Position numbers and translations under genes: made by a program. 64,000 bases of DNA from Lysobacter sp. MMG2 (GTDB taxonomy: Bacteria > Pseudomonadota > Gammaproteobacteria > Xanthomonadales > Xanthomonadaceae), in the NCBI RefSeq assembly GCF_016735495.2, contig NZ_JAERQY020000001.1, positions 1,240,001 to 1,304,000 of the forward strand, given 5' to 3'. The notes beneath the pieces were generated by a model, which had not been told where the DNA came from, ran no database searches, and worked only from the letters and a program-made list of their open reading frames with translations. Positions 1 to 64,000 of this stretch are shown in pieces. Position 1 is the first letter of the stretch, and each line of letters opens with the position of its first letter.

Positions 1-1033
1 CGCGTTCCCACGGCTGCGGCAGCGTCGGGATGCGCAGGTGCGAGACGCTGAAACCGCACAGGCCGGCCTTGGGACGGCCGCCGCGCCCGGTCGCGCCTTC
101 GTCGCGGATCTCGCCGCCGTTGCCGGTGGATGCGCCCGGGAACGGCGCAATCGCGGTGGGATGGTTGTGGGTTTCGACCTTGATCGCGAAGGCCGAATCG
201 ACCTGCGCTTCCTCGCGGTACGCGTGCGTGAGCGGGTCCGGACGGAAGCGGCGGCTGGCGTAGCCTTCCACCACCGCGGCGTTGTCGCTGTAAGCCGAGA
301 GCGTGTGCTCGGGCGTGGTCGCGTGCGTGTGCTTGATCATCTTGAACAGCGACGTGGTCTGCTCGACGCCGTCGATGGTCCAGGACGCGTTGAAGATCTT
401 GTGGCGGCAGTGCTCGGAGTTGGCCTGCGCGAACATCATCAGCTCGACGTCCGCCGGCTCGCGGCCGAGCGCGGTGTAGCGCTCGCGCAGGTAGGCGATC
501 TCGTCTTCGGCCAGGGCCAGGCCCAGGCGCGTGTTCGCCAGTTCCAGGTCCACCAGGGGGATGCGCTCCAGTTCGCCGCGGGCCGGCACGGAGAACAGCG
601 CGACGGCGTCCTCGCGTGCGTCCAGCAGCGACTGGGTCATCGGGTCGTGCAGCACCTTCGCCAGCGCGCCCTGCGTGGGCGCGTCGGCCGGCCAGCCGGT
701 CAGGTCGAACCGGGTGCCGCGCTCCACGCGCTTGACCGGCAGACCGGCGCCGTGGAGGAGCTCGGTCGACTTGCTCGCCCAGGGCGAAAGCGTGCCCAGG
801 CGCGGCGTGACGTAGCGGGAAATCGCCTCCGGCGCGCGAGGTGCCTCGGCGGGCTCGGCCTGGAGGATGCGACGCAGCGCATCCGGATCGGGCGTTGCAC
901 CGGCCTCCGGCTCGACCCAGTAAACGGGCCAGGCGCCGAGGACGCGGATGGACGGATGGAGGGCTTGCAGGCGGGCTTGGAGCCGTTCCAGGCGGAACGG
1001 CGACAGGGCGGAAGCGCCCTCGAGGACGATCAT
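1..1033 (-). CDS. purL: Phosphoribosylformylglycinamidine synthase (N-terminal part, cut by window edge)
   Basis: The reverse strand encodes about the first 344 residues of the large FGAR amidotransferase, which makes FGAM from FGAR, ATP and glutamine in purine synthesis (cytoplasm). The start [14 protein letters not shown] resembles the E. coli PurL start, and the family blocks NSEHCRHK and [10 protein letters not shown] are both readable. The gene runs off the left edge, so the synthetase core and the C-terminal glutaminase domain are not visible. The ATG at 1033 is chosen because the conserved N-terminus begins there. The gap to dsbC downstream in coordinates (1034-1171) should hold its promoter. 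The family call is secure. Confidence 0.95.
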
Positions 1034-1126
1034 GTCCGGGGAACCGTGCAACGTCGGGCCCGCCATTGTACTCAAAGCGCCCGCCTGCCCCACGCCGGAA
1101 CCTGACCGATGTGGGGTCCGGAAACG

Positions 1127-1154
1127 CCGACGCCGCCCGTAGGGGCGGCGTCGG
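1127..1154 (-). terminator. Strong hairpin after dsbC
   Basis: A perfect 12-bp GC-rich stem (CCGACGCCGCCC at 1127-1138, complement at 1143-1154) with a 4-nt loop lies 17 nt past the dsbC stop codon. There is only a short T stretch on the reverse strand after it, so it may be a weak intrinsic terminator or an mRNA 3'-end stabiliser. Confidence 0.55.
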
Positions 1155-1171
1155 TGGGTCTGTCGGAGGTT

Positions 1172-2023
1172 TCAGGCGCCCGGTTTGGCGGGCGTGGCCG
1201 AGGCGGTATGCGCCTGCTCTGCCGCCAGCTTGTCCAGCGCCTCGCGCAGGGCGGCCGGCGGGATGTAGCCGCCGAGCTGGACGCCCTCGCGGGTCAGGAT
1301 CATCGGCGTGCCGGTCAGACCGACGCGCTGGCCCACGTCGTACTGCTGGTTCACGCTCGACTTGCAGTCGGCCTTGGTCGGGCCGCGGTCGTTCTTGGCA
1401 TCGGTCAGCGCCTTGCGGCGGTCCGGCGCGCACCACACGGCTACCATCTTGCGGTAGTCCTCGCTGCCCAGGCCCATGCGCGGGAAGGCCAGGTATTCGA
1501 TGGCGATGCCCTGCCGGTTGTATTCGGCGATCTCGCTGTGCAGCTTGCGGCAGTAGCCGCACTCCACGTCGGTGAAGACGGTGACGGTGTACTTGGGCTT
1601 GGCCGGCGAGAAGACGATGCGCTCGCTGGTGGGAATGGTGCCGAGCAGGTCGCGGCGCACGGCGGCCATCGCGTCCTCGCTCAGGTTCTTTTTCGCGGCG
1701 ACGTCGAACAGCGCGCCGCCGGAACCGGGCAGGAACAGGTAGCGGCCGTCGTCGCTGACATAGACGACCTGGCCGCTGACGATGGCCTCGCGGAAGCCGG
1801 GCATCGGCGCGGCGGTCACGTGGTCGACCTGGACCTGCGGGTTGAGCCTGCGCACGGCCTCGATGGCGCGAGCCTCCGGCGTTCCCGCGGCCGGCTTGGG
1901 CGCGGCGGCCTGCTTCACCGGGGCGCTCGCGGCGGTGGGCGCCTGCGCGGCGGTTCCGCTGGGCGCCTGGGCGCAGGCAGAGAGGCTGATGGCGCCGAGC
2001 ACGGCAAGGACGAGTCGCTTCAT
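1172..2023 (-). CDS. dsbC: Thiol:disulfide interchange protein DsbC, probable lipoprotein form
   Basis: This periplasmic disulfide isomerase family protein has 283 residues. The redox motif CGYC is at residues 155-158, the cis-proline loop reads TGTPM, and a second cysteine pair follows, as in DsbC. The N-terminus is hydrophobic and ends in LSAC (14-17), which looks like a lipobox, followed by an Ala/Pro-rich linker of about 30 residues. That suggests membrane anchoring, unlike soluble E. coli DsbC. It lies downstream of xerD on the same strand, the order also found in E. coli, but a long repeat array separates the two here. The isomerase call is firm. The lipoprotein reading is inference. 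Confidence 0.88.
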   Translation of the reverse strand: MKRLVLAVLGAISLSACAQAPSGTAAQAPTAASAPVKQAAAPKPAAGTPEARAIEAVRRLNPQVQVDHVTAAPMPGFREAIVSGQVVYVSDDGRYLFLPGSGGALFDVAAKKNLSEDAMAAVRRDLLGTIPTSERIVFSPAKPKYTVTVFTDVECGYCRKLHSEIAEYNRQGIAIEYLAFPRMGLGSEDYRKMVAVWCAPDRRKALTDAKNDRGPTKADCKSSVNQQYDVGQRVGLTGTPMILTREGVQLGGYIPPAALREALDKLAAEQAHTASATPAKPGA

Positions 2024-2200
2024 TCAGGAATCCTGTCGGGGCAGCCCGGGGCCGCTGGGGGAATGGCCGATTGTGGCACGCAGGGGCGGCGGGGCGCGTG
2101 TCGTTGGTCCCAGGCGAGAGTGGTGTTCAGGAGCGGAAGTTCTGCAGGGTTCTGGCGGGGAACGGAGGGGCCATGCACCGGGGCCGCGGGACTGCGGGCC

Positions 2201-2227
2201 TGGGTCCCGGCCTGCGCCGGGATGACA
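2201..2227. repeat. Short palindromic intergenic repeat
   Basis: The sequence TGGGTCCCGGCCTGCGCCGG followed by GATGACA forms a CCGGC/GCCGG hairpin. It is of the widespread REP-like type which, read in the reverse frame, gives the familiar VIPAQAGTQ string. It sits between dsbC and the 118-bp array. The rest of 2024-2250 shows no gene I can support. Confidence 0.55.
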
Positions 2228-2250
2228 GCGGGAAGTGGGAGGCTTCGGGC

Positions 2251-2870
2251 GTTCGGCAGGCCACGCGGCAGTGCCGCGTATGCAAGGGCTTCGAGCTGGT
2301 TGCCGTTGCCGTCCATGGCGGCACGTGACCCGCTTCGGGTCGCCCGGCCCGGCCATCCATGGCCGGGCGTTCGGCAGGCCACGCGGCAGTGCCGCGTATG
2401 CAAGGGCTTCGAGCTGGTTGCCGTTGCCGTCCATGGCGGCACGTGACCGGCTCCGGGTCGCCCGGCCCGGCCATCCATGGCCGGGCGTTCGGCAGGCCAC
2501 GCGGCAGTGCCACGTATGCAAGGGCTTCGAACTGGTTGCCGTTGCCGTCCATGGCGGCACGCGACCGGCTCCGGGTCGCCCGGCCCGGCCATCCATGGCC
2601 GGGCGTTCGGCAGGCCACGCGGCAGTGCCACGTATGCAAGGGCTTCGAGCTGGTTGCCGTTGCCGTCCATGGCGGCACGCGACCGGCTCCGGGTCGCCCG
2701 GCCCGGCCATCCATGGCCGGGCGTTCGGCAGGCCACGCGGCAGTGCCGCGTATGCAAGGGCTTCGAGCTGGTTGCCGTTGCCGTCCATGGCGGCACGCGA
2801 CCGGCTCCGGGTCGCCCGGCCCGGCCATCCATGGCCGGGCGTTCGGCAGGCCACGCGGCAGTGCCGCGTA
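2251..2870. repeat. 118-bp tandem repeat array, five full copies plus a 30-bp partial
   Basis: Units begin at 2251, 2369, 2487, 2605, 2723 and 2841, exactly 118 bp apart, each starting GTTCGGCAGGCCACGCGGCA. Each unit carries a near-perfect palindrome (arms GCCCGGCCAT and ATGGCCGGGC around CC), a 7-bp hairpin (ACGCGGC, loop AGT, GCCGCGT), and in copies 3-5 a GCGACC/GGTCGC hairpin. Copies are nearly identical. The variants are GCCGCGTA versus GCCACGTA (copies 3 and 4 have the latter), one GAGCTGG/GAACTGG change (copy 3), and CGTGAC versus CGCGAC. The array fills most of the xerD-dsbC gap. No stop codons break the long frames on either strand because 118 is not a multiple of three. I regard it as non-coding. 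Confidence 0.95.
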
Positions 2871-2881
2871 AGCGGCCTGCC

Positions 2882-3835
2882 TCACCCCCTAGGATGGTGC
2901 TTCGCGTGCAGTTGCTTGAGTTGCTCCCGCGCCACCAACGTGTAGATCTGCGTCGTGGACAGCGAGCTGTGCCCCAGCAGCATCTGCAGCGCGCGCAGGT
3001 CGGCGCCGTGGTTGAGCAGGTGCGTGGCGAAACTGTGGCGCAGTCCGTGCGGGCTGATCCGCGCCGGATCGATGCCGGCCAACGCGGCGTACTTCTTCAC
3101 CAGTTGCCAGAACTGCTGCCGCGTCGGCACCTCACCACTCACGGCCAGGAACAGCGGCGCCAACGCGCGCTTGCCGGCGATCTGCGGGCGCGACTGCGCC
3201 AGGTAGCGTTCGAGCCAGTGCTGCGCTTCCTCGCCCAGCGGAACCAGGCGTTCCTTGCTGCCCTTGCCCATCACGCGAAGCACGCCCTGGCGCAGGTTCA
3301 CCGCGGTGGCGGGCAGGTTCACCAGTTCGCTCACGCGCAGGCCGGCGGCGTACATCAGCTCCAGCATCGCGCGGTCGCGCAGGCCCAGCGGCGTGGCGAT
3401 GTCGGGCGCGGCCAGCAGTGCCTCGATCTGGCTTTCGGCCAGGGCCTTGGGCAACGAACGCGGCAGCTTGGGCGGGTCGAGCAGCGCGGTCGGGTCGTCG
3501 CCTCGCGCGCCGCGGCGCACCAGCCACGCGTAATAGGCACGCAGCGCGGACAGCAGGCGCGCATTGCTGCGGGGCGAATAGCCCTGCTTCGAACGCCAGG
3601 CGAGGTAGTCGAACAGCGCAGCGCGATCGGCCCCGTCGAGCCCGCCATTGCGTGAACCACGCCAGCGCGCGAGCAGTTCGAGGTCGCGCCGGTAGCTGTC
3701 CAGCGTGGGCTGGGCGAGGCCGTTCTCGGCCCAGATCGCATCGAGGAAGCGGCCGATCTGCGCCGCATCGGCATCGGCCAGTTCCGGCAACGCCATGGCG
3801 ATGGTGCGGCGTTGCGCAGGCGTGCGTGCAGTCAT
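2882..3835 (-). CDS. xerD: Site-specific tyrosine recombinase XerD
   Basis: This 317-residue protein acts at dif with XerC and FtsK to resolve chromosome dimers. The N-terminal SAM-like core-binding domain covers about residues 25-110. The catalytic residues are visible: R167 (AGLR), a lysine in GKGSKER (191-196), H263xxR266 (HGLRHSF), H289 (LLGHSS) and the nucleophile Y298 (IYT). It is XerD rather than XerC or a phage integrase because of its length, the family-typical sequence and the dsbC gene downstream, as in E. coli. The first ATG of the frame is used. A shorter start at residue 14 (MALPELAD) is also plausible. Confidence 0.93.
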
Positions 3836-3852
3836 CGCCGCAGCTTAGCGGC

Positions 3853-3858
3853 TATCCT
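3853..3858 (+). promoter_or_regulatory. Candidate -10 box (TATCCT) of a leaderless RDD transcript
   Basis: TATCCT ends 6 nt before the ATG at 3865, so transcription would start at or next to the start codon. No Shine-Dalgarno sequence precedes the ATG. This is inference from spacing, supported by a similar arrangement before glcF. Confidence 0.35.
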
Positions 3859-3864
3859 GATGCG

Positions 3865-4338
3865 ATGGCATCGGCTCCCACTTCTCCCCGTCCTTCCGCG
3901 CTCATCGGCTGGCGCTTGCTCGCGATGGTCTACGACCTGTGGCCGGTGCTCGCGTTGTGGATGCTCGCCTCGCTGGTGTTCACCGTCGGCTTCACGCTGA
4001 GCGGGCATGCAAGCCGCGAAAACATCGCGCCCTTCAGCGGTCTGCAATGGCTGCTGTGGCTGGTGTGCTGGCTCATCACCGCCGCCTATGCGTTGCCGAG
4101 CTGGCGCCGCGGCGGGCAGACGCTGGGCATGCGTCCGTGGCGATTGAAGGTGGTGGGTGCGGATGGGATTGCTTCGCCGACGTGGCGCGCGCTGTGGCTG
4201 CGTTACGCCGTCGGAACCGTCTCGTTGCTTCTGGGCGGGCTGGGCTTTTGGTGGGCGTGGTTCGACCGCGACCGCCTTACCTGGCACGACCGCGCGAGTG
4301 GGACGCGGATGGTGCGGATGGCGAAGCAGGTGAAGTAG
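3865..4338 (+). CDS. RDD family membrane protein
   Basis: A 157-residue inner-membrane protein with about three hydrophobic segments (roughly residues 17-43, 57-75 and 113-130). The family signature is present: an R and D pair in GWRLLAMVYDLWP near the N-terminus, and the later GGQTLGMRPWRLKVV and DRLTWHDRASGT blocks. Family members are often linked to ion exchange, but no substrate can be assigned. It is divergent from xerD (29 nt between starts) and convergent with lptG. The ATG at 3865 is chosen because homologous sequence begins there. The longer upstream frame overlaps xerD and is not credible. Confidence 0.85.
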   Translation: MASAPTSPRPSALIGWRLLAMVYDLWPVLALWMLASLVFTVGFTLSGHASRENIAPFSGLQWLLWLVCWLITAAYALPSWRRGGQTLGMRPWRLKVVGADGIASPTWRALWLRYAVGTVSLLLGGLGFWWAWFDRDRLTWHDRASGTRMVRMAKQVK

Positions 4339-4366
4339 CGCACTGCCGTCTTTTGATCTACTCGCA

Positions 4367-4395
4367 AAAAAAGGGCGCCATCGGCGCCCTTTTTT
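4367..4395. terminator. Bidirectional terminator between the RDD gene and lptG
   Basis: A perfect GGGCGCC/GGCGCCC stem with an ATC loop is flanked by six A on one side and six T on the other. It can therefore stop transcripts from both convergent genes. It starts 28 nt past the RDD stop and ends 2 nt before the lptG stop. Confidence 0.9.
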
Positions 4396-4397
4396 CT

Positions 4398-5498
4398 TCA
4401 ACCCGACCGGCGTTTGAACAGGAAGTACGACACCGCGAGCATGATGATCGTTGGCAGCAGGTAGGCGAACCGAAGATCGAACTTCACCACCTTCGCCAAT
4501 CCGACCGCTTGTGTCTGCAACTGCCAGAAGATGAGCGAGAACACGATGCCGATGAACAACCGCTTGCCCATGCCGCCGCTGCGCAGCGTGCCGAAGGCGA
4601 ACGGCACGGCCGCCAGGCACAGCGCCAGCACGTTGATCGGGTAGAACCAGCGGCCCCAGTAGTGCTCTTCGAACTCCGACGCATCCAGGTCGTTGCGCTT
4701 GCGGTACTGGATCGCATTGCGCAGGTCCATCGCGGAGAGATAGCGCGGTCGTTCGGTCCCCGCCGACAACGCGGCGGCGTCGAGCTGCGACTTCCAGCGC
4801 TCCTCCGGGATTTTTTCCTGGCGGACCGAACGTTCCTCGAAATGCGTGCGGGTCACGTCGCGCAGCAGCCAACCGCCGGGGCGGTGTTCGGCGATGCGCG
4901 CGTAAGCCATCGAATGCATGTGCCCATCGGGCGCGAACTCGAACAGCGTGACGCCGTGCAGTTCGAGCCAGCGGTCGCCATTGCGCTCGCGTTCCTGTCC
5001 GCCGGCCGCGCTGAGGATGGTCTCGCCCTCGCGCGCCCACAGGCCGCTGTACTGCGCCATCACCGTGTTGCCGGACTTGGCGTTCGCCTTCAGTGCGTCG
5101 GCACGCTGCTGCGTCCACGGCGCGATGCTCTCGCCGTTGATGACCATCAGCGCCGTCAGCAGTGCCAACGCGCCCGCGACCGCCAGGCCCAGTCGGCGAC
5201 GCGACAGGCCGAGCGCGCGCAGCGCGGTCAGCTCAGACGTCGCGGCCAGTTGGCCCAGCGCCATCAGCGAGCCGATCACCGCCGCGTACGGGAACAGGTA
5301 ATACAGGCGTCGCGGAACGCTGAGCGCCATGTAGACGAAGGCTTCGGACAGGCCGTACTTGCCCTTGCCGATGTCGCCGAACTCGCTCACCAGGCCGAGC
5401 ATCACGTCCAGGCCCGCGAGCACCGCCCAGGTCAGCGCCACCGTGCCCAACACGGTGCGGCCGACATAGAGGTCGTGGAGCTTCGGGAACGGCTTCAT
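4398..5498 (-). CDS. lptG: LPS export ABC transporter permease LptG
   Basis: A 366-residue permease of the LptB2FG complex, which extracts LPS from the inner membrane and pushes it onto LptC/LptA. The sequence begins MKPFPKLHDLYVGR. It shows the YjgP/YjgQ layout: a transmembrane pair at the N-terminus, one more helix pair near residues 60-120, a large periplasmic domain, and three helices at the C-terminus. Its ATG overlaps the lptF stop by 4 nt (ATGA), so the two are translationally coupled. The start at 5498 is used because a longer frame lies entirely inside lptF. Confidence 0.93.
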   Translation of the reverse strand: MKPFPKLHDLYVGRTVLGTVALTWAVLAGLDVMLGLVSEFGDIGKGKYGLSEAFVYMALSVPRRLYYLFPYAAVIGSLMALGQLAATSELTALRALGLSRRRLGLAVAGALALLTALMVINGESIAPWTQQRADALKANAKSGNTVMAQYSGLWAREGETILSAAGGQERERNGDRWLELHGVTLFEFAPDGHMHSMAYARIAEHRPGGWLLRDVTRTHFEERSVRQEKIPEERWKSQLDAAALSAGTERPRYLSAMDLRNAIQYRKRNDLDASEFEEHYWGRWFYPINVLALCLAAVPFAFGTLRSGGMGKRLFIGIVFSLIFWQLQTQAVGLAKVVKFDLRFAYLLPTIIMLAVSYFLFKRRSG

Positions 5499-6601
5499 GG
5501 CGTCGCCCCCGTGACTGCGGCCGCGGATTTGCGCCGGCCCAGGCGACCGTCGGTGAAGTACAGCCACAGGGCGATCGCCATGATCGGCACCACCAGCCAC
5601 CACAGCCCCAGGACGCTGGCGATGCGGCCGCTTTCCAGCCAGCCGCGCCCGGCGGTCATCAGGTTCTGGCCGATCAGATAGGCGAGGAAGCCGATGAGGA
5701 TGCGGCCGTAACGGGCCTGGCGCGGCATGCTGCGCGCCAGCGGCACCGCCATCAGCGCGAAGGCCAGCGCCAGCAGCGGCGGGGCGATGCGGTAGTGCAG
5801 CTGGGCGCGTGCCTCGCGGCTGTTGTCGCCGAGCAGGGTGAGGGTCGACTGCGTTTCCGGGTCGTCCGGGTCGTAACGCATCTCGTTGGCGGGCAGGAGG
5901 ATTTCGTTGCGCGCGTAGCGCAGCAGGCGGAAGTCCTGCGCGCCTTCGCGCTGGCCTTCGATCTGGAAGCCCTTGTTGAGCGTGAGGTAACGATGGCCCG
6001 CCTCATCGACCGTGAGCTTGCCGTCGTTGGCGGTGACCACGTCGATGCGGTTCTCGCCGGCGTCGCGGTAGACGAAGATTTTCTCCAGCCCGCTGCCGTC
6101 CTTGGACATGTTGGAGACGTAGATCACGCCGCCGCCGTTGGGAATGCCGGTGAAGGAGCCCGGCTCCAGTCCGGCCATGACCAGGCTGCGGTTGGCGTCG
6201 TTGATCATCTGCCTGGAGACGCGGTCGGCCCAGGGCCCCAGCCAAAGCGAGCAGGCCGCCACGACGCCCACGAGCGGACCGACGACCAGCAGCAGCGGCT
6301 TGAGCATCCGCTTGGGGCCCACGCCGATCGAGGAGATGACCGGCATCTCCGAATCGCGATAAAGCCGGCCCACGCCCATCATCAGGCCCAGCATCAGCGC
6401 CAGCGGCAGGATCAGCGGCAGCCACTTGAGCAGCACCAGTCCGAGCTGGGCGAGCATCAGCCCAGCCGGCACGCGGCCGCGGGCGATGTCCTGCAGCACG
6501 TCGGTGAAGGCGCCGCCGACGGTGACGATCAGCAGCACGGCCAGGGTGGCGAAGATCGACTGGGCGAATTCGCTGATGAGGTAGCGGTCCAGCTTGAGCA
6601 T
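5495..6601 (-). CDS. lptF: LPS export ABC transporter permease LptF
   Basis: A 368-residue partner of LptG (E. coli LptF has 366). It begins MLKLDRYLISEFAQSIFAT, the normal start of the family. A transmembrane pair is followed by a DSEMPVISSIGVGPKRML coupling-helix region, a periplasmic beta-jellyroll domain (about residues 125-270) and three C-terminal helices. It is the first gene of the lptF-lptG operon and divergent from pepA, the same arrangement as in E. coli. The longer frame reaching 6841 has no family-like sequence before this methionine. Confidence 0.93.
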   Translation of the reverse strand: MLKLDRYLISEFAQSIFATLAVLLIVTVGGAFTDVLQDIARGRVPAGLMLAQLGLVLLKWLPLILPLALMLGLMMGVGRLYRDSEMPVISSIGVGPKRMLKPLLLVVGPLVGVVAACSLWLGPWADRVSRQMINDANRSLVMAGLEPGSFTGIPNGGGVIYVSNMSKDGSGLEKIFVYRDAGENRIDVVTANDGKLTVDEAGHRYLTLNKGFQIEGQREGAQDFRLLRYARNEILLPANEMRYDPDDPETQSTLTLLGDNSREARAQLHYRIAPPLLALAFALMAVPLARSMPRQARYGRILIGFLAYLIGQNLMTAGRGWLESGRIASVLGLWWLVVPIMAIALWLYFTDGRLGRRKSAAAVTGATP

Positions 6602-6779
6602 TGAGTCGGTTCGGCCGGGTGCGATCGGGTTGGGGGACGGGCCAGTGTGGGGCAGCCGGCGCATGCGGCGCGTCTTCGCCGGCCAGGGCCGGGAAGCCCG
6701 CCCGCGCCGTCGCGCCGCATACGCTTGAACCTTCACCAGCCCCGGAGCCCGCGGGTCCGCGGGCCGGGTTCGGTGGCCT

Positions 6780-6789
6780 GCTAGAATCG
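6780..6789 (+). promoter_or_regulatory. GCTAGAATCG box in the lptF-pepA intergenic region
   Basis: This 10-mer contains a good -10 hexamer (TAGAAT) and recurs upstream of etfB, metB and glcF in this window. Here it lies 115 nt before pepA, so its link to pepA is uncertain. The 303-nt divergent region (6602-6904) must hold promoters for both lptF and pepA. I see no other clear site in it. Confidence 0.35.
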
Positions 6790-6904
6790 GGGGTTCGTCC
6801 GAGGGCGTGAGGTGGCTGCGCAACGCGCGGCCCGGGAACAAACATCCCCCTCACCGCTCGATTGTACGTAACTGACTCTTCAATCTGCTTCGGGAATCTG
6901 TTGG

Positions 6905-8383
6905 ATGGCCCTCGAATTCGACCTGAACCGCGACGCGCCTGCCGCCGCCCACACTGACTGCATCGTGATCGGCGCCTTCGCCGACAACAGCCTGACGCCC
7001 GCGGCGAAGGCCATCGACGAGGCCAGCGGCGGCCGCATTCGTGCGCTGCTCGAGCGCGGCGACGCCAGCGGCAAGACCGGCAAGACCGCACTGCTGCACG
7101 ACCTGCCGGGCGTGACTGCGCCGCGCGTGCTGGTGATCGGCCTGGGCGATGCCACCAAGTTCGGCGTGCCCCAGTACCTCAAGGCCGTGGGCGATGCCGC
7201 CCGCACGCTGCGCAGCGGCCCGGTGGCGACGGCGGTGTTCACCCTGTCCGAGCTCACCGTCGCCGGCCGCGACAACGCCTGGAACATCCGCCAGGCCGTG
7301 ATCGCCGCCGACCACGCCTGCTACCGCTACACCGCCACGCTGGGCACCTCGCGCAAGAAGGAAGAACCGGGCCTGCGCACGTTCTCCGTGCTGGGCGAGG
7401 ATGCCACCGCGCTGGCCCACGGCCAGGCCATCGCCGCCGGCGTGCAGTTCTCGCGCGAGCTGGGCAACCTGCCGCCGAACATCTGCAACCCGGCCTACCT
7501 GGCGCAGCAGGCGCAGGAATTCGCCGGCCGCTTCCCGACCGCGTCGTGCGAGGTCCTCGACGTCGCGCAGATGACCGAACTGGGCATGGGCTCGCTGCTG
7601 GCCGTCGGCCGCGGTTCGGCCAACCCGCCCAAGCTCATCGTCCTGAAGTACAGCAACGGCGGCGACGCGAAGCCGTTCGTGCTGGTCGGCAAGGGCATCA
7701 CCTTCGACACCGGCGGCATCAACCTCAAGACGCAGGGCGGCATCGAGGAGATGAAGTACGACATGTGCGGTGGCGCCACCGTCATGGGCACCTTCGTCGC
7801 AGCGGTGGGCATGCAGTTGCCGATCAACCTCGTCGTCATCGTGCCGGCCGTGGAGAACATGCCCGACGCCGACGCGTACCGTCCGTCCGACGTGCTCACC
7901 AGCATGTCCGGCAAGACGATCGAAGTCGGCAACACCGACGCCGAAGGCCGCCTGATCCTGTGCGACGCGCTGACCTACGCGCAGCGTTTCGAACCGCAGG
8001 CGCTGGTCGACGTGGCCACGCTCACCGGCGCCTGCATGGTCGCGCTGGGCAAGTTCGCCTCGGGCCTGATGAGCAAGCACGACGACCTGGCCGCCGAACT
8101 CATCGACGCCGGCGAGAACGTGTTCGACCGCGCCTGGCGCCTGCCGTTGTGGGACGAGTACCAGACGCTGCTGGAATCCAGCTTCGCCGACGTCTACAAC
8201 ATCGGCGGCCGCTGGGCCGGCGCCATCACGGCCGGCTGCTTCCTCGGCCGCTTCGCCGAAGGCCAGCGCTGGGCGCACCTGGACATCGCCGGCTCCGCGT
8301 CGGACGAAGGCAAGCGCGGCATGGCGACCGGCCGACCGGTCGGCCTGCTGAGCCAGTGGTTGCTGGACCGAACCGGGATTTGA
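6905..8383 (+). CDS. pepA: Leucyl aminopeptidase PepA
   Basis: A 492-residue cytosolic M17 metalloaminopeptidase. In some bacteria PepA also binds DNA at Xer sites and at carAB. The two-metal active site is readable: [10 protein letters not shown] (Lys at about residue 263) and the signature NTDAEGR (343-349). The N-terminal macro-like domain is of usual length. It starts the pepA-holC-valS run, conserved in gammaproteobacteria including E. coli. The gene ends directly in a palindromic repeat cluster before holC. Xer recombination is mentioned only because xerD is also in the window; nothing here ties the two together. Confidence 0.95.
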
Positions 8384-8480
8384 GATTGGGGATTCGGGAT
8401 TCGCAAGAGCGCAAACCGCTCGCGAGTCCCACCGCCCGCATCCCGCCTTTGCGAATCTCCAATCCCGAATCACGAATCCC
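8384..8480. repeat. Mirrored GGATTCGGGATT-type repeat pair between pepA and holC
   Basis: The element just after the pepA stop (about 8384-8406, GATTGGGGATTCGGGATTCG) is answered by an inverted copy at about 8448-8480 (GCGAATCTCC, AATCCCGAAT, CACGAATCCC). Together they can fold into a long imperfect hairpin with a loop of about 40 nt. The same pair recurs after holC. Confidence 0.8.
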
Positions 8481-8484
8481 ATCT

Positions 8485-8907
8485 ATGGCGCGTGCCGATT
8501 TCTACCTGATCCAGAAGGAGCGCTTCCGCGAGGAGCCGCTCCTGCTGGTGTGCGAACTCGCGCGCAAGGCGCACGACGCCAATCTGTGGACGCTGGTGCT
8601 GGCGCGTGACGACGAACAGGCGCAGCGGCTGGACGAACTGATGTGGGAATTCGACGCCGACGCGTACATCCCGCACCAGGTGGCCGGCGACGAGGAAGAC
8701 GAGCTCACGCCCGTGCTCATCGCCACGCCCGACAGCGACACGCCGATGCGTGCACTGGTGATCAATCTGCGCGACGACCCGGTCAACGGCAGCTTCGAGC
8801 GCGTGCTCGAAGTGGTACCCGCCGACGACTCCGCGCGCGGCCCGCTGCGCGAGCGCTGGAAGCAGTACCAGGCGCGCGGACTGGAATTGAAGAAGTACGA
8901 CATGTAA
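8485..8907 (+). CDS. holC: DNA polymerase III chi subunit HolC
   Basis: A 140-residue protein starting [14 protein letters not shown]. Chi joins the clamp loader (through psi) to SSB. The family pattern FYLI, LACELARKA-like helix, [17 protein letters not shown] and a C-terminal VNLR-type strand is visible. It sits between pepA and valS, its standard location. Mirrored intergenic repeats flank it on both sides. A candidate for its partner psi (holD) lies 4 kb further on in the rimI operon. Confidence 0.93.
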
Positions 8908-8911
8908 GTGC

Positions 8912-8993
8912 CGGGATTCGGGATTGGGGATTCGAGATTCGCCCCACCCGGCCGGCGCTCTTACGAATCCCGAATCCCGAATATCGAATCCCC
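8912..8993. repeat. Second mirrored GGATTCGGGATT-type repeat pair between holC and valS
   Basis: CGGGATTCGGGATTGGGGAT and following bases at 8912-8942 are inverted at 8961-8993 (TTACGAATCCCGAATCCCGA and on), 18 nt apart. The layout matches the pair between pepA and holC, so holC is bracketed by two related hairpins. Confidence 0.8.
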
Positions 8994-8999
8994 GCTCCC

Positions 9000-11771
9000 A
9001 TGTCCCTCGCCTCCTCCTACGATCCCAAGCAGTTCGAAACCCGCCTGTACGAAGAGTGGGAGCGCAGCGGCGTATTCCAGCCGCGCGGCGAGGGCGAGCC
9101 GTACTCGATCCTGCTGCCGCCGCCCAACGTCACCGGCACGCTGCACATGGGCCACGCGTTCCAGCACACGCTGATGGACGCGCTGATCCGCTACCACCGC
9201 ATGCGCGGCTTCGATGCGCTGTGGCAGATGGGCACCGACCACGCGGGCATCGCGACGGAAATGGTCGTCGCGCGCAACCTCGGACGCGAAGGCATCACGC
9301 GGGACCAGCTCGGCCGCGACGGCTTCATCGAGAAGGTCTGGGAGTGGAAGCAGCAGTCCGGCGACACCATCGAGCGGCAGATGCGCCGCCTGGGCACGTC
9401 CGGCGACTGGTCGCGCAGCGTCTTCACGATGGACCCGATGGCCGCCGAAGCCGTGGTCGAGGCTTTCGTGCGACTGCACGAAGAAGGCCTGATCTACCGC
9501 GGCCAGCGCCTGGTCAACTGGGACCCGGTGCTGAAGACCGCGATCTCCGACCTGGAAGTGGTGAACGAAGAAGAGGACGGTTTCCTGTGGTCGATCAGCT
9601 ATCCGCTGACCGACGGCAGCGGCGAGCTCGTCGTCGCCACCACGCGTCCGGAAACCATGCTCGGCGACGTCGCGGTCATGGTGCATCCGCTCGACGAGCG
9701 CTACACGCATCTGATCGGCAAAACCGTCACGCTGCCGCTGACCGGCCGCGAAATCCCGGTCATCGCCGACGATTACGTCGATCGTGAATTCGGCACCGGC
9801 GTGGTGAAGGTCACGCCCGCGCACGACTTCAACGACTACGCCGTCGGCCAGCGCCACGGCCTGGCGATGATCAACATCTTCACCCCCGATGCGGCGGTGA
9901 ACGACAACGCGCCCGACAAGTACCGCGGTCTCGATCGCTACGAGGCGCGCAAGGTCGTGCTCGCCGATCTGGAAGCCGAAGGCCGCCTGGTGGAAACCAA
10001 GCCGCACAAGCTGCAGGTGCCGCGCGGCGACCGCACCAACCAGGTGATCGAGCCCTACCTCACCGACCAGTGGTTCGTGAAGATGGACGGCTTCGGCGCG
10101 CGCGGCCTCGAACTGGCCGAAAAGGGCGACGTGAAGTTCGTCCCGCCGAACTGGATCAACACCTACCGCCACTGGATGGAAAACATCCAGGACTGGTGCA
10201 TCAGCCGCCAGCTCTGGTGGGGCCACCGCATCCCGGCGTGGTACGACGACGACGGCCACATCTACGTGGGCCGCAGCGAAGAGGAAGTGCGCGCCAAGCA
10301 CGGCCTCGGCGCTGGCGTGAACCTGTCGCAGGACAGCGACGTGCTGGAGACCTGGTTCTCCTCCGCGCTGTGGCCGTTCTCGACGATGGGCTGGCCGAAC
10401 CAGGCGCGGATGGACGAGCGCGGTTTCGACCGCTACGTGCCGTCGAGCGTGCTGGTCACCGGTTTCGACATCATCTTCTTCTGGGTCGCTCGCATGATCA
10501 TGACGACCGACCACTTCACCGGGCGCGTGCCGTTCCGCGACATCTACATCACCGGCCTGATCCGCGACGCGCAGGGCCAGAAGATGTCGAAGTCGAAGGG
10601 CAACGTGCTCGATCCGCTGGACCTGATCGACGGCATCTCGCTCGACGACCTGCTGGCCAAGCGCACCACCGGCCTCATGCAGCCCAAGCTGGCCGAGAAG
10701 ATCGAGAAGGCCACACGCAAGGAATTCCCCGAAGGCATCCCGGCCTTCGGCGCAGATGCGCTGCGCTTCACGATCTCCGCACTCGCCACGCACGGCCGCG
10801 ACATCAAGTTCGACCTGGGTCGCGCCGAGGGCTACAAGAACTTCTGCAACAAGCTGTGGAACGCTACACGTTTCGTGCTGATGAACACCGAGGACGCGCA
10901 GTTCACCGACGCGCCCGAACCGCGCACCGACGCCGAGCGCTGGATCCTCTCGCGCCTGTCCACGGTCGCCGCCGAAGCGCAGACGCACTTCGCGTCCTAC
11001 CGTTTCGATCTGCTCGCGCAGGCGCTGTACGAGTTCGCCTGGAACGAGTTCTGCGACTGGTTCGTCGAACTCGCCAAGCCCGCGCTGCAGGGCGACGACG
11101 CAGCGGCGGCGGCGAGCACGCGCCACACGCTGCTGTTCGTGCTCGAGCGATTGCTGTCGCTGCTGCACCCGCTGGTTCCGTTCGTCACCGAAGAGCTCTG
11201 GCAGCAGGTCGCGCCGAAGCTCGGCGTCTCCGAGAAGACGATCATGCTGCGTCCTTATCCGCAGTCGTCGGACTTCGCGGGCCAGCACTACGCCTCCGCC
11301 GAAGCCGACGTGGAGTGGCTCAAGGCGATGGTCACCGCGCTGCGCAAGATCCGCAGCGAACTCAACGTCGCGCCGTCCAAGACCGTGCCGCTGCTGGTGG
11401 CCGATTGCAGCGCCGGAGACCGCGAGCGCGTGGCGCGCTTCGATTCGCAGCTGCGCTTCCTGACGCGGCTGGAGTCGATCGCCGTGCTCGACGACGCCAA
11501 TGCCGCGCCGGCCGCGGCCACCGCGGTGGTGGGCGAGATGAAGTTGCTGGTGCCGCTGGAAGGCCTGGTGGACCTCGGCGCCGAGCGTGCGCGTCTGGAC
11601 AAGGAACTCAAGCGCGTCGACGGCGAGATCGCCAAGTGCCACAACAAGCTGGCCAGCGAGACCTTCGTCGCCAACGCACCGCCCGCCGTCGTCGAACAGG
11701 AGCGCAAGCGCCTGGCCGACTGGAACCTGCAGCGCGAAGCGCTGGCGTCGCAGCGGGCAAAGCTGGGCTGA
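9000..11771 (+). CDS. valS: Valyl-tRNA synthetase
   Basis: A 923-residue class I synthetase charging tRNA-Val. The class I motifs are HMGH (residues 49-52, in [11 protein letters not shown]) and KMSKS (528-532, in [10 protein letters not shown]). The CP1 editing domain and the C-terminal coiled coil ([18 protein letters not shown]) are complete. The ATG at 9000 gives the expected [20 protein letters not shown] start. The longer frame upstream crosses holC and the repeats. It is the last gene of pepA-holC-valS. Confidence 0.96.
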
Positions 11772-11784
11772 GGCTTTACGGGAC

Positions 11785-11812
11785 CCGGTTACGCCGCTGG
11801 GCGCAACCGGGA
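11785..11812 (+). terminator. Hairpin after valS
   Basis: CCCGGTT (11785-11791) pairs with AACCGGG (11806-11812) 14 nt past the valS stop. No T run follows, so terminator activity is uncertain. The remainder of the 11772-11898 gap shows nothing else clear. Confidence 0.4.
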
Positions 11813-11898
11813 TCACGGCGTTATTGCGGGCCCGGCCCTACTTCGACTTCGGTTCCGGACGGATGCGGCGAGGGGTCGCGTCTTGCGTTCGCGGCCTT

Positions 11899-12414
11899 TC
11901 AATCCTTCGCATACACATCGTTCGAGAAGGCCCTTTCCGGCTTGCCGCGCGAGCGCGCTTCCAGTTCCGCCAGCTTCACCGGCTTCAGCGGGCATTGCGC
12001 CAGCGCTTCGGGAGTCATGCGGATCGCGCCACCGCGCAGCTTCACGTACACCGGCTTGCGGCTGCGCTTGCCGTTGTAGGTGAAGTACACGCCCTGGTGG
12101 AAGCGCAGCACGACGGCATTGGCGCCCTTGTCCTGCGCGGCATCGGCGAGCTTGTCCATGGCCAGGCCGTACTCGACCGTGGGCACTCTGGGATCATGGG
12201 TGATCTCGCTGACCTTCTCGCCGGCGCTGACTTCCACCGTGCCGAGCTTCTCGTGGTCGCAACCAGGCGATTCCCAGACGATGGGCACGCGGGTATCGAT
12301 CACCTCGACACGCTCCAGATCGGTCGCGTCCGTGCCGGGCTCACCGGCCAGGAGCGGGCCCATCTGGGCGATCAGGCCCAGCGCGAACAGCAGCGATCCG
12401 TGCGAACGACGCAT
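11899..12414 (-). CDS. Exported protein of unknown function (YbjQ/DUF4156-like pattern)
   Basis: A 171-residue protein with an N-terminal signal peptide (MRRSHGSLLFALGLIAQ...LLAG, cleavage near residue 24). The mature part has C-x-x-x-x-LGTVEVSAG, then a helix region and GANAVVLRF. This pattern resembles small periplasmic proteins of the DUF4156/RcsF/YbjQ type fold, in which a cysteine precedes LG-V and an ANAV strand closes the domain. A basic stretch (KRSRKPVYVKLRGG) and a second cysteine follow. Function is unknown. It lies downstream of rimI with a 71-nt gap and may have its own promoter. The start is the ATG directly before the signal peptide. Confidence 0.7.
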   Translation of the reverse strand: MRRSHGSLLFALGLIAQMGPLLAGEPGTDATDLERVEVIDTRVPIVWESPGCDHEKLGTVEVSAGEKVSEITHDPRVPTVEYGLAMDKLADAAQDKGANAVVLRFHQGVYFTYNGKRSRKPVYVKLRGGAIRMTPEALAQCPLKPVKLAELEARSRGKPERAFSNDVYAKD

Positions 12415-12485
12415 GCTCCACTCCCCTGTCATGTCCCTGCCCGCGAGCATGCCAGCTTTGCGGTCGCGAAGGGGCTCGCCGTCGA

Positions 12486-12980
12486 TTACAACTCCGGCGG
12501 CAACAGCTCGATGGCCATCACCTGCGCATCCTCGCGGCCGTCGCGCGCCGGGTAGTAGCGCGGGCGGCGGCCAATCTCGTTGAAGCCTTCGGAGTGATAG
12601 AGCGCGATCGCCCCGGCATTGGAGGGGCGTACTTCCAGGAACACGCGTTCGGCCTTGCGGCCGCGCGCGACGTGCATGAGCGCACGCAGCAGCTGGCGGC
12701 CGTGCCCCTGGCCCTGAAAGGCCGGGTCGATGCAGATGTTGAGCACGTGCGCTTCGTCGGCGGCGATGCTCATCAGGAAGTAACCGATGATGCGCCCGTT
12801 GTGCTGCATCACCCAGGCCGGGTAATCGGCGCGCAGGCAGTCGCGGAAGATGCCGACCGTCCACGGAAATTCGTACGCCCGGATCTCCACCGCGTGCACC
12901 GCGTCCAGGTCGTCCTCGCGCATCGGTCGCAACGCCCCTTGCAGCGGGCGGTGGTTCGCGTCGGAGGCGCGCGCGTTCAT
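12486..12980 (-). CDS. rimI: Ribosomal protein bS18 alanine N-acetyltransferase RimI
   Basis: A 164-residue GNAT acetyltransferase. The core reads LRPMREDDLDAVHAVEIRAY, then the acetyl-CoA loop FQGQGHGRQLL and the C-terminal ALYHSEGFNEIGRR block typical of RimI. The ATG at 12980 overlaps the stop of the upstream gene by 4 nt. A longer frame to 13019 would run further into that gene and is less likely. It follows the holD candidate directly, the same neighbour as in E. coli (holD-rimI). Confidence 0.9.
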   Translation of the reverse strand: MNARASDANHRPLQGALRPMREDDLDAVHAVEIRAYEFPWTVGIFRDCLRADYPAWVMQHNGRIIGYFLMSIAADEAHVLNICIDPAFQGQGHGRQLLRALMHVARGRKAERVFLEVRPSNAGAIALYHSEGFNEIGRRPRYYPARDGREDAQVMAIELLPPEL

Positions 12981-13348
12981 GCCTGCGTCGTCCGGCGCAA
13001 CGCGCGCAGGCGCGGCCACAGCGCGCGCTTGGCGGCGGCGTTGCCGCGCAATGCGGAGACGTCGCCGACCATCCGTGCGAGCGTTGCTTCATCGACACCG
13101 GCCGCGGCACGCATCAGGGCCTGCATCAGCCGGTCTGCGGTGCGGGGCGCGGAACGCGACGCCGGGCGTTCCTCGCGCGCGAGCAGCGCCGCCGCTTCGC
13201 GCATGGCACCGCCACCGCGCGGAGAATCGGCCAAAGGTTCTTCGGGCCGCGATTCCGCCGCACGCGCCTCGGGTGAGGCGACGGACCACACGGCATGGCC
13301 CATGGCGTGCAGCCATTCGCGTTGCTCGGCGGTCCACAGCTCGCTCAT
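12977..13348 (-). CDS. holD: Probable DNA polymerase III psi subunit HolD (divergent)
   Basis: A 123-residue protein that simple similarity would leave hypothetical. Two short regions match psi. The N-terminal EWLHAMGHAVWSVASPEA resembles the HolD chi-binding segment (WLxxxGxxxWSxxxP in E. coli). The C-terminal SALRGNAAAKRALWPRL resembles LRANPTARAALWQQI. The middle is Ala/Pro/Arg-rich and probably disordered. Context supports it: it lies immediately upstream of rimI with a 4-nt ATGA overlap, as holD does in E. coli, and its partner holC is nearby. It also overlaps pssA by 4 nt. The identification is inference from motif and context. Confidence 0.68.
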   Translation of the reverse strand: MSELWTAEQREWLHAMGHAVWSVASPEARAAESRPEEPLADSPRGGGAMREAAALLAREERPASRSAPRTADRLMQALMRAAAGVDEATLARMVGDVSALRGNAAAKRALWPRLRALRRTTQA

Positions 13349-14118
13349 GGCGCCGCCTCGACGGCCGGTCGGCGGATGCGTCGGAAGATCGCATAACCCG
13401 GCCCGGACAACGCATACAGCGCGCCGATCGCCAGCAGCACGCGCGGCGGATCGATCGCGATGCCGACGACCACCGCCAGCACCACGACGATGGCGAGGAA
13501 CGGCACGCGATCGTGGCGCGGACCGCCGCCCTTGAAGCTGAAGTAACGCAGGCGACTGACCATCAGCAGGCCGGCGGTGATGGTCACGCCGAGCGCGAGG
13601 TAGCGCAGTTGTTCGCCGCTGTAGCCCAGGTCGTGGCACGTCCATACGAAGCTGGCGACCAGGCCCGCCGCGGCTGGACTGGCCAGGCCGATGAACCAGC
13701 GCTTGTCGACCTGCCCCACCTGCGAGTTGAAGCGCGCCAGCCGCAATGCGGCGCACGCGGCGTAGAGGAATGCCGCCACCCAGCCGATCTTGCCGGGGAT
13801 CGCGCCGTCCAGCCGCATCTCCTGCAAGGCCCAGTGGTACATCACCAGCGCCGGGGCGAGGCCGAAGCTGACCAGGTCGGCCAGCGAGTCGTACTGCACG
13901 CCGAACTCGCTCTGCGTGTTGGTCAGGCGCGCCACGCGTCCGTCCAGCCCGTCGAGGATGCCCGCCACGAACACCGCGATGCAGGCGTCGTCGAACCGCC
14001 CCTGGGTCGCGGCGATGATCGCGTAGAAGCCGGCGAACAGGCCGCCGGTGGTGAACAGGTTGGGCAGCAGGTAGATCCCGCGGCCGCGCGGTCGCGGGGG
14101 CTGTTGCGTGTCGTCCAT
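13345..14118 (-). CDS. pssA: CDP-diacylglycerol--serine O-phosphatidyltransferase
   Basis: A 257-residue integral membrane enzyme making phosphatidylserine, the precursor of phosphatidylethanolamine. The CDP-alcohol phosphotransferase signature is complete: [11 protein letters not shown] followed by an 11-residue spacing to [14 protein letters not shown] (DGxxGR...GxxxDSxxD). About six to eight hydrophobic segments are present. It is the multi-spanning PssA type, not the PLD-type PssA of E. coli. It heads the overlapping run pssA-holD-rimI. The start at 14118 gives the [20 protein letters not shown] terminus. An in-frame ATG at 14136 is an alternative, and neither has a clear ribosome-binding site. 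Confidence 0.9.
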
Positions 14119-14351
14119 GTGGGGGGCTGTCGGCATCTCGGATGGGGCGAGGGGGCTCTCGCGGCGGACCGCGACAGGAAAGTGTAAGACGATCGGCCCT
14201 TCGACCGGCACCTTCATGCGGCGACGGGTGCCGGAACACAACGAGACCGCCTCCACATATGCGTACACTCCCGGAGGCGGGCGCTTGCCTGGGGCCCGGC
14301 GCGGTGCTGCAATCGCGCCATTCCCCCGCCCGACCGAGCCCGGAGCCCCGC

Positions 14352-14765
14352 ATGTCCAAGACGTTCCGCCTGTTGCCCGGCCTCGTGGCCGGCCTGAGCC
14401 TGCTCCTCGCCACCCCGGCCTTCGCTGCCAAGGTCTATCAGTGGAAGGACGAGAAGGGCGTCACCCACTACTCCGACGCACCGCCGCCGGGCCAGGACAT
14501 CAAGGGTCGCAACCTCGCCACCAAGGACGGCACCGCGCCGGCCGCTCAGCCGGCAGCCAAGCCGGTGGCCGCCAATGCCAACTGCACCAACGCCCGCAGC
14601 AACCTGTCGGTGCTCCAGGGCGGTGGCCAGGTCGGCATCGACGAGGACAAGGACGGCAAGCCCGACCGCAGCCTCAACGACAGCGAACGCGCCAACCGCA
14701 CCGCGCTGGCCGAAGCCCAGATCAAGACCTATTGCGAGAGCACGGCCGTCTCCAGCGGCAGCTGA
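14352..14765 (+). CDS. Secreted DUF4124 domain protein
   Basis: A 137-residue exported protein. A signal peptide with a Leu-rich core ([19 protein letters not shown]) is followed at once by [20 protein letters not shown], the DUF4124 signature (YxWxDxxGxxxYSDxPP). Pro/Ala-rich sequence and a [12 protein letters not shown] segment with a paired cysteine near the end follow. The domain is common in xanthomonads, and its function is unknown. It is divergent from pssA. A possible -10 box TACACT lies at 14264-14269. The longer frame upstream lacks a plausible protein sequence. Confidence 0.85.
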
Positions 14766-14887
14766 TCCGCAGCGCATACCGTCGAAGCCGGCCCCCTCGC
14801 GGGCCGGCTTCGTCGTTTCCGGGCCTCCGGCCGGGCCGGCCATGCATGGCAGAATGGCCGCTTCCCTCACGTTCGAAAGCCCCGCCG

Positions 14888-16600
14888 ATGCGCCTGTCGC
14901 AGTTCCACCTCCACACCAGCAAGGAAACCCCCGCCGAGGCCGAAATCGTCAGCCACAAGCTGATGCTCAAGGCCGGCATGATCCGCAAGCTCGCCGCCGG
15001 CCTGTACACCTGGTCGCCGCTGGGCCTGCGCGTGCTGCGCAAGGTCGAACGCGCCGTGCGCGAGGAAATGAACGCCGCGGGCGCGATCGAGGTGCTGATG
15101 CCGGCGGTGCAGCCCAAGGAACTGTGGGAAGAAACCGGCCGCTGGGAGAAGTTCGGCGGCCAGCTTTTGAAGATGCAGGACCGCAAGGAAGCCTGGTACT
15201 GCTACGGCCCCACGCACGAGGAAGTCATCACCGACTTCGCGCGCAACGAGCTGTCCAGCTACAAGCAGCTGCCGGTCAACTTCTACCAGATCCAGACCAA
15301 GTTCCGCGACGAGATCCGCCCGCGCTTCGGCGTGATGCGCGCGCGCGAGTTCCTGATGAAGGACTCGTACTCCTTCCACGTCAGCGACGAGGACCTGGGC
15401 CGCGAGTACAAGAACATGTACGACACCTACGGCCGCATCTTCACGCGCCTGGGGCTGAAGTTCCGCGCGGTATCGGCCGACAGCGGCGCGATCGGCGGCG
15501 CGGTGTCGCACGAGTTCCAGGTGCTCGCCGATTCGGGCGAGGACGCGATCTTCTTCTCCGACGGTTCCGACTACGCCGCCAACGTCGAGCTGGCCGAAGC
15601 AATCTCGCCCGGCCCGCGCGCCGCGGCGGGCGAAGCGATGCGCAAGGTCGACACGCCGCACCAGAAGACCTGCGAGGACGTCGCCGCGCTGATGGGCATC
15701 ACGCTCGATCGCACGGTCAAGTCGGTGGCCGTCATGGGCTCCGACGCCGAAGGCACCGCGCAGTTCGTGCTGGCGCTGGTGCGCGGCGACCACGCGGTCA
15801 ACGAGGTCAAGCTGGGCAAGATCGAAGGCCTGGCCGGTTATCGCCTGGCGTCGGAAGCCGAGATCCTCGAACACCTCGGCAGCGAGCCCGGTTTCCTCGG
15901 CCCGGTGCAGCCGAAGAAGGCCATCCGCATCATCGCCGACCGCAGCGTCGCGGCGATGGCCGACTTCGTCGTCGGCGCGAACGAAAAGGGCTTCCACCTG
16001 GCCGGCGTGAACTGGGGCCGCGACCTGCCCGAAGCCGACGTCGTGGCCGACATCCGCAATGTCGTGGAAGGCGATCCCTCGCCCGACGGCCGCGGCACGC
16101 TGGCGATCGCGCGCGGCATCGAGGTGGGCCACGTGTTCCAGCTCGGCAGCAAGTACGCCGAAGCACTCAAGCTCACCGTGCTCGATTCCAACGGCAAGGC
16201 CACCACGCCGGTGATGGGCTGCTACGGCATCGGCGTGTCGCGGATAGTGGCAGCGGCGATCGAGCAGAACCACGACGAGAACGGCATCGTCTGGCCGGAG
16301 GCGATGGCGCCCTGGCAGGCGGTGGTGTGCGTGATCAACCCGAAGAACGACGCCGCCGTGGCCGAGGCCGCGCAGGCGCTCTATCGCGACCTCAATGCCG
16401 CCGGCATCGAGACCGCGCTGGACGACCGCGGCCTGCGCCCGGGCGCGATGTTCGCCGACATGGAATTGATCGGCATCCCGCACCGCGTCGTGGTTTCCGA
16501 ACGCGGTCTGGCGGCGGGCACGTTCGAATACCGCCACCGCCTCGCCACCGAGGCGGAAAACCTCGACCGCGCGGGCGTGTTCGCGAAGTTCGGGAAGTAA
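14888..16600 (+). CDS. proS: Prolyl-tRNA synthetase
   Basis: A 570-residue class II synthetase of the bacterial type with an inserted editing domain between motifs 2 and 3. It starts [19 protein letters not shown]. Motif 2 is near [22 protein letters not shown], and motif 3 near [16 protein letters not shown]. The C-terminal anticodon-binding domain is complete ([10 protein letters not shown]...[12 protein letters not shown]). Its length matches E. coli ProS (572). The start at 14888 follows the family. It stands alone, followed by an intergenic repeat region. Confidence 0.96.
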
Positions 16601-16621
16601 TCGCCGCCCGCGATACTCAAA

Positions 16622-16673
16622 CCCCTCTCCCCCTGCGGGAGAGGGAAAGCCGCGCAGCGGCGAGGGAGAGGGG
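16622..16673. repeat. CCCTCTCC/GGAGAGGG palindromic repeat
   Basis: CCCCTCTCCCCCTGCGGGAG then AGGG forms a short hairpin, and a further GAGGGAGAGGGG at 16662-16673 can pair with the first arm. A related CCTCTCCC-TGC-GGGAGAGG hairpin lies after pilU (59945). The rest of 16601-16827 shows no gene. A degenerate extra copy begins near 16720. Confidence 0.65.
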
Positions 16674-16827
16674 ACGGCTTTTCGCGCAGCGCCACCGCCC
16701 TTTTTGGCGCTTGGCGCCAGCCCCTCTCCGCTCTGCACTCCCTTCGGTCGCCGCAACGGGAAAGGGACACGACACGCCCCGCATTTACGCCGCGCGAGTC
16801 CGGCGACTATCATCGGGAAAACCCGCC

Positions 16828-16859
16828 GATTATCGACTTCGATAATCCTCCCGATAATC
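16828..16859. promoter_or_regulatory. Inverted and direct CGATAATC repeats upstream of the H-NS-like gene
   Basis: GATTATCGACTTCGATAATC (16828-16847) is an 8-bp inverted repeat with a 4-nt spacer, and a third CGATAATC copy follows at 16852-16859. This AT-rich cluster in GC-rich DNA ends 31 nt before the start codon, where an operator or autoregulatory site would sit. Confidence 0.5.
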
Positions 16860-16890
16860 CGCCGAAAATCCCCGCCACCCCGGAGGCCTC

Positions 16891-17262
16891 ATGTCGATCA
16901 ACCTCGAATCCCTGTCGGCGAAGGAACTCGACGCGCTCATCAACCAGGCCAAGAAGCGCAAGACCACGCTGAGCAAGCGCAAGCCGATCGCGGTGGTTCG
17001 CAAGAAGCTCACGCAGCTGGCCAAGGCCGAAGGCTATTCCATCGCCGAGTTGTTCGGTGGCTCGGCACCGGCCGAACGCAAGCCGGCCAAGGCCGCCAAG
17101 GCGCCGTCGCGCAAGGCCGGCAAGAGCACCGGCAAGGTCGCGCCGAAGTATCGCAATCCCGCCAATCCGTCCGAAACCTGGGCTGGCCGCGGCAAACCGC
17201 CGCGCTGGATGGCGGCGCAGATCAGCGCGGGGAAGAAAATCGAGGATTTCCTGATCCGCTGA
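16891..17262 (+). CDS. H-NS family nucleoid-associated protein
   Basis: A 123-residue basic DNA-binding protein. The N-terminal part (residues 1-55) is a helical oligomerisation region rich in Lys/Glu. An Ala/Lys linker (about 58-85) follows. The C-terminal H-NS DNA-binding domain reads KYRNPANPSETWAGRGKPPRW, matching the AT-hook-like TWxGRGxxPxW core. It is of the Xanthomonas type (XvH-NS-like), which silences AT-rich and acquired genes. A cluster of CGATAATC inverted repeats lies just upstream and a strong terminator follows, so it is a single-gene unit. Autoregulation is plausible but not shown. Confidence 0.9.
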   Translation: MSINLESLSAKELDALINQAKKRKTTLSKRKPIAVVRKKLTQLAKAEGYSIAELFGGSAPAERKPAKAAKAPSRKAGKSTGKVAPKYRNPANPSETWAGRGKPPRWMAAQISAGKKIEDFLIR

Positions 17263-17285
17263 TCGCAGGATCCGGTTCGAAACCG

Positions 17286-17311
17286 AAAACCCCGGGCGAC
17301 CGGGGTTTTTT
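17286..17311 (+). terminator. Intrinsic terminator after the H-NS-like gene
   Basis: AAAACCCCGG (17286-17295) pairs with CCGGGGTTTT (17300-17309) around a GCGA loop and is followed by more T. The A and T flanks would also allow action on the convergent gene at 17340. Confidence 0.9.
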
Positions 17312-17339
17312 CATGGTCACGCGAAAGCGGCCAAACCCC

Positions 17340-18590
17340 TCAGAGGTTCCGCCGCGACGGCAGCAGCAGGTTGCCGAACAGCAGGCCGGCGATGAGCGCC
17401 AGCAGGATGTTGAGCACAGCCAGCAGTGCCGCCTGGCCGGCGTCGATGTCCTGCTGCTGGATCAGCGTCAGCAAGCCGCGCAGGCTCACGCTGCCGGGCA
17501 CCAGCATGATGATGCCGGGCACGCGCAGGATCGCGCCGGGCCGGTTCCACCAGCGCGCGTAGGCGTTGCCGGCGGCCGTCAGCACCAGCGCCGCGAGGAA
17601 GATGCCCGCCGGATTGCCGAACGCCTGCCCGCCGTAACGCGAGATGAGGTATCCGCTGGCGGCGGCGGCCATCACCTTGGGATAGTCGCGCCGGTGCGCG
17701 CGGAACAGCACCGCGAAGGCGAACGCCGCCAGTACCAGCGCGCCCCACTCCACCCATTCCGGCTGCGGGCGCGAAGCGCGCACCTGCGCATGCAGGCCGA
17801 TCAGGTCCGCCAGATACAGCGCGATCACCGTGCCGATGGCGAGCTTGAGCACCGTCGTCAACGCACCGGCGAATCGCGCCGTGCCCGACACCAGGTGCTG
17901 GCTGGTGAGTTCGTTCACCGCATTCGTCAGCGCCATGCCGGGCAGCAGCACGATCAGCGAGGCGATGATCACCGTGTTCTGGTTCAACGGTGCCACGAAC
18001 GAAGCCACCAGCAAGGTCACGGTCGCGGCGAACATCGCCGTCACCGCTTCCAGCGCTTCCTTGAAGCGCGGATGCGTCTCCGACCATTGCACCAGCACGC
18101 CGATCAGCAATCCGTTGACGCCGGCCACGCCGATGTCGAGCCAGGGCAGTCGCAACAGGCCGGCGATGCCCGTCGCCGCCAGCCCGTAGGCCGCCACCTG
18201 CATGGCGCGGAAACGTCGCGTCGGCGGTCTGTCGAGCGCGCTCATCTGCGCATGCGCCTCGGCAAGGCCCAGCCGGCCGGCCATCACGTCCTCGGCGATG
18301 CGATCGGTTTCGGCCAGCCGGTACAGGTCGTTCTCGCCGGGCGGCAGACGGATCACGCGCGTGGTGTCGCTCTCGCCCGGAGGACGTTGCGGATCGGCGA
18401 AGGTGAGGATCAGGCCGGTCGGGTTCGACCAGGGTTCGCACTCCAGCCGCAGGCGCTGCGCGACCGCGCTGATCGCGCCCTCCAGGCGCTGCGCGGTGGT
18501 GCCGTAGGCGTGCAGGCGCTCGGCCAGCTCGATCACGAAGTTGATGCGTGCGGCGTAGCTGGCGGCGCTCAGGGGCGGCGGATTCGACAT
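17340..18590 (-). CDS. Threonine/serine exporter family protein (ThrE-like)
   Basis: A 416-residue inner-membrane protein with the single-chain ThrE architecture. The N-terminal DUF1212-like part (residues about 15-250, starting YAARINFVIELAERLHAYGTTAQRLE) has a cytoplasmic section then five hydrophobic helices. The C-terminal ThrE_2 part (about 265-405) has five more. The conserved LLPGMALTNAVNELTSQHLVSG block is present. Family members export threonine and serine. The actual substrate here is unknown. The gene is monocistronic and divergent from the mla operon. Confidence 0.8.
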   Translation of the reverse strand: MSNPPPLSAASYAARINFVIELAERLHAYGTTAQRLEGAISAVAQRLRLECEPWSNPTGLILTFADPQRPPGESDTTRVIRLPPGENDLYRLAETDRIAEDVMAGRLGLAEAHAQMSALDRPPTRRFRAMQVAAYGLAATGIAGLLRLPWLDIGVAGVNGLLIGVLVQWSETHPRFKEALEAVTAMFAATVTLLVASFVAPLNQNTVIIASLIVLLPGMALTNAVNELTSQHLVSGTARFAGALTTVLKLAIGTVIALYLADLIGLHAQVRASRPQPEWVEWGALVLAAFAFAVLFRAHRRDYPKVMAAAASGYLISRYGGQAFGNPAGIFLAALVLTAAGNAYARWWNRPGAILRVPGIIMLVPGSVSLRGLLTLIQQQDIDAGQAALLAVLNILLALIAGLLFGNLLLPSRRNL

Positions 18591-18706
18591 GCGCGAAGCA
18601 TCGCATGCGGCCGCGCCGCTTGGCAGCGGGCGGCGCCTTCGCGTGGCTTTCGCAGCGGTCGCGATACGGAGGCTGTTATCCTCGCCGCAGCTTCCAGGGC
18701 CCGCTG

Positions 18707-19825
18707 ATGACGGAAACGACCGCGCACCCGCCGCAGATCGACGCCGATGGCCGGGCGCCGTCGCGGTTGCGGCTGTCCGGCTCGTGGACGCTGGACTTCG
18801 CCGGGGACATCGGCGCCGCGCTCAAGTCGGTGCCCGCCGGGGTCGATGCGATCGACGCCACCGGCGTGGAGCGGCTGGACTCGGTCGGCGTGCTGCAGTT
18901 GCTGCGCTTCGCCCGGCGCAACGATCTGGACTTCGACGTGCTCACCTTCCACGAGTCCCACCAGGCGCTGGTGTCGGCGATCGAGGACGTGGCCGACGAC
19001 CGCCCGCGCAAGAAACGCGAATACGGCGTGAGCGCCGCGCTCGCGCGCCTGGGCCGCGCGGTGCACAACAACTGGAAGGAAGCGCTGGCGCTGATCGGGT
19101 TCCTCGGCGAGACGCAGGTCAAGCTGCTGCGCATGTTCAAGGAACCCGGTCGCTTCCGCCCCACCGCGACCGTCTTCCACATGGAGCAGGTCGGCCTGGA
19201 TGCCGTGCCGCTGGTGGCGCTGCTGTGTTTCCTGGTGGGCGCGGTGGTGGCGTTCCTGGGCGCGAACATCCTGCGCGACTTCGGCGCGGAAATCTTCGTC
19301 GTCGAGCTGGTGAGCATTTCGTTCCTGCGCGAGTTCGCGGTGCTGCTCACCGCCATCGTGCTGGCCGGCCGCACCGCAAGCGCGTTCACCGCGCAGATCG
19401 GTGCGATGGTCAGCCGCGAGGAAGTGGACGCGATCCGCACGCTGGGCATGGACCCGATCGACCTGCTGGTCATTCCGCGCATGCTCGCACTGCTGGTGAT
19501 GTTGCCGCTGCTGACGTTCATCGCGATGGTGTTCGGACTGCTCGGCGGACTCACCGTCGGTGCGTACAGCCTCGATATCCCGCCGCAGCAGTACCTGGCG
19601 CGCATGCACGAGACGATGGAACTTCGGCACTTCCTCGTCGGGCTGGCGAAGGCGCCGGTGTTCGCGCTGCTGATCAGCCTGATCGGTTGCCTGGAAGGTT
19701 TGCAGGTGGAAGGCACCGCGCAGTCGGTCGGCGAACGCACGACCTCCAGCGTGGTGCAGTCGATCTCGATGGTGATCATCCTCGACGCCTTCTTCGCGAT
19801 CTGGTTCATGGAGATGAACGTTTGA
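18707..19825 (+). CDS. mlaE: MlaE-type ABC permease with an N-terminal STAS domain
   Basis: A 372-residue protein joining a STAS (MlaB-like) domain (about residues 10-100, LSGSWTLDFAGDI...GVERLDSVGVLQLLRFARR) to an MlaE permease (about 110-372, with ISFLREFAVLLTAIVLAGRTASAFTA and MVSREEVDAIRTLGMDP). MlaE with MlaF, MlaD and MlaB moves phospholipid between the inner and outer membranes. Here MlaB is built into the permease. It is first in a four-gene operon, overlapping mlaF by 4 nt. A -10-like TATCCT lies at 18677-18682, 24 nt before the ATG. Confidence 0.9.
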   Translation: MTETTAHPPQIDADGRAPSRLRLSGSWTLDFAGDIGAALKSVPAGVDAIDATGVERLDSVGVLQLLRFARRNDLDFDVLTFHESHQALVSAIEDVADDRPRKKREYGVSAALARLGRAVHNNWKEALALIGFLGETQVKLLRMFKEPGRFRPTATVFHMEQVGLDAVPLVALLCFLVGAVVAFLGANILRDFGAEIFVVELVSISFLREFAVLLTAIVLAGRTASAFTAQIGAMVSREEVDAIRTLGMDPIDLLVIPRMLALLVMLPLLTFIAMVFGLLGGLTVGAYSLDIPPQQYLARMHETMELRHFLVGLAKAPVFALLISLIGCLEGLQVEGTAQSVGERTTSSVVQSISMVIILDAFFAIWFMEMNV

Positions 19826-20637
19826 ACGCGCTGCATCCCCGCTGCCCCAAGCGCGACGAGGAGCAGCCGATCGTGCGCGTGCGCGGCCTGGTGAACCGCT
19901 TCGGCGAACAGATCGTGCACGACGGCGTGGACCTGGACGTAAGGCCCGGCGAGATCCTGGGCGTCGTCGGCGGCTCGGGCACGGGCAAGTCGGTGTTGAT
20001 GCGCGCGATCCTCGGCCTGCGCGAACCGCAGGCGGGCGAGATCGAAGTGCTCGGACTGAACGCACTGAGCGACGATGCCGACCAGCGCCGCGCGATCGAA
20101 CGCAATACCGGCGTGCTGTTCCAGGACGGCGCGCTGTTCTCCTCGCTCACCGTCGGCGAGAACGTGCAGGTACCGCTGAAGGAATACCACGGCGACCTGC
20201 CCGATTCGCTGCGTTACGAACTGGCCCTGCTGAAGGTGAAGCTGGCCGGGTTACCTGCCGATGCGCTGAACAAGCTGCCCTCGCAGCTCTCCGGCGGCAT
20301 GCGCAAGCGCGCCGGACTGGCGCGTGCGCTGGCGCTGGATCCGCCGCTGCTGTTCCTGGACGAGCCCACCGCCGGCCTGGACCCCATCGGCGCGGCGGCG
20401 TTCGACCGCCTGATCCGCACCCTGCAGCAGGCGCTGGGGCTGACGGTGTTCCTGATCACACACGATCTCGACACCCTTTACGCTATCTGTGACCGCGTCG
20501 CTGTGCTGGCCGACCGCAAGGTGATCGTCTGCGCGCCCATCGACGAGGTCGAACGTTTCGACCACCCGTGGGTGCAGGAGTATTTCCACGGTCCGCGTGC
20601 ACGAGCTGCACGCACCACCCGCGAAGCGACGAGCTGA
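19822..20637 (+). CDS. mlaF: MlaF-type ABC transporter ATP-binding protein
   Basis: A 271-residue ATPase. Walker A is GGSGTGKSVLM, the signature is LSGGMRKRAGLARAL, and Walker B is LLFLDEPTAGLDP with the H-loop in LITHDLDTLY. The best start is TTG at 19822, which overlaps the mlaE stop (TTGA) and gives the sequence NALHPRCPK; an internal GTG at the IVRVRGL block is the alternative. It lies inside the mlaE-mlaF-mlaD-lipoprotein operon, which defines its role in lipid transport. Confidence 0.9.
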   Translation: MNALHPRCPKRDEEQPIVRVRGLVNRFGEQIVHDGVDLDVRPGEILGVVGGSGTGKSVLMRAILGLREPQAGEIEVLGLNALSDDADQRRAIERNTGVLFQDGALFSSLTVGENVQVPLKEYHGDLPDSLRYELALLKVKLAGLPADALNKLPSQLSGGMRKRAGLARALALDPPLLFLDEPTAGLDPIGAAAFDRLIRTLQQALGLTVFLITHDLDTLYAICDRVAVLADRKVIVCAPIDEVERFDHPWVQEYFHGPRARAARTTREATS

Positions 20638-20641
20638 AGTC

Positions 20642-21568
20642 ATGGAAACCCGGGCCAATTACGTCCTCATCGGCGCCTTCACCATCCTGGTCACGCTGCT
20701 CCTGCTGCTGTTCGCGCTGTGGGCGGCGAAGTACTCCTCGGAAAAGGAATGGCGCACCTATGCCGTGCTGTTCAACGAACCGGTGACGGGCCTGACCGAA
20801 GGCAGCTCGGTTCAATACAACGGCATCTCCGTGGGCACGGTGCAGAAGCTGAGCCTGGCGCCCGACGACCCGCGCCGGGTGATCGCGCTGCTGCGCCTGC
20901 AGGCCAATGCGCCGGTCAAGACCGACACGCGCGCCAAGCTGTCGATCCAGGGCATCACCGGCAGCCCCTTCATCCAGCTCACCGGCGGCAGCCCGGGCAA
21001 TCCGTTGCTGGCCGATTCGGACCGCCGCGAAGTGCCGGTGATCCAGACCGAAGCCTCGGCGCTGCAGAACATCGCCGACACCGCCAACCGCCTGGTCGCC
21101 CGACTCGATCAGGTGCTCAGCGACGAGAACGTAAAACGCGTGTCCAACACGCTGGCGAACGTGGAATCGATGACGGCCTCCATCGCCGGCCAGCGCGAGG
21201 ACCTGCGCGCGCTCATCGTCAACGCGCGCAAGTCCAGCGAGCAGCTGTCGGCCACGCTCGACAACACCAACCGCGCGGTGCAAAGCGTGGATCGCGAACT
21301 CGTCGCCAAGCTGCCGGGGCTGATCGCCAAGCTCGACAGCACGCTTACGCGACTGGATTCGGCGGCCGGCAACGCCAACGGCGTGCTCACCGACAACCGC
21401 GCCGCCATCAACAGCTTCGCCAACGAAGGCCTGGCGCAGCTCGGCCCGACGCTGGCCGAACTGCGCTCGCTGGTGCGCGACCTGCGCCGGATCAGCGACC
21501 GCCTCGACGGCAACCCGACGCGCTACCTGCTCGGTCGCGACGGCCCCAAGGAATTCGAACCCGAATGA
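20642..21568 (+). CDS. mlaD: MlaD family substrate-binding (MCE) protein
   Basis: A 308-residue inner-membrane-anchored protein: one N-terminal transmembrane helix (about residues 7-27), one MCE domain (about 38-120, FNEPVTGLTEGSSVQYNGISVGTV), and a long helical tail with repeated heptad-like stretches (about 145-290). The tail is longer than in E. coli MlaD (183 aa) and is more like the PqiB/YebT or Mce-type proteins that bridge the periplasm. It is the third gene of the operon and overlaps the next gene by 4 nt. Confidence 0.88.
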   Translation: METRANYVLIGAFTILVTLLLLLFALWAAKYSSEKEWRTYAVLFNEPVTGLTEGSSVQYNGISVGTVQKLSLAPDDPRRVIALLRLQANAPVKTDTRAKLSIQGITGSPFIQLTGGSPGNPLLADSDRREVPVIQTEASALQNIADTANRLVARLDQVLSDENVKRVSNTLANVESMTASIAGQREDLRALIVNARKSSEQLSATLDNTNRAVQSVDRELVAKLPGLIAKLDSTLTRLDSAAGNANGVLTDNRAAINSFANEGLAQLGPTLAELRSLVRDLRRISDRLDGNPTRYLLGRDGPKEFEPE

Positions 21569-22251
21569 TTCCGCGCGCCGAAATGACGACGAACGCACGC
21601 ACGTCCCGACACCACTCCCGCGTCCTGCTGGCCGCGACCCTGCTGCTGACGCTCGCCGGCTGCTCGATCCTGAGCGACAAGCCCAAGAGCACCAGCACCA
21701 TCTACGCACCCGAACCCAAGGTGCAGGCCGATCCGGCCTGGCCGAAGGTGGACTGGCAGCTGGTGATCGCCCCGCCCATCGCGGCGCGCATCGTCGACAG
21801 CCTGCGCATGGCGGTTCGACCCACGCCGGGCGAGCTGCAGGTCTACCGGGGCGCACAGTGGGCGCGCCCGCCGTCGGACATGCTGGTGGACACGGTGCTG
21901 CGCGCGCTGGAGGACTCCGGCCGCATCCAAGGCGTCGCGCGCCAGGGTGCCGGCGTGGCGTCCGACTTCAAGCTGCTGTTCGAAGTACGCCGTTTCGAGT
22001 CCGATTACGCGCAGGGCGCGGTGCCGTCGGCGACGATCGAGGTCAGCGCCAAGCTGCTGCACGTGCGCGAACAGAAGGTCGCCGCTTCGAAGGTGTTCGT
22101 GCAGGCCACGCCAGCGGCGAGCACGGGCGTGGCCGATGTCGCGCAGGCGTTCGAACAGGCGCTGTCGACCGTCGGCCACGACATCGCCGGCTGGACGCTG
22201 GTGAGCGGCGAAGCCTACCGCCGCACGCTGCCACCGCCCGCGAAGGGTTGA
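21565..22251 (+). CDS. ABC transport auxiliary lipoprotein (PqiC/DUF330-like)
   Basis: A 228-residue lipoprotein with lipobox LAGC (in LLTLAGCSIL) after a signal peptide, then the family blocks PPIAARIVDSLRMAVRPTPGELQVYRGAQWARPPSDMLVDTVLRALE and LLFEVRRFESDY, read in two parts. It is of the ABC-type transport auxiliary lipoprotein family that partners MCE proteins at the outer membrane. It is last in the mla-like operon and takes the place usually held by mlaC. The ATG at 21565 overlaps the mlaD stop (ATGA); MTTNARTS six residues in is an alternative start. The gene ends one base before alkB, which is convergent. Confidence 0.85.
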   Translation: MIPRAEMTTNARTSRHHSRVLLAATLLLTLAGCSILSDKPKSTSTIYAPEPKVQADPAWPKVDWQLVIAPPIAARIVDSLRMAVRPTPGELQVYRGAQWARPPSDMLVDTVLRALEDSGRIQGVARQGAGVASDFKLLFEVRRFESDYAQGAVPSATIEVSAKLLHVREQKVAASKVFVQATPAASTGVADVAQAFEQALSTVGHDIAGWTLVSGEAYRRTLPPPAKG

Positions 22252-22252
22252 G

Positions 22253-22843
22253 TCACGCGGGAAAGATTCGCCGGAACGTCAGGTTGACGCGCGGCCCGAT
22301 GGGTCGCGCCGTGCGCGGCAGCGCGTGCCGGTAATGGCGCTGAGTCGTTCCCGACATCACCAGCAGGCTGCCGTGCGGCAGGTCGATCGCCAGTTTGCGC
22401 GACGGATCGTCGCGATGCTTCAGCGAGAACCGGCGCGTCGCGCCCAGGCTGACCGAGGCGATCACAGGCGTGGGCCCGAGTTCGGGCTCGCTGTCGCTGT
22501 GCCATCCCATGGCGTCGTCGCCGTTGCGGTACAGGTTCGCCAGCACGCTGTTGAAGGGCGTGCCCAGGTCGTGTTGCAGACGCTCGCGCACAGGGCGCAG
22601 CGCATCGGGCCACGGGCGTGGCTCGAACAAGGTGCCCGAATAGCGGTAGCGCGCCTGGGGGTCGCCGATCCAGCAGCTCCGCCGCGGCGAATCGACCTCC
22701 CGGCCGAACAGGCGGATGCGGTGGACCTCCCACGGCACCTGTCGCATCAGCGCGGCCAGCAGCGCGTCCGCGTCGGCGGGACTCATCCAGTGGGAATCCA
22801 GGCGGACCTCCCCATCGGGCAGGGGGAACGCAGACAGGACCAT
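22253..22843 (-). CDS. alkB: AlkB-like 2OG-Fe(II) DNA/RNA repair dioxygenase
   Basis: A 196-residue protein of the ALKBH2/3-like branch, which oxidatively removes alkyl groups from bases. The iron ligands are visible: H115 and D117 in GWHSDSE, and H173 in HYRHALP. R185 and R191 in RVNLTFRR bind 2-oxoglutarate. The NLYRNGDDAMGWHSD block is typical. The ATG at 22843 gives the known start region. A longer frame to 22915 overlaps the promoter area of the ETF-QO gene. Confidence 0.9.
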   Translation of the reverse strand: MVLSAFPLPDGEVRLDSHWMSPADADALLAALMRQVPWEVHRIRLFGREVDSPRRSCWIGDPQARYRYSGTLFEPRPWPDALRPVRERLQHDLGTPFNSVLANLYRNGDDAMGWHSDSEPELGPTPVIASVSLGATRRFSLKHRDDPSRKLAIDLPHGSLLVMSGTTQRHYRHALPRTARPIGPRVNLTFRRIFPA

Positions 22844-22965
22844 ACGGCAAGCTAACACGGCGTATCCCGTCGGCGGCTGATTTGGCGCCGGCCCCGCAAA
22901 CCCGCGACAATCCATGTCGAATTCAGCCAGCCGCTGTACGCCAGCCCGTCCCGGAGTGCCCCCGC

Positions 22966-24588
22966 ATGAGCCAACCTGATCAGTCCGCCGTCGAACGCGA
23001 CGTGATGGAGTACGACGTCGTCACCGTGGGCGCAGGTCCCGCCGGTCTGTCGTTCGCGATCCGCCTCAAGCAGCTCAATCCCGACATCTCGGTGTGCGTG
23101 ATCGAGAAGGCCTCGACCATCGGCGCGCAGATCCTCTCCGGCGCCGTCATCGAACCGGCGCCGCTGGACGCCCTGCTCCCCGGCTGGCGCGACAATCCGC
23201 CGCCGATCTGCGTTCCCGCCAAGCACGACGAGTTCTGGTTGCTCACGCACAAGGGTCACCACCGCCTGCCGATCCCGCCTGGCATGCACAACCACGGCAA
23301 TTTCATCGTCAGCCTGGGCGCGATGTGCGCCTGGCTGGCGCCGCAGGCCGAAGCGCTGGGCGTGGAGATCTACCCCGGCTTCGCCGCCGCCGAAACGCTG
23401 CACGATGACAACGGCGCCGTCGTCGGCGTGCGCATCGGCGACATGGGCGTGGCGAAGGACGGTTCGCACAAGCCGGGCTACACCGCCGGCATCGACATCC
23501 GCGCCAAGGTCACCGTGCTGGCCGAAGGCGCACGCGGCCATCTCACCAAGCGCCTGATCAAGCAGTTCAAGCTCGACGAAGGCAAGGATCCGCAGGGCTA
23601 CTCCATCGGCATCAAGGAACTGTGGCAGGTGCCGGAAGACCGCGTGACGCCGGGCAAGATCGTGCACAGCTTCGGCTGGCCGGCGGACAACCAGATCTAC
23701 GGCGGCGGTTTCCTGTACCACCTGGACAAGGGCCGCATCGCGCTGGGTTATGTCAGCGGCCTGGATTACAAGGATCCGGAATACAAGCCGTGGGAAGCCT
23801 TCCAGCAATGGAAGAACCACCCGCTGTTCGAGCCGCTGCTGGAAGGCGGCAGCATCCTCTCCGCCGGCGCGCGCGCGATCGTCACCGGCGGCTGGCAGTC
23901 GCTGCCCAACTGCGAGATGCCCGGCGCGCTGCTGATCGGCGACACCGCCGGCCTGCTCAACGTGCCCAAGATCAAGGGCACGCACCAGGCGATCCGCTCC
24001 GGCATGCTCGCCGCCGAGCACCTGGCCGCTTCGCAGCTGTCGCCGCAGGGCTTCGACGCGAAGCTGCGCGGATCGGAGGCGATGGCCGAACTGAAGAAGG
24101 TGCGCAACATCAAGCCGGGCTTCAAGCGCGGCCTGTGGTTCGGCATCCTCAACTCGGCGTGGGAAACGATGACCATGGGCCTGTCGCCGTGGACGCTGAA
24201 GAACAAGGCCGACTGGAACTCGCTCGACAAGATCGGCGACCACGAAACGCCCAGGCGCGACTACATCGACCGCAAGCTCGCCCCGCGCGATCGCCTGCAG
24301 GGCGTGTACTACGCCGCCACCGAGCACGATGAAGACCAGCCGGTGCACCTGAAGGTTCGCGACACGTCCATCTGCGTGACGCGCTGCGCCGAGGAGTACG
24401 ACAACCCCTGCACGCGCTTCTGCCCGGCCGGCGTGTACGAGATCGTGCAGGACGAGGCCGGCAAGCGCCTGCAGATCAACGCGGCCAACTGCGTGCACTG
24501 CAAGACGTGCGACATCAAGGATCCCTACGAGATCATCGACTGGGTGACGCCGGAAGGCGGCTCGGGGCCGAACTACCAGAACCTCTGA
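22966..24588 (+). CDS. Electron transfer flavoprotein-ubiquinone oxidoreductase
   Basis: A 540-residue inner-membrane-associated FAD and 4Fe-4S enzyme that passes electrons from ETF to ubiquinone. The FAD-binding motif VGAGPAGLSFAIRL is near residue 22. The middle part holds the quinone site. The C-terminal cluster region has CAEEYDNPCTRFCPAG and CVHCKTCDIKDP. Its redox partner, etfBA, is 5 kb downstream. It probably serves fatty acid and amino acid oxidation. The ATG at 22966 is used; a longer upstream frame overlaps alkB. Confidence 0.95.
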   Translation: MSQPDQSAVERDVMEYDVVTVGAGPAGLSFAIRLKQLNPDISVCVIEKASTIGAQILSGAVIEPAPLDALLPGWRDNPPPICVPAKHDEFWLLTHKGHHRLPIPPGMHNHGNFIVSLGAMCAWLAPQAEALGVEIYPGFAAAETLHDDNGAVVGVRIGDMGVAKDGSHKPGYTAGIDIRAKVTVLAEGARGHLTKRLIKQFKLDEGKDPQGYSIGIKELWQVPEDRVTPGKIVHSFGWPADNQIYGGGFLYHLDKGRIALGYVSGLDYKDPEYKPWEAFQQWKNHPLFEPLLEGGSILSAGARAIVTGGWQSLPNCEMPGALLIGDTAGLLNVPKIKGTHQAIRSGMLAAEHLAASQLSPQGFDAKLRGSEAMAELKKVRNIKPGFKRGLWFGILNSAWETMTMGLSPWTLKNKADWNSLDKIGDHETPRRDYIDRKLAPRDRLQGVYYAATEHDEDQPVHLKVRDTSICVTRCAEEYDNPCTRFCPAGVYEIVQDEAGKRLQINAANCVHCKTCDIKDPYEIIDWVTPEGGSGPNYQNL

Positions 24589-24651
24589 GTGTTGCGTTTG
24601 CGCCGGATGCCGAGGCGTCCGGCGCTTGGTTGCCCCGCCAATCCGGTGCGG

Positions 24652-25626
24652 TCAGTAACGCGGCTGCCGGTGCCAGCGCCAGGCGGTCTCGACGATCTCC
24701 GCCACGTCGGTATAACGCGGCGCCCATCCGAGTTCGCGCTGCGTTTTCGCGCTGCTGGCCACCAGGCGGTCGGGGTCGCCCGCACGACGCGGCGCCAGGT
24801 CGTAGGGAATCTCGCTTCCGACCACGTCCGACGCCGCGCGGATCATCTCCAGCACGCTGAACCCGCTGCCGTTGCCGAGGTTGAAGGCATGTGCGCCTTC
24901 GTGGGTCGCCATGAACGCCAGCGCTCGCGAATGCGCGTCGGCCAGGTCGTCGACATGCACGTAGTCGCGCACGCACGTTCCGTCGGGCGTCGCATAGTCG
25001 TTGCCGAAAACCTTGAGCGACGGCCCCTTCCCTGTTGCAGCACGCAGCATGTTCGGGATCAGGTGCGTTTCGGGCTCATGCGATTCACCGATGTCGCCCT
25101 GCGGTGATGCACCGGCGGCATTGAAATAGCGCAGCGCCACCGAACGCAGGCCGTAGGCGCGTCCGGCGTCTTCCAGGATGCGCTCCACCATGAGCTTGCT
25201 CGCGCCATACGGATTGATGGGCTGCCGGGGATGCGATTCGTCGATCAGATCGGATTCGGGAACGCCGAACACGGCGGCCGTGGACGAGAACACCAGCTTG
25301 CCGACGCCGGCTTCGTGCATCGCCTGCAACAGATTGAGCGTGCCGGCGACGTTGTTCTCGTAGTACGCGTACGGCTGCGTCATGGACTCACCCACCAGCG
25401 AGCGCGCGCAGAAATGCATGACGGCATCGAAGCGGTGCTGCGCGAACAGCGCGCGCAGGTCGTCGCGTTCCAGCAGATCGCCCTGGACGAAGGGCGCATC
25501 GCCGACGGCCTCGCGATGGCCCGTGGAGAGATTGTCGAAGACGACCGGCTCGATACCGTCGCGCGACAGGCGGCGCACCATGTGCGAGCCGATGTAGCCC
25601 GCGCCGCCACACACCAGAACCTTCAT
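24652..25626 (-). CDS. galE: UDP-glucose 4-epimerase
   Basis: A 324-residue extended SDR enzyme converting UDP-glucose and UDP-galactose. The NAD site VCGGAGYIGSHMVRRL is at the N-terminus, the catalytic pattern has STAAVFG and YGASK (Tyr-x3-Lys), and the substrate block RYFNAAGASPQGDIGE is typical of GalE. It is located 6 nt downstream of the CoA transferase genes, and probably transcribed with them. It likely supplies galactose residues for surface sugars, but the neighbouring O-antigen locus has no dedicated UDP-Gal enzyme. Confidence 0.92.
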   Translation of the reverse strand: MKVLVCGGAGYIGSHMVRRLSRDGIEPVVFDNLSTGHREAVGDAPFVQGDLLERDDLRALFAQHRFDAVMHFCARSLVGESMTQPYAYYENNVAGTLNLLQAMHEAGVGKLVFSSTAAVFGVPESDLIDESHPRQPINPYGASKLMVERILEDAGRAYGLRSVALRYFNAAGASPQGDIGESHEPETHLIPNMLRAATGKGPSLKVFGNDYATPDGTCVRDYVHVDDLADAHSRALAFMATHEGAHAFNLGNGSGFSVLEMIRAASDVVGSEIPYDLAPRRAGDPDRLVASSAKTQRELGWAPRYTDVAEIVETAWRWHRQPRY

Positions 25627-25632
25627 CGATGC

Positions 25633-26271
<639 letters not shown>

Positions 26272-26296
26272 GTCGTTCTTCCTGTATTCGATGGGG

Positions 26297-27016
26297 TCAG
26301 GCGGCGCGCACGGTGCGCTGTTCGATGCGCTTCTCGGGCGAGGCGTTGACGACGATGCGGTCGACGTAGATGCCCGGCAGGTGGACGTGGTCGGGATCGA
26401 TGTCGCCGATCTCCACCAGTTCCTCCACCTCGGCCACGCAGATCGCGCCGGCCATCGCGCAGGCGGGATTGAAGTTGCGCGCGGTCTTGCGGAACACCAG
26501 GTTGCCGGCCTTGTCGGCCTTCCACGCCTTGACCAGCGAGACGTCGGCCTTGAGCGCGGTTTCCATCACGTAATGGTGGCCGTCGAACTCGCGCGTTTCC
26601 TTGCCCTCGGCCACCACCGTACCGTAGCCGGTGCGGGTGAAGAAGGCGGGAATCCCCGCGCCGCCTGCGCGCAGGCGTTCGGCCAGTGTGCCTTGCGGAT
26701 TGAATTCGAGTTCGAGTTCGCCGGAGAGGAACTGGCGCTCGAATTCCTTGTTCTCGCCGACGTAGGACGAAATCATCTTCTTGATCTGCCGGGTCTCCAA
26801 CAGCAGGCCCAGGCCGAAGCCATCCACGCCGGCGTTGTTGGAGATGGCGGTGAGCCCCTTGGCGCCGCTGTCGCGCAGCGCGGCGATCAACGCCTCGGGA
26901 ATGCCGCACAGGCCGAAGCCGCCGACCGCGAGGGTCTGTCCGTCGGCGACGATGCCGTCGAGCGCCGCCTTCGCACTGGGGAAAACCTTGTTCTTGCCGT
27001 TTTGCGTCGCGGCCAT
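26297..27016 (-). CDS. 3-oxoacid CoA-transferase subunit A
   Basis: A 239-residue partner subunit with the family signature [19 protein letters not shown] and the block [20 protein letters not shown] 27016 is preferred over ATG 27028 because a GGAG Shine-Dalgarno lies 6 nt before it. It heads the run subunit A - subunit B - galE. It would feed ketone-body-type acids into acetyl-CoA metabolism, consistent with the ETF system on both sides. Confidence 0.92.
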
Positions 27017-27153
27017 GACGGGCTCCATTCGGGATCTGCGCAATGGGCCGGAGTTTACCGTGGCGATGGCCACCTCCCCCACCGTACGTTCGGGCATGCC
27101 GGCGGGCCTGTGCGGCGGGTCGCGACCGCAGGCCGCGGCAGCGTCTAGACTCC

Positions 27154-28074
27154 ATGGCCATGACCCGAATCGCCCTCGTGACCGCCATCGCCGCCGCCGG
27201 CCTCGACGACGACCTGGCGCCGCTGCTGGACGCCTGCGCGCGCGCCGGCCTGGCCACGCAGGTACGCGCCTGGGACGACCCTACCGTCGGCTGGGGTCGC
27301 TTCGACGCGGCGATCCTGCGTTCGCCCTGGGATTACATGACGCGGCTGGGAGAGTTTCTCGACTGGTGCGAGCACGCCTCCACGCGCACGCGACTGCTCA
27401 ATCCGTTGCCGGTGGTGAAGTGGAACACCGACAAGCACTACCTGGCCGAGCTCGCCGCGCGCGGCGTGCCGGTGGTGCCGACCGTGTTCGTCGAACCGGA
27501 GACGGAGCCGCTGCCCGCATTGCAGGCGTTCCTCGCAGCGCATTCCGATACGCAGGAATTTGTCGTGAAGCCGAGCGTGGGTGCGGGCTCGAAGGATGCG
27601 CAGCGCTATGCGCGCACGCAAGAGTTCGCCGCGGCCAATCACCTCGCGCGGCTGCTCGATGCCGAACGCAGTGCGATGCTGCAGCCCTATCTGGACGCGG
27701 TGGACGAACACGGCGAGACCGCGCTGATCTACTTCGCCGGCGAGTTCAGCCACGCCATCCGCAAGGGGCCGTTGCTGCGGGCCGACGAGGGCCCGACGCC
27801 GCATCTTTTCGCCGCCGAAGCGATCACGCCACGCACGCCGTCGCAGGAGGAGATGTCACTGGCCGGACACGTGCTCGCCGCCGCCCGCGATGCACTGCAG
27901 CTGCACGAGGCACCGCTCTACGCGCGTGTGGACCTAATCGGTGATCGCGACGGCCGGCCGTGCCTGCTCGAACTGGAGCTGTGCGAGCCGTCGCTGTTCT
28001 TCGCCCATGCGGCGGGCAGCGCGGATCGGTTCGCGGCGCTGCTGGCGAAGACACTGGAACGCGCGCCGGCCTGA
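27154..28074 (+). CDS. ATP-grasp domain protein (RimK/DcsG-like)
   Basis: A 304-306-residue ATP-grasp ligase of the glutathione-synthetase-like fold. Visible features are the pre-ATP region ([20 protein letters not shown]), the ATP-binding strand [15 protein letters not shown], and the metal-binding end [26 protein letters not shown]. Such enzymes join a carboxylate to an amine or a thiol through an acyl phosphate; the substrate is unknown. Two in-frame ATGs exist (27154, 27160). A -10-like TAGACT at 27146-27151 would start transcription near 27160, favouring the second. It is divergent from the CoA transferase genes and convergent with xanB. Confidence 0.8.
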
Positions 28075-28101
28075 GCACGGCGCGCGCGAAGGACGCTCCG
28101 G

Positions 28102-29514
28102 TCAGGAGCGCCCGTACACGTCTTCCAGGCGGACGATGTCGTCCTCGCCCAGGTAACTGCCCGACTGCACTTCGATGAGTTCCACCGGCTCCGTGCCGCG
28201 GTTGCGCAGGCGGTGCACGCTGCCCAGCGGGATGTAGGTGCTCTCGTTTTCGTGCAGGTCGAACACGCGGTCATCGCACGTGACCTCGGCCACGCCGGAC
28301 ACGACGATCCAGTGCTCGGCGCGCTTGTGGTGCTTCTGCAGGCTCAGCGCCGCACCCGGCTTCACGACGATGCGCTTGACCTGGAAGCGCTCGCCCATGT
28401 CGATGGAGTCGTAGCTGCCCCACGGACGGTAGACCTTGCGGTGGAACAGGTGCTCCTGGCGACCGGCCGCCTTCAGGTGATCGACCACCGTCTTGACGTC
28501 CTGCACCCGGTCCTTGCGCGCGACGAGCGTCGCGTCGGGCGTGTCGATGATCACAAGGTCTTCCACGCCGATGGTCGCGATCATGCGGCGCTCGGAAGCG
28601 CGCACGAGGCTGCCCTTGGTGTCGACGGAGATGACATCGCCTTCATGGCGGTTGTCGTCGTCGTCGCGCTGGGCGACCGCCCACAGCGACGACCACGAAC
28701 CGATGTCGCTCCAGCCGCAGCTCACCGGGACGACCGCGGCGCGCTCGGTCTTCTCCATCACCGCGTAGTCGATGGAGTCGTTGGGGTTGGACGCGAACGC
28801 GTCCTTGCCGACGCGGATGAAATCCAGGTCCTGTGCGGCCGAGGCGTAAGCGGTGCGGGTCGCCTCCAGTACCGCCGGCGCATGGCGCGCCAGTTCGTCC
28901 AGGTAGGCGCTGGCCTTGAACAGGAACATGCCGGAGTTCCAGGCATAGGTGCCTTCGGCGACGTAGCGTTCGGCGGTGGCCTGGTCGGGCTTTTCGACGA
29001 AGCGCTGCACGCGGTAACCGTCCGCGCTCAGCGAATCGCCGCGCAGGATGTAGCCGTAGCCGGTCTCGGCATAGTCGGGCGTGATGCCGAAGGTCACCAG
29101 CCAACCTTCCGAGGCCAGACCGGTCGCCGCCGCGACGGCGGTGCGGAACGCGTTCTCGTCCTCGATCAGGTGATCGGCCGGCATCACCAGCAGCGCGCCG
29201 TCCGGATCGGTCGACAGCACGTGCAGCGCGGCCAACGCGATCGCCGGGGCGGTGTTGCGCGCCACGGGCTCGAGCAGGATGCCGCCACTGGGGATCGCCA
29301 CCTCCTGCAACTGCTCACCGATCATGAAGCGATGGTCTTCGCTGCACACGGTGACCGGCGGCTGCGCGTCCGGCAGCTTGCTGGCACGGATCACGGTCTC
29401 CTGGTACAGCGAGTGGTCGCCGATCAACCGGAGGAACTGCTTGGGCTGGTTCTGACGCGAGAGTGGCCAAAGGCGAGAACCGCTTCCGCCACTGAGAACT
29501 ACGGGGTGAAGCAT
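28102..29514 (-). CDS. xanB: Mannose-1-phosphate guanylyltransferase / mannose-6-phosphate isomerase
   Basis: A 470-residue bifunctional enzyme: an N-terminal nucleotidyltransferase domain (LSGGSGSRLWPLSRQNQPKQ) and a C-terminal type II phosphomannose isomerase cupin (RPWGSYDSIDMGERFQVKRI...HKRAEHWIVVSG). It makes GDP-mannose from fructose-6-phosphate with phosphomannomutase XanA. GDP-mannose then feeds Gmd and Rmd further along the locus. In Xanthomonas xanA and xanB are neighbours. Here xanA is 8 kb away on the other strand. It is divergent from etfB. Confidence 0.94.
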   Translation of the reverse strand: MLHPVVLSGGSGSRLWPLSRQNQPKQFLRLIGDHSLYQETVIRASKLPDAQPPVTVCSEDHRFMIGEQLQEVAIPSGGILLEPVARNTAPAIALAALHVLSTDPDGALLVMPADHLIEDENAFRTAVAAATGLASEGWLVTFGITPDYAETGYGYILRGDSLSADGYRVQRFVEKPDQATAERYVAEGTYAWNSGMFLFKASAYLDELARHAPAVLEATRTAYASAAQDLDFIRVGKDAFASNPNDSIDYAVMEKTERAAVVPVSCGWSDIGSWSSLWAVAQRDDDDNRHEGDVISVDTKGSLVRASERRMIATIGVEDLVIIDTPDATLVARKDRVQDVKTVVDHLKAAGRQEHLFHRKVYRPWGSYDSIDMGERFQVKRIVVKPGAALSLQKHHKRAEHWIVVSGVAEVTCDDRVFDLHENESTYIPLGSVHRLRNRGTEPVELIEVQSGSYLGEDDIVRLEDVYGRS

Positions 29515-29656
29515 CCTGGCTCCGGGAACTTCTAGTTAAACGGGACGCCAAGAATACCGGAGCGCATCCATCGCGGCTGAACCGGGAAGCCCCGGCAAGT
29601 CCGGGCCGCCCCGGGGTCAGGCCCCACCATCCGCCTGCGTAGGGAACCCTCGCTGG

Positions 29657-29666
29657 GCTAGAATCG
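29657..29666 (+). promoter_or_regulatory. GCTAGAATCG promoter box before etfB
   Basis: The -10-like TAGAAT at 29659-29664 lies 51 nt before the etfB ATG. The same 10-mer recurs before metB and glcF. The 201-nt divergent region 29515-29715 must also contain the xanB promoter, for which I see only a weak TAGAAG-type box on the reverse strand near 29535. Confidence 0.5.
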
Positions 29667-29715
29667 GCGGTTCTCGGCCGCCCATCGGCCGCGCAACCAT
29701 AGGAACCCCCGCACG

Positions 29716-30462
29716 ATGAAGATTCTCGTCGGCTACAAGCGCGTGGTGGACTTCAATGTCCGCATCCAGGTCAAGCCGGACGGCTCCGGCGTGGTCACCG
29801 ACGGCGTCAAGCTGTCGGCCAACCCGTTCGATGAAATCGCCCTGGAAGAGGCCCTGCGCCTGCGCGACAAGGGCATCGCGACCGAGGTCGTGGTCGCCAC
29901 GATCGCTCCCGCCGACGCCCAGGCCCACCTGCGCAACGGCCTGGCCATGGGCGCCAACCGCGCCATCCACGTGGTCGCCGACGGCCCGATCCAGTCGCTG
30001 ACCGCCGCCCGCGCCCTGCTCAAGCTGATCGAGAAGGAGCAGCCGGACCTGGTGATCCTGGGCAAGCAGGCCATCGACGACGACGCCAACCAGACCGGCC
30101 AGATGCTGGCCACGCTGTGGGGCCGACCGCAGGCGACGTTCGCTTCCAAGCTCGAGATCGCCAGCGGCAAGGCCACGGTGACGCGCGAAGTCGACGCCGG
30201 CCTGGAAACGCTGGAAGTCGACCTGCCGGCCGTGGTCACCACCGACCTGCGCCTGAACGAGCCGCGCTTCATCAAGCTGCCCGACATCATGAAGGCCAAG
30301 AGCAAGCCGCTGGAGAGCATCCCGTTCGCCGACCTCGGCGTGGACACCGGCGACACCCTCAAGACGACCCACTACGCCGCGCCGGCCAAGCGCAGCAAGG
30401 GCGTGATGGTGAAGGACGCGGCCGAACTGGTCGCCGCACTCAAGCAGAAGGGGCTCCTGTAA
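29716..30462 (+). CDS. etfB: Electron transfer flavoprotein beta subunit
   Basis: A 248-residue subunit of the soluble FAD/AMP flavoprotein that collects electrons from acyl-CoA dehydrogenases. It starts MKILVGYKRVVDFNVR. The ETF-beta signature region VVTTDLRLNEPRFIKLPDIMKAKSKPL is present, and the AMP-binding part is ILGKQAIDDDANQTGQM. Its stop overlaps the etfA start by one base. It marks the left border of the LPS locus in xanthomonads. Confidence 0.95.
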   Translation: MKILVGYKRVVDFNVRIQVKPDGSGVVTDGVKLSANPFDEIALEEALRLRDKGIATEVVVATIAPADAQAHLRNGLAMGANRAIHVVADGPIQSLTAARALLKLIEKEQPDLVILGKQAIDDDANQTGQMLATLWGRPQATFASKLEIASGKATVTREVDAGLETLEVDLPAVVTTDLRLNEPRFIKLPDIMKAKSKPLESIPFADLGVDTGDTLKTTHYAAPAKRSKGVMVKDAAELVAALKQKGLL

Positions 30463-31403
30463 TGAGCAAGGTTCTGATCGTCGCCGAACACCTGGACGGC
30501 AAGCTCAATGCCTCCACCGCCAAGTGCGTCTCCGCCGCCCAGGCACTGAAGCCCGACTCCATCGACATCCTGGTGCTGGCCGCCGATCCGGCCGCCGTCG
30601 CCAGCAATGCCGCGCAGATCGCCGGCGTCGGCAAGGTGCTCACCGTCGCCAACGCCGCCAACGCGAACGCCATCGCGCAGGTGCTGGCGCCGCAGGTGGC
30701 GAAGGTCGCCTCCGGCTACAGCCACGTCTTCGGCCCCAGCACCACCTTCGGCAAGGACCTGATGCCGTGCGTCGCCGCCCTGCTGGGCGTGGCGCAGGTG
30801 TCGGACGTGATGGCCGTGGAAGGCAGCCACGTCTTCAAGCGCCCGATCTACGCCGGCAACGCGATCATCACCGTCGAGGCACCGTCGGATCACACCGTGG
30901 TCGCCACCGTGCGCACGGCCTCCTGGCCGGAAGCGGCCAAGGGCGGCAGCGCCGCCGTCGAAGCCGTCTCCGTCGACGCCACGCTGCCCACGCACACCCG
31001 CTACGTCGGCCTGGCCGCCGGCAAGTCGGACCGTCCGGACCTGCAGAGCGCCAAGCGCGTCGTCTCCGGCGGCCGCGGCGTCGGTTCGGCCGACAATTTC
31101 AAGGTGATCTACGCGTTGGCCGACAAGCTCGGCGCCGCTGTCGGCGCCTCGCGCGCCGCGGTCGATGCCGGCTACGTGCCCAACGAACTGCAGGTCGGCC
31201 AGACCGGCAAGATCATCGCGCCGGAGCTGTACATCGCCGTCGGCATCAGCGGCGCGATCCAGCACCTGACCGGCATCAAGGACGCCGGCACCATCGTCGC
31301 GATCAACAAGGACGGCGATGCGCCGATCTTCGAGATCGCCGACATCGGGCTGGTGGGCGATCTGTTCGCCCTTCTGCCGGACTTCGAGAAGGCACTGGGC
31401 TGA
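30462..31403 (+). CDS. etfA: Electron transfer flavoprotein alpha subunit
   Basis: A 313-residue FAD-binding subunit. The C-terminal FAD domain has [35 protein letters not shown] and [24 protein letters not shown], the last spanning the ETF-alpha signature. Electrons go on to the ETF-QO encoded at 22966. The known Xanthomonas LPS locus begins just past this gene, and here too the glycosyltransferase operon starts 39 nt downstream on the same strand, so read-through from etfBA is possible. Confidence 0.95.
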
Positions 31404-31442
31404 GCCCGCGCCCCCCTTCAACGTTCGACCATTGCAGGACGC

Positions 31443-32399
31443 ATGCAATCGCCTTCCCTCGCCGGTAACTCAACGCCCACCGTTTCCGTGGTTTCGCCGG
31501 TGTACGGCTGCCGCGGGTGCCTGGAAGAGCTGGTCGATTCCGTGGCCGCGCAACTGCGCGGTACCGTCGACGATTTCGAGGTGATCCTCGTCGACGACGC
31601 CAGCCCGGACCAGGCATGGTCGCGCATCCAGGAACTCGCGACGACGCGCCCGTGGCTGCGAGGCCTGCGCCTGGCCCGCAATTTCGGTCAGCATTCGGCG
31701 ATCTCCGCGGGCATCGAGCACGCGACGGGCGAGTGGGTCGTGGTGATGGACTGCGATCTGCAGGATCCACCCGCGGCGATTCCGGACCTGTACCGCAAGG
31801 CGACCTCCGAGAATTTCGACGTCGTCTTCGTGCAGCGTCAGAACCGCAAGGACAGCTGGAGCAAGCGCCTGTCGTCGTGGGGCTTCTTCCGGCTGCTGAC
31901 CTGGCTGACCGGCTCGCAGCAGGACGCAAGCACCGCGAACTTCGGCATCTTCCGCCGCCCGGTGATCGACGCGGTGTGCCGCATGCCGGAACGGGACCGC
32001 TCCTTCCCGCTCATGGTGAAGTGGGCCGGCTTCCGCCACGGGCTGCTTCCGGTCGAGCACGCACCGCGTGCCGAAGGACGCAGCACGTACACCCTGCGCA
32101 AACTGCTGCGCCTGGCGACCAACATCACCCTGGGCTATTCGGAAAAGCCGCTGAAGCTGGTCGCCTTCGCCGGCATCCTGTGCTCGCTGGTGTCGTTCTT
32201 CATGGTGGCACTGGCGGTGGCACGCTGGATCGACGGCGACATGGCCGTGGCCGGCTACACCTCGGTGATCGCATCGATCTGGCTCGTCGGGGGCATGCTG
32301 CTCTTCAGCCTGGGCGTGGTGGGCCTGTACGTGGGCCAGGTGTTCCGCAACGTGCAGGGGCGCCCGTACTACATCCTCGCCGAGGACACCCGTCGATGA
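31443..32399 (+). CDS. ArnC/GtrB-like polyprenyl-phosphate glycosyltransferase (GT2)
   Basis: A 318-residue GT2 enzyme with two C-terminal transmembrane helices (about residues 236-260 and 275-298). The catalytic acids are in ILVDDASPD and DCDLQDPP. It is particularly ArnC-like in RNFGQHSAISAGIEHATGEW and RQNRKDSWSKR, where ArnC has RNYGQHSAIMAG and RQNRQDSW. Such enzymes load a nucleotide-activated sugar onto undecaprenyl phosphate on the cytoplasmic face. The 4-amino sugar chemistry downstream (WecD-like, WecE) suggests an amino sugar donor. It overlaps the acyltransferase gene by 4 nt (ATGA). Confidence 0.85.
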   Translation: MQSPSLAGNSTPTVSVVSPVYGCRGCLEELVDSVAAQLRGTVDDFEVILVDDASPDQAWSRIQELATTRPWLRGLRLARNFGQHSAISAGIEHATGEWVVVMDCDLQDPPAAIPDLYRKATSENFDVVFVQRQNRKDSWSKRLSSWGFFRLLTWLTGSQQDASTANFGIFRRPVIDAVCRMPERDRSFPLMVKWAGFRHGLLPVEHAPRAEGRSTYTLRKLLRLATNITLGYSEKPLKLVAFAGILCSLVSFFMVALAVARWIDGDMAVAGYTSVIASIWLVGGMLLFSLGVVGLYVGQVFRNVQGRPYYILAEDTRR

Positions 32400-33157
32400 G
32401 CGCCACCGTCATCGAACATGCCGGTGGCCGCGCCGAAGTGCGCCTGACGCCCTGGGACGAACGCGCGCTGGGCATGCGGACCGCCGAGATCGTACGTCTG
32501 GAGGTTTCGGACGATCCGGCCGGGCGCCCGCTCATCGAAGAGGTTGAGCGCTGGGGCCGTGAGAACGGTGTCCGTTACCTGTTCGGCCGCGTGGACGCGG
32601 CAGCGCCATCGGCGAAGAAGGCCGTGCTCGATGCCGGCTTCGCGATCGTGGAATGTTCGATCGCACTGTCCCGCGCCGGCTTCGCCGGACTGCCGCCGGT
32701 GCCCGCGCGCATGCGACCCGCGTTGCGTCCGGCGGAAGAGGCCGACATCGGCGAACTCGAACGCATCGCGCGCGACGACTTCAATCACGGCCGCTTCCTG
32801 GAAGATCCCGCCATCGACCCCGCCCTCGCGGCGGCACGCACCGCGAACTGGATCGGAGACCTCGTCCGCCAGCGCCTCGCCTATGCGGCCACGTCGAACG
32901 GCAAGCTCATCGGCTTCCATGCCGAACGCGTCAGCGCCGACGGTCGTCATGCCGACCTGATCCTGACCGGCGCCACCGGACGCTATGCCATCATGGCAAT
33001 GCCACTGTGGATTACCGCGCTGGAGTCCCTTTCCGCGCGCGGCGTGCAGGACTGCTCGACGCTCATCTCCGCCGCCAACACCGGCATCGTGAACCTGTAC
33101 GCCAGGCTCGGATTCCGGTTCGACACCACTCTTTTCGGATTCAGGAAGTACCTATGA
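32396..33157 (+). CDS. WecD-like GNAT acyltransferase (4-amino-sugar N-acyltransferase)
   Basis: A 253-residue GNAT protein organised like E. coli WecD (TDP-Fuc4N acetyltransferase). The N-terminal half-domain has LTPWDERALGMRTAEIVRLE and KKAVLDAGFAIVECSIAL, corresponding to LTWENAFFG and LQQLGFSLVEGEVDL in WecD. The C-terminal GNAT domain ends TLISAANTGIVNLYARLGFR. In place of acetyl-CoA it may use the acyl chain of the ACP encoded by the next gene, which it overlaps by 4 nt. The donor is therefore uncertain. The matching aminotransferase, wecE, is in the same locus. Confidence 0.78.
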   Translation: MSATVIEHAGGRAEVRLTPWDERALGMRTAEIVRLEVSDDPAGRPLIEEVERWGRENGVRYLFGRVDAAAPSAKKAVLDAGFAIVECSIALSRAGFAGLPPVPARMRPALRPAEEADIGELERIARDDFNHGRFLEDPAIDPALAAARTANWIGDLVRQRLAYAATSNGKLIGFHAERVSADGRHADLILTGATGRYAIMAMPLWITALESLSARGVQDCSTLISAANTGIVNLYARLGFRFDTTLFGFRKYL

Positions 33158-33396
33158 ACGACAACACCGACCGCGTCGTCCAGGCGTTCTCCAGCGTGCT
33201 CGGCATTCCCGCCGATCGCATCACCGACGACCTGCGCTACGCCACGATCCCGGAGTGGGATTCGATCGCGCACATGTCCGTCATCGCGGCGCTGGAAGAT
33301 GCCTTCGGCGTGATGATCGACATGGACGACGTCATCGACATGAGCTCCGTCGGCAAGGCGCGCGAGATCCTCGCCAAGTACGGCGCCGCGGCCTGA
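33154..33396 (+). CDS. Dedicated acyl carrier protein
   Basis: An 80-residue ACP. The phosphopantetheine attachment serine is S37 in PEWDSIAHMSVIAALEDAF, followed by the acidic helix MIDMDDVIDMSS. It is unlike the housekeeping AcpP sequence (DSLD motif) and resembles ACPs of specialised acyl pathways. It overlaps the acyltransferase gene and is one base from the SDR gene, so it is made together with its likely partners. Confidence 0.92.
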   Translation: MNDNTDRVVQAFSSVLGIPADRITDDLRYATIPEWDSIAHMSVIAALEDAFGVMIDMDDVIDMSSVGKAREILAKYGAAA

Positions 33397-33397
33397 C

Positions 33398-34141
33398 ATG
33401 TCGCTGAAGGACCAGGTCATCGTGGTGACGGGCGCATCGCGCGGCATCGGCCGTGCGATCGCCCTGCATTGCGCTGGTCAAGGCGCGCAGCTGGTCCTCG
33501 TCGCGCGCGACGCGGATGCACTGCAAGGCGTGGCGGACGAATGCCTTGCCGCGGGCGGACCGGAACCGCATTGCGCTTCCCTCGACCTGACTCGCGACGA
33601 CGGCATCCCGGCGCTGTTCCAGGATCTGTTCGCGCGTTACCGCAAGCTCGACGGGCTGGTGAACAACGCCGGCATCCTGCACGAAGGCGTGCTCGGCATG
33701 ATCCGCCCCGACGACATCGACCGCGTGCTCGCGGTCAACGTCAAGGCGCCGCTGATGCTGATGCAGTACGCCGCGCGCCTGATGACGCGCAACAAGCGCG
33801 GGAGCATCGTCAACCTGGTTTCGATCATGGGCGTCCAGGGCGCGGCCGGCCTGACGCTGTACTCGGCGAGCAAGGCCGCGATGATCGGCGCGACGCTCTC
33901 CGCCTCGAAAGAACTCGCGCCACGCGGCATCCGCGTCAACGCGGTTTCTCCCGGCTTCATCGACACCGACATGACACGCGAGATGCCCGAGGCCGCGCAC
34001 GCCGCACGCGTCGCGTCGATCGGCCTGGGCCGCGCAGGAACGCCTCAGGAAGTCGCGCAACTCGTCGCCTTCCTGCTCGACGATGCGTCGGCCTATGTCA
34101 GCGGGCAGGTCGTCGGCATCGACGGCCGCATGGTGGTCTGA
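33398..34141 (+). CDS. FabG-like short-chain dehydrogenase/reductase
   Basis: A 247-residue NAD(P)-dependent SDR. The cofactor motif is TGASRGIGRAIAL, followed by NNAG and the catalytic YSASK (Tyr-x3-Lys). The closing GRAGTPQEVAQLVAFLLDD and GQVVGIDGRMVV are typical of 3-oxoacyl-ACP reductases. Next to an ACP it probably reduces an ACP-bound keto or aldehyde intermediate. It is not the housekeeping fabG, because no fabD/fabF genes surround it. Confidence 0.88.
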   Translation: MSLKDQVIVVTGASRGIGRAIALHCAGQGAQLVLVARDADALQGVADECLAAGGPEPHCASLDLTRDDGIPALFQDLFARYRKLDGLVNNAGILHEGVLGMIRPDDIDRVLAVNVKAPLMLMQYAARLMTRNKRGSIVNLVSIMGVQGAAGLTLYSASKAAMIGATLSASKELAPRGIRVNAVSPGFIDTDMTREMPEAAHAARVASIGLGRAGTPQEVAQLVAFLLDDASAYVSGQVVGIDGRMVV

Positions 34142-34144
34142 GCG

Positions 34145-35554
34145 ATGGCCTTCTGGGAACTGGAGCGGCAACGCGCCGACGCGATCGCGCTTGTCGATGC
34201 GCAGCGCTCGTGGACGTACGGCGAACTGGCGCGCCTGTCCGACAGTGCCGCGGCCGTGCTGGGACCGGGCCGAACGGTCGGTTTTCTGTGCATGCCCAGC
34301 ACCGTCGACGCGGTTGCGCTGTACCTGGGCGCGCTGCGTTCGCGGCGGCATGTTCCGCTGCTCGTGCAGCCGGATGTCGATGCGACGCTGCTTGCCGCGC
34401 TGGTGGCGCATTACCGTCCCGACTGGCTCGCCCTTCCGGACGGCAGCGAAATGGCCGGCTACGCCGTGGCGCATCGCGGCGGTGGCCTGGTCGTCCTCGT
34501 CCGTGACGAACCGGTGCACGCGCAGGCACCGCATCCGGACCTTGCCCTGCTGCTGAGCACGTCCGGCAGCACCGGCTCGTCCAAGCTGGTGCGCCTGTCG
34601 TACGAAGGCCTCGCCTCCAACGCGCGCGCGATCGCGCAGTACCTCGCCCTGCGCGAGGACGACCGCGCGATCACGACGCTGCCGCTGGCCTACTCGTTCG
34701 GCATGTCGATCCTCAACAGCCATCTGGAAGTCGGCGGGTCCATCATCCTCACCGAGGAGAGCCTGGTCGGTCGCGGCTTCTGGGATCTTGCCCGCACGCA
34801 CGGCGTCACGTCGCTCTCGGGCGTGCCCGCGACCTTCGAAATGCTGCGGCGCGTGGGGCTTGAGCGCTTCCAGCTCGATCGCCTGCGCATGCTCACGCAG
34901 GCCGGCGGCCGCCTGCGCGACGCGATGATCGAGACCTTCCTCGATTTGTGCGGGCGCATGGGGCTTGAGTTCTTCGTGATGTACGGGCAGACCGAGGCCG
35001 GCCCGCGCATCAGTTACGTGCCTGCCGCGCGGCTTCGCGAGAAGGTCGGCAGCATCGGCATCGCCATTCCCGGCGGCGAATTGCGCATCGACGCGGACAC
35101 TGGCGAACTGATCTATCGCGGGCCGAACGTGATGCTGGGCTACGCGGAGGCGCGCGGCGATCTGGCGCTGGGCGATCAGGCGAACGGGGAGCTTCGCACC
35201 GGTGACCTCGCCCGCCGCGACGAGGACGGGTTCTTCCATCTCACCGGGCGCGCCAAGCGCTTCATCAAGGTGTCGGGCAACCGGGTGAACCTCGATGAAG
35301 TGGAATCCATGCTCTCCGCCGAGCTGCAGCGCCTGGTGGCGTGCTCCGGCCGCGACGATGACCTGGTCGTCTTCGTCCCGGGCGAGTCGCCCGTCGAGCC
35401 CACGCGCATCAAGCAATTGATCCAGCAGCGTTACAAGCTCTTTCCCGGGCATGTGCGGTCGGTGGCGTTGGACGCCCTGCCGCTGTTGCCGACCGGCAAG
35501 ACCGACTATCAGGCGCTTCGCAGCATGAGCGAAGCCCAGGATGTACGAGCATGA
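34145..35554 (+). CDS. AMP-forming acyl-CoA/acyl-ACP synthetase
   Basis: A 469-residue ANL-family ligase that activates an acid as acyl-AMP and loads it on CoA or ACP. The motifs are LLSTSGSTGSSKLVRLS (P-loop), MYGQTEAGPR, and ELRTGDLARRDEDGFFHLTGR, with the late lysine in LPTGKTDYQ. It is shorter than acetyl-CoA synthetase and is closer to ligases that serve specialised ACPs. It follows the ACP and SDR genes and overlaps the LuxE-like gene by 4 nt. Confidence 0.88.
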   Translation: MAFWELERQRADAIALVDAQRSWTYGELARLSDSAAAVLGPGRTVGFLCMPSTVDAVALYLGALRSRRHVPLLVQPDVDATLLAALVAHYRPDWLALPDGSEMAGYAVAHRGGGLVVLVRDEPVHAQAPHPDLALLLSTSGSTGSSKLVRLSYEGLASNARAIAQYLALREDDRAITTLPLAYSFGMSILNSHLEVGGSIILTEESLVGRGFWDLARTHGVTSLSGVPATFEMLRRVGLERFQLDRLRMLTQAGGRLRDAMIETFLDLCGRMGLEFFVMYGQTEAGPRISYVPAARLREKVGSIGIAIPGGELRIDADTGELIYRGPNVMLGYAEARGDLALGDQANGELRTGDLARRDEDGFFHLTGRAKRFIKVSGNRVNLDEVESMLSAELQRLVACSGRDDDLVVFVPGESPVEPTRIKQLIQQRYKLFPGHVRSVALDALPLLPTGKTDYQALRSMSEAQDVRA

Positions 35555-36645
35555 GCGCCACTGAAGCGATCGCACCGCTGGAAGCGGACGTGTACGGCCT
35601 CGACCGGGAATCCAAACGGCGCTGGCTGCTGGACGGACTCAACGAACTGACGCGGCACCATCGCACGAACTGCCCCGAGTACGGCCGCATGGTCGATTCG
35701 CTTTGGCCGGCCTCGATCCAGGCGCAGGACCTCGAATCCGTGCCCTGGCTGCCTGTCCGGTTGTTCAAGATGCTGGACCTCAAGAGCGTTGCGCAGGAGG
35801 AAGTCTCGCGTACGCTCGTATCCAGCGGCACGACGGGAGCCGCGGTGTCGCGGATCTTCCTCGACGCCGACACCGCCCGCTCGCAAACGCGCGCGCTGAC
35901 CCGGATCTTCGCCGAGTTCGCCGGCAACAAGCGCATGCCCATGCTCGTCGTGGACGACGACAGCTTCCTGCGCGATCGCACGCGGTTCAACGCGCGCGCC
36001 GCCGGCATCCTCGGCTTCGCCAATTTCGGTCGCGACCACAAGTACCTGCTCGACGAACAGCTCCGGCCCGACTGGGACGCACTGCAGGCCTGGCTGGAGC
36101 GCCATCCCGACCAGCCGGTGTTCCTGTTCGGCTTCACGTACATCGTGTGGCAATCGCTGGTGATGGCCGCACGACGCGACGGCCGCCGCTTCCGCCTTCC
36201 GCATGGCAGCCTGCTGGTGCATGGCGGCGGCTGGAAGAAGATGGAGGAAGCCAAGGTGGACAACGCCGCGTTCAAGGCGGCCCTGCATGACGTCCTGGGC
36301 CTGGAGCGCGTGCACAACTACTACGGCATGGTCGAGCAGGTCGGCTCGGTGTTCTTCGAGTGCGAACACGGCCACCTGCACTCACCGGCCTATGCGGACG
36401 TGATCGTTCGCAGCACGGACGACCTGACTCCCGTGCCCAATGGAACGTCTGGTGTGATCCAGGTGCTGAGCCTGCTGCCGCGCAGCTACCCCGGGCATAG
36501 CCTCCTGACGGAGGACCTGGGCGTCGTGCATGGCGAGGACGATTGCCCTTGCGGACGCAAGGGCAAGCATTTCGGCGTGCTGGGCCGCCTGAAGAACGTG
36601 GAAGTACGCGGTTGCAGCGATACCCGGACGGTTCCCACGCCATGA
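35551..36645 (+). CDS. LuxE-like acyl-protein synthetase
   Basis: A 364-residue LuxE family protein. The nucleotide-binding SSGTTG is at 91-96. Other family features are FLFGFTYIVWQSL, LLVHGGGWKK, NYYGMVEQVGSVFFEC and a cysteine nine residues from the C-terminus (C355), the position at which LuxE is acylated as I recall. In luminous bacteria LuxE activates a fatty acid and hands it to the reductase LuxC. Here luxC-like follows with a 4-nt overlap, but there is no luxAB or luxD, so the pair must serve glycan chemistry. Confidence 0.85.
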   Translation: MSATEAIAPLEADVYGLDRESKRRWLLDGLNELTRHHRTNCPEYGRMVDSLWPASIQAQDLESVPWLPVRLFKMLDLKSVAQEEVSRTLVSSGTTGAAVSRIFLDADTARSQTRALTRIFAEFAGNKRMPMLVVDDDSFLRDRTRFNARAAGILGFANFGRDHKYLLDEQLRPDWDALQAWLERHPDQPVFLFGFTYIVWQSLVMAARRDGRRFRLPHGSLLVHGGGWKKMEEAKVDNAAFKAALHDVLGLERVHNYYGMVEQVGSVFFECEHGHLHSPAYADVIVRSTDDLTPVPNGTSGVIQVLSLLPRSYPGHSLLTEDLGVVHGEDDCPCGRKGKHFGVLGRLKNVEVRGCSDTRTVPTP

Positions 36646-37865
36646 CGACGTTCCTGTTCTCCAGTTCGGCCGACCCCGACCTTTCGGCGCAGCTCAAGCG
36701 GCTGCGGACGCTGGGCACGCTGCAGCCGTTCTCGCACGCCGCCACGGAGTTCGTCGGCGATTTCTCGCGGCGTGTGCTCAAGCTCCCGCAGCTTCGCGCG
36801 CACCCGGAACTGGCGACGCTCGCGCACTGGTTCCGCCCGGCCGGTATCGCTCATCTTGAGCGGCGCGCGTCCGCGGTCGAAGGCAACCGCATCCTCGCGC
36901 GCGGCCTCGTGTTCCATCTGGCTCCGGCCAACGTCGACGTGCTGTTCGCCTACGCCTGGCTGATGTCGGTGCTGTCCGGCAACGCCAACGTCGCGCGCCT
37001 GTCGCAGAAGCCCAGCGCGCAGCGCGACGCCCTGATCGGCATCCTCGGCGCGATGCGCGAGGAGGGCCTGCACGCGGAGGTCCTCGACCGGACGATCCTG
37101 CTCACCTATCCGCACGACGCCGCGATCACCGCGCAGCTTTCCTCGCACTGCCACGCACGCATCGTCTGGGGCGGGGACAGCACGGTTCGCACCATCCGCG
37201 CGATACCGCTGCCGCCGCTTGCCGTGGAGCTTGCGTTCCCGGACCGCTTCGGCGTCGCTGCGATTTCCGCGGCCGCGCTGGACGCGGTCGGCGAAGACGA
37301 TCTGCAACCGCTCGCGCGGCGTTTCGCCAACGACATCCTGTGGTTCGGCCAGCAGGCATGCTCGTCGCCGCGCTGCCTGTACTGGATCGGCGATCACGAG
37401 ACGATCGCGCGCGCCAAGTCCCGCCTATGGCGCGCGGTGCGTGAGGATTCGGCGCGCTTCGAGGACGAGGCCGCCGCGCTGATGAGTCGCGTGACCGATG
37501 CGCACCTGCTGGCCGCTCTGGGGCACGCCGAGACCATCGACGGCGGCTTTGCGTCTTTTCCGATCCGTCTGCAGGCCGCACATTCGGACGGCGATGTTCG
37601 CGAGCTCCAGTCCGGCAACGGGCTGGTCGTGGAAGTGGAACTGCCGTCGCTGGCCGACATGGGCGCGCAGCTCGACGATCGCGATCAGACCCTGGTGCAG
37701 TTCGGCTTCGACTCCGCCGACATCGACGCCCTGCTCGCGCAACTGCGCGGCCGCGCCATCGACCGCGTCGTGCCCTTCGGCCGCGCGCTCGACTTCCATC
37801 ATGTCTGGGATGGCACCGACCTGTTCAGCGTCCTGCGCCGACAGGTGACGCTCGCCAGCGTCTGA
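36642..37865 (+). CDS. LuxC-like acyl-CoA/acyl-protein reductase
   Basis: A 407-residue aldehyde-forming reductase of the LuxC family. The catalytic cysteine is C240 in WFGQQACSSPRCLYW. The NADPH-binding part contains LSGNANVARLSQKPS and RIVWGGDSTVRTIRA. It takes an acyl group from LuxE-type protein or CoA and reduces it to an aldehyde. Its translational coupling with the LuxE-like gene makes a carboxylic acid reductase pair. The acid is unknown; it need not be a long-chain fatty acid. Confidence 0.85.
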   Translation: MTTFLFSSSADPDLSAQLKRLRTLGTLQPFSHAATEFVGDFSRRVLKLPQLRAHPELATLAHWFRPAGIAHLERRASAVEGNRILARGLVFHLAPANVDVLFAYAWLMSVLSGNANVARLSQKPSAQRDALIGILGAMREEGLHAEVLDRTILLTYPHDAAITAQLSSHCHARIVWGGDSTVRTIRAIPLPPLAVELAFPDRFGVAAISAAALDAVGEDDLQPLARRFANDILWFGQQACSSPRCLYWIGDHETIARAKSRLWRAVREDSARFEDEAAALMSRVTDAHLLAALGHAETIDGGFASFPIRLQAAHSDGDVRELQSGNGLVVEVELPSLADMGAQLDDRDQTLVQFGFDSADIDALLAQLRGRAIDRVVPFGRALDFHHVWDGTDLFSVLRRQVTLASV

Positions 37866-37893
37866 GCCATCCGCAACCCAACGCGAGACGAAC

Positions 37894-39255
37894 ATGACCC
37901 TCTCTGCCTTCAAAGCCTATGACATCCGCGGCCGCGTGCCGGATGAACTCAACGAAGACATGGCGACCCGCATCGGCGTGGCGCTCGCGGGAATGCTCGA
38001 TCCCGGTCGCATCGTGGTGGGCCGCGACGTGCGTCTGAGCAGCGTCCCGATCCAGACCGCGCTCATCGACGGACTTCGCGCCACGGGCCGCGATGTGCTC
38101 GACATCGGGGAATGCGGCACGGAAGAGGTGTATTTCCAGACCGATCATCTGGACGCGGCAGGCGGCGTCATGGTGACCGCCAGCCACAACCCGATCGACT
38201 ACAACGGCATGAAGCTGGTGCGCGAGGAGGCCAAGCCCATCAGCGGCGACTCGGGCCTGTTCGCGATCCGTGACTCGGTGTGGACGCTTACGGTTCCCAC
38301 CGACCGCAACGCCGGTGCGCGCCTCCCGCATCCGGACAAGTCGGCGTTCATCTCGCACCTGCTCGGCTATATCGATACCGCCGCGCTGCGTCCGCTGAAG
38401 ATCGTGACGAATGCGGGCAATGGCGGCGCCGGTGCGATCGTGGACCTGCTTGCGCCGCACCTGCCGTTCGAGTTCGTGCGGGTGTTCCACGAACCGGACG
38501 GTCGCTTCCCCAACGGCATCCCGAATCCGCTGCTTCCGCAGAACCGCCAGGCCACCATGGACGCCGTGATCGCAAGTGGCGCGGACCTGGGACTGGCCTG
38601 GGACGGCGACTTCGACCGCTGCTTCTTCTTCGATCATCGCGGCCGTTTCATCGAGGGTTACTACCTGGTCGGCCTGCTGGCCCAGACCATCCTGCGCCGC
38701 AATCCGGGCGCCAAGGTGATCCACGATCCGCGGCTGACCTGGAACACGATCGAGATGGTCAACCAAGCCGGTGGCATCCCCGTGCTCAGCAAGACCGGCC
38801 ATGCCTTCATCAAGGAACGCATGCGGACCGAGAACGCCGTGTACGGCGGCGAGATGAGCGCGCACCACTACTTCCGCGACTTCGCCTATGCGGATTCGGG
38901 AATGATCCCGTGGCTGCTCATCGCCGAATTGATCTCGACCAGTGGGACCTCGCTCGCCGATCTGGTGGAGGAACGCATGCGCCGTTTCCCGTGCAGCGGC
39001 GAAATCAACTTCAGGGTCGCCGATTCGCGCGAGGCCATCGCCCGGGTGATGGACCATTACCTGCCGAGGAACCCCGTGCTGGACTACACCGACGGCACCA
39101 GCGCGGACTTCGGCGATTGGCGTTTCAACCTGCGCAGTTCGAACACCGAGCCGCTGCTGCGCCTCAACGTCGAAACGCGTGGCGACGCCGCGCTGCTTGA
39201 GCGGCAGACGGCCGAACTGTCGGCACTCATCGGCACGCCGGATGCAGGCCACTAG
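37894..39255 (+). CDS. xanA: Phosphomannomutase/phosphoglucomutase
   Basis: A 453-residue alpha-D-phosphohexomutase. It starts MTLSAFKAYDIRGRVPDELN, almost as Xanthomonas XanA. The phosphoserine loop is TASHNP (S97 at its centre), the metal site is DGDFDRCFFFD, and the phosphate-binding end is LRSSNTEPLLRLNVETR. It makes mannose-1-P for XanB and hence GDP-mannose for Gmd/Rmd, and perhaps glucose-1-P for dTDP-sugars. It lies 28 nt after the luxC-like gene on the same strand. Confidence 0.94.
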   Translation: MTLSAFKAYDIRGRVPDELNEDMATRIGVALAGMLDPGRIVVGRDVRLSSVPIQTALIDGLRATGRDVLDIGECGTEEVYFQTDHLDAAGGVMVTASHNPIDYNGMKLVREEAKPISGDSGLFAIRDSVWTLTVPTDRNAGARLPHPDKSAFISHLLGYIDTAALRPLKIVTNAGNGGAGAIVDLLAPHLPFEFVRVFHEPDGRFPNGIPNPLLPQNRQATMDAVIASGADLGLAWDGDFDRCFFFDHRGRFIEGYYLVGLLAQTILRRNPGAKVIHDPRLTWNTIEMVNQAGGIPVLSKTGHAFIKERMRTENAVYGGEMSAHHYFRDFAYADSGMIPWLLIAELISTSGTSLADLVEERMRRFPCSGEINFRVADSREAIARVMDHYLPRNPVLDYTDGTSADFGDWRFNLRSSNTEPLLRLNVETRGDAALLERQTAELSALIGTPDAGH

Positions 39256-39336
39256 CGCCGTCCGCACGCCGGTCCCAGAATCGCCCGGGCCGGGCACAGC
39301 CCCAGGGGCCGCCCGCCCACAGAACCAGGAAATACC

Positions 39337-39702
39337 GTGAGCTATGTCTTCATCGCCCTGACGATCCTGCTGACCGTGTACGGTCAGATCGTCCTGAAAT
39401 GGCAGGTTGGCCTGAATCCGACGGCGACCATCGAGAACTTGACGCTGCGTCCGATCCTGACGCTGTTGTTGAATCCATGGGTCATCAGCGCCTTTGCCGC
39501 GGCGTTCGGCGCATCGCTGTGCTGGATGGCCGCCATCAGCCGATTGCCGCTGAGCAAGGCGTATCCTTTCACCGCCCTGAGTTTCCCGCTGGTGGCGCTG
39601 CTGGCCGCCTGGCTGTTCCACGAGAATTTCGACATGCACAAGGTCGGCGGCACTGCGCTGGTGATCGCCGGTGTCATCGTTCTTTCACGATCAGGAATCT
39701 AG
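39337..39702 (+). CDS. Small EamA/SMR-like membrane protein (probable polyprenyl-sugar flippase subunit)
   Basis: A 121-residue protein with four transmembrane helices and the half-EamA pattern (YGQIVLKWQVG near the N-terminus, SRLPLSKAYPFTALSFPLVALLAAWLFHE, then GGTALVIAGVIVL). Its size and pattern are like ArnE/ArnF, which flip undecaprenyl-phosphate-aminoarabinose. With the ArnC-like GT2 and the GT-C protein in this locus it makes a complete three-part periplasmic glycosylation set. It probably acts as a dimer. No second small subunit is present. Confidence 0.8.
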   Translation: MSYVFIALTILLTVYGQIVLKWQVGLNPTATIENLTLRPILTLLLNPWVISAFAAAFGASLCWMAAISRLPLSKAYPFTALSFPLVALLAAWLFHENFDMHKVGGTALVIAGVIVLSRSGI

Positions 39703-39704
39703 AC

Positions 39705-40328
39705 GTGGCACAGATCACCCATGGCGTTCGTTCGGTACTCTCCTCGGCCGTCGTCTACGATCTGACCCAGCGGATACTGGGTGCCGAACGCAGTCGCCGC
39801 ATCCTGGTCCGCGATTACATCCGGCCCGAGCAGAGCGACCTCGTGTTCGACATCGGCTGCGGCACGGCCGAAATGCTGCGCCACCTGCCCGAGCACGTTC
39901 GCTACATCGGCTTCGACCTGTCGCAGGACTATATCGACGCAGCGCGCCGGCGCTTCGGTGATCGCGGCAGCTTCGAGTGCATCGACGTCGCCGACTACCA
40001 GGACACTGCGCACGACGGCGGCGCCGACATTGCCCTGGCCATCGGCCTGCTGCACCACCTCGACGACGATCGTGCGGCCGCCCTGATGCGGACGGCCTGG
40101 AACAAGCTGCGCCCGGGCGGCCGACTCATCACCATCGACGGCACCCTCGTCCCGGACCAGTCCGGCATGGCACGCACGATCATCCTCAAGGACCGAGGGC
40201 AGAACATCCGCGAACCCGGGCAGTACACGTCCCTTGCGACGCAAGTGTTCGGCTCGGTGAAGACGACCGTGCGGCATGACATGCTCTACGTGCCTTACAC
40301 CCACTGCATCCTCGAATGCACGCGCTGA
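39705..40328 (+). CDS. Class I SAM-dependent methyltransferase
   Basis: A 207-residue Rossmann methyltransferase: motif I VFDIGCGTAEML, then YIGFDLSQDYIDAAR, ALAIGLLHHLDDD and LRPGGRLITIDGTLV. The substrate is unknown. Given its place between the flippase and wecE it may methylate the amino sugar or its acyl group. The GTG at 39705 is chosen: it lies 3 nt past the previous stop and has an AGGAA Shine-Dalgarno. The longer frame upstream runs through the EamA gene in another phase. Confidence 0.82.
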   Translation: MAQITHGVRSVLSSAVVYDLTQRILGAERSRRILVRDYIRPEQSDLVFDIGCGTAEMLRHLPEHVRYIGFDLSQDYIDAARRRFGDRGSFECIDVADYQDTAHDGGADIALAIGLLHHLDDDRAAALMRTAWNKLRPGGRLITIDGTLVPDQSGMARTIILKDRGQNIREPGQYTSLATQVFGSVKTTVRHDMLYVPYTHCILECTR

Positions 40329-40359
40329 ACGCAGCGCCCCAGGAAACCCGGAGCTTCCA

Positions 40360-41499
40360 GTGATTCCGTTCAACAAGCCCTACATGACGGGCCGCGAGCT
40401 GTCGAACATCGCCCAGGCGCACACCAATGGCCATCTGTCGGGCGATGGGATCTTCACCAAGCGCTGCAACCAGTGGCTGGAGCAGCACACCGGGGCCCGC
40501 CGCGCGCTGCTCACGCACTCGTGCACCGCGGCGCTGGAGATGGCAGCCCTGCTCCTGGACCTGGAGCCCGGCGACGAAGTGATCATGCCGTCCTTCACGT
40601 TCGTTTCGACCGCCAACGCCTTCGTGTTGCGGGGCGCCATACCGGTGTTCGTCGACATCCGGCCGGACACGCTCAACCTCGATGAGCGCCTGATCGAAGC
40701 CGCGATCACGCCGCGCACGAAAGCCATTTGCGTCGTGCACTACGCCGGTGTCGCGTGCGAGATGGACGCCATCATGGACATCGCCCGTCGTCATGGCCTG
40801 CACGTCGTGGAAGACGCCGCACAGGGCATCTACTCCACCTACAAGGGACGACCGCTGGGCGCGATCGGCGAACTTGGCGCGATGAGCTTCCACGAGACGA
40901 AGAACATCATCTCGGGCGAAGGCGGCGCGCTGATCGTTCGCGACGAGACGTTCGCCGAGCGTGCCGAGATCATCCGCGAGAAGGGCACCAACCGCAGCAA
41001 GTTCTTCCGCGGCCAGGTCGACAAGTACACCTGGGTCGACAAGGGTTCTTCCTACCTGCCGAGCGAACTCATCGCCGCGTTCCTGGCCGCGCAGATGGAC
41101 GAGGGCGACGAGATCACCCGTCGCCGCATCGCCATCTGGGATCGCTACCACGCCTGGGCCGAACGCCACGAGGCCGATGGCCTGCTGCGCCGCCCGATCG
41201 TTCCGGAGCATTGCGGGCACAACGCGCACATGTACTACCTGCTGATGCCGAGCCTGGAGCACCGCACGCGCTTCATGGCGCGGATGAAGGAGTCCGGCGT
41301 GGGCACGGTGTTCCACTACATCCCGCTGCACAGCGCACCGACCGGCCTTCAGTGCGGCCGTGCCCATGGCGAGTTGCCGGTGACCGACACGACCAGCGAT
41401 CGTCTGGTGCGGCTGCCCCTTTGGGTGGGACTGGAACCGCAGCTCGATCGCGTCCTGGAAGCGGCGGACGAAGCGCTGGGCGTCATGCTCGGCGCCTGA
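40360..41499 (+). CDS. wecE: dTDP-4-amino-4,6-dideoxygalactose transaminase
   Basis: A 379-residue PLP aminotransferase of the DegT family, very close to E. coli WecE: GDGIFTKRCNQWLEQ, LEPGDEVIMPSFTFVSTANA, HYAGVACEMDAIM, SFHETKN with the PLP lysine at K181 (the same number as in WecE) and IIREKGTNRSKFFRGQVDKY. It converts dTDP-4-keto-6-deoxyglucose to dTDP-Fuc4N using glutamate. The dTDP-sugar precursor enzymes (RmlA, RmlB) are not in the window. The start is GTG at 40360 with a GGAG upstream. It ends the left half of the locus at a strong terminator. Confidence 0.92.
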   Translation: MIPFNKPYMTGRELSNIAQAHTNGHLSGDGIFTKRCNQWLEQHTGARRALLTHSCTAALEMAALLLDLEPGDEVIMPSFTFVSTANAFVLRGAIPVFVDIRPDTLNLDERLIEAAITPRTKAICVVHYAGVACEMDAIMDIARRHGLHVVEDAAQGIYSTYKGRPLGAIGELGAMSFHETKNIISGEGGALIVRDETFAERAEIIREKGTNRSKFFRGQVDKYTWVDKGSSYLPSELIAAFLAAQMDEGDEITRRRIAIWDRYHAWAERHEADGLLRRPIVPEHCGHNAHMYYLLMPSLEHRTRFMARMKESGVGTVFHYIPLHSAPTGLQCGRAHGELPVTDTTSDRLVRLPLWVGLEPQLDRVLEAADEALGVMLGA

Positions 41500-41526
41500 T
41501 CGCCGCAGGCATTCGGGGCAGACGAA

Positions 41527-41554
41527 AAAAGGCGGCCGGTGACGGCCGCCTTTT
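41527..41554. terminator. Bidirectional terminator at the centre of the LPS locus
   Basis: GGCGGCCG (41531-41538) pairs with CGGCCGCC (41543-41550) around GTGA, with an A run before and TTTT after. It separates the convergent wecE and GT-C genes and stops both transcripts. Confidence 0.92.
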
Positions 41555-41560
41555 CTTTTC

Positions 41561-43645
41561 TCAAGGCCTGGGCGGCTTGCCCGCGACCGGGCCGCGACGC
41601 TGCAACTGGATGCCGTACAGGCGAAGTTCGCTGGAGCCGTCGGTGAGGACGCGGAACTCCAGATCCGAAGCATCTTCTGGCAGGTCGAATGGCAGTGTGA
41701 TGCGCTGTCGTCCCGCGCGCTTCGCCGAACCGGTCACCCGCACATCCGAACCCGCCTTTGCAGAGACGTCCAGCGTCGCCACTCCAGGCCCCGCCTGACC
41801 CAGCACCTCGATATCGAACGTCGCGGCGTACTGGCCCTGCTCAAGGCGAATGTAGGGTCCGAAATGAAGGAAGCCAGGCTGCCCCTTGGTCGCCAGGACA
41901 CTGGCACTTCCGACCTGGAGCAGTTCGCCAACCGTGTGCAGCGATGTCGTCGAGGGCGTCAACAAGCGGGGACGCCGCACTTCGTCGTCCCATAAAGGGA
42001 GCGTCTCGGCAAAGTTCCTGGCGTACACGAGAACGTTGAAGTCGCCAAACCTGCGGATGCGCACAGGCTCGCCCGCGAGGGATGCAAGCAGGGGAAGATT
42101 GAGTTCCGCCAACTCGTCGTCCTTCAAGGCCAGGAACGTCTCGCCAGACCACGCCTTGGGCCGGTACCAGTTCTCCGACGCGAGGTGCAGCATCGGACGG
42201 GGTAGACCGTCGGCGAACCTGATCTGTCGTATGCGGACGTTTCCACCACTGAGCACAGTAGGCGCACCTGCGTTCCAGTACGTGGCATAGCCGTAGCGTA
42301 GCCCGTCAGCCTGAAGCGCTCGGACGAGCTCGGTATGCGCCGTAACCGGTCGTTTGGTGGTGGGGTGCGAAAGGATATTGGAGGGCAGGACGGCGCTGGT
42401 CATCAACACCAGCGAAACCATCAACGCCGCGAAGCGATACAGCGGAGAAGCATCAGGGCTGAAAATCCTGATGAACACCACCAGGAGTCCGAATGCGAGG
42501 GAAGGCACGAGGTAGCGTGCGGCCGCCTCCGGGGTCACCATGCTAGGAATGGTTGTCGTGCATTGGAGAAAGAAGAACAACGCACAAGAGAAGGCCGTGA
42601 ACGAGGCGATGAAACGCAGCCCCGGGTTCCGATCCCGCAAACAGGCGATTACTCCCACGACGATGAGTACGAGCGCGGTGATGCCCGCGAGCATCCTGAT
42701 CGCCTGGTAGGCCCCTTCAAGGCTGAGTATCGATCCACCTGGGCTGGGCACGGCGCCGAGGATGTCGAGCAATCCCTGCAGCGTGAACTTGAGATTGCGG
42801 ACCATGTCCGAGAACGGCAGCCACTTGGCCAAGCCGACGTCGAAGACGTTGTTGACGTGGCCGATCGTGACTGCATGGAGGATCGCGCCCAGCAATCCGC
42901 TCACGAGAACCAGGGCCACGAGCCAGAGCGCGCGTTTGGTGTCTGCGTCCCAGCGCAACTCCTGCGTCCAGGCACGATGGACGAGCGTTGCCCCAATCGC
43001 GGCCATCAACGGCAGCGCATACGATGCCGCCGCGCGCTGCGCGTTGCTCCAGAAGGCCAGCGTCATGATGACGCCCATCAACGCGCCCCAGAGCCACAGC
43101 TTGCGGCCTTGCGCGTGCAAGAAACGCCAGGCCAGGAAAAGCATGAAGCAGGCAAGGTAGAAGACGACTCCGTACCCACCCTGGCCGTAGAACTGCTCCG
43201 CGATCTGCCATGAGATCCCGCTGGCAAACACTGCGATGCACAGCAGCCGCACCCAACGCGACGGATTGGCGATTCCTACCGCGAGCCACATGCCCGACAA
43301 GACCAGCAACGACGTCAGCGCACCCGAGATTGCATGGAGCGAGAACCCGTTGGACGCGAACGGAAGGAACGGGAGGATGAACAGTTGTCCGAAGACAACC
43401 ATCAGATCGCCATTAACATAAGTCCAGTCAGGCGGAAAGAACGAGCGGCTCTCGTACATTTCCTGCGCGAGCAGGTTCTTCGTCCCCGCATCCGAGTTGA
43501 AGTCCTGGACATACCCCAGAAAAACGAAGTCGAAGAGCAGCAGCAGGTTGCATGCAACGACCAAGAGCAGGGCAACTTTGGAACAACGCACCATCAGGCC
43601 GTCGCGTCCGGACCAACTCATCCAGGAGTTGCCTTCACCGTTCAT
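41561..43645 (-). CDS. Polytopic membrane protein, probable GT-C glycosyltransferase
   Basis: A 694-residue protein: about eleven hydrophobic helices in residues 15-425, then a soluble C-terminal region of about 260 residues with a beta-rich, lectin-like end (LEQGQYAATFDIEVLGQAGP). The first external loop carries acidic residues (YVQDFNSDAGTKNLLAQEMY), where GT-C enzymes keep their catalytic Asp. No named family is certain. As the last step of an ArnC-like/EamA route it would add the lipid-linked sugar in the periplasm. Base composition is less GC-rich than its neighbours. ATG 43645 is used. An upstream ATG at 43658 is out of frame by one base across a run of eight G. Confidence 0.65.
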   Translation of the reverse strand: MNGEGNSWMSWSGRDGLMVRCSKVALLLVVACNLLLLFDFVFLGYVQDFNSDAGTKNLLAQEMYESRSFFPPDWTYVNGDLMVVFGQLFILPFLPFASNGFSLHAISGALTSLLVLSGMWLAVGIANPSRWVRLLCIAVFASGISWQIAEQFYGQGGYGVVFYLACFMLFLAWRFLHAQGRKLWLWGALMGVIMTLAFWSNAQRAAASYALPLMAAIGATLVHRAWTQELRWDADTKRALWLVALVLVSGLLGAILHAVTIGHVNNVFDVGLAKWLPFSDMVRNLKFTLQGLLDILGAVPSPGGSILSLEGAYQAIRMLAGITALVLIVVGVIACLRDRNPGLRFIASFTAFSCALFFFLQCTTTIPSMVTPEAAARYLVPSLAFGLLVVFIRIFSPDASPLYRFAALMVSLVLMTSAVLPSNILSHPTTKRPVTAHTELVRALQADGLRYGYATYWNAGAPTVLSGGNVRIRQIRFADGLPRPMLHLASENWYRPKAWSGETFLALKDDELAELNLPLLASLAGEPVRIRRFGDFNVLVYARNFAETLPLWDDEVRRPRLLTPSTTSLHTVGELLQVGSASVLATKGQPGFLHFGPYIRLEQGQYAATFDIEVLGQAGPGVATLDVSAKAGSDVRVTGSAKRAGRQRITLPFDLPEDASDLEFRVLTDGSSELRLYGIQLQRRGPVAGKPPRP

Positions 43646-43686
43646 GTACCCCCCCCATGTTTCGATCTCGCTTCCCCATTGCCAGT

Positions 43687-45613
<1,927 letters not shown>

Positions 45614-45645
45614 TTAAGTAAATCTTCCAAAAACCAAGCGCGGCA

Positions 45646-48585
45646 TCATACTTCGTCCGCGACGACGATACCTGGGCAAGCCCGCGCGCCAACCTTCTCT
45701 TGGAGCAGGACGCCGCGATCGCGCAGACGGGCGAGCGCCTCGTGCTGCCAGGCGCCGCGTTCAGCTTCGCCGAGCCAGCACACGATCACGTCGCCCCTTT
45801 GGACCTCGAGGACGTCGTCCCGGAGCGAATCGACGGGAAGACCAAGCAACGACGTGGCCAGTTCGCGAGCGTAGCGGTAGCGCCGTTCTTCCTGTCGAAC
45901 ATTCACCAGCTCGGTACGCCAACCGGGACGAGGATCGGCAAGAGCCTCACGCGCCCATTGCGCGAACTCGGCCCAGCCAGCGCTGCCTTCGTGCGGCGCA
46001 CCGCTTACGTCGATGATCCATTGCCGCGCAGGCTGACGCGCAGGGAACGTGTTGGCCGCGGCCTCTGCGATTGCGATCAGGTCAGGTTCGCTCGCCCGAT
46101 CAACGTGAGCGCCGATCTGCCTGACCATCGCAAGCTCGCCATCGAGTTGCCTGTCGTAGAATTCCTCAATGCGCTGGTGATACAGCTCGGCGCATGCCCT
46201 GGGAGCATGGATGTCCGCGATGATCCTGGCGCCATTGCGTCCAAGATCCTTGCGCAATGCCTCCTCACCCCACAGACGCTCCAACGCGCTGACAAGATCG
46301 GCATCCGCGAATTCGTCATCGATTACGACGACGGCCTCACGAGGCAGGTCCGCCATCGAACCGTTGGCATTGACGATGGTCGCCAGCCCGTAATTCATGC
46401 AGTCGTACACTGCCGCGGAAGTTTCGCCACGCGAAAGCGTGCGCAACTGGACCGCAACGTCAGCCGCAGCCAGGTAGGCCTGGTACATCTCAGTATCAGC
46501 CCAGCCGGTGATGCGTACCTGCCCGCCGAGGCGCCGCTCGTCGATCGCATGTTGCAGGCGCACACCGTACTCGCCCGTGGCGTTCTCGCCGACGAACAAC
46601 AACTGCGACTTCGCCTGACGGCTCAGGGCAGATGCGGCCCATGCGTCGAGGATGCGCGCGCTCAGTTTCGTGGCAGCGACGTGACCGAAGCTGCACACAA
46701 CGAAGTCGTCGCGATCGATACCCAATAGCGCGCGTGCCTGCTCTCTGTCGATCTTCGCCGGTGGATCCCGCAGGAGCGGGATCTCTGCCCATTGCTCACT
46801 GGTTCCCGGCCCATACCAGGTATCGGCAAGGCGCTTGGCATAGCGTGAATGCACAATCATGCCGACGTTGCCCGTGAGCACGTCGAAGTTGCATGGGTAC
46901 TTGTAAACCATGTCGCTGATGTCGACCGACGACGCATTGTCGACCAGCGCGGGGTAACCGTGGGATTGGTAAAGCTGCCGCATCCAGATCGCTGGTGATC
47001 CCGCGATCGCCGCCAGATGCGCGCGAATGCCGCTGAGGAAGAAATCATGCAGCACGACCACGCCCGGGTACGTCTCCATTAGATCGAACATGTGCGCATG
47101 GAACTGCGAATTGCCGACCTGGTAGACGATCCGCTCGTAGTCCCCGTGGTGCTCAACGAACCATTCCACGCTGCGCACCTCTGCGCACGCGCTGACCTGG
47201 GGCGCGACGAACCCGTCCTGCGCCACGATGACGTCGATCTCGTAGAAGCGCGACAGCTCGGGCATGAGTTCCGCGCTGTAGTTCGCGATCCCGCTCCGCT
47301 CTGGCGGCAGCGGGGTAAGGAGTGCCATGCGTGGACGCCGTGCGGGAACGGCAACCGATGCCTGTTCCGACGCAGCGATGCGCCGAGCGGATTCTTCGAA
47401 CGCCCCAAGGGCGCGACGCGCGCTTTCCTGCCAGGAGAATCGCTGCGCCTGTTCGTACCCATGGCCGACGAGATCGGCGCGGAATGCTTCGTTCGTCAGC
47501 ACCTCGAACATCTTGGCCGTCATCGCCTGGTCGGAGCGCGGATTGAAAAGCGCATCGCGCCGTCCCACTACTTCGGGAAGGCTCGATGCATCCGCCGCGA
47601 TCACGGGCGTGCCGCAATGCATCGCCTCAAGCACCGGCAGGCCGAATCCCTCATGGATGGAGGGAAACACGAACGCCTTGCTGAGGTTGTAGAGCGCAAC
47701 GAGTTCGTCGTCGGACACGAAGCCTGTCAGGACGAGTTCGGATTCCTCCAGCCCTGCCGAGCGTGCGATTGCATGCAGCGTCTGCCGGCTGTCGTCCGTC
47801 ACGGAGCACACGACAGCCAACTGGTGCGCGCGGCGGACATCGGGCGGGAGGGCCGCGAAGGCACGAATGAGCCCCTCGATGTTCTTCCGGTAATCGATCC
47901 CGCCGGTGTACATCACGAAGGGACGCACCAAGCCAAGCTTGCTGCGAAGTGCCAGCTCCGCTTCCGCGCTCACCTCGATGCGGCGGAACCGGTCATCGGC
48001 GGCAGAGGAAATGTTGACCACGGCGTCGGACGGAAACTCCAGGTACTCCACCGCCTCCTGCCGCGCGGATTCGGAAATCGCCAGCAGCAGGTTGGCACGC
48101 TTGAGCTGGTCGATCTTGGACAGGTACCAGGTCGCAGACGCCGGGTCCGACAGGTACTTCTCGCGATGGATGTACGGAATCAGGTCGTACAGCGTGGGGG
48201 CCACCGGGGTTCGCCCGGAGAATCGGCCGATGCTGGTGACGGCTGCGTCGCTCATGCCTTCGAAAAGGCTGGTGACATGCACGAAGTCGGGCTTGAGCCC
48301 CGTCAGGAAACACTCCCGGAGGATCTCATCGGCCACGCGACGCGCGGGCGAGAGGTGGCCGCCAGAAGGGTGCCACACGCGGATCGCATCCGATGGCAGC
48401 AGGCCGCTGAATGCTTCGCGGAGCGGCTCGATGCTGTCGGCCAGCGCGCCGTTGAGAGCGATGAGGATCTCGTGATCGCCTGCCTGCCCGGCCATCGCCT
48501 GGGCGAGTGACAGCGAGTAACGTCCGATCCCGCGGAACCGGCTGACACTCTGCGCACCCTGCAAATCGATCACGACCCTCATCAC
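45646..48585 (-). CDS. Multidomain GT4 glycosyltransferase with a truncated third domain (WbdA-like)
   Basis: A 979-residue protein with two GT-B (GT4) domains. The first (about residues 3-400) has IDLQGAQSVSRFRGIGRYSL and HEGFGLPVLEAMHCGTPV (E-x7-E). The second (about 415-800) begins MALLTPLPPERSGIANYSAEL and has LSRGETSAAVYDCMNYGLAT. From about 850 the sequence enters the opening of a third domain (WIIDVS, YRYARELATSLLGLP, RGDVIVCWLGEAERG) and stops soon after. Such enzymes polymerise mannose or D-rhamnose chains before Wzm/Wzt export, matching gmd/rmd next door. It overlaps the FkbM gene by 4 nt. Confidence 0.85.
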   Translation of the reverse strand: MMRVVIDLQGAQSVSRFRGIGRYSLSLAQAMAGQAGDHEILIALNGALADSIEPLREAFSGLLPSDAIRVWHPSGGHLSPARRVADEILRECFLTGLKPDFVHVTSLFEGMSDAAVTSIGRFSGRTPVAPTLYDLIPYIHREKYLSDPASATWYLSKIDQLKRANLLLAISESARQEAVEYLEFPSDAVVNISSAADDRFRRIEVSAEAELALRSKLGLVRPFVMYTGGIDYRKNIEGLIRAFAALPPDVRRAHQLAVVCSVTDDSRQTLHAIARSAGLEESELVLTGFVSDDELVALYNLSKAFVFPSIHEGFGLPVLEAMHCGTPVIAADASSLPEVVGRRDALFNPRSDQAMTAKMFEVLTNEAFRADLVGHGYEQAQRFSWQESARRALGAFEESARRIAASEQASVAVPARRPRMALLTPLPPERSGIANYSAELMPELSRFYEIDVIVAQDGFVAPQVSACAEVRSVEWFVEHHGDYERIVYQVGNSQFHAHMFDLMETYPGVVVLHDFFLSGIRAHLAAIAGSPAIWMRQLYQSHGYPALVDNASSVDISDMVYKYPCNFDVLTGNVGMIVHSRYAKRLADTWYGPGTSEQWAEIPLLRDPPAKIDREQARALLGIDRDDFVVCSFGHVAATKLSARILDAWAASALSRQAKSQLLFVGENATGEYGVRLQHAIDERRLGGQVRITGWADTEMYQAYLAAADVAVQLRTLSRGETSAAVYDCMNYGLATIVNANGSMADLPREAVVVIDDEFADADLVSALERLWGEEALRKDLGRNGARIIADIHAPRACAELYHQRIEEFYDRQLDGELAMVRQIGAHVDRASEPDLIAIAEAAANTFPARQPARQWIIDVSGAPHEGSAGWAEFAQWAREALADPRPGWRTELVNVRQEERRYRYARELATSLLGLPVDSLRDDVLEVQRGDVIVCWLGEAERGAWQHEALARLRDRGVLLQEKVGARACPGIVVADEV

Positions 48586-49913
48586 GCCGCTCCCTTTCTC
48601 GAAGCCTCACGCAAGGCATGCAAGAACTGCTGACCGCGGACGGAGAGGACTTCATCGGCCTTCACCGGCTCGCTGCTGGCCGCGACGAGCGTCTGCATCC
48701 GCGCGGTTTGCTCCCAGGCCCTGAGGCGCGCGTCCGCGCTCGGGACGAGTCCCACGATAAAACCCCTCAGTGCCGGTCGACGGTTGATCGGGCCGGCGAC
48801 GGCGACGAAGAACGGGCTTGCGCCCCGCTTCACCCCTCTTTTCGCCGCGCCCACGAATTTGGCTGGCGAGCGAAACAGCATGCGCAACACGCGTCCAGTG
48901 AAACGGATCGGCCACGTCACTCGCCACGACAAGCTGCTCGCCATCAGGGCCACCTGATGTTGACCCTGCTGCGCTTCCAGTTCCCAACGATGCGCCTGCT
49001 CGCGCAGGTTGGCGATGGTTTCGTGTGACTGCTTCCACTCCCGCGCAAGCCACTGTCCCTGGGCAAGCTGTTCCTTGAGCAGTTCATCGAGCCGGTTGCG
49101 CGCGCTTTCGACGTTTTCAAGGTCACGCCGAAGACCCGCCACGTTCGACTCGGAAGCGGCCAGCTCGTTGCTCCACTTGCGCTCCTGCTCGGCCCATTGC
49201 TCGCGCCACCGCGCGCCAAAGGCGGACGTCGCCGTGCCGCTCAACGACACGCCATCGAACACGTTCGGCGGCACTGCGAATGCCGCGACGAGTTCGGGGT
49301 GCTCGGAGGAAACGTAGAAGCGGTTGAGGCCGTCGAAGTAGACGAACTCGTACCCCTTCTCGACAAGGATGGGATCCCACTCGTGGTGGTTTTCCACCTT
49401 CGTCATCGGCAGCGTGCTCTCCACGACGACGACCCAGGGCCGCACGGGCGATTCGCGCCAGCTGCGCAGCACCGAGGTCTCGGCGCCCTCGACATCCACC
49501 TTCAACCAGTGCACGTCACCGGGGGCACGCGCGAGCACTTCGTCGAGCGTAATGGAGGGCACGACGGTTTCGATGACTTCGAACTTGCTGGAGTGGCGCT
49601 CGGCCAGTGTTGGATCCAGCGTGCTCAGACCGGTCTTGGGCATCTCGTAGAACGAGAGCGTGCCCGGCGTGTTGGAGACGGCCGCATGGATGACCACTTC
49701 GTCCGGACGTGCAGCGCGCAGCTGCTGCGCGTACGTGGTGGCCGCGTCCACATGGATTCCCCGCCAGCCCTGTTCGTAGAACATGCGGCTGACCGAGTCC
49801 TCGTCGGGGCTCTGCGCGCCGATGTCGATGTAGGAGCCGTGCTCGACATGGCCGAGGGCCCGCCAGAGCATGACGTCTTCGAAGTTCTGAGCGTAGGAAA
49901 TCAGTCGGGTCAT
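48582..49913 (-). CDS. FkbM family methyltransferase with coiled coil
   Basis: A 443-residue protein. The FkbM methyltransferase domain (about residues 3-215) has SYAQNFEDVMLWRAL, SYIDIGAQSPDEDSVSR, and WLKVDVEGAETSVL. A coiled coil follows (about 235-320, WREQWAEQERKWSNELAASE and on), then a basic membrane-proximal region. Between the polymerase-like GT4 and Wzt, this is the place and layout of a chain-terminating enzyme such as WbdD (methyltransferase plus coiled coil). There is no kinase domain. The terminator role is inference. Confidence 0.82.
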   Translation of the reverse strand: MTRLISYAQNFEDVMLWRALGHVEHGSYIDIGAQSPDEDSVSRMFYEQGWRGIHVDAATTYAQQLRAARPDEVVIHAAVSNTPGTLSFYEMPKTGLSTLDPTLAERHSSKFEVIETVVPSITLDEVLARAPGDVHWLKVDVEGAETSVLRSWRESPVRPWVVVVESTLPMTKVENHHEWDPILVEKGYEFVYFDGLNRFYVSSEHPELVAAFAVPPNVFDGVSLSGTATSAFGARWREQWAEQERKWSNELAASESNVAGLRRDLENVESARNRLDELLKEQLAQGQWLAREWKQSHETIANLREQAHRWELEAQQGQHQVALMASSLSWRVTWPIRFTGRVLRMLFRSPAKFVGAAKRGVKRGASPFFVAVAGPINRRPALRGFIVGLVPSADARLRAWEQTARMQTLVAASSEPVKADEVLSVRGQQFLHALREASRKGAA

Positions 49914-49959
49914 GGATGAGATGTGGAAGTCGTGGGCGCGGGGGCGGAAAAGTCCGGCC

Positions 49960-51216
49960 TCATTCGCGCGAGTTCGCGCTCGACCCGGCGCCGCCGATGT
50001 CGAAGCGTGCATCTAGCCAGTTGCTGCCGATGAACGTCGGCGACGAAACGTTCATCACGTCGAAAACGAGCAGGTTGTCGACCCACTCGTAGTTGTTCAC
50101 CAGGTGGGTGTCCGTGCTCACCAGCGCCGGCGAGACGGAGTAGGAGCCCGGACCCAGCGTGCAGGTGAAGTTCATCGCGAACTCCACCGTGTCGCCCGCC
50201 TTGAGTCCAGAGCGCACCTGTCCGGTGTGCCAGGTGTTGGTGCCCCACACCACGTGCCCCTGCCGGTCGCGGAGCATGTACCCCAGGACGAGCTGCGGGA
50301 CATCGCCGTGGATCTCCGCGCGCAGGCGCAAGTTCAGGCGCTGGCCGACCGTCGCCATCGACACCTCGCTGCCGGTGTCCGCATCGAACAGGCGCAGATC
50401 GACGATGCGCGCCTCGCCGGTTCCGCTGCGGGTCTGCAGCCAGCCCGCCTCGTGGCGAACCTGTTCGATGGAGCCGGCTTCGTTTTCCTTCTCGGCGATC
50501 ATCGCGTTGTAGAAATCGACCACCTCGTCGGGCGCACCGTCCTTCACGACCCGTCCCTTGTCGAGCAGGATCACCCGGTCGCACAAGGTGCGCACGTCGC
50601 CCATGCTGTGGGTCACCAGCAGGATCGAAACGCCCTGGTCGCGATAGGAACGGATGCGATCGAAGCTCTTGTGCTGGAAGTAGCTGTCGCCGACAGACAA
50701 GGCTTCGTCGACGATCAGCAGGTCCGGCTTGAAGGCCGTGGCCACGCTGAATGCCACGCGCATCTGCATGCCGCTGGAATAGGTGCGCACGGGCTCGTCG
50801 AAGTACTCGCCGATCTCGGCGAAGGCTTCGATGTCCGGCATGGCTTCGGCGATCTGCGCCCGGCTGTATCCCATCAGGCCGGCCGAATGGAAGGCGTTCT
50901 CGCGGCCGGTGAGGTCCGGGTTGAATCCCATGCCAAGTTCGAGGATCGCGGCGATGCGACCGCCGGTGGCAACACTTCCCTCGGTCGGTCGGGTCGTGCC
51001 GGTGATGAGCTTGAGCAGCGTGCTCTTCCCCGCTCCGTTCTGGCCGACGATGCCGACCGTCTGTCCGGCTTCCACCGCGAAGTCGATGCCGCGCAGGACC
51101 CAATGCTCCTCGGCAGGCCGGACCGGAGCGCCGAACCACGAAGCTGCGCGCAGCCACTCGCTGCGCCAGCGGCGATAGGCCTTGCCCAGGCCCCGGGCTT
51201 CAAGCACACCGCTCAT
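49960..51216 (-). CDS. wzt: O-antigen ABC transporter ATP-binding protein Wzt with carbohydrate-binding domain
   Basis: A 418-residue ATPase. The N-terminal ABC domain (about residues 1-250) has Walker A GQNGAGKSTLL, signature SSGMQMRVAFS and Walker B LLIVDEALSVGD. The C-terminal beta-sandwich (about 265-400, LVLGYMLRDRQGHVVWGTNT and FAMNFTCTLGPGSYSVSPAL) is the O-antigen-binding domain of Wzt proteins that recognise a capped chain end. This predicts coupling to a terminating modification, and an FkbM methyltransferase follows 46 nt downstream. It overlaps wzm by 4 nt. Confidence 0.93.
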   Translation of the reverse strand: MSGVLEARGLGKAYRRWRSEWLRAASWFGAPVRPAEEHWVLRGIDFAVEAGQTVGIVGQNGAGKSTLLKLITGTTRPTEGSVATGGRIAAILELGMGFNPDLTGRENAFHSAGLMGYSRAQIAEAMPDIEAFAEIGEYFDEPVRTYSSGMQMRVAFSVATAFKPDLLIVDEALSVGDSYFQHKSFDRIRSYRDQGVSILLVTHSMGDVRTLCDRVILLDKGRVVKDGAPDEVVDFYNAMIAEKENEAGSIEQVRHEAGWLQTRSGTGEARIVDLRLFDADTGSEVSMATVGQRLNLRLRAEIHGDVPQLVLGYMLRDRQGHVVWGTNTWHTGQVRSGLKAGDTVEFAMNFTCTLGPGSYSVSPALVSTDTHLVNNYEWVDNLLVFDVMNVSSPTFIGSNWLDARFDIGGAGSSANSRE

Positions 51217-52004
51217 AGCGCGTCCACGATTTCAGGGCTGGCGCGACGGAACACGACCAGCGAGACGACAAGCAACGCGATGATCCCCACGCAAAGCCAC
51301 AGCAGCTCCCTCCACAGCGGAGCGGTGCCGAAAACCAGCACGTTCTGGTAGCTGGCCACCAGCGGATACAGCGGGTTGAGCTTGAACCAGAACTGGAACT
51401 TCTGCGGCATGATATTCGTCACGTAGACGATGGGCGTCAGCCAGAACAACGCCTGCAGCACTACAGGCACCACCTGCCCGATGTCGCGCATGAACACGTT
51501 CATCACGCCAAGGATCAGTCCGAGCCCCATCGAAAGGGCGAGCGTGATCAGGATCAGCAGGGGCAGCCACACGATGTGGTAGCCCGGGAAGTGGCCGAGC
51601 ACGGCGAACACCAGCAGGATCGCCGCCAGCAGCAATACATTGGTGACGAGCATGGTGCCCGCCGCGATGAGCGGAAGGCAGATGCGCGGAAACGCCATCT
51701 TCTTCATCAGGTTGCCGCTGTCGATGAACAGCGAAAGGCAACGCGTGACCGTCTCCGTGAAGAGCGTCCAGCAAAGCATGCCCGCCATCAGGTACAGCGC
51801 GTAGGCGTACTTGTTATCGATGCCGGGAAGCTTGGCGGCGAGCACTTCGGAAAGGATCGTCGCAAAGATCAGCACCTGCGCGAGCGGGTGGATGACCATC
51901 CACAGCCCACCCAGCTTGCTGCGGATGAAACGCGAGCGCAGGTCGTTACGGATGGAGGACAGGACAAAGAAGCGATAGCGCCATGCGGCGAGCAGCATGT
52001 CCAT
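51213..52004 (-). CDS. wzm: O-antigen ABC transporter permease Wzm
   Basis: A 263-residue ABC-2 permease with six transmembrane helices (RYRFFVLSSIRNDLRSRFIRS at the N-terminus, LGGLWMVIHPLAQVLIFATI, and late FWLTPIVYVTNIMP and NPLYPLVASYQNVL). It flips the lipid-linked O-polysaccharide with Wzt. It is the first gene of the right half of the locus, which reads wzm-wzt-fkbM-GT4-gmd-rmd-GT-C. ATG 52004 (MDMLLAAWRYR) is used, and a second ATG two codons later is possible. The promoter must lie in the 36-nt gap before metB or in metB. Confidence 0.93.
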   Translation of the reverse strand: MDMLLAAWRYRFFVLSSIRNDLRSRFIRSKLGGLWMVIHPLAQVLIFATILSEVLAAKLPGIDNKYAYALYLMAGMLCWTLFTETVTRCLSLFIDSGNLMKKMAFPRICLPLIAAGTMLVTNVLLLAAILLVFAVLGHFPGYHIVWLPLLILITLALSMGLGLILGVMNVFMRDIGQVVPVVLQALFWLTPIVYVTNIMPQKFQFWFKLNPLYPLVASYQNVLVFGTAPLWRELLWLCVGIIALLVVSLVVFRRASPEIVDAL

Positions 52005-52040
52005 GTCACTTACCCGCGAATTGCGAAGCAGCAGGCTGGT

Positions 52041-53231
52041 TCATCGCGCGCTTGTGTCCAGCGCCCGGTCGATGTCGTTACGCAGATCGATCTCATCCTC
52101 CACGCCCACACTCAAACGCACCAGATTGTCGGTGATGCCCAGCGCCGCGCGGCGTTCGGCCGGGACGGAGGCGTGCGTCATGATCGCGGGATGGTTGATC
52201 AGGCTTTCAACGCCGCCCAGGGATTCGGCCACGGCGAACAGCTCGCAGCGCTCCATCATGCGGCGTGCAGCGGCTTCGCCGCCCTTGACGTAGATGCTCA
52301 CCATGCCACCGAAACCGTGCATCTGACGCTTGGCCAGTTCGTGCTGCGGGTGCGCGGCCAGGCCCGGATAGATCGCCTTCTCGATCGCCGGATGCGTCTG
52401 CAGCCATTCCGCCAGGGCCTGCGCGTTCTCGCAGTGCGCCTTCATGCGCAGGTGCAGCGTCTTCAGGCCGCGCAGGGCGAGGAAGCTGTCGAACGGGCCC
52501 TGCACGCCGCCGATGGCGTTCTGCAGGAAGGTCATGCGATCGGCGATCTCGGCGTCGTCGCCCACCACCGCCATGCCGCCGACGATGTCGGAGTGGCCGT
52601 TGAGGTACTTGGTCGCCGAGTGCATGACGATGTGCGCGCCCAGTTCCAGCGGGCGCTGCAGGATCGGCGAACAGAAGGTGTTGTCGACCACGACGATCAG
52701 GCCGCGCTTGCGGGCGATCGCGGCGATCTGCGCGATGTCCACCAGCTTCAGCAGCGGATTGGTCGGCGTTTCGATCCAGACCATCTTCGTTTCAGGGCGG
52801 ATCGCCGCTTCGAACGCGGCTGCGTCGCTCAGGTCGACCCAGCTGAAGTCCAGGCCGGCGGAGCGGCGGCGGACGCGCTCGAACAACCGGTAGGTGCCGC
52901 CGTATACGTCGTCCATCGCGATGACGTGGCTGCCGGAATCCAGCAGTTCCAGGATCGTCGACGTCGCCGCCAGACCGGAGGCGAACGCGAAGCCGCGGGT
53001 GCCGCCTTCCAGGCCGGCGACGCAGCGCTCGTACGCGAAACGGGTGGGGTTGTGACTGCGCGAGTACTCGAAACCCTGATGCACGCCCGGGCTGCTCTGG
53101 GCATACGTCGAGGTGGCGTAGATCGGGGTCATCACCGCGCCCGTGGTCGGGTCCGGGGACTGTCCAGCGTGAATCGCGAGGGTACCTAGACCGGGCTTCT
53201 TCGCCCCGCCTTCGGCATGTCGTTCAGTCAT
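52041..53231 (-). CDS. metB: Cystathionine gamma-synthase/gamma-lyase (PLP)
   Basis: A 396-residue Cys/Met metabolism PLP enzyme. The PLP lysine is K208 in HSATKYLNGHSD, with the SRSHNPTRFAYERC and SLGGVESLINHPA blocks. Synthase and lyase cannot be told apart securely by eye. With cbs 2 kb away a gamma-lyase (reverse transsulfuration, homocysteine to cysteine) is attractive, and Xanthomonas homologues named MetB are reported as lyases. It is the classical right border of the Xanthomonas LPS locus. Confidence 0.9.
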   Translation of the reverse strand: MTERHAEGGAKKPGLGTLAIHAGQSPDPTTGAVMTPIYATSTYAQSSPGVHQGFEYSRSHNPTRFAYERCVAGLEGGTRGFAFASGLAATSTILELLDSGSHVIAMDDVYGGTYRLFERVRRRSAGLDFSWVDLSDAAAFEAAIRPETKMVWIETPTNPLLKLVDIAQIAAIARKRGLIVVVDNTFCSPILQRPLELGAHIVMHSATKYLNGHSDIVGGMAVVGDDAEIADRMTFLQNAIGGVQGPFDSFLALRGLKTLHLRMKAHCENAQALAEWLQTHPAIEKAIYPGLAAHPQHELAKRQMHGFGGMVSIYVKGGEAAARRMMERCELFAVAESLGGVESLINHPAIMTHASVPAERRAALGITDNLVRLSVGVEDEIDLRNDIDRALDTSAR

Positions 53232-53266
53232 TACGTCCTTCCAATTCCGCTAGCATGGGCGGCCGA

Positions 53267-53276
53267 CGATTCTAGC
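53267..53276 (-). promoter_or_regulatory. GCTAGAATCG promoter box before metB
   Basis: On the reverse strand this 10-mer is 35 nt from the metB start, well placed as a -10 region. It lies in the 52-nt gap to the divergent sulfotransferase-like gene. The same 10-mer precedes etfB and glcF. Confidence 0.5.
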
Positions 53277-53283
53277 ACCGCAC

Positions 53284-54297
53284 ATGAGCCCTCCCAGGCG
53301 TTTGCCCTCGGATTTCAGCCGCAGTGCAGCTTATCCGCTGTTCGCGTTCGATCCGGCCGAAAACCGGGGCTGGGTGCTTCATTTCGAAGCAGATGACTAC
53401 CGCCGGGCGAGCTTCCTCGACCGGCGCTCGCTGGGCCGCAGGGACGTCTCCGGCTGGACCGTCGACCGGGCCGAACTGGAAGCCGCGCTGGCCCGGACCG
53501 CGCCCCTGCGCGACGTGCACTGGCTGTTCCACATCGGCCACTGCGGCTCCTCGCTGGTGAGCCGACTGCTGGACCTGGTGCCCGGCGTGCTCGGCTTGCG
53601 CGAACCCCTGCCCCTGCTCACCCTCGCCCACGGCCGCGAGGATCCGGTGGTCACCGCCTGGGAAGCGCCTGTGCTGGCGTCGCTGGCGCGCGGCTTCGCC
53701 GACAGCACCGCGGTGATCGTCAAACCCACCAGCGTGGTCACGACCCTCGCCGATCGCCTGCTGCCCACCACCGGCCGCGCATGCCTGCTGTGGGTGGACC
53801 TGCGGACCTGGCTGGCGACCATGCTCCGCGACGCGCAGTTGATCGAAGGTGTGCTTTCGACCGAGCCCCTGCGCCTGGCCGGACAACCGGATCTGCCGGC
53901 GGCGGAGAGCGATGGCGCCCGCCTGGCCCGTGCCTGGCTGGTCGAGCAGCTGCGCTGGCGGCAACTGGCCGCCGAGCCCGAGCTGTCGGGCCGCCTGATC
54001 GACCTGGATTTCGCCGACGTGCTGCTCGATCCGGCGCCGACCGTCGCTCGACTGGCGGCCCACTACGGTCTGCAGGTGCCGGCGGACTGGACGCAGCGCA
54101 TCAAATCGTCGGAGCTGCTCAGCCGGTATTCGAAGGACGGCGGCGCGCATTTCGACGCCAGCGCGCGACGTCGCGAACTCGCCGTTTCCGCACAGAAACA
54201 TGCCGATGGCATCGGCGATGGCCTGGCGTGGGCGCAGGCCGCGCTCGCCGAAAGCGGACACGCCGACCTCGCCGCACGACTGCAACCGCGCGGCTGA
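53284..54297 (+). CDS. Sulfotransferase-fold protein of unknown function
   Basis: A 337-residue cytoplasmic protein. The segment LFHIGHCGSSLVSRLLDLVP near residue 80 is like the 5'-phosphosulfate-binding loop of PAPS sulfotransferases, and a following GLREPLPLL fits the same fold. A later EQLRWRQLAAEP and LIDLDFADVLLDPAPTVARLAAHYGL resemble the C-terminal part of bacterial sulfotransferases. A catalytic base is not clear. The stop codon abuts the stop of the convergent 2OG-Fe(II) oxygenase gene with no gap, and the pair may be a functional unit. No substrate can be given. Confidence 0.68.
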   Translation: MSPPRRLPSDFSRSAAYPLFAFDPAENRGWVLHFEADDYRRASFLDRRSLGRRDVSGWTVDRAELEAALARTAPLRDVHWLFHIGHCGSSLVSRLLDLVPGVLGLREPLPLLTLAHGREDPVVTAWEAPVLASLARGFADSTAVIVKPTSVVTTLADRLLPTTGRACLLWVDLRTWLATMLRDAQLIEGVLSTEPLRLAGQPDLPAAESDGARLARAWLVEQLRWRQLAAEPELSGRLIDLDFADVLLDPAPTVARLAAHYGLQVPADWTQRIKSSELLSRYSKDGGAHFDASARRRELAVSAQKHADGIGDGLAWAQAALAESGHADLAARLQPRG

Positions 54298-55242
54298 TCA
54301 GGCCAGGAACGTCGTCATCGCGTAACGCGTGCCGCGCTCGACCGGCCGCACTTCGTGCAGCAAAGAACACGAGAACACCAGCGCCGCGCCGGTGGGTGGG
54401 GAAAACAGGTGCGGGCCGAACTCCGGATAGCGGAATTCGCCGCCGACGTACTCGCCCTGGTTGAGGTTCACTGACAGGGCGAAGCGGCGATAGGCCACGT
54501 CGGGCGTTTCGTTGTCGCGATGCGCGCGGAAGTAACCCGCGTCTTCCGGATACGCCAGCAGCTTGAACGGATCGCGCCGGCGCACTTCGAAGTTGAACGC
54601 GCGCGCGATCTCCGGCAGCGCGCGGCGCAGCAGGCGCTCGTGCATGCGCGCCTCCAGCTGGGGGTCGCGCGGATTCACTTCGCGGCGTTGCTTGATGTCC
54701 GGATCGACCTGCAAGCGCTGTTGGCCGTCCTGCAGCACCAGCACCGCCGAAACGTCACCGCCGCCGCAGTCCACTTCCAGGTGGCGGATCAATGCCGCGC
54801 ACAGCTCCGGTTCGAACACGCCGGGAATCTGCAGGACCGGCGCGATGGCGAGCGTGCGCTCGCCCGGCAGCGGCGCGACTACGCTCGCGATCTGCGGCGG
54901 CGCGTGGAGCGGCAACGGATGCGACGCCAGCAGCCGCAGGTTCGCATCGGCCTGCCAGAGCAGGCCCGCGCCGACTCCCGCGCACCAGCGGGCATCGGCG
55001 GAAAACGCGTGCCAACCGGCGGGCGCACCCTCCGTCACTTCCGCACCGACACACAGCGCCGTCACGCCCGCGGGAGGCGACGGAAGATGCGCGGCGGCCT
55101 GCGCGTCGACGGGCGTCGCCAGCCACAGCGGTGCGCCCGCGAATTCGGCGTGCAGCGTTCGACCGGAACCGTCGGCGGCGCGCAGGCGCACGTCGGGGAG
55201 GCGATCGCCCGGCAGCCAGTGCGCGGACGCCGCGGCGTTCAT
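54298..55242 (-). CDS. 2OG-Fe(II) oxygenase (prolyl 4-hydroxylase type) with redoxin-like N-terminus
   Basis: A 314-residue protein. Residues 1-120 look like a peroxiredoxin-type domain (LPGDRLPDVRLRAADGSGR, a WLATPVDAQA strand), but without the active-site cysteine pattern. The C-terminal P4Hc domain (about 130-314) has H241-x-D243 in FRAHRDNE, a third ligand H296 in LLHEVRPVERG, and R306 for 2-oxoglutarate. It would hydroxylate a peptide or small molecule. It overlaps cbs by one base and may be cotranscribed with it. Confidence 0.8.
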   Translation of the reverse strand: MNAAASAHWLPGDRLPDVRLRAADGSGRTLHAEFAGAPLWLATPVDAQAAAHLPSPPAGVTALCVGAEVTEGAPAGWHAFSADARWCAGVGAGLLWQADANLRLLASHPLPLHAPPQIASVVAPLPGERTLAIAPVLQIPGVFEPELCAALIRHLEVDCGGGDVSAVLVLQDGQQRLQVDPDIKQRREVNPRDPQLEARMHERLLRRALPEIARAFNFEVRRRDPFKLLAYPEDAGYFRAHRDNETPDVAYRRFALSVNLNQGEYVGGEFRYPEFGPHLFSPPTGAALVFSCSLLHEVRPVERGTRYAMTTFLA

Positions 55243-56618
55243 TACTGCACGCGCCTGCGCAGGTAGTTGAGCAGGTCGATGCGCGTGATCAGGCCGATGA
55301 ACTTCTCGCCATCCACCACGATCGCCACGTGCCCGCGATCGAACACCGGCAGCAGCGACTCGATCGGCGAACGCACATCGATCTTGTCGAGCTTGCTCAC
55401 CATCGCGGTCGACACCGGATCACGGAAGCGCGCTTCGTCGCCGTACACATGCAGGAGCACGTCGCTTTCATCGACGATGCCGACGATGACGTCGCCGTCC
55501 ATCACCGGGAGCTGCGAGACGTCGTAGAGCTTCATGCGCTGGTAGGCGGTGACCAGAAGATCGTTCGGACCGACCACCACCGTGTCGCGCTGCGAGAACG
55601 GGCGCAGGATCAGGTCGCGCAGGTCGCCGGTGGGCTGGCGCGCGAGGAAGCCGTTGTCGAGCATCCAGAAGTCGTTGTACATCTTCGACAGGTACTTGTT
55701 GCCCGTGTCGCAGACGAAGACGAGCACCTTCTTCGGCGTCGTCTGCTCACGGCAGTACTTCAGCGCCGCGGCGAGCAGCGTGCCGGTGGACGAACCGCCG
55801 AGGATGCCTTCCTTCTCCAGCAGCTCACGCGCGGTGAGGAAGCTTTCCTTGTCGCTGATCGCATAGGCCTTCTTCACGCGGGTGAAGTCGGAGATCGGCG
55901 GCAGGAAATCCTCGCCGATGCCCTCGACCATCCAGCTGGCCGACTTGTCCGACAGCGTGCCGCGGTTGATGTACTCCTCCAGGATCGAACCGACCGGATC
56001 GGCGAGGATCAACTCGGTGTGCGGCGACTTCTCGGCGAAGCAGCGCGACAGGCCGGTCATGGTGCCCGAGCTGCCGCAACCGAACACGATCGCGTCGACG
56101 CCGCCGGCGTCGGCCATCTGCGCGAGGATTTCCGGGCCGGTGCCGAATTCGTGTGCGGCCGGATTGTCCGGGTTGCCGAACTGGTTGATGAAGTACGCAC
56201 CGGGCGTTTCGCGCGCCAGTCGCTCGGCGAGGTCCTGGTAGTAGTCCGGATGGCCCTTGGCCACGTCCGAGCGCGTGAGCACGACCTGCGCACCCATCGC
56301 CTTGAGGTTGAAGATCTTCTCGCGGCTCATCTTGTCGGGCACGACCAGGATCAGCTTGTAGCCTTTCTGCTGCGCGACCAGCGCCAGGCCGATGCCGGTG
56401 TTGCCTGCCGTGCCTTCCACGAGCGTGTCGCCGGGGCGGATCTTTCCGGCCTTTTCCGCGGCTTCGATCATCGACAGGCCGATGCGGTCCTTGATGGAGC
56501 CGCCGGGGTTCTGCGATTCGAGCTTGAGGTAAAGCTCGCACACGCCGGTGTCCAGGCGCTGCGCCTTGATGACCGGCGTGTCGCCGATCAGTTCGAGTAC
56601 GGATTGATGGATGCTCAT
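55242..56618 (-). CDS. cbs: Cystathionine beta-synthase
   Basis: A 458-residue PLP enzyme joining serine and homocysteine. The catalytic domain (about residues 1-320) has K43 in GGSIKDRIG, the loop GTAGNTG, and GCGSSGTMTG. Two CBS domains at the C-terminus (about 335-455) suggest allosteric control, as in eukaryote-type CBS without the haem domain. With metB it completes a transsulfuration route. The upstream gap 56619-56864 holds its promoter and a strong hairpin. Confidence 0.92.
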   Translation of the reverse strand: MSIHQSVLELIGDTPVIKAQRLDTGVCELYLKLESQNPGGSIKDRIGLSMIEAAEKAGKIRPGDTLVEGTAGNTGIGLALVAQQKGYKLILVVPDKMSREKIFNLKAMGAQVVLTRSDVAKGHPDYYQDLAERLARETPGAYFINQFGNPDNPAAHEFGTGPEILAQMADAGGVDAIVFGCGSSGTMTGLSRCFAEKSPHTELILADPVGSILEEYINRGTLSDKSASWMVEGIGEDFLPPISDFTRVKKAYAISDKESFLTARELLEKEGILGGSSTGTLLAAALKYCREQTTPKKVLVFVCDTGNKYLSKMYNDFWMLDNGFLARQPTGDLRDLILRPFSQRDTVVVGPNDLLVTAYQRMKLYDVSQLPVMDGDVIVGIVDESDVLLHVYGDEARFRDPVSTAMVSKLDKIDVRSPIESLLPVFDRGHVAIVVDGEKFIGLITRIDLLNYLRRRVQ

Positions 56619-56765
56619 CGGGGCAGTTTAAGAGCCCCGGGCGAATGGCGGGAATAGGCCGCAGGCATCAGCCCATGACGCGGTCGTGCTTGCGCGGCGC
56701 CGGCAGACGTGCGGGGGCAGGCGCCCATGGGTGGGCGCCGTGCGGAGTCAGGCGGGATCCTTCGC

Positions 56766-56798
56766 ACCGGGGCGGCTGCTGGAGGCAGCCGCCCCGGT
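56766..56798 (-). terminator. Very strong hairpin between cbs and the DUF465 gene
   Basis: A perfect 14-bp stem (ACCGGGGCGGCTGC at 56766-56779, complement at 56785-56798) with a 5-nt loop. A second hairpin (GGCGCCCA/TGGGCGCC, 56720-56739) lies beside it. No T run follows on the reverse strand, so it could be a terminator for the DUF465 gene or a structural element of the cbs leader. Confidence 0.5.
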
Positions 56799-56864
56799 TC
56801 CGGGAGACGCGGGCGGAGAGACCGACGAGGAAGTCGCCGCCCGCGGCGAGGAAGTGGGTGGGCG

Positions 56865-57083
56865 TCAGTGGTGTTGCAGATCGTACATGCGGACCAGGCG
56901 GTCCTTCGCAGCCAGCTTTTCGCGCTTCATCTGCGCCAGCGTGATGTCGTCGATGGGGAGCACGCCCAGTTCGGCGTCCATCACCTTCTTGTCGAGATCC
57001 TTGTGGCGCTGGTAGAGCTGCTTGAACTCCGGGTTGGACTTCATCAGCGCGTCGATCTCTGGCTGCGGTCGTTCTTCGAACAT
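56865..57083 (-). CDS. DUF465 (YdcH family) protein
   Basis: A 72-residue helical cytoplasmic protein. PEFKQLYQRHKDLDKKVMDAE and ITLAQMKREKLAAKDRLVRM fit the YdcH pattern (LxxxHxxLDxxVxxxE...LKxxKLxLKDxL). The function is unknown. It is a single-gene unit with a strong hairpin downstream. The ATG at 57083 has GAGG-type sequence upstream. Confidence 0.82.
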   Translation of the reverse strand: MFEERPQPEIDALMKSNPEFKQLYQRHKDLDKKVMDAELGVLPIDDITLAQMKREKLAAKDRLVRMYDLQHH

Positions 57084-57460
57084 GTAATGCCTCCTTCAGC
57101 GGGTAGGGAAGCCCGGACGCAGGGTCCGAGCCCGTGCAGAAGGCCCCGCAGACAAAAACGCCCCGGTCGTCAGACCAGGGCGTTGCGCGGGGTCATGGAG
57201 GAGCAGGTCACCGGCGCCGGCTTCACAAGGACCGGCCCCGGTCTGGCGTGGGGCGGCGGGGTCCTGCGAGAGGGGCGTTGACGTCATCGACCGTGCTCAT
57301 CGCCGAGCGGAAAACAGGCCGCTCGGGTATTTGACCCTACTCCTCCCTCCCCCGGTCGGCAAGGGAGAAGAAGGCGGGATGTGAGCACGGTCCCGAAGGT
57401 CGCGACGAGCGGGAGGCGGCCGTGGCCGCGCCCCCCGCGGACTCAGCGTAACTACTTGTT
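57084..57460. other. Gene-free stretch with one terminator-like hairpin
   Basis: No convincing gene is seen in these 377 bases. A short reverse-strand frame (57096-57287) has no recognisable sequence. The region holds several GC-rich inverted repeats (for example GCGGCCGTGGCCGC near 57415) and the DUF465 promoter. A structured or small RNA cannot be excluded. Confidence 0.5.
57154..57184 (-). terminator. Intrinsic terminator on the reverse strand
   Basis: Read on the reverse strand, AACGCCC (57184-57178) and GGTC pair with GACC and GGGCGTT (to 57157), followed by TTT. The stem has one mismatch. It would end transcripts coming from the OmpA-like operon 280 nt upstream, or an unannotated short transcript in 57190-57460. 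Confidence 0.55.
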
Positions 57461-58345
57461 TTACTTGGACTGAACGAGGACTTCGGTGCGATCAGTCTTG
57501 CCACTCTTGCCGCTGACCTGGACCTTGCCCTGGGGCCAGCCACCGGCCACCAGCGCGTCGCGGACGGCCTCGGCACGACGCTGGGCGAGCTTGGCGTCGA
57601 CCGCCGTCACGTCGACCCGCACGCCCGGCGACGAGGACGCGTCGGCATAGGCCGCCAACGTCTTCACGGTCGTCTGCGCGCCGTCGCTGAGGCTGGCCTT
57701 GCCGGCACCGAAGCTGCCCTTGGCCAGGGCGAAAACCTCGCCCCGGTTGTCCCGCTTTGCGGCGGGCAGCTTGCCGCCGGTGACCAGTTCGGCCTCCTCG
57801 CGGGCAAGCTTGGCTTCGCGCTCGCGCGCGGCATTCAGGCGGGCGGCCTGCGCACCGGCAACGCCCTTCAGCGCGGTCTCGACGTCCTGCAGCGATGCCG
57901 CGTCGGCCTCGCTCTGCACGCGCAGGCGCTCGGCTTCCTCGGCCTGCATCTGCGCCTGTAGGCGCAGGCGTTCGCTCTCGGCCCGGGCGCGGGCGGCGTC
58001 CTGCTGGCTGGCTTCGACCAGCAGTTCGCTGCGCTCGCGATCCAGGCGATCGAGTTCGCGCTGCATCGACTGGCTGCGCGCGGCGGCTTCGGCGATCTGC
58101 ACGCGCCGCTCGGCGACGTAGAGCGCGCCGGGGCGGTCGCGCTTGGCGGCCTGGTCCAGCGTCGTCACGGCCTGTCGTGCCTGCAGGCGTTCGTAGGCGG
58201 CGAAGGTGTTCATGGACGGGTCGGCGTCCAGCACGGTCAGCCGCTGCGACAGGCGCGTGGCATCGGGATTGTCGGCGGCGAAGGCCGGCGCGGCGGCGAC
58301 GAGCGCGGCCAGCGCGGCCGGAAGGATGAGGCGGCGAAGGTTCAC
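57461..58345 (-). CDS. Exported coiled-coil protein with a shortened OmpA-like domain
   Basis: A 294-residue protein. The signal peptide is LILPAALAALVAAAPAFA. A long Arg/Glu/Ala coiled coil (about residues 80-190) precedes a C-terminal region that resembles the OmpA peptidoglycan-binding fold (ALAKGSFGAGKASLSDGAQTTVKTLAAY, AQRRAEAVRDALVAGG). The stretch that normally holds the GHTD and N residues is shorter, so the diaminopimelate-binding Asp is not evident. The GTG start at 58345 overlaps the stop of the DUF4398 gene (GTGA). The two probably form one envelope unit. Confidence 0.75.
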   Translation of the reverse strand: MNLRRLILPAALAALVAAAPAFAADNPDATRLSQRLTVLDADPSMNTFAAYERLQARQAVTTLDQAAKRDRPGALYVAERRVQIAEAAARSQSMQRELDRLDRERSELLVEASQQDAARARAESERLRLQAQMQAEEAERLRVQSEADAASLQDVETALKGVAGAQAARLNAAREREAKLAREEAELVTGGKLPAAKRDNRGEVFALAKGSFGAGKASLSDGAQTTVKTLAAYADASSSPGVRVDVTAVDAKLAQRRAEAVRDALVAGGWPQGKVQVSGKSGKTDRTEVLVQSK

Positions 58346-58722
58346 GGCTGGCCCTCCGTCTGCAGGCGGCGGCGCAACTCGGCGACTTCCGCGCGACGCT
58401 GGTTGAGTTCGGCGGTGGCCAGCGCTTCGCGGCTCCTGGCGTAGGCCAGGTCCGCGTCGGCCGCCGCCGCGAGGGCGAGGCGGCGGGCGTCGTCCTCGTC
58501 GCCGGAGCTCATCGCGGCCTGGGCCTGGGACAGGCCATTGCGGGCCACGCCCAGCTCCTGCGGCGCGTACTGGTCCGCGTCGGCACCCTCGGCGCGGGTC
58601 ACGGCCTGGCGGGCCGCCGACAGCTCGCCGGTCGGCGGGGGCACGGAGGCGCAGGAGGAGAGTACGGAAGCGAGAACTGCAGCCAGCAGAGGTATTCGAA
58701 TTTGTGCGAAGCTTGGGCGCAT
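58342..58722 (-). CDS. DUF4398 lipoprotein
   Basis: A 126-residue lipoprotein with lipobox LSSC (in LAAVLASVLSSCASVPPP) and a helical body (ELSAARQAVTRAEGADADQYAPQELGVARNGL in two parts) that fits DUF4398, a TPR-like helical family often found before OmpA-like proteins. The ATG at 58722 starts the signal peptide. It is divergent from pilU by 97 nt. It forms a two-gene operon with the coiled-coil protein. Confidence 0.8.
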   Translation of the reverse strand: MRPSFAQIRIPLLAAVLASVLSSCASVPPPTGELSAARQAVTRAEGADADQYAPQELGVARNGLSQAQAAMSSGDEDDARRLALAAAADADLAYARSREALATAELNQRRAEVAELRRRLQTEGQP

Positions 58723-58819
58723 TGGGGAGGCCGTGCCTGTGGTAGACGCCCGGCCATTGTCGTAAAGCCGCCGCCGAGCTTGCAACGGGCACGACGGTGT
58801 AAGAAAAGGGGTTGCTTGC

Positions 58820-59932
58820 ATGGACATCGGCTATTTCCTGAAGCTGATGACGGAAAAGAACGCGTCGGACATGTTTTTGACCACCGGCGCGCCGGTTTAC
58901 ATCAAGGTCGAAGGCAAGCTCTATCCCCTGGGCAATACCGGCCTGCCGCCGGGCATGGTCAAGAAGATCGCATACTCGTTGATGGACGAGGGGCAAGTTC
59001 CGCTGTTCGAGCGTGACCTCGAACTGAACATGGCGCTTGCCCTGCCCGAAGCCGGCCGCTTCCGCATCAACGTGTTCAAGCAGCGCGGCGAGGTCGGCAT
59101 GGTGATCCGCGCCATCCGCAGCGTGATCCCGTCGATCGAGGAACTGCAACTGCCGCAGGTGCTGAAGGACATCATCATGGCCCCGCGCGGCCTGGTGCTG
59201 ATCGTCGGCTCCACCGGTTCGGGCAAGTCGACCACGCTCGCGTCGATGATCGACTACCGCAACAGCAACATCTCGGGTCACATCCTCACCATCGAGGACC
59301 CGATCGAATACCTGCACAAGCACAAGAAGTCGATCGTGAACCAGCGCGAAGTCGGCCTGGACACGCACGCCTTCCACAACGCGCTGAAGAACGCGATGCG
59401 CGAGGCGCCGGACGTCATCCTGATCGGCGAAATCCTCGACGCCACTACGATGGAAGCGGCCATCGCGTTCGCCGAAACCGGCCACTTGTGCCTGGCGACG
59501 CTGCACTCCAACAACGCCGACCAGACGCTGGAGCGCATCCTCAACTTCTTCCCGGAAGCGGCGCACAAGAACGTGCTGATGAACCTGGCGCTGAACCTGC
59601 GCGCGGTGGTCAGCCAGCGACTGGTGATCGGCACCGACGGGCGCCGCCTGCCGGCCGCGGAAGTGCTGATCAACACGCCGCACATCCGCGACCTCATGCG
59701 CCGCGGCCAGGTGCACGAGATCAAGCAGGCGATGGAGGAAACGCTGGAGGAAGGCATGGAGTCCTTCGACCAGTGCCTGTTCCGCCTGCACAAGGAAGGC
59801 AAGATCGACATGGAAGAGGCCCTGAAGGCCGCCGACTCGCGCGAAGGCCTGGCGCTCAAGTTCCGCCTCTCCGAAGGCTCCAGCGGCGAGCACGATCCGT
59901 ACGCGGACATCTACGACGCCGCGACGCAGTGA
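58820..59932 (+). CDS. pilU: Type IV pilus retraction ATPase PilU
   Basis: A 370-residue hexameric ATPase of the PilT/PilU family, used for pilus retraction and twitching. Walker A is GSTGSGKST, the Asp box is ILTIEDPIEYLH, and the His box is CLATLHSNN. The PilU-type LERDL/FFPE blocks and an extended C-terminus mark it as PilU and not PilT. The usual GEIRD of the Walker B region reads GEILD here, an Arg to Leu change. It is monocistronic, with pilT not next to it. Confidence 0.92.
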   Translation: MDIGYFLKLMTEKNASDMFLTTGAPVYIKVEGKLYPLGNTGLPPGMVKKIAYSLMDEGQVPLFERDLELNMALALPEAGRFRINVFKQRGEVGMVIRAIRSVIPSIEELQLPQVLKDIIMAPRGLVLIVGSTGSGKSTTLASMIDYRNSNISGHILTIEDPIEYLHKHKKSIVNQREVGLDTHAFHNALKNAMREAPDVILIGEILDATTMEAAIAFAETGHLCLATLHSNNADQTLERILNFFPEAAHKNVLMNLALNLRAVVSQRLVIGTDGRRLPAAEVLINTPHIRDLMRRGQVHEIKQAMEETLEEGMESFDQCLFRLHKEGKIDMEEALKAADSREGLALKFRLSEGSSGEHDPYADIYDAATQ

Positions 59933-59944
59933 TGGCTCTGGGCT

Positions 59945-59963
59945 CCTCTCCCTGCGGGAGAGG
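59945..59963. repeat. CCTCTCCC hairpin after pilU
   Basis: CCTCTCCC-TGC-GGGAGAGG, a perfect 8-bp hairpin with a 3-nt loop, lies between the convergent pilU and maiA genes. It is the same type of repeat as at 16622 and may serve as a terminator. Confidence 0.65.
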
Positions 59964-59986
59964 GGCCGGCAAACGAAGACGCGCCC

Positions 59987-60661
59987 TCAACCCACCGCGG
60001 GCGCGTCGGGCTGCTTCTCCGGCCGTGCCGCGTCGAACGCCGGCAATGCGAGGCAGGCCTTCTCGATGCGCATGATCGTTGGATACAGCGACAGATCGAC
60101 TGCGAAACGGCGCGCGTTGTACACCTGCGGCACCAGACAGCAATCGGCCAGCGTGGGCGAATTGCCCTCGCAGAACGCCCCGGTCGAAGGGTGATCCGCC
60201 AGCATCGCCTCCAGTGCGGCGAACCCCTCCTTGATCCAATGCTGCACCCAGGCGTCGCGTTCGGGCTGCGGCACGTGCCAGCCGCGATCGAAGTGCTGCA
60301 GGACGCGCAGGTTGTTGAGCGGATGAATGTCGCAGGCCACCACCTGTGCGAGCGCACGCACGCGCTGGCGATCGCGCGCCGCGGCCGGCAACAAAGGCGG
60401 TTCCGGCCAGGTTTCGTCCAGGTATTCCAGGATCGCGACCGACTGCCGCATGATCCGGTCGCCATGTTGCAGCACCGGCACCAGCTCCTGCGGATTCACC
60501 TGGTGGAACGCGGGCGAATGCTGCTCGCCGCCGTCGCGGACCAGGTGCACGGGCACGGTCTCGTACGGCAGCGATTTCAGGTTCAACCCGATGCGCACGC
60601 GGTACGCCGCGCTGGAGCGCCAGTACGAATACAGCCGCAGATGCTCAGCCGCCATGCCCAT
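59987..60661 (-). CDS. maiA: Maleylacetoacetate isomerase (zeta-class GST)
   Basis: A 224-residue glutathione-dependent isomerase converting maleylacetoacetate to fumarylacetoacetate in tyrosine/homogentisate breakdown. The zeta-class signature SSAAYRVRIGLNLK with the active Ser pair is present near residue 17, followed by a C-terminal helical GST domain. It follows the fumarylacetoacetate hydrolase-family gene by 60 nt, the next step of the pathway. ATG 60661 is used, and a second ATG two codons later is possible. Confidence 0.92.
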   Translation of the reverse strand: MGMAAEHLRLYSYWRSSAAYRVRIGLNLKSLPYETVPVHLVRDGGEQHSPAFHQVNPQELVPVLQHGDRIMRQSVAILEYLDETWPEPPLLPAAARDRQRVRALAQVVACDIHPLNNLRVLQHFDRGWHVPQPERDAWVQHWIKEGFAALEAMLADHPSTGAFCEGNSPTLADCCLVPQVYNARRFAVDLSLYPTIMRIEKACLALPAFDAARPEKQPDAPAVG

Positions 60662-60721
60662 CCCCCACAGACGCCGCGCGTCCGTCTGTGCGCGGCGGGA
60701 TCGCCGCGCACGTTGCCTGAT

Positions 60722-61711
60722 TCAGGCGTTGCCGCCCTTCTCGATTCGCTGCTCGATCGCCCCGAACACGCTCTGGCCATCGCGAGACAGCATCTCGATG
60801 CGCACCGTGTCGCCGAAGCTCATGAACGGCGTGATCGGCTTGCCGGTCTCCAGCGTCTCCACCGTGCGCTTCTCGGCGAAGCACGACGCGCCCAGCGAGG
60901 TGTCTTCGTTGGCGACGGTGCCGGAGCCGACGATGGTGCCGGCCGACAGCGGACGCGTCTTCGCCGCGTGCGCGACGAGCTGGGCGAAGTCGAACTGCAT
61001 GTCCACGCCCGCTTCCGGCGCGCCGAACCATTCACCGTTGATGTGCGTGGTCAGCGCCAGGTGCACCTTGCTGTCCTTCCACGCGTCACCGAGCTCATCC
61101 GGCGTGACGAACACCGGGCTCAGCGCCGAACGCGGCTTGGACTGCAGGAAGCCGAACCCCTTCGCCAGTTCGTTCGGAATCAGATTGCGCAGCGAGACGT
61201 CGTTGACCAGCCCGACCAGCTGGATGTGCGAGGCGGCCTGCTCGGGCGTCGCGGCCATCGGCACGTCGTCGGTGACGATGACGACTTCGGCCTCCAGGTC
61301 GATGCCGTACTCCTCGCTCGGCACGCGCACCGGGTCGCGCGGACCGTAGAAGCCGGCGCTCACGGCCTGGTACATGAGCGGGTCGGTGTAGAAGCTCTCC
61401 GGCACTTCGGCACCGCGTGCGCGGCGCACGCGCTCCACATGCGGAAGGTAAGCCGAGCCGTCGACGAACTCGTAGGCGCGCGGAAGCGGTGCAGCCAATG
61501 CGCTCATGTCGAGATCGAACGCACCCTCGACGTTGCCGTCGTTGAGCGCCTCGTACAGCGCGTTGAGGCGCGGCGCGGTGTTCGACCAGTCTTCCAGCGC
61601 GCGCTGCAGCGTGTCGGCAATGCCGGCGGCGCGCACGCCGCGCGCGAGATCGCGCGAGACCACGATCAGCGTGCCGTCGCGGCCGCCTTCCTTCAGTGAA
61701 CCAAGCTTCAT
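60722..61711 (-). CDS. Fumarylacetoacetate hydrolase family protein
   Basis: A 329-residue FAH-family hydrolase (N-terminal SH3-like part plus the FAH barrel). Metal-binding acids are in DLEAEVVIVTDD, and FVTPDELGD and GSGTVANED are family blocks. With maiA downstream it probably splits fumarylacetoacetate to fumarate and acetoacetate. The acetoacetate could then be used by the 3-oxoacid CoA transferase at 25633-27016. The single-domain length (about 330) is of the bacterial short type, so related substrates are not excluded. Confidence 0.86.
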   Translation of the reverse strand: MKLGSLKEGGRDGTLIVVSRDLARGVRAAGIADTLQRALEDWSNTAPRLNALYEALNDGNVEGAFDLDMSALAAPLPRAYEFVDGSAYLPHVERVRRARGAEVPESFYTDPLMYQAVSAGFYGPRDPVRVPSEEYGIDLEAEVVIVTDDVPMAATPEQAASHIQLVGLVNDVSLRNLIPNELAKGFGFLQSKPRSALSPVFVTPDELGDAWKDSKVHLALTTHINGEWFGAPEAGVDMQFDFAQLVAHAAKTRPLSAGTIVGSGTVANEDTSLGASCFAEKRTVETLETGKPITPFMSFGDTVRIEMLSRDGQSVFGAIEQRIEKGGNA

Positions 61712-61896
61712 CGAAACTCCCGGATTCCAGCGCTGCCGCGCGATGGTTTCAATTGTAACGACTGCGCGCGACGTGGCGAGACATCAACCAGAACGCAAAG
61801 CGAGGGCGCATTCTGACAGCGCCTCTGGAACGCCGCAGCCCCACGGCGCGCGGCCGATTCCGGTGCGCGCAGGATCGCACACGAATCACAGGCAAC

Positions 61897-61920
61897 AAAA
61901 AACCCGCCTTGCGGCGGGTT
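61897..61920 (-). terminator. Terminator after tRNA-Gln
   Basis: AACCCGCC (61901-61908) pairs with GGCGGGTT (61913-61920), and the reverse strand continues with a T run. It is 12 nt past the tRNA 3' end, so it ends the transcript carrying tRNA-Gln and perhaps rplM-rpsI. Confidence 0.9.
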
Positions 61921-61932
61921 TCTTGTTTTGTC

Positions 61933-62007
61933 TGGCAGCCCCGGAAGGATTCGAACCTCCGAATGTCTGAGTCAGAGTCAGATGCCTTACCGCTTGGCGA
62001 CGGGGCT
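61933..62007 (-). tRNA. tRNA-Gln (anticodon CTG)
   Basis: A 75-nt cloverleaf with encoded CCA. The acceptor stem AGCCCCG pairs with CGGGGCT, the discriminator is G, the D arm is GCCAAGCGGTAAGGC, the anticodon stem is TCTGA/TCAGA with loop CTCTGAC (anticodon CTG), and the T arm is GGAGG-TTCGAAT-CCTTC. It reads CAG codons. It lies 27 nt after rpsI, on the same strand. Confidence 0.95.
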
Positions 62008-62034
62008 ATGGGACAGATTGTAACCCAAAAACGA

Positions 62035-62427
62035 TTAGCGCTTGGAGAACTGCGTAGCGCGGCGGGCCTTGTGCAGACCGACCTTCTTACGCTCGACTTC
62101 ACGCGCGTCGCGGGTCATGAAGCCGGCCTTGCGCAGCTCGGACTTCAGGGTTTCGTCGTACTCGACCAGCGCGCGGGCGATGCCCAGGCGGATCGCACCG
62201 GCCTGACCGGTGATGCCGCCGCCGGCGACGGTGACGACGACGTCGAACTTGTCGGTCGACTGGGTGAGTTCGAGCGGCTGGCGCACGATCATGCGCGCGG
62301 TTTCGCGACCGAAGAACTCATCCAGCGGACGCTGGTTGACGGTGATGTTGCCAGCGCCCTTGCGCAGGAAAACGCGGGCGGTGGAGGACTTGCGGCGGCC
62401 GGTGCCGTAGTTCTGCTGGAGTGCCAT
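62035..62427 (-). CDS. rpsI: Ribosomal protein uS9
   Basis: A 130-residue small-subunit protein with the complete S9 signature [19 protein letters not shown] and the usual basic tail ending FSKR, which reaches the P site. It is 26 nt downstream of rplM in the standard rplM-rpsI operon. Confidence 0.97.
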
Positions 62428-62453
62428 GGGATGTCTCTAAGAAGGGGTCCGAA

Positions 62454-62882
62454 TCAGAAGTCCAGCGGCTGCGGCTGCTGGGCGGCGTGCGGGTGCTCGG
62501 AGCCCTTGTAGACCTTGAGCTTGCGGTACATGGCGCGGCCGAGCGGATTCTTCGGCAGCATGCCCTTCACGGCGATCTCGATGACGCGCTCGGGATGGCG
62601 CTCAAGCGCCTGGGCGAGGGTCTCGGTCTTGAGGTTGCCGATATAGCCGGTGAAGCGGTGGTATTCCTTGTCCTGCAGCTTCTTGCCGGTAACGACGATC
62701 TTCTCGGCGTTGATGACGACCAGGTAGTCGCCCGTGTCGACGTGCGGGGTGAACACCGGCTTGTGCTTGCCGCGCAGACGGCGGGCGAGCTCGGAAGCGA
62801 GGCGGCCGAGGGTCTTGCCTTCGGCGTCTACGACGTACCAGTCACGCTGGACGGTCTCGTTCTTGGCGGTAAAAGTCTTCAT
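62454..62882 (-). CDS. rplM: Ribosomal protein uL13
   Basis: A 142-residue large-subunit protein, the same length as in E. coli. It starts [20 protein letters not shown] and holds the L13 signature region [23 protein letters not shown] 62882 is the family start. A longer frame to 62936 is leader. It heads rplM-rpsI. A 6-bp hairpin in the leader could relate to L13-type feedback control. Confidence 0.97.
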
Positions 62883-62928
62883 GACTGGTCTTTTATGGTG
62901 TTCCGGTCGGGCTGATTCCGTGAGGGTT

Positions 62929-62943
62929 TCCGGCAAGGCCGGA
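62929..62943 (-). promoter_or_regulatory. Hairpin in the rplM leader
   Basis: TCCGGC/GCCGGA with a 3-nt loop lies 47-61 nt upstream of the rplM ATG. In E. coli L13 represses its own mRNA through the leader. Whether this hairpin does that here is unknown. Confidence 0.35.
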
Positions 62944-63039
62944 CCGGCGGAATTTCGCCACGCGTTGTCGAGGGGGTAAAACGAAGAGGCGGAATGATAG
63001 CCGGCCGGGCCGGCCGCCGCAAGTCGACCGCCCCGGGCC

Positions 63040-63049
63040 GCTAGAATCG
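63040..63049 (+). promoter_or_regulatory. GCTAGAATCG promoter box, leaderless glcF
   Basis: The -10-like TAGAAT (63042-63047) ends 6 nt before the glcF ATG at 63054, so the transcript should begin at the start codon with no 5' leader or Shine-Dalgarno. The rplM promoter must lie in the same 171-nt region on the other strand. Confidence 0.5.
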
Positions 63050-63053
63050 CCGG

Positions 63054-64000
63054 ATGCCGCCCGCCACCCCGTCGCCCCGTCCCGCCGTGCCTGACCCGCT
63101 GGTGGCCCTGGCCGACCGTTGCGTGCAGTGCGGCCTGTGCCTGCCGGCCTGCCCCACGTATGGGGAGGCCCGGATCGAAGCCGAATCACCGCGCGGCCGC
63201 ATCGCCCTGGCGCGTGCGTGGGCGTTGGAGGCGGTGGAAGAGACCCCGGCCGGCGAGGCGCACCTGGACCACTGCCTGGGCTGCCGCAGCTGCGAGGCGG
63301 TTTGCCCGGCCGGCGTCCGCTACGGTGCCCTGCTCGTCGAAGCCCGTACCCGCCAGCGCAAGCGCCGCCCCGCGGGCCTGCGCCAGCACGCGATCGAGGC
63401 CCTGGCGGCCCGCCCGACCCTGCTGACCTTGATATTGCGCGTTTACGGCCTGCTGCACCCGCTCCTGCCCGCGGCCTGGCGCCCGCTTCCGGCGCCGCCA
63501 CCTCGCCCGTCCCGACAAGCCGCACCTGCCCCGTTCCCCGGCGACACCGCTCTCTTTGTCGGTTGCGCCGCCGACGCCTATGAATCCGAGGTGCGCGCGG
63601 CGGTGTCCCGCTGCCTTGCCCAGCTGGGGATACAGGTGAGCACGCCGGCCGGCCAGGGTTGCTGCGGCAGCCTGCACGCGCATGCCGGCAACGCGACCGG
63701 GGCCGCGGCGCTCCGCCAGCAGAACCTGCGCGCCTTCGCATCCGCCCGGACCGTCCTCACTTTCGCCAGCGGCTGCCATGAAGCCGTGGCCGAAGCGATG
63801 CCCGCTTCGACGCGCACCGTCGATGCGGTGGCGTTCCTCGCCGAGCAGCTCGCCGCACGCGCCGGCACCTGGCAATGGCGCACCGGCCGGGAGCGCATCG
63901 CCCTGCACCTGCCGTGCACCCAACGCAACGTCGTGCGTTCGGCGCCTTCGTTGCGCGCGCTGCTGTCCACGGTGCCGGAGCTGGAGGTGGTCGAACTCGA
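63054..64000 (+). CDS. glcF: Glycolate oxidase iron-sulfur subunit GlcF (3' end cut by window)
   Basis: The first 315 residues of an Fe-S protein of the GlcF family. Two 4Fe-4S motifs are present at the N-terminus ([13 protein letters not shown] and [14 protein letters not shown]), and the first CCG-type domain follows ([20 protein letters not shown]). With GlcD and GlcE it oxidises glycolate. Those genes are not in view, so a related (Fe-S)-binding oxidoreductase subunit is possible. It is divergent from rplM and runs off the right edge. The ATG at 63054 fits a -10 box placed for a leaderless message. Confidence 0.85.

Follow-up and report, generated by a model that had tools for sequence, protein, structure and literature searches.

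Genes of the locus

The window, i.e. the whole 64-kb stretch of Lysobacter sp. MMG2 DNA that was analysed, holds a gene cassette in an O-antigen locus flanked by etfBA and metB. The genes were assigned as follows (positions in the window):

31443..32399, + strand: GT2 glycosyltransferase, ArnC/GtrB-like (undecaprenyl-phosphate sugar transferase type); Pfam Glycos_transf_2, E 3.7e-31
32396..33157, + strand: WecD-like GNAT N-acyltransferase (P0007); homologue profile and fold
33154..33396, + strand: acyl carrier protein (ACP); Pfam PP-binding, E 8.6e-9
33398..34141, + strand: SDR oxidoreductase, FabG-like; Pfam adh_short_C2, E 2.1e-59
34145..35554, + strand: AMP-forming acyl ligase, 469 aa; Pfam AMP-binding, E 8.7e-44
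35551..36645, + strand: LuxE-family acyl-protein synthetase, 364 aa; Pfam LuxE PF04443, E 1.8e-53
36642..37865, + strand: LuxC-family acyl reductase, 407 aa from its ATG; Pfam LuxC PF05893, E 1.3e-26
37894..39255, + strand: phosphomannomutase (CpsG type); Pfam/NCBIfam family match
39337..39702, + strand: EamA small membrane protein, ArnE/ArnF flippase-like; Pfam EamA, E 5.4e-8
39708..40328, + strand: SAM methyltransferase (start approximate); Pfam Methyltransf_12, E 3.4e-16
40360..41499, + strand: WecE, dTDP-4-amino-4,6-dideoxygalactose transaminase (start approximate); NCBIfam WecE, 602.4 bits (cut-off 375)

The ACP, SDR, AMP-ligase, LuxE and LuxC genes lay in this order on one strand. Four-base overlaps joined the GT2 gene to the WecD-like gene, the latter to the ACP gene, the AMP-ligase gene to luxE and luxE to luxC, and the remaining gaps measured one and three bases. 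The first-pass annotation had described LuxE and LuxC as a lone pair; in fact they close a longer operon, a coupled run of WecD-like acyltransferase, ACP, SDR, AMP-ligase, LuxE and LuxC. WecE was encoded downstream of LuxC, separated from the cassette by three genes.

The GT2 protein scored below the cut-offs of NCBIfam PgfS (185.5 bits) and the ArnC-type model (168.1 bits), the SDR matched the NCBIfam FabG models below their cut-offs, and the EamA protein reached 56.1 bits with the ArnF model (cut-off 99). The phosphopantetheine serine of the ACP was spotted by eye in WDSIAHM. The best solved chain for WecE was the same enzyme (6blg, E 6.6e-139), and a gene for RmlB was present in the genome. 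The window and a second same-species genome (L115) both had the phosphomannomutase gene between luxC and the EamA gene; 10 loci of relatives, from 9 genomes, gave no match to it. A membrane-like protein encoded at 41561–43723 was considered as the attaching glycosyltransferase, an idea dropped because the protein had neither a Pfam match nor a counterpart in the 10 loci of relatives.

Pfam alone missed the acyltransferase P0007 (no match at E 0.001), which was recovered by profile and fold. A profile of 12 homologues had WecD (2fs5) as its best PDB match (E 2.4e-6), and the AlphaFold2 model (pLDDT 92.4) had WecD as its best Foldseek PDB match (E 5.7e-15, TM 0.68/0.76). P0007 thus has a GNAT fold, by profile and predicted structure, with WecD as the nearest solved structure.

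LuxE and LuxC

Both proteins kept their key residues, in agreement with the first-pass annotation: SSGTTG of LuxE (residues 91–96), the acyl-carrying Cys355 of LuxE, with nine residues C-terminal to it, and the active-site Cys240 of LuxC within QQACSSPR. In alignments, the LuxE cysteine was conserved in 97/97 cassette rows, 2/2 RfbN-like rows, 3/3 luxCDABE rows and 19/19 others, and the LuxC cysteine in 95/95, 2/2, 3/3 and 12/12 rows, respectively. Scores against the curated long-chain models were far under the cut-offs, with 69.9 bits for LuxE (cut-off 550) and 27.8 bits for LuxC (cut-off 750). LuxE of the window shared 36% identity (E 7e-63) with the fusion protein of an RfbN-like locus (L146) and 20% (E 1.6e-12) with a LuxE from luxCDABE. 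The genome encoded one LuxC.

The absence of luxA, luxB and luxD nearby, also claimed at first pass, held up: tblastn with the genes of a luxCDABE operon (E 1e-4) yielded no match in the 64-kb window, none across 84 cassette loci and 7 loci of the window's family, and matches in 3/3 lux loci used as positive controls. A search of the genome for the luxD family was also negative; this search was weak, since it matched none of its 14 controls. Another contig of the genome encoded one generic luciferase-family protein, of a family also matched in 10/14 control genomes.

LuxC and LuxE from O-antigen loci and luminous bacteria were compared by trees, as proposed at first pass. The glycan LuxE proteins formed their own clade far from luxCDABE; a clade of 107 rows (SH-aLRT 97) included the window and two Aeromonas loci (L061, L096). 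The RfbN-like LuxE domain lay on a long branch, and the LuxC domain of the RfbN-like fusion fell outside the cassette LuxC group. The trees were quick searches, with long-branch warnings for L014, L015 and the RfbN-like rows. Given the distant luxCDABE proteins, the earlier wording of a reductase "repurposed" from luminescence was not borne out, and a repurposed luciferase operon was ruled out by the missing luxA, luxB and luxD together with the separate LuxE clade.

In LuxE clade B, sister to the clade A that holds the window, 35 of 42 labelled rows came from loci with a split transketolase or acetolactate-synthase-like gene, compared with 4 of 44 in clade A; the Fisher value for this comparison is descriptive, as tree rows are not independent. 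The proximity of the sister clade to thiamine-diphosphate carboligases hints at aldehyde extension. Each alone, the transketolase and acetolactate-synthase labels were hardly clustered: label shuffles gave as few changes in 62/500 and 15/500 cases on the LuxE tree and in 280/500 and 67/500 on the LuxC tree, respectively. The SDR-only label alone was clustered on both trees (0/500 shuffles with as few changes).

Distribution of the cassette

The cassette was surveyed in 84 loci, namely the 80 best of 585 confirmed loci and 4 of 6 plasmid loci. Since the query was built on the window's subfamily and these loci are its best matches, the counts say nothing about LuxE at large, and absences are lower bounds because some contigs were only 3 kb long. 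AMP-ligase and LuxE genes were present in all 84 loci, LuxC in 81, ACP in 76 and SDR in 67, leaving 17 without an SDR label (some on short contigs). LuxE and LuxC were adjacent in 74/84 loci, AMP-ligase and LuxE in 71/84. The order AMP-ligase–LuxE–LuxC occurred in 76/84 loci from seven phyla, and the full order ACP–SDR–AMP-ligase–LuxE–LuxC in 25/84. An iron alcohol dehydrogenase had no match in the window and one weak match among the 84 loci (L079). Viral contigs gave three pattern matches and no true relatives.

LuxE was found in 10 of 395 genomes of the window's family, eight of them with the cassette type. The relatives kept the GT2, GNAT, ACP, SDR, AMP-ligase, LuxE, LuxC, EamA and WecE genes, a few of which were unassigned in single maps, and the methyltransferase was optional. 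Other genera carried the same module, as did the second genome of the species.

Proposed acyl pathway and related systems

The best-supported reading, from sequence and analogy, is that LuxE and LuxC would act as an acid reductase for glycan acyl chemistry whose substrate need not be a fatty acid. This is the direction taken by the first-pass annotation, and the neighbouring genes, the LuxE tree and the tetronate precedent point the same way. We consider it probable that the pair is the acid-reducing step of an ACP/SDR/AMP-ligase/LuxE/LuxC cassette whose product is a small hydroxy-acyl group destined for an amino sugar. LuxE would adenylate a carboxyl of a short acid; our best guess is a diacid resembling malate or succinate, adenylated at its far carboxyl. 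The acyl group would pass from Cys355 of LuxE to Cys240 of LuxC, where NAD(P)H-dependent reduction would yield the aldehyde, and the SDR would convert the aldehyde to the alcohol, a place taken by the iron alcohol dehydrogenase in RfbN-like loci. AMP-ligase and ACP would serve as carriers of the hydroxy acid, whether loading precedes or follows the reduction. P0007 would then transfer the hydroxy-acyl to the 4-amino group of dTDP-Fuc4N, itself made via RmlB and WecE; the dedicated ACP and acyl pathway beside the WecD-like gene suggest a donor other than acetyl-CoA, and acyl-ACP is predicted in place of the acetyl-CoA used by WecD. Finally, loading of the sugar onto undecaprenyl phosphate and its passage across the membrane would fall to the ArnC/GtrB-like transferase together with the EamA protein. 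Points that weigh against this pathway are the three genes between the cassette and WecE, the 17 loci lacking an SDR label, the separate grouping of the RfbN-like LuxC domain and the long branch of the RfbN-like LuxE domain.

Within this reading, dihydroxybutyryl or 4-hydroxybutyryl is the leading candidate for the acyl group, tentatively and with less than even confidence. Aeromonas AH-3, which has the same cassette, makes a pseudaminic acid derivative with a published mass of 376.14 Da. Replacing one N-acetyl of pseudaminic acid gave a computed mass of 376.148 with dihydroxybutyryl and 484.3 with myristoyl. The AH-3 mass, which comes from a cassette-bearing strain alone, fits a dihydroxybutyryl group; C4H6O3 could also be O-methylglyceroyl, formyl plus C5H8O3 is isobaric with it, and a combination of formyl and malyl comes to 376.112.

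Homology names would rather suggest a fatty acid reductase, the cassette yielding a fatty aldehyde or fatty acyl and the glycan carrying a lipid. Passages of Forn-Cuni 2021 (PMC7874193) propose such a "liposugar" in flagellin-glycosylation islands, and passages of De Maayer and Cowan 2016 suggest fatty acid synthesis genes. We regard this as improbable, given the scores far below the long-chain cut-offs, the missing luxD nearby and an AH-3 mass too small for a long chain. Somewhat less unlikely is a short type-II fatty-acid logic, in which the SDR would make a 3-hydroxyacyl-ACP (e.g. 3-hydroxybutyryl) from 3-oxoacyl-ACP for Fuc4N, with LuxE and LuxC acting separately. The resemblance of the SDR to FabG makes 3-oxoacyl-ACP a possible substrate, which counts against the hydroxy-acyl cassette proposed here, and the 3,5-dihydroxyhexanoyl group of Flavobacterium psychrophilum is ascribed to an ACP, ketosynthases, a reductase and a PglD-like transferase in passages of PMC6519341. 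However, the Pfam scan of 10 window proteins showed no ketosynthase, and a FabH-looking cluster, named by eye, occurred in only 8/84 loci, whereas LuxE occurred in 84 and LuxC in 81.

The aldehyde might also stay unreduced and serve as an electrophile for carbon–carbon bond formation by a thiamine-diphosphate enzyme, as the gene neighbourhoods of clade B (35/42) would allow; the window belongs to clade A (4/44) and had no such enzyme among the 10 proteins scanned with Pfam, so that we rate this a little lower still than the fatty acid reductase. A functionless, decayed remnant would explain the patchy spread (10/395 family genomes, 8 of the cassette type), but is very improbable with open frames, a coupled operon, intact catalytic residues and recurrence of the module in the species and other genera.

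A wider version of the small hydroxy-acyl proposal is more speculative, and we hold it to be rather unlikely: LuxE–LuxC would be less a light-organ enzyme pair than the centre of an apparatus, spread across bacteria, in which polar hydroxy-acyl groups destined for amino sugars at the cell surface are made on a dedicated ACP. In clade A the aldehyde would become an omega-hydroxy acyl of the dihydroxybutyryl type; in clade B thiamine-diphosphate carboligases, either a split transketolase or an acetolactate-synthase-like enzyme together with a NeuB-like one, would lengthen it, giving longer acyl chains with several hydroxyls.

With the fatty acid reductase of luxCDABE (LuxE–LuxC entry PDB 7xc6) the window shares the two enzyme families and their catalytic cysteines, but it differs in lacking luxA, luxB and luxD, in its low scores against the curated cut-offs and in its separate clade. 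As in the WecE–WecD pair of enterobacterial common antigen, the aminotransferase exceeds the WecE cut-off and the acyltransferase is closest to the WecD structure, whereas the window has its own ACP and acyl pathway alongside.

This kind of cassette is not new. A 2016 paper, citing one from 1995, already records a LuxE domain in RfbN, which belongs to the tetronate genes of the V. cholerae O1 O-antigen locus. Two RfbN-like loci (L146, L147) encoded a LuxE::LuxC fusion of 825 aa beside an ACP, an AMP-ligase and an iron alcohol dehydrogenase; LuxE and LuxC were also fused in L152 and L066. The comparison takes RfbK, RfbM and the LuxC portion of RfbN at their presumed functions and reads the layout from L146/L147 rather than from V. 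cholerae itself. In both the RfbKLMN(O)/WbeK-O system and the window, an AMP-ligase and a LuxE domain would feed the N-acyl of a 4-amino-4,6-dideoxy sugar in the O-antigen, and the window likewise combines LuxE and LuxC domains with an ACP and an AMP-ligase. In contrast, its LuxE and LuxC are two genes with a four-base overlap, an SDR stands in for the iron alcohol dehydrogenase, and Fuc4N-type genes replace the perosamine genes. Filing the window under RfbKLMN was rejected because both the fusion and the iron alcohol dehydrogenase were absent, although it may still work like it.

Flagellin-glycosylation islands with the cassette were published in 2016 and 2021. Passages of PMC7874193 list ACP, 3-oxoacyl-ACP reductase, AMP synthetase, luxE and luxC in the group II islands of Aeromonas, and passages of PMC4875605 report similar genes in enterobacterial islands. 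In the open-licence PMC literature we found no substrate or product for the SDR-type cassette, no account of it in a Lysobacteraceae O-antigen locus and no link to dihydroxybutyryl. The present analysis links this orphan cassette, called fatty acid synthesis in flagellin islands, with the tetronate genes of V. cholerae O1 as a precedent and names a concrete candidate for what it makes: Fuc4N or pseudaminic acid bearing a small hydroxy-acyl amide. If this is right, an acyl pathway could be assigned to many loci of the O-antigen, flagellin and exopolysaccharide types across at least seven phyla, and LuxE–LuxC would be reductases for small polar acids. The window shares with the Aeromonas group II cassette, as far as the passages on the latter go, the same five genes in the same order, the LuxE clade and a glycan locus with an adjoining amino-sugar acyltransferase (PseH in Aeromonas); it differs in being an O-antigen locus in which the WecD-like gene and WecE (dTDP-Fuc4N) replace the pse genes.

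LuxE, LuxC and the genes around them

The luxE and luxC genes, together with a third gene of the same locus, were placed as follows.

35551–36645: LuxE, intact; SSGTTG at residues 91–96, Cys355 followed by nine residues
36642–37865: LuxC, intact; Cys240 in QQACSSPR
37894–39255: phosphomannomutase, between luxC and the EamA gene

The first-pass annotation had named these key residues correctly, and both genes proved real. The pair did not stand alone, however, but adjoined a run of AMP-ligase, short-chain dehydrogenase (SDR) and acyl carrier protein (ACP) genes. On the same strand, 5' of luxE, lay genes for an AMP-forming ligase, a FabG-like SDR, an ACP, a GNAT and an ArnC/GtrB-like glycosyltransferase, joined by four-base overlaps or one- and three-base gaps. 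The phosphomannomutase, an ArnF-like EamA protein, a methyltransferase and WecE were encoded 3' of luxC. The run was flanked by etfBA on one side and, on the other, by a gene for cystathionine gamma-synthase (metB); farther out came genes of an O-antigen ABC transporter and GDP-sugar genes (flanking and outer genes named by reading, without family search). The phosphomannomutase was present in both genomes of the species, and a search of 10 loci from relatives gave no match to it. A large minus-strand protein (41561–43723), membrane-like by eye, had no Pfam match and no counterpart in the 10 loci, where other, unassigned genes of about 500–750 aa lay 3' of wecE.

WecE scored 602.4 bits (curated cut-off 375) and its best solved chain was the same enzyme; dTDP-Fuc4N is therefore the predicted acceptor sugar. 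The genome also encoded RmlB, the precursor enzyme (511.2 bits, cut-off 365.1). Pfam gave no match for the GNAT at E 0.001. The top PDB match of a profile of 12 GNAT homologues was WecD, TDP-fucosamine acetyltransferase (E 2.4e-6), and WecD was also the top fold match (E 5.7e-15) of the AlphaFold2 model of the GNAT (pLDDT 92.4).

Distribution of the cassette

LuxC occurred once in the genome. Named relatives (Stenotrophomonas, Luteimonas) place the organism, by inference, in Lysobacteraceae. Of the 395 genomes searched in that family, 10 encoded LuxE: this one, a second of the species, six more of cassette type (ACP, SDR, AMP-ligase, LuxE, LuxC), and two with a distant LuxE (L010 and L011, 26% identity). 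Other family loci had a similar neighbourhood, phosphomannomutase excepted. A scan of named genomes matched at least 592 stretches, 585 of which were confirmed. The best 80 of the 585 comprised 39 Bacillota, 30 Pseudomonadota, 4 Melainabacteria, 4 Bacteroidota and one each of Actinomycetota, Thermodesulfobacteriota and Spirochaetota. Matches were found in 56 plasmid records; of six plasmid loci taken from these, four were added (n = 84) and the two distant ones left out.

AMP-ligase and LuxE were found in all 84 loci, a LuxC gene in 81 (in L066, scored without, LuxC was fused to LuxE), ACP in 76, SDR in 67 and a DegT aminotransferase in 47. The order AMP-LuxE-LuxC was seen in 76/84 loci, with all seven phyla represented. 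Counting only these labels, ACP-SDR-AMP-LuxE-LuxC occurred in 25/84 (13 Pseudomonadota, 9 Bacillota, 1 Thermodesulfobacteriota, and the Deinococcus and Nonomuraea plasmid loci). None of the 84 contained luxA, luxB or luxD, which were detected in 3/3 luxCDABE controls.

Phylogeny, fusions and thiamine-linked loci

In a quick LuxE tree (121 rows picked from the loci examined, rooted on luxCDABE), cassette LuxE formed a 107-row clade (SH-aLRT 97) far from luxCDABE. The window's LuxE fell among rows from loci mostly with SDR only. The RfbN-like domain (fusion loci L146 and L147) was placed next to the 107-row clade (92, not starred, long branch). In the LuxC tree it branched on the lux side and not within the cassette clade, so the two trees did not fully agree.

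L146 (6830–12111) and L147 (7775–13035) carried tetronate-like operons in which genes for ACP, an AMP-ligase of 473 aa, Fe-ADH and an 825-aa LuxE::LuxC fusion stood consecutively; the Fe-ADH of L147 was recognised from its match to the L146 protein (96% identity). These operons have Fe-ADH instead of the SDR of the cassette, an exchange that suggests a role for the SDR in reducing the aldehyde. Single-frame fusions also occurred inside the cassette clade (LuxE::LuxC in L152, 13597–15915, and L066, 4068–6332), and AMP-ligase was fused to LuxE in a single open frame in L154 (7469–10273). These fusions indicate that the enzymes serve one path.

Within the 107-row clade, a 52-row sister clade to the rows around the window (support 96) was associated with thiamine-diphosphate enzymes (35/42 labelled rows versus 4/44 in the window's clade) and enriched in loci with split transketolase or acetolactate-synthase-like genes. 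Either label alone changed frequently and hardly clustered on the LuxE and LuxC trees. TktC was present in 25/84 and TktN in 23/84 cassette loci; split transketolase genes adjoined AMP-ligase, LuxE and LuxC in L014, L026, L032, L038, L047, L051, L056, L067, L076, L088 and others. In L050 (4324–12218), an operon of ACP, FabZ-like, acetolactate-synthase-like and NeuB-like genes lay near AMP-ligase, LuxE and LuxC. Similar operons, some with a metallo-hydrolase, were seen in L087, L062, L031, L033 and L071 (families tested for L050 only). Their NeuB and IlvB neighbours are reminiscent of Shewanella oneidensis sfmA and sfmB; the flagellin of that species is described with an extra group of 236–264 Da (PMC3765264), and the computed mass of C9H16O7 is 236.09.

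L032, L068, L086 and L152 each contained two LuxE copies from separate branches of the LuxE tree; L032, L068 and L086 had two LuxC genes as well. In L155 (9197–15044) and L105 (9037–15137), a different LuxE-LuxC pair was followed by an ABC transporter with an NMT1/THI5-like binding protein (Pfam call from L155 only) and by an SDR, with no ACP or AMP-ligase label adjoining the pair.

Proposed acyl product and known systems

We consider it probable that LuxE-LuxC is a small-acid reductase within a pathway that supplies a hydroxy-acyl group to N-acylate the Fuc4N of the O-antigen. Within that reading, our tentative best guess for the acyl group is dihydroxybutyryl or 4-hydroxybutyryl. In V. cholerae O1, perosamine is described as acylated by tetronate, (S)-2,4-dihydroxybutyryl, which from its structure would be L-malate with the far carboxyl reduced. 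RfbN, with a LuxE domain, is given as part of tetronate synthesis (a 2016 paper citing Morona 1995), and wbeL (471 residues), a predicted tetronate gene, as required for O1 antigen.

Aeromonas piscicola AH-3, a cassette carrier, is reported to have a derivative of pseudaminic acid with a mass of 376.14 Da, as well as a 102 Da moiety that has no assignment. For A. caviae Sch3N, whose locus has six genes, Pse5Ac7Ac is reported. If C4H6O3 (102.032) takes the place of one acetyl (42.011), the computed mass is 376.148; with myristoyl it is 484.3. O-methylglyceroyl or formyl plus C5H8O3 would equally give 376.148, and formyl plus malyl 376.112. The AH-3 mass is compatible with C4H6O3, a fit and not proof.

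Aeromonas group II islands are described with the identical five genes in identical order (98 strains; PMC7874193), and enterobacterial islands with similar genes, called fatty acid synthesis genes (PMC4875605); a Dickeya island has tktA and tktB in addition. The earlier proposal of an acid reductase for glycan acyl chemistry pointed in the right direction, but the system is of a known kind, with published examples in V. cholerae O1 and in flagellin islands. Our analysis contributes the setting with wecD and wecE, the distribution across phyla, the fusions, the fit to the AH-3 mass, and the sister clade linked to thiamine-diphosphate enzymes.
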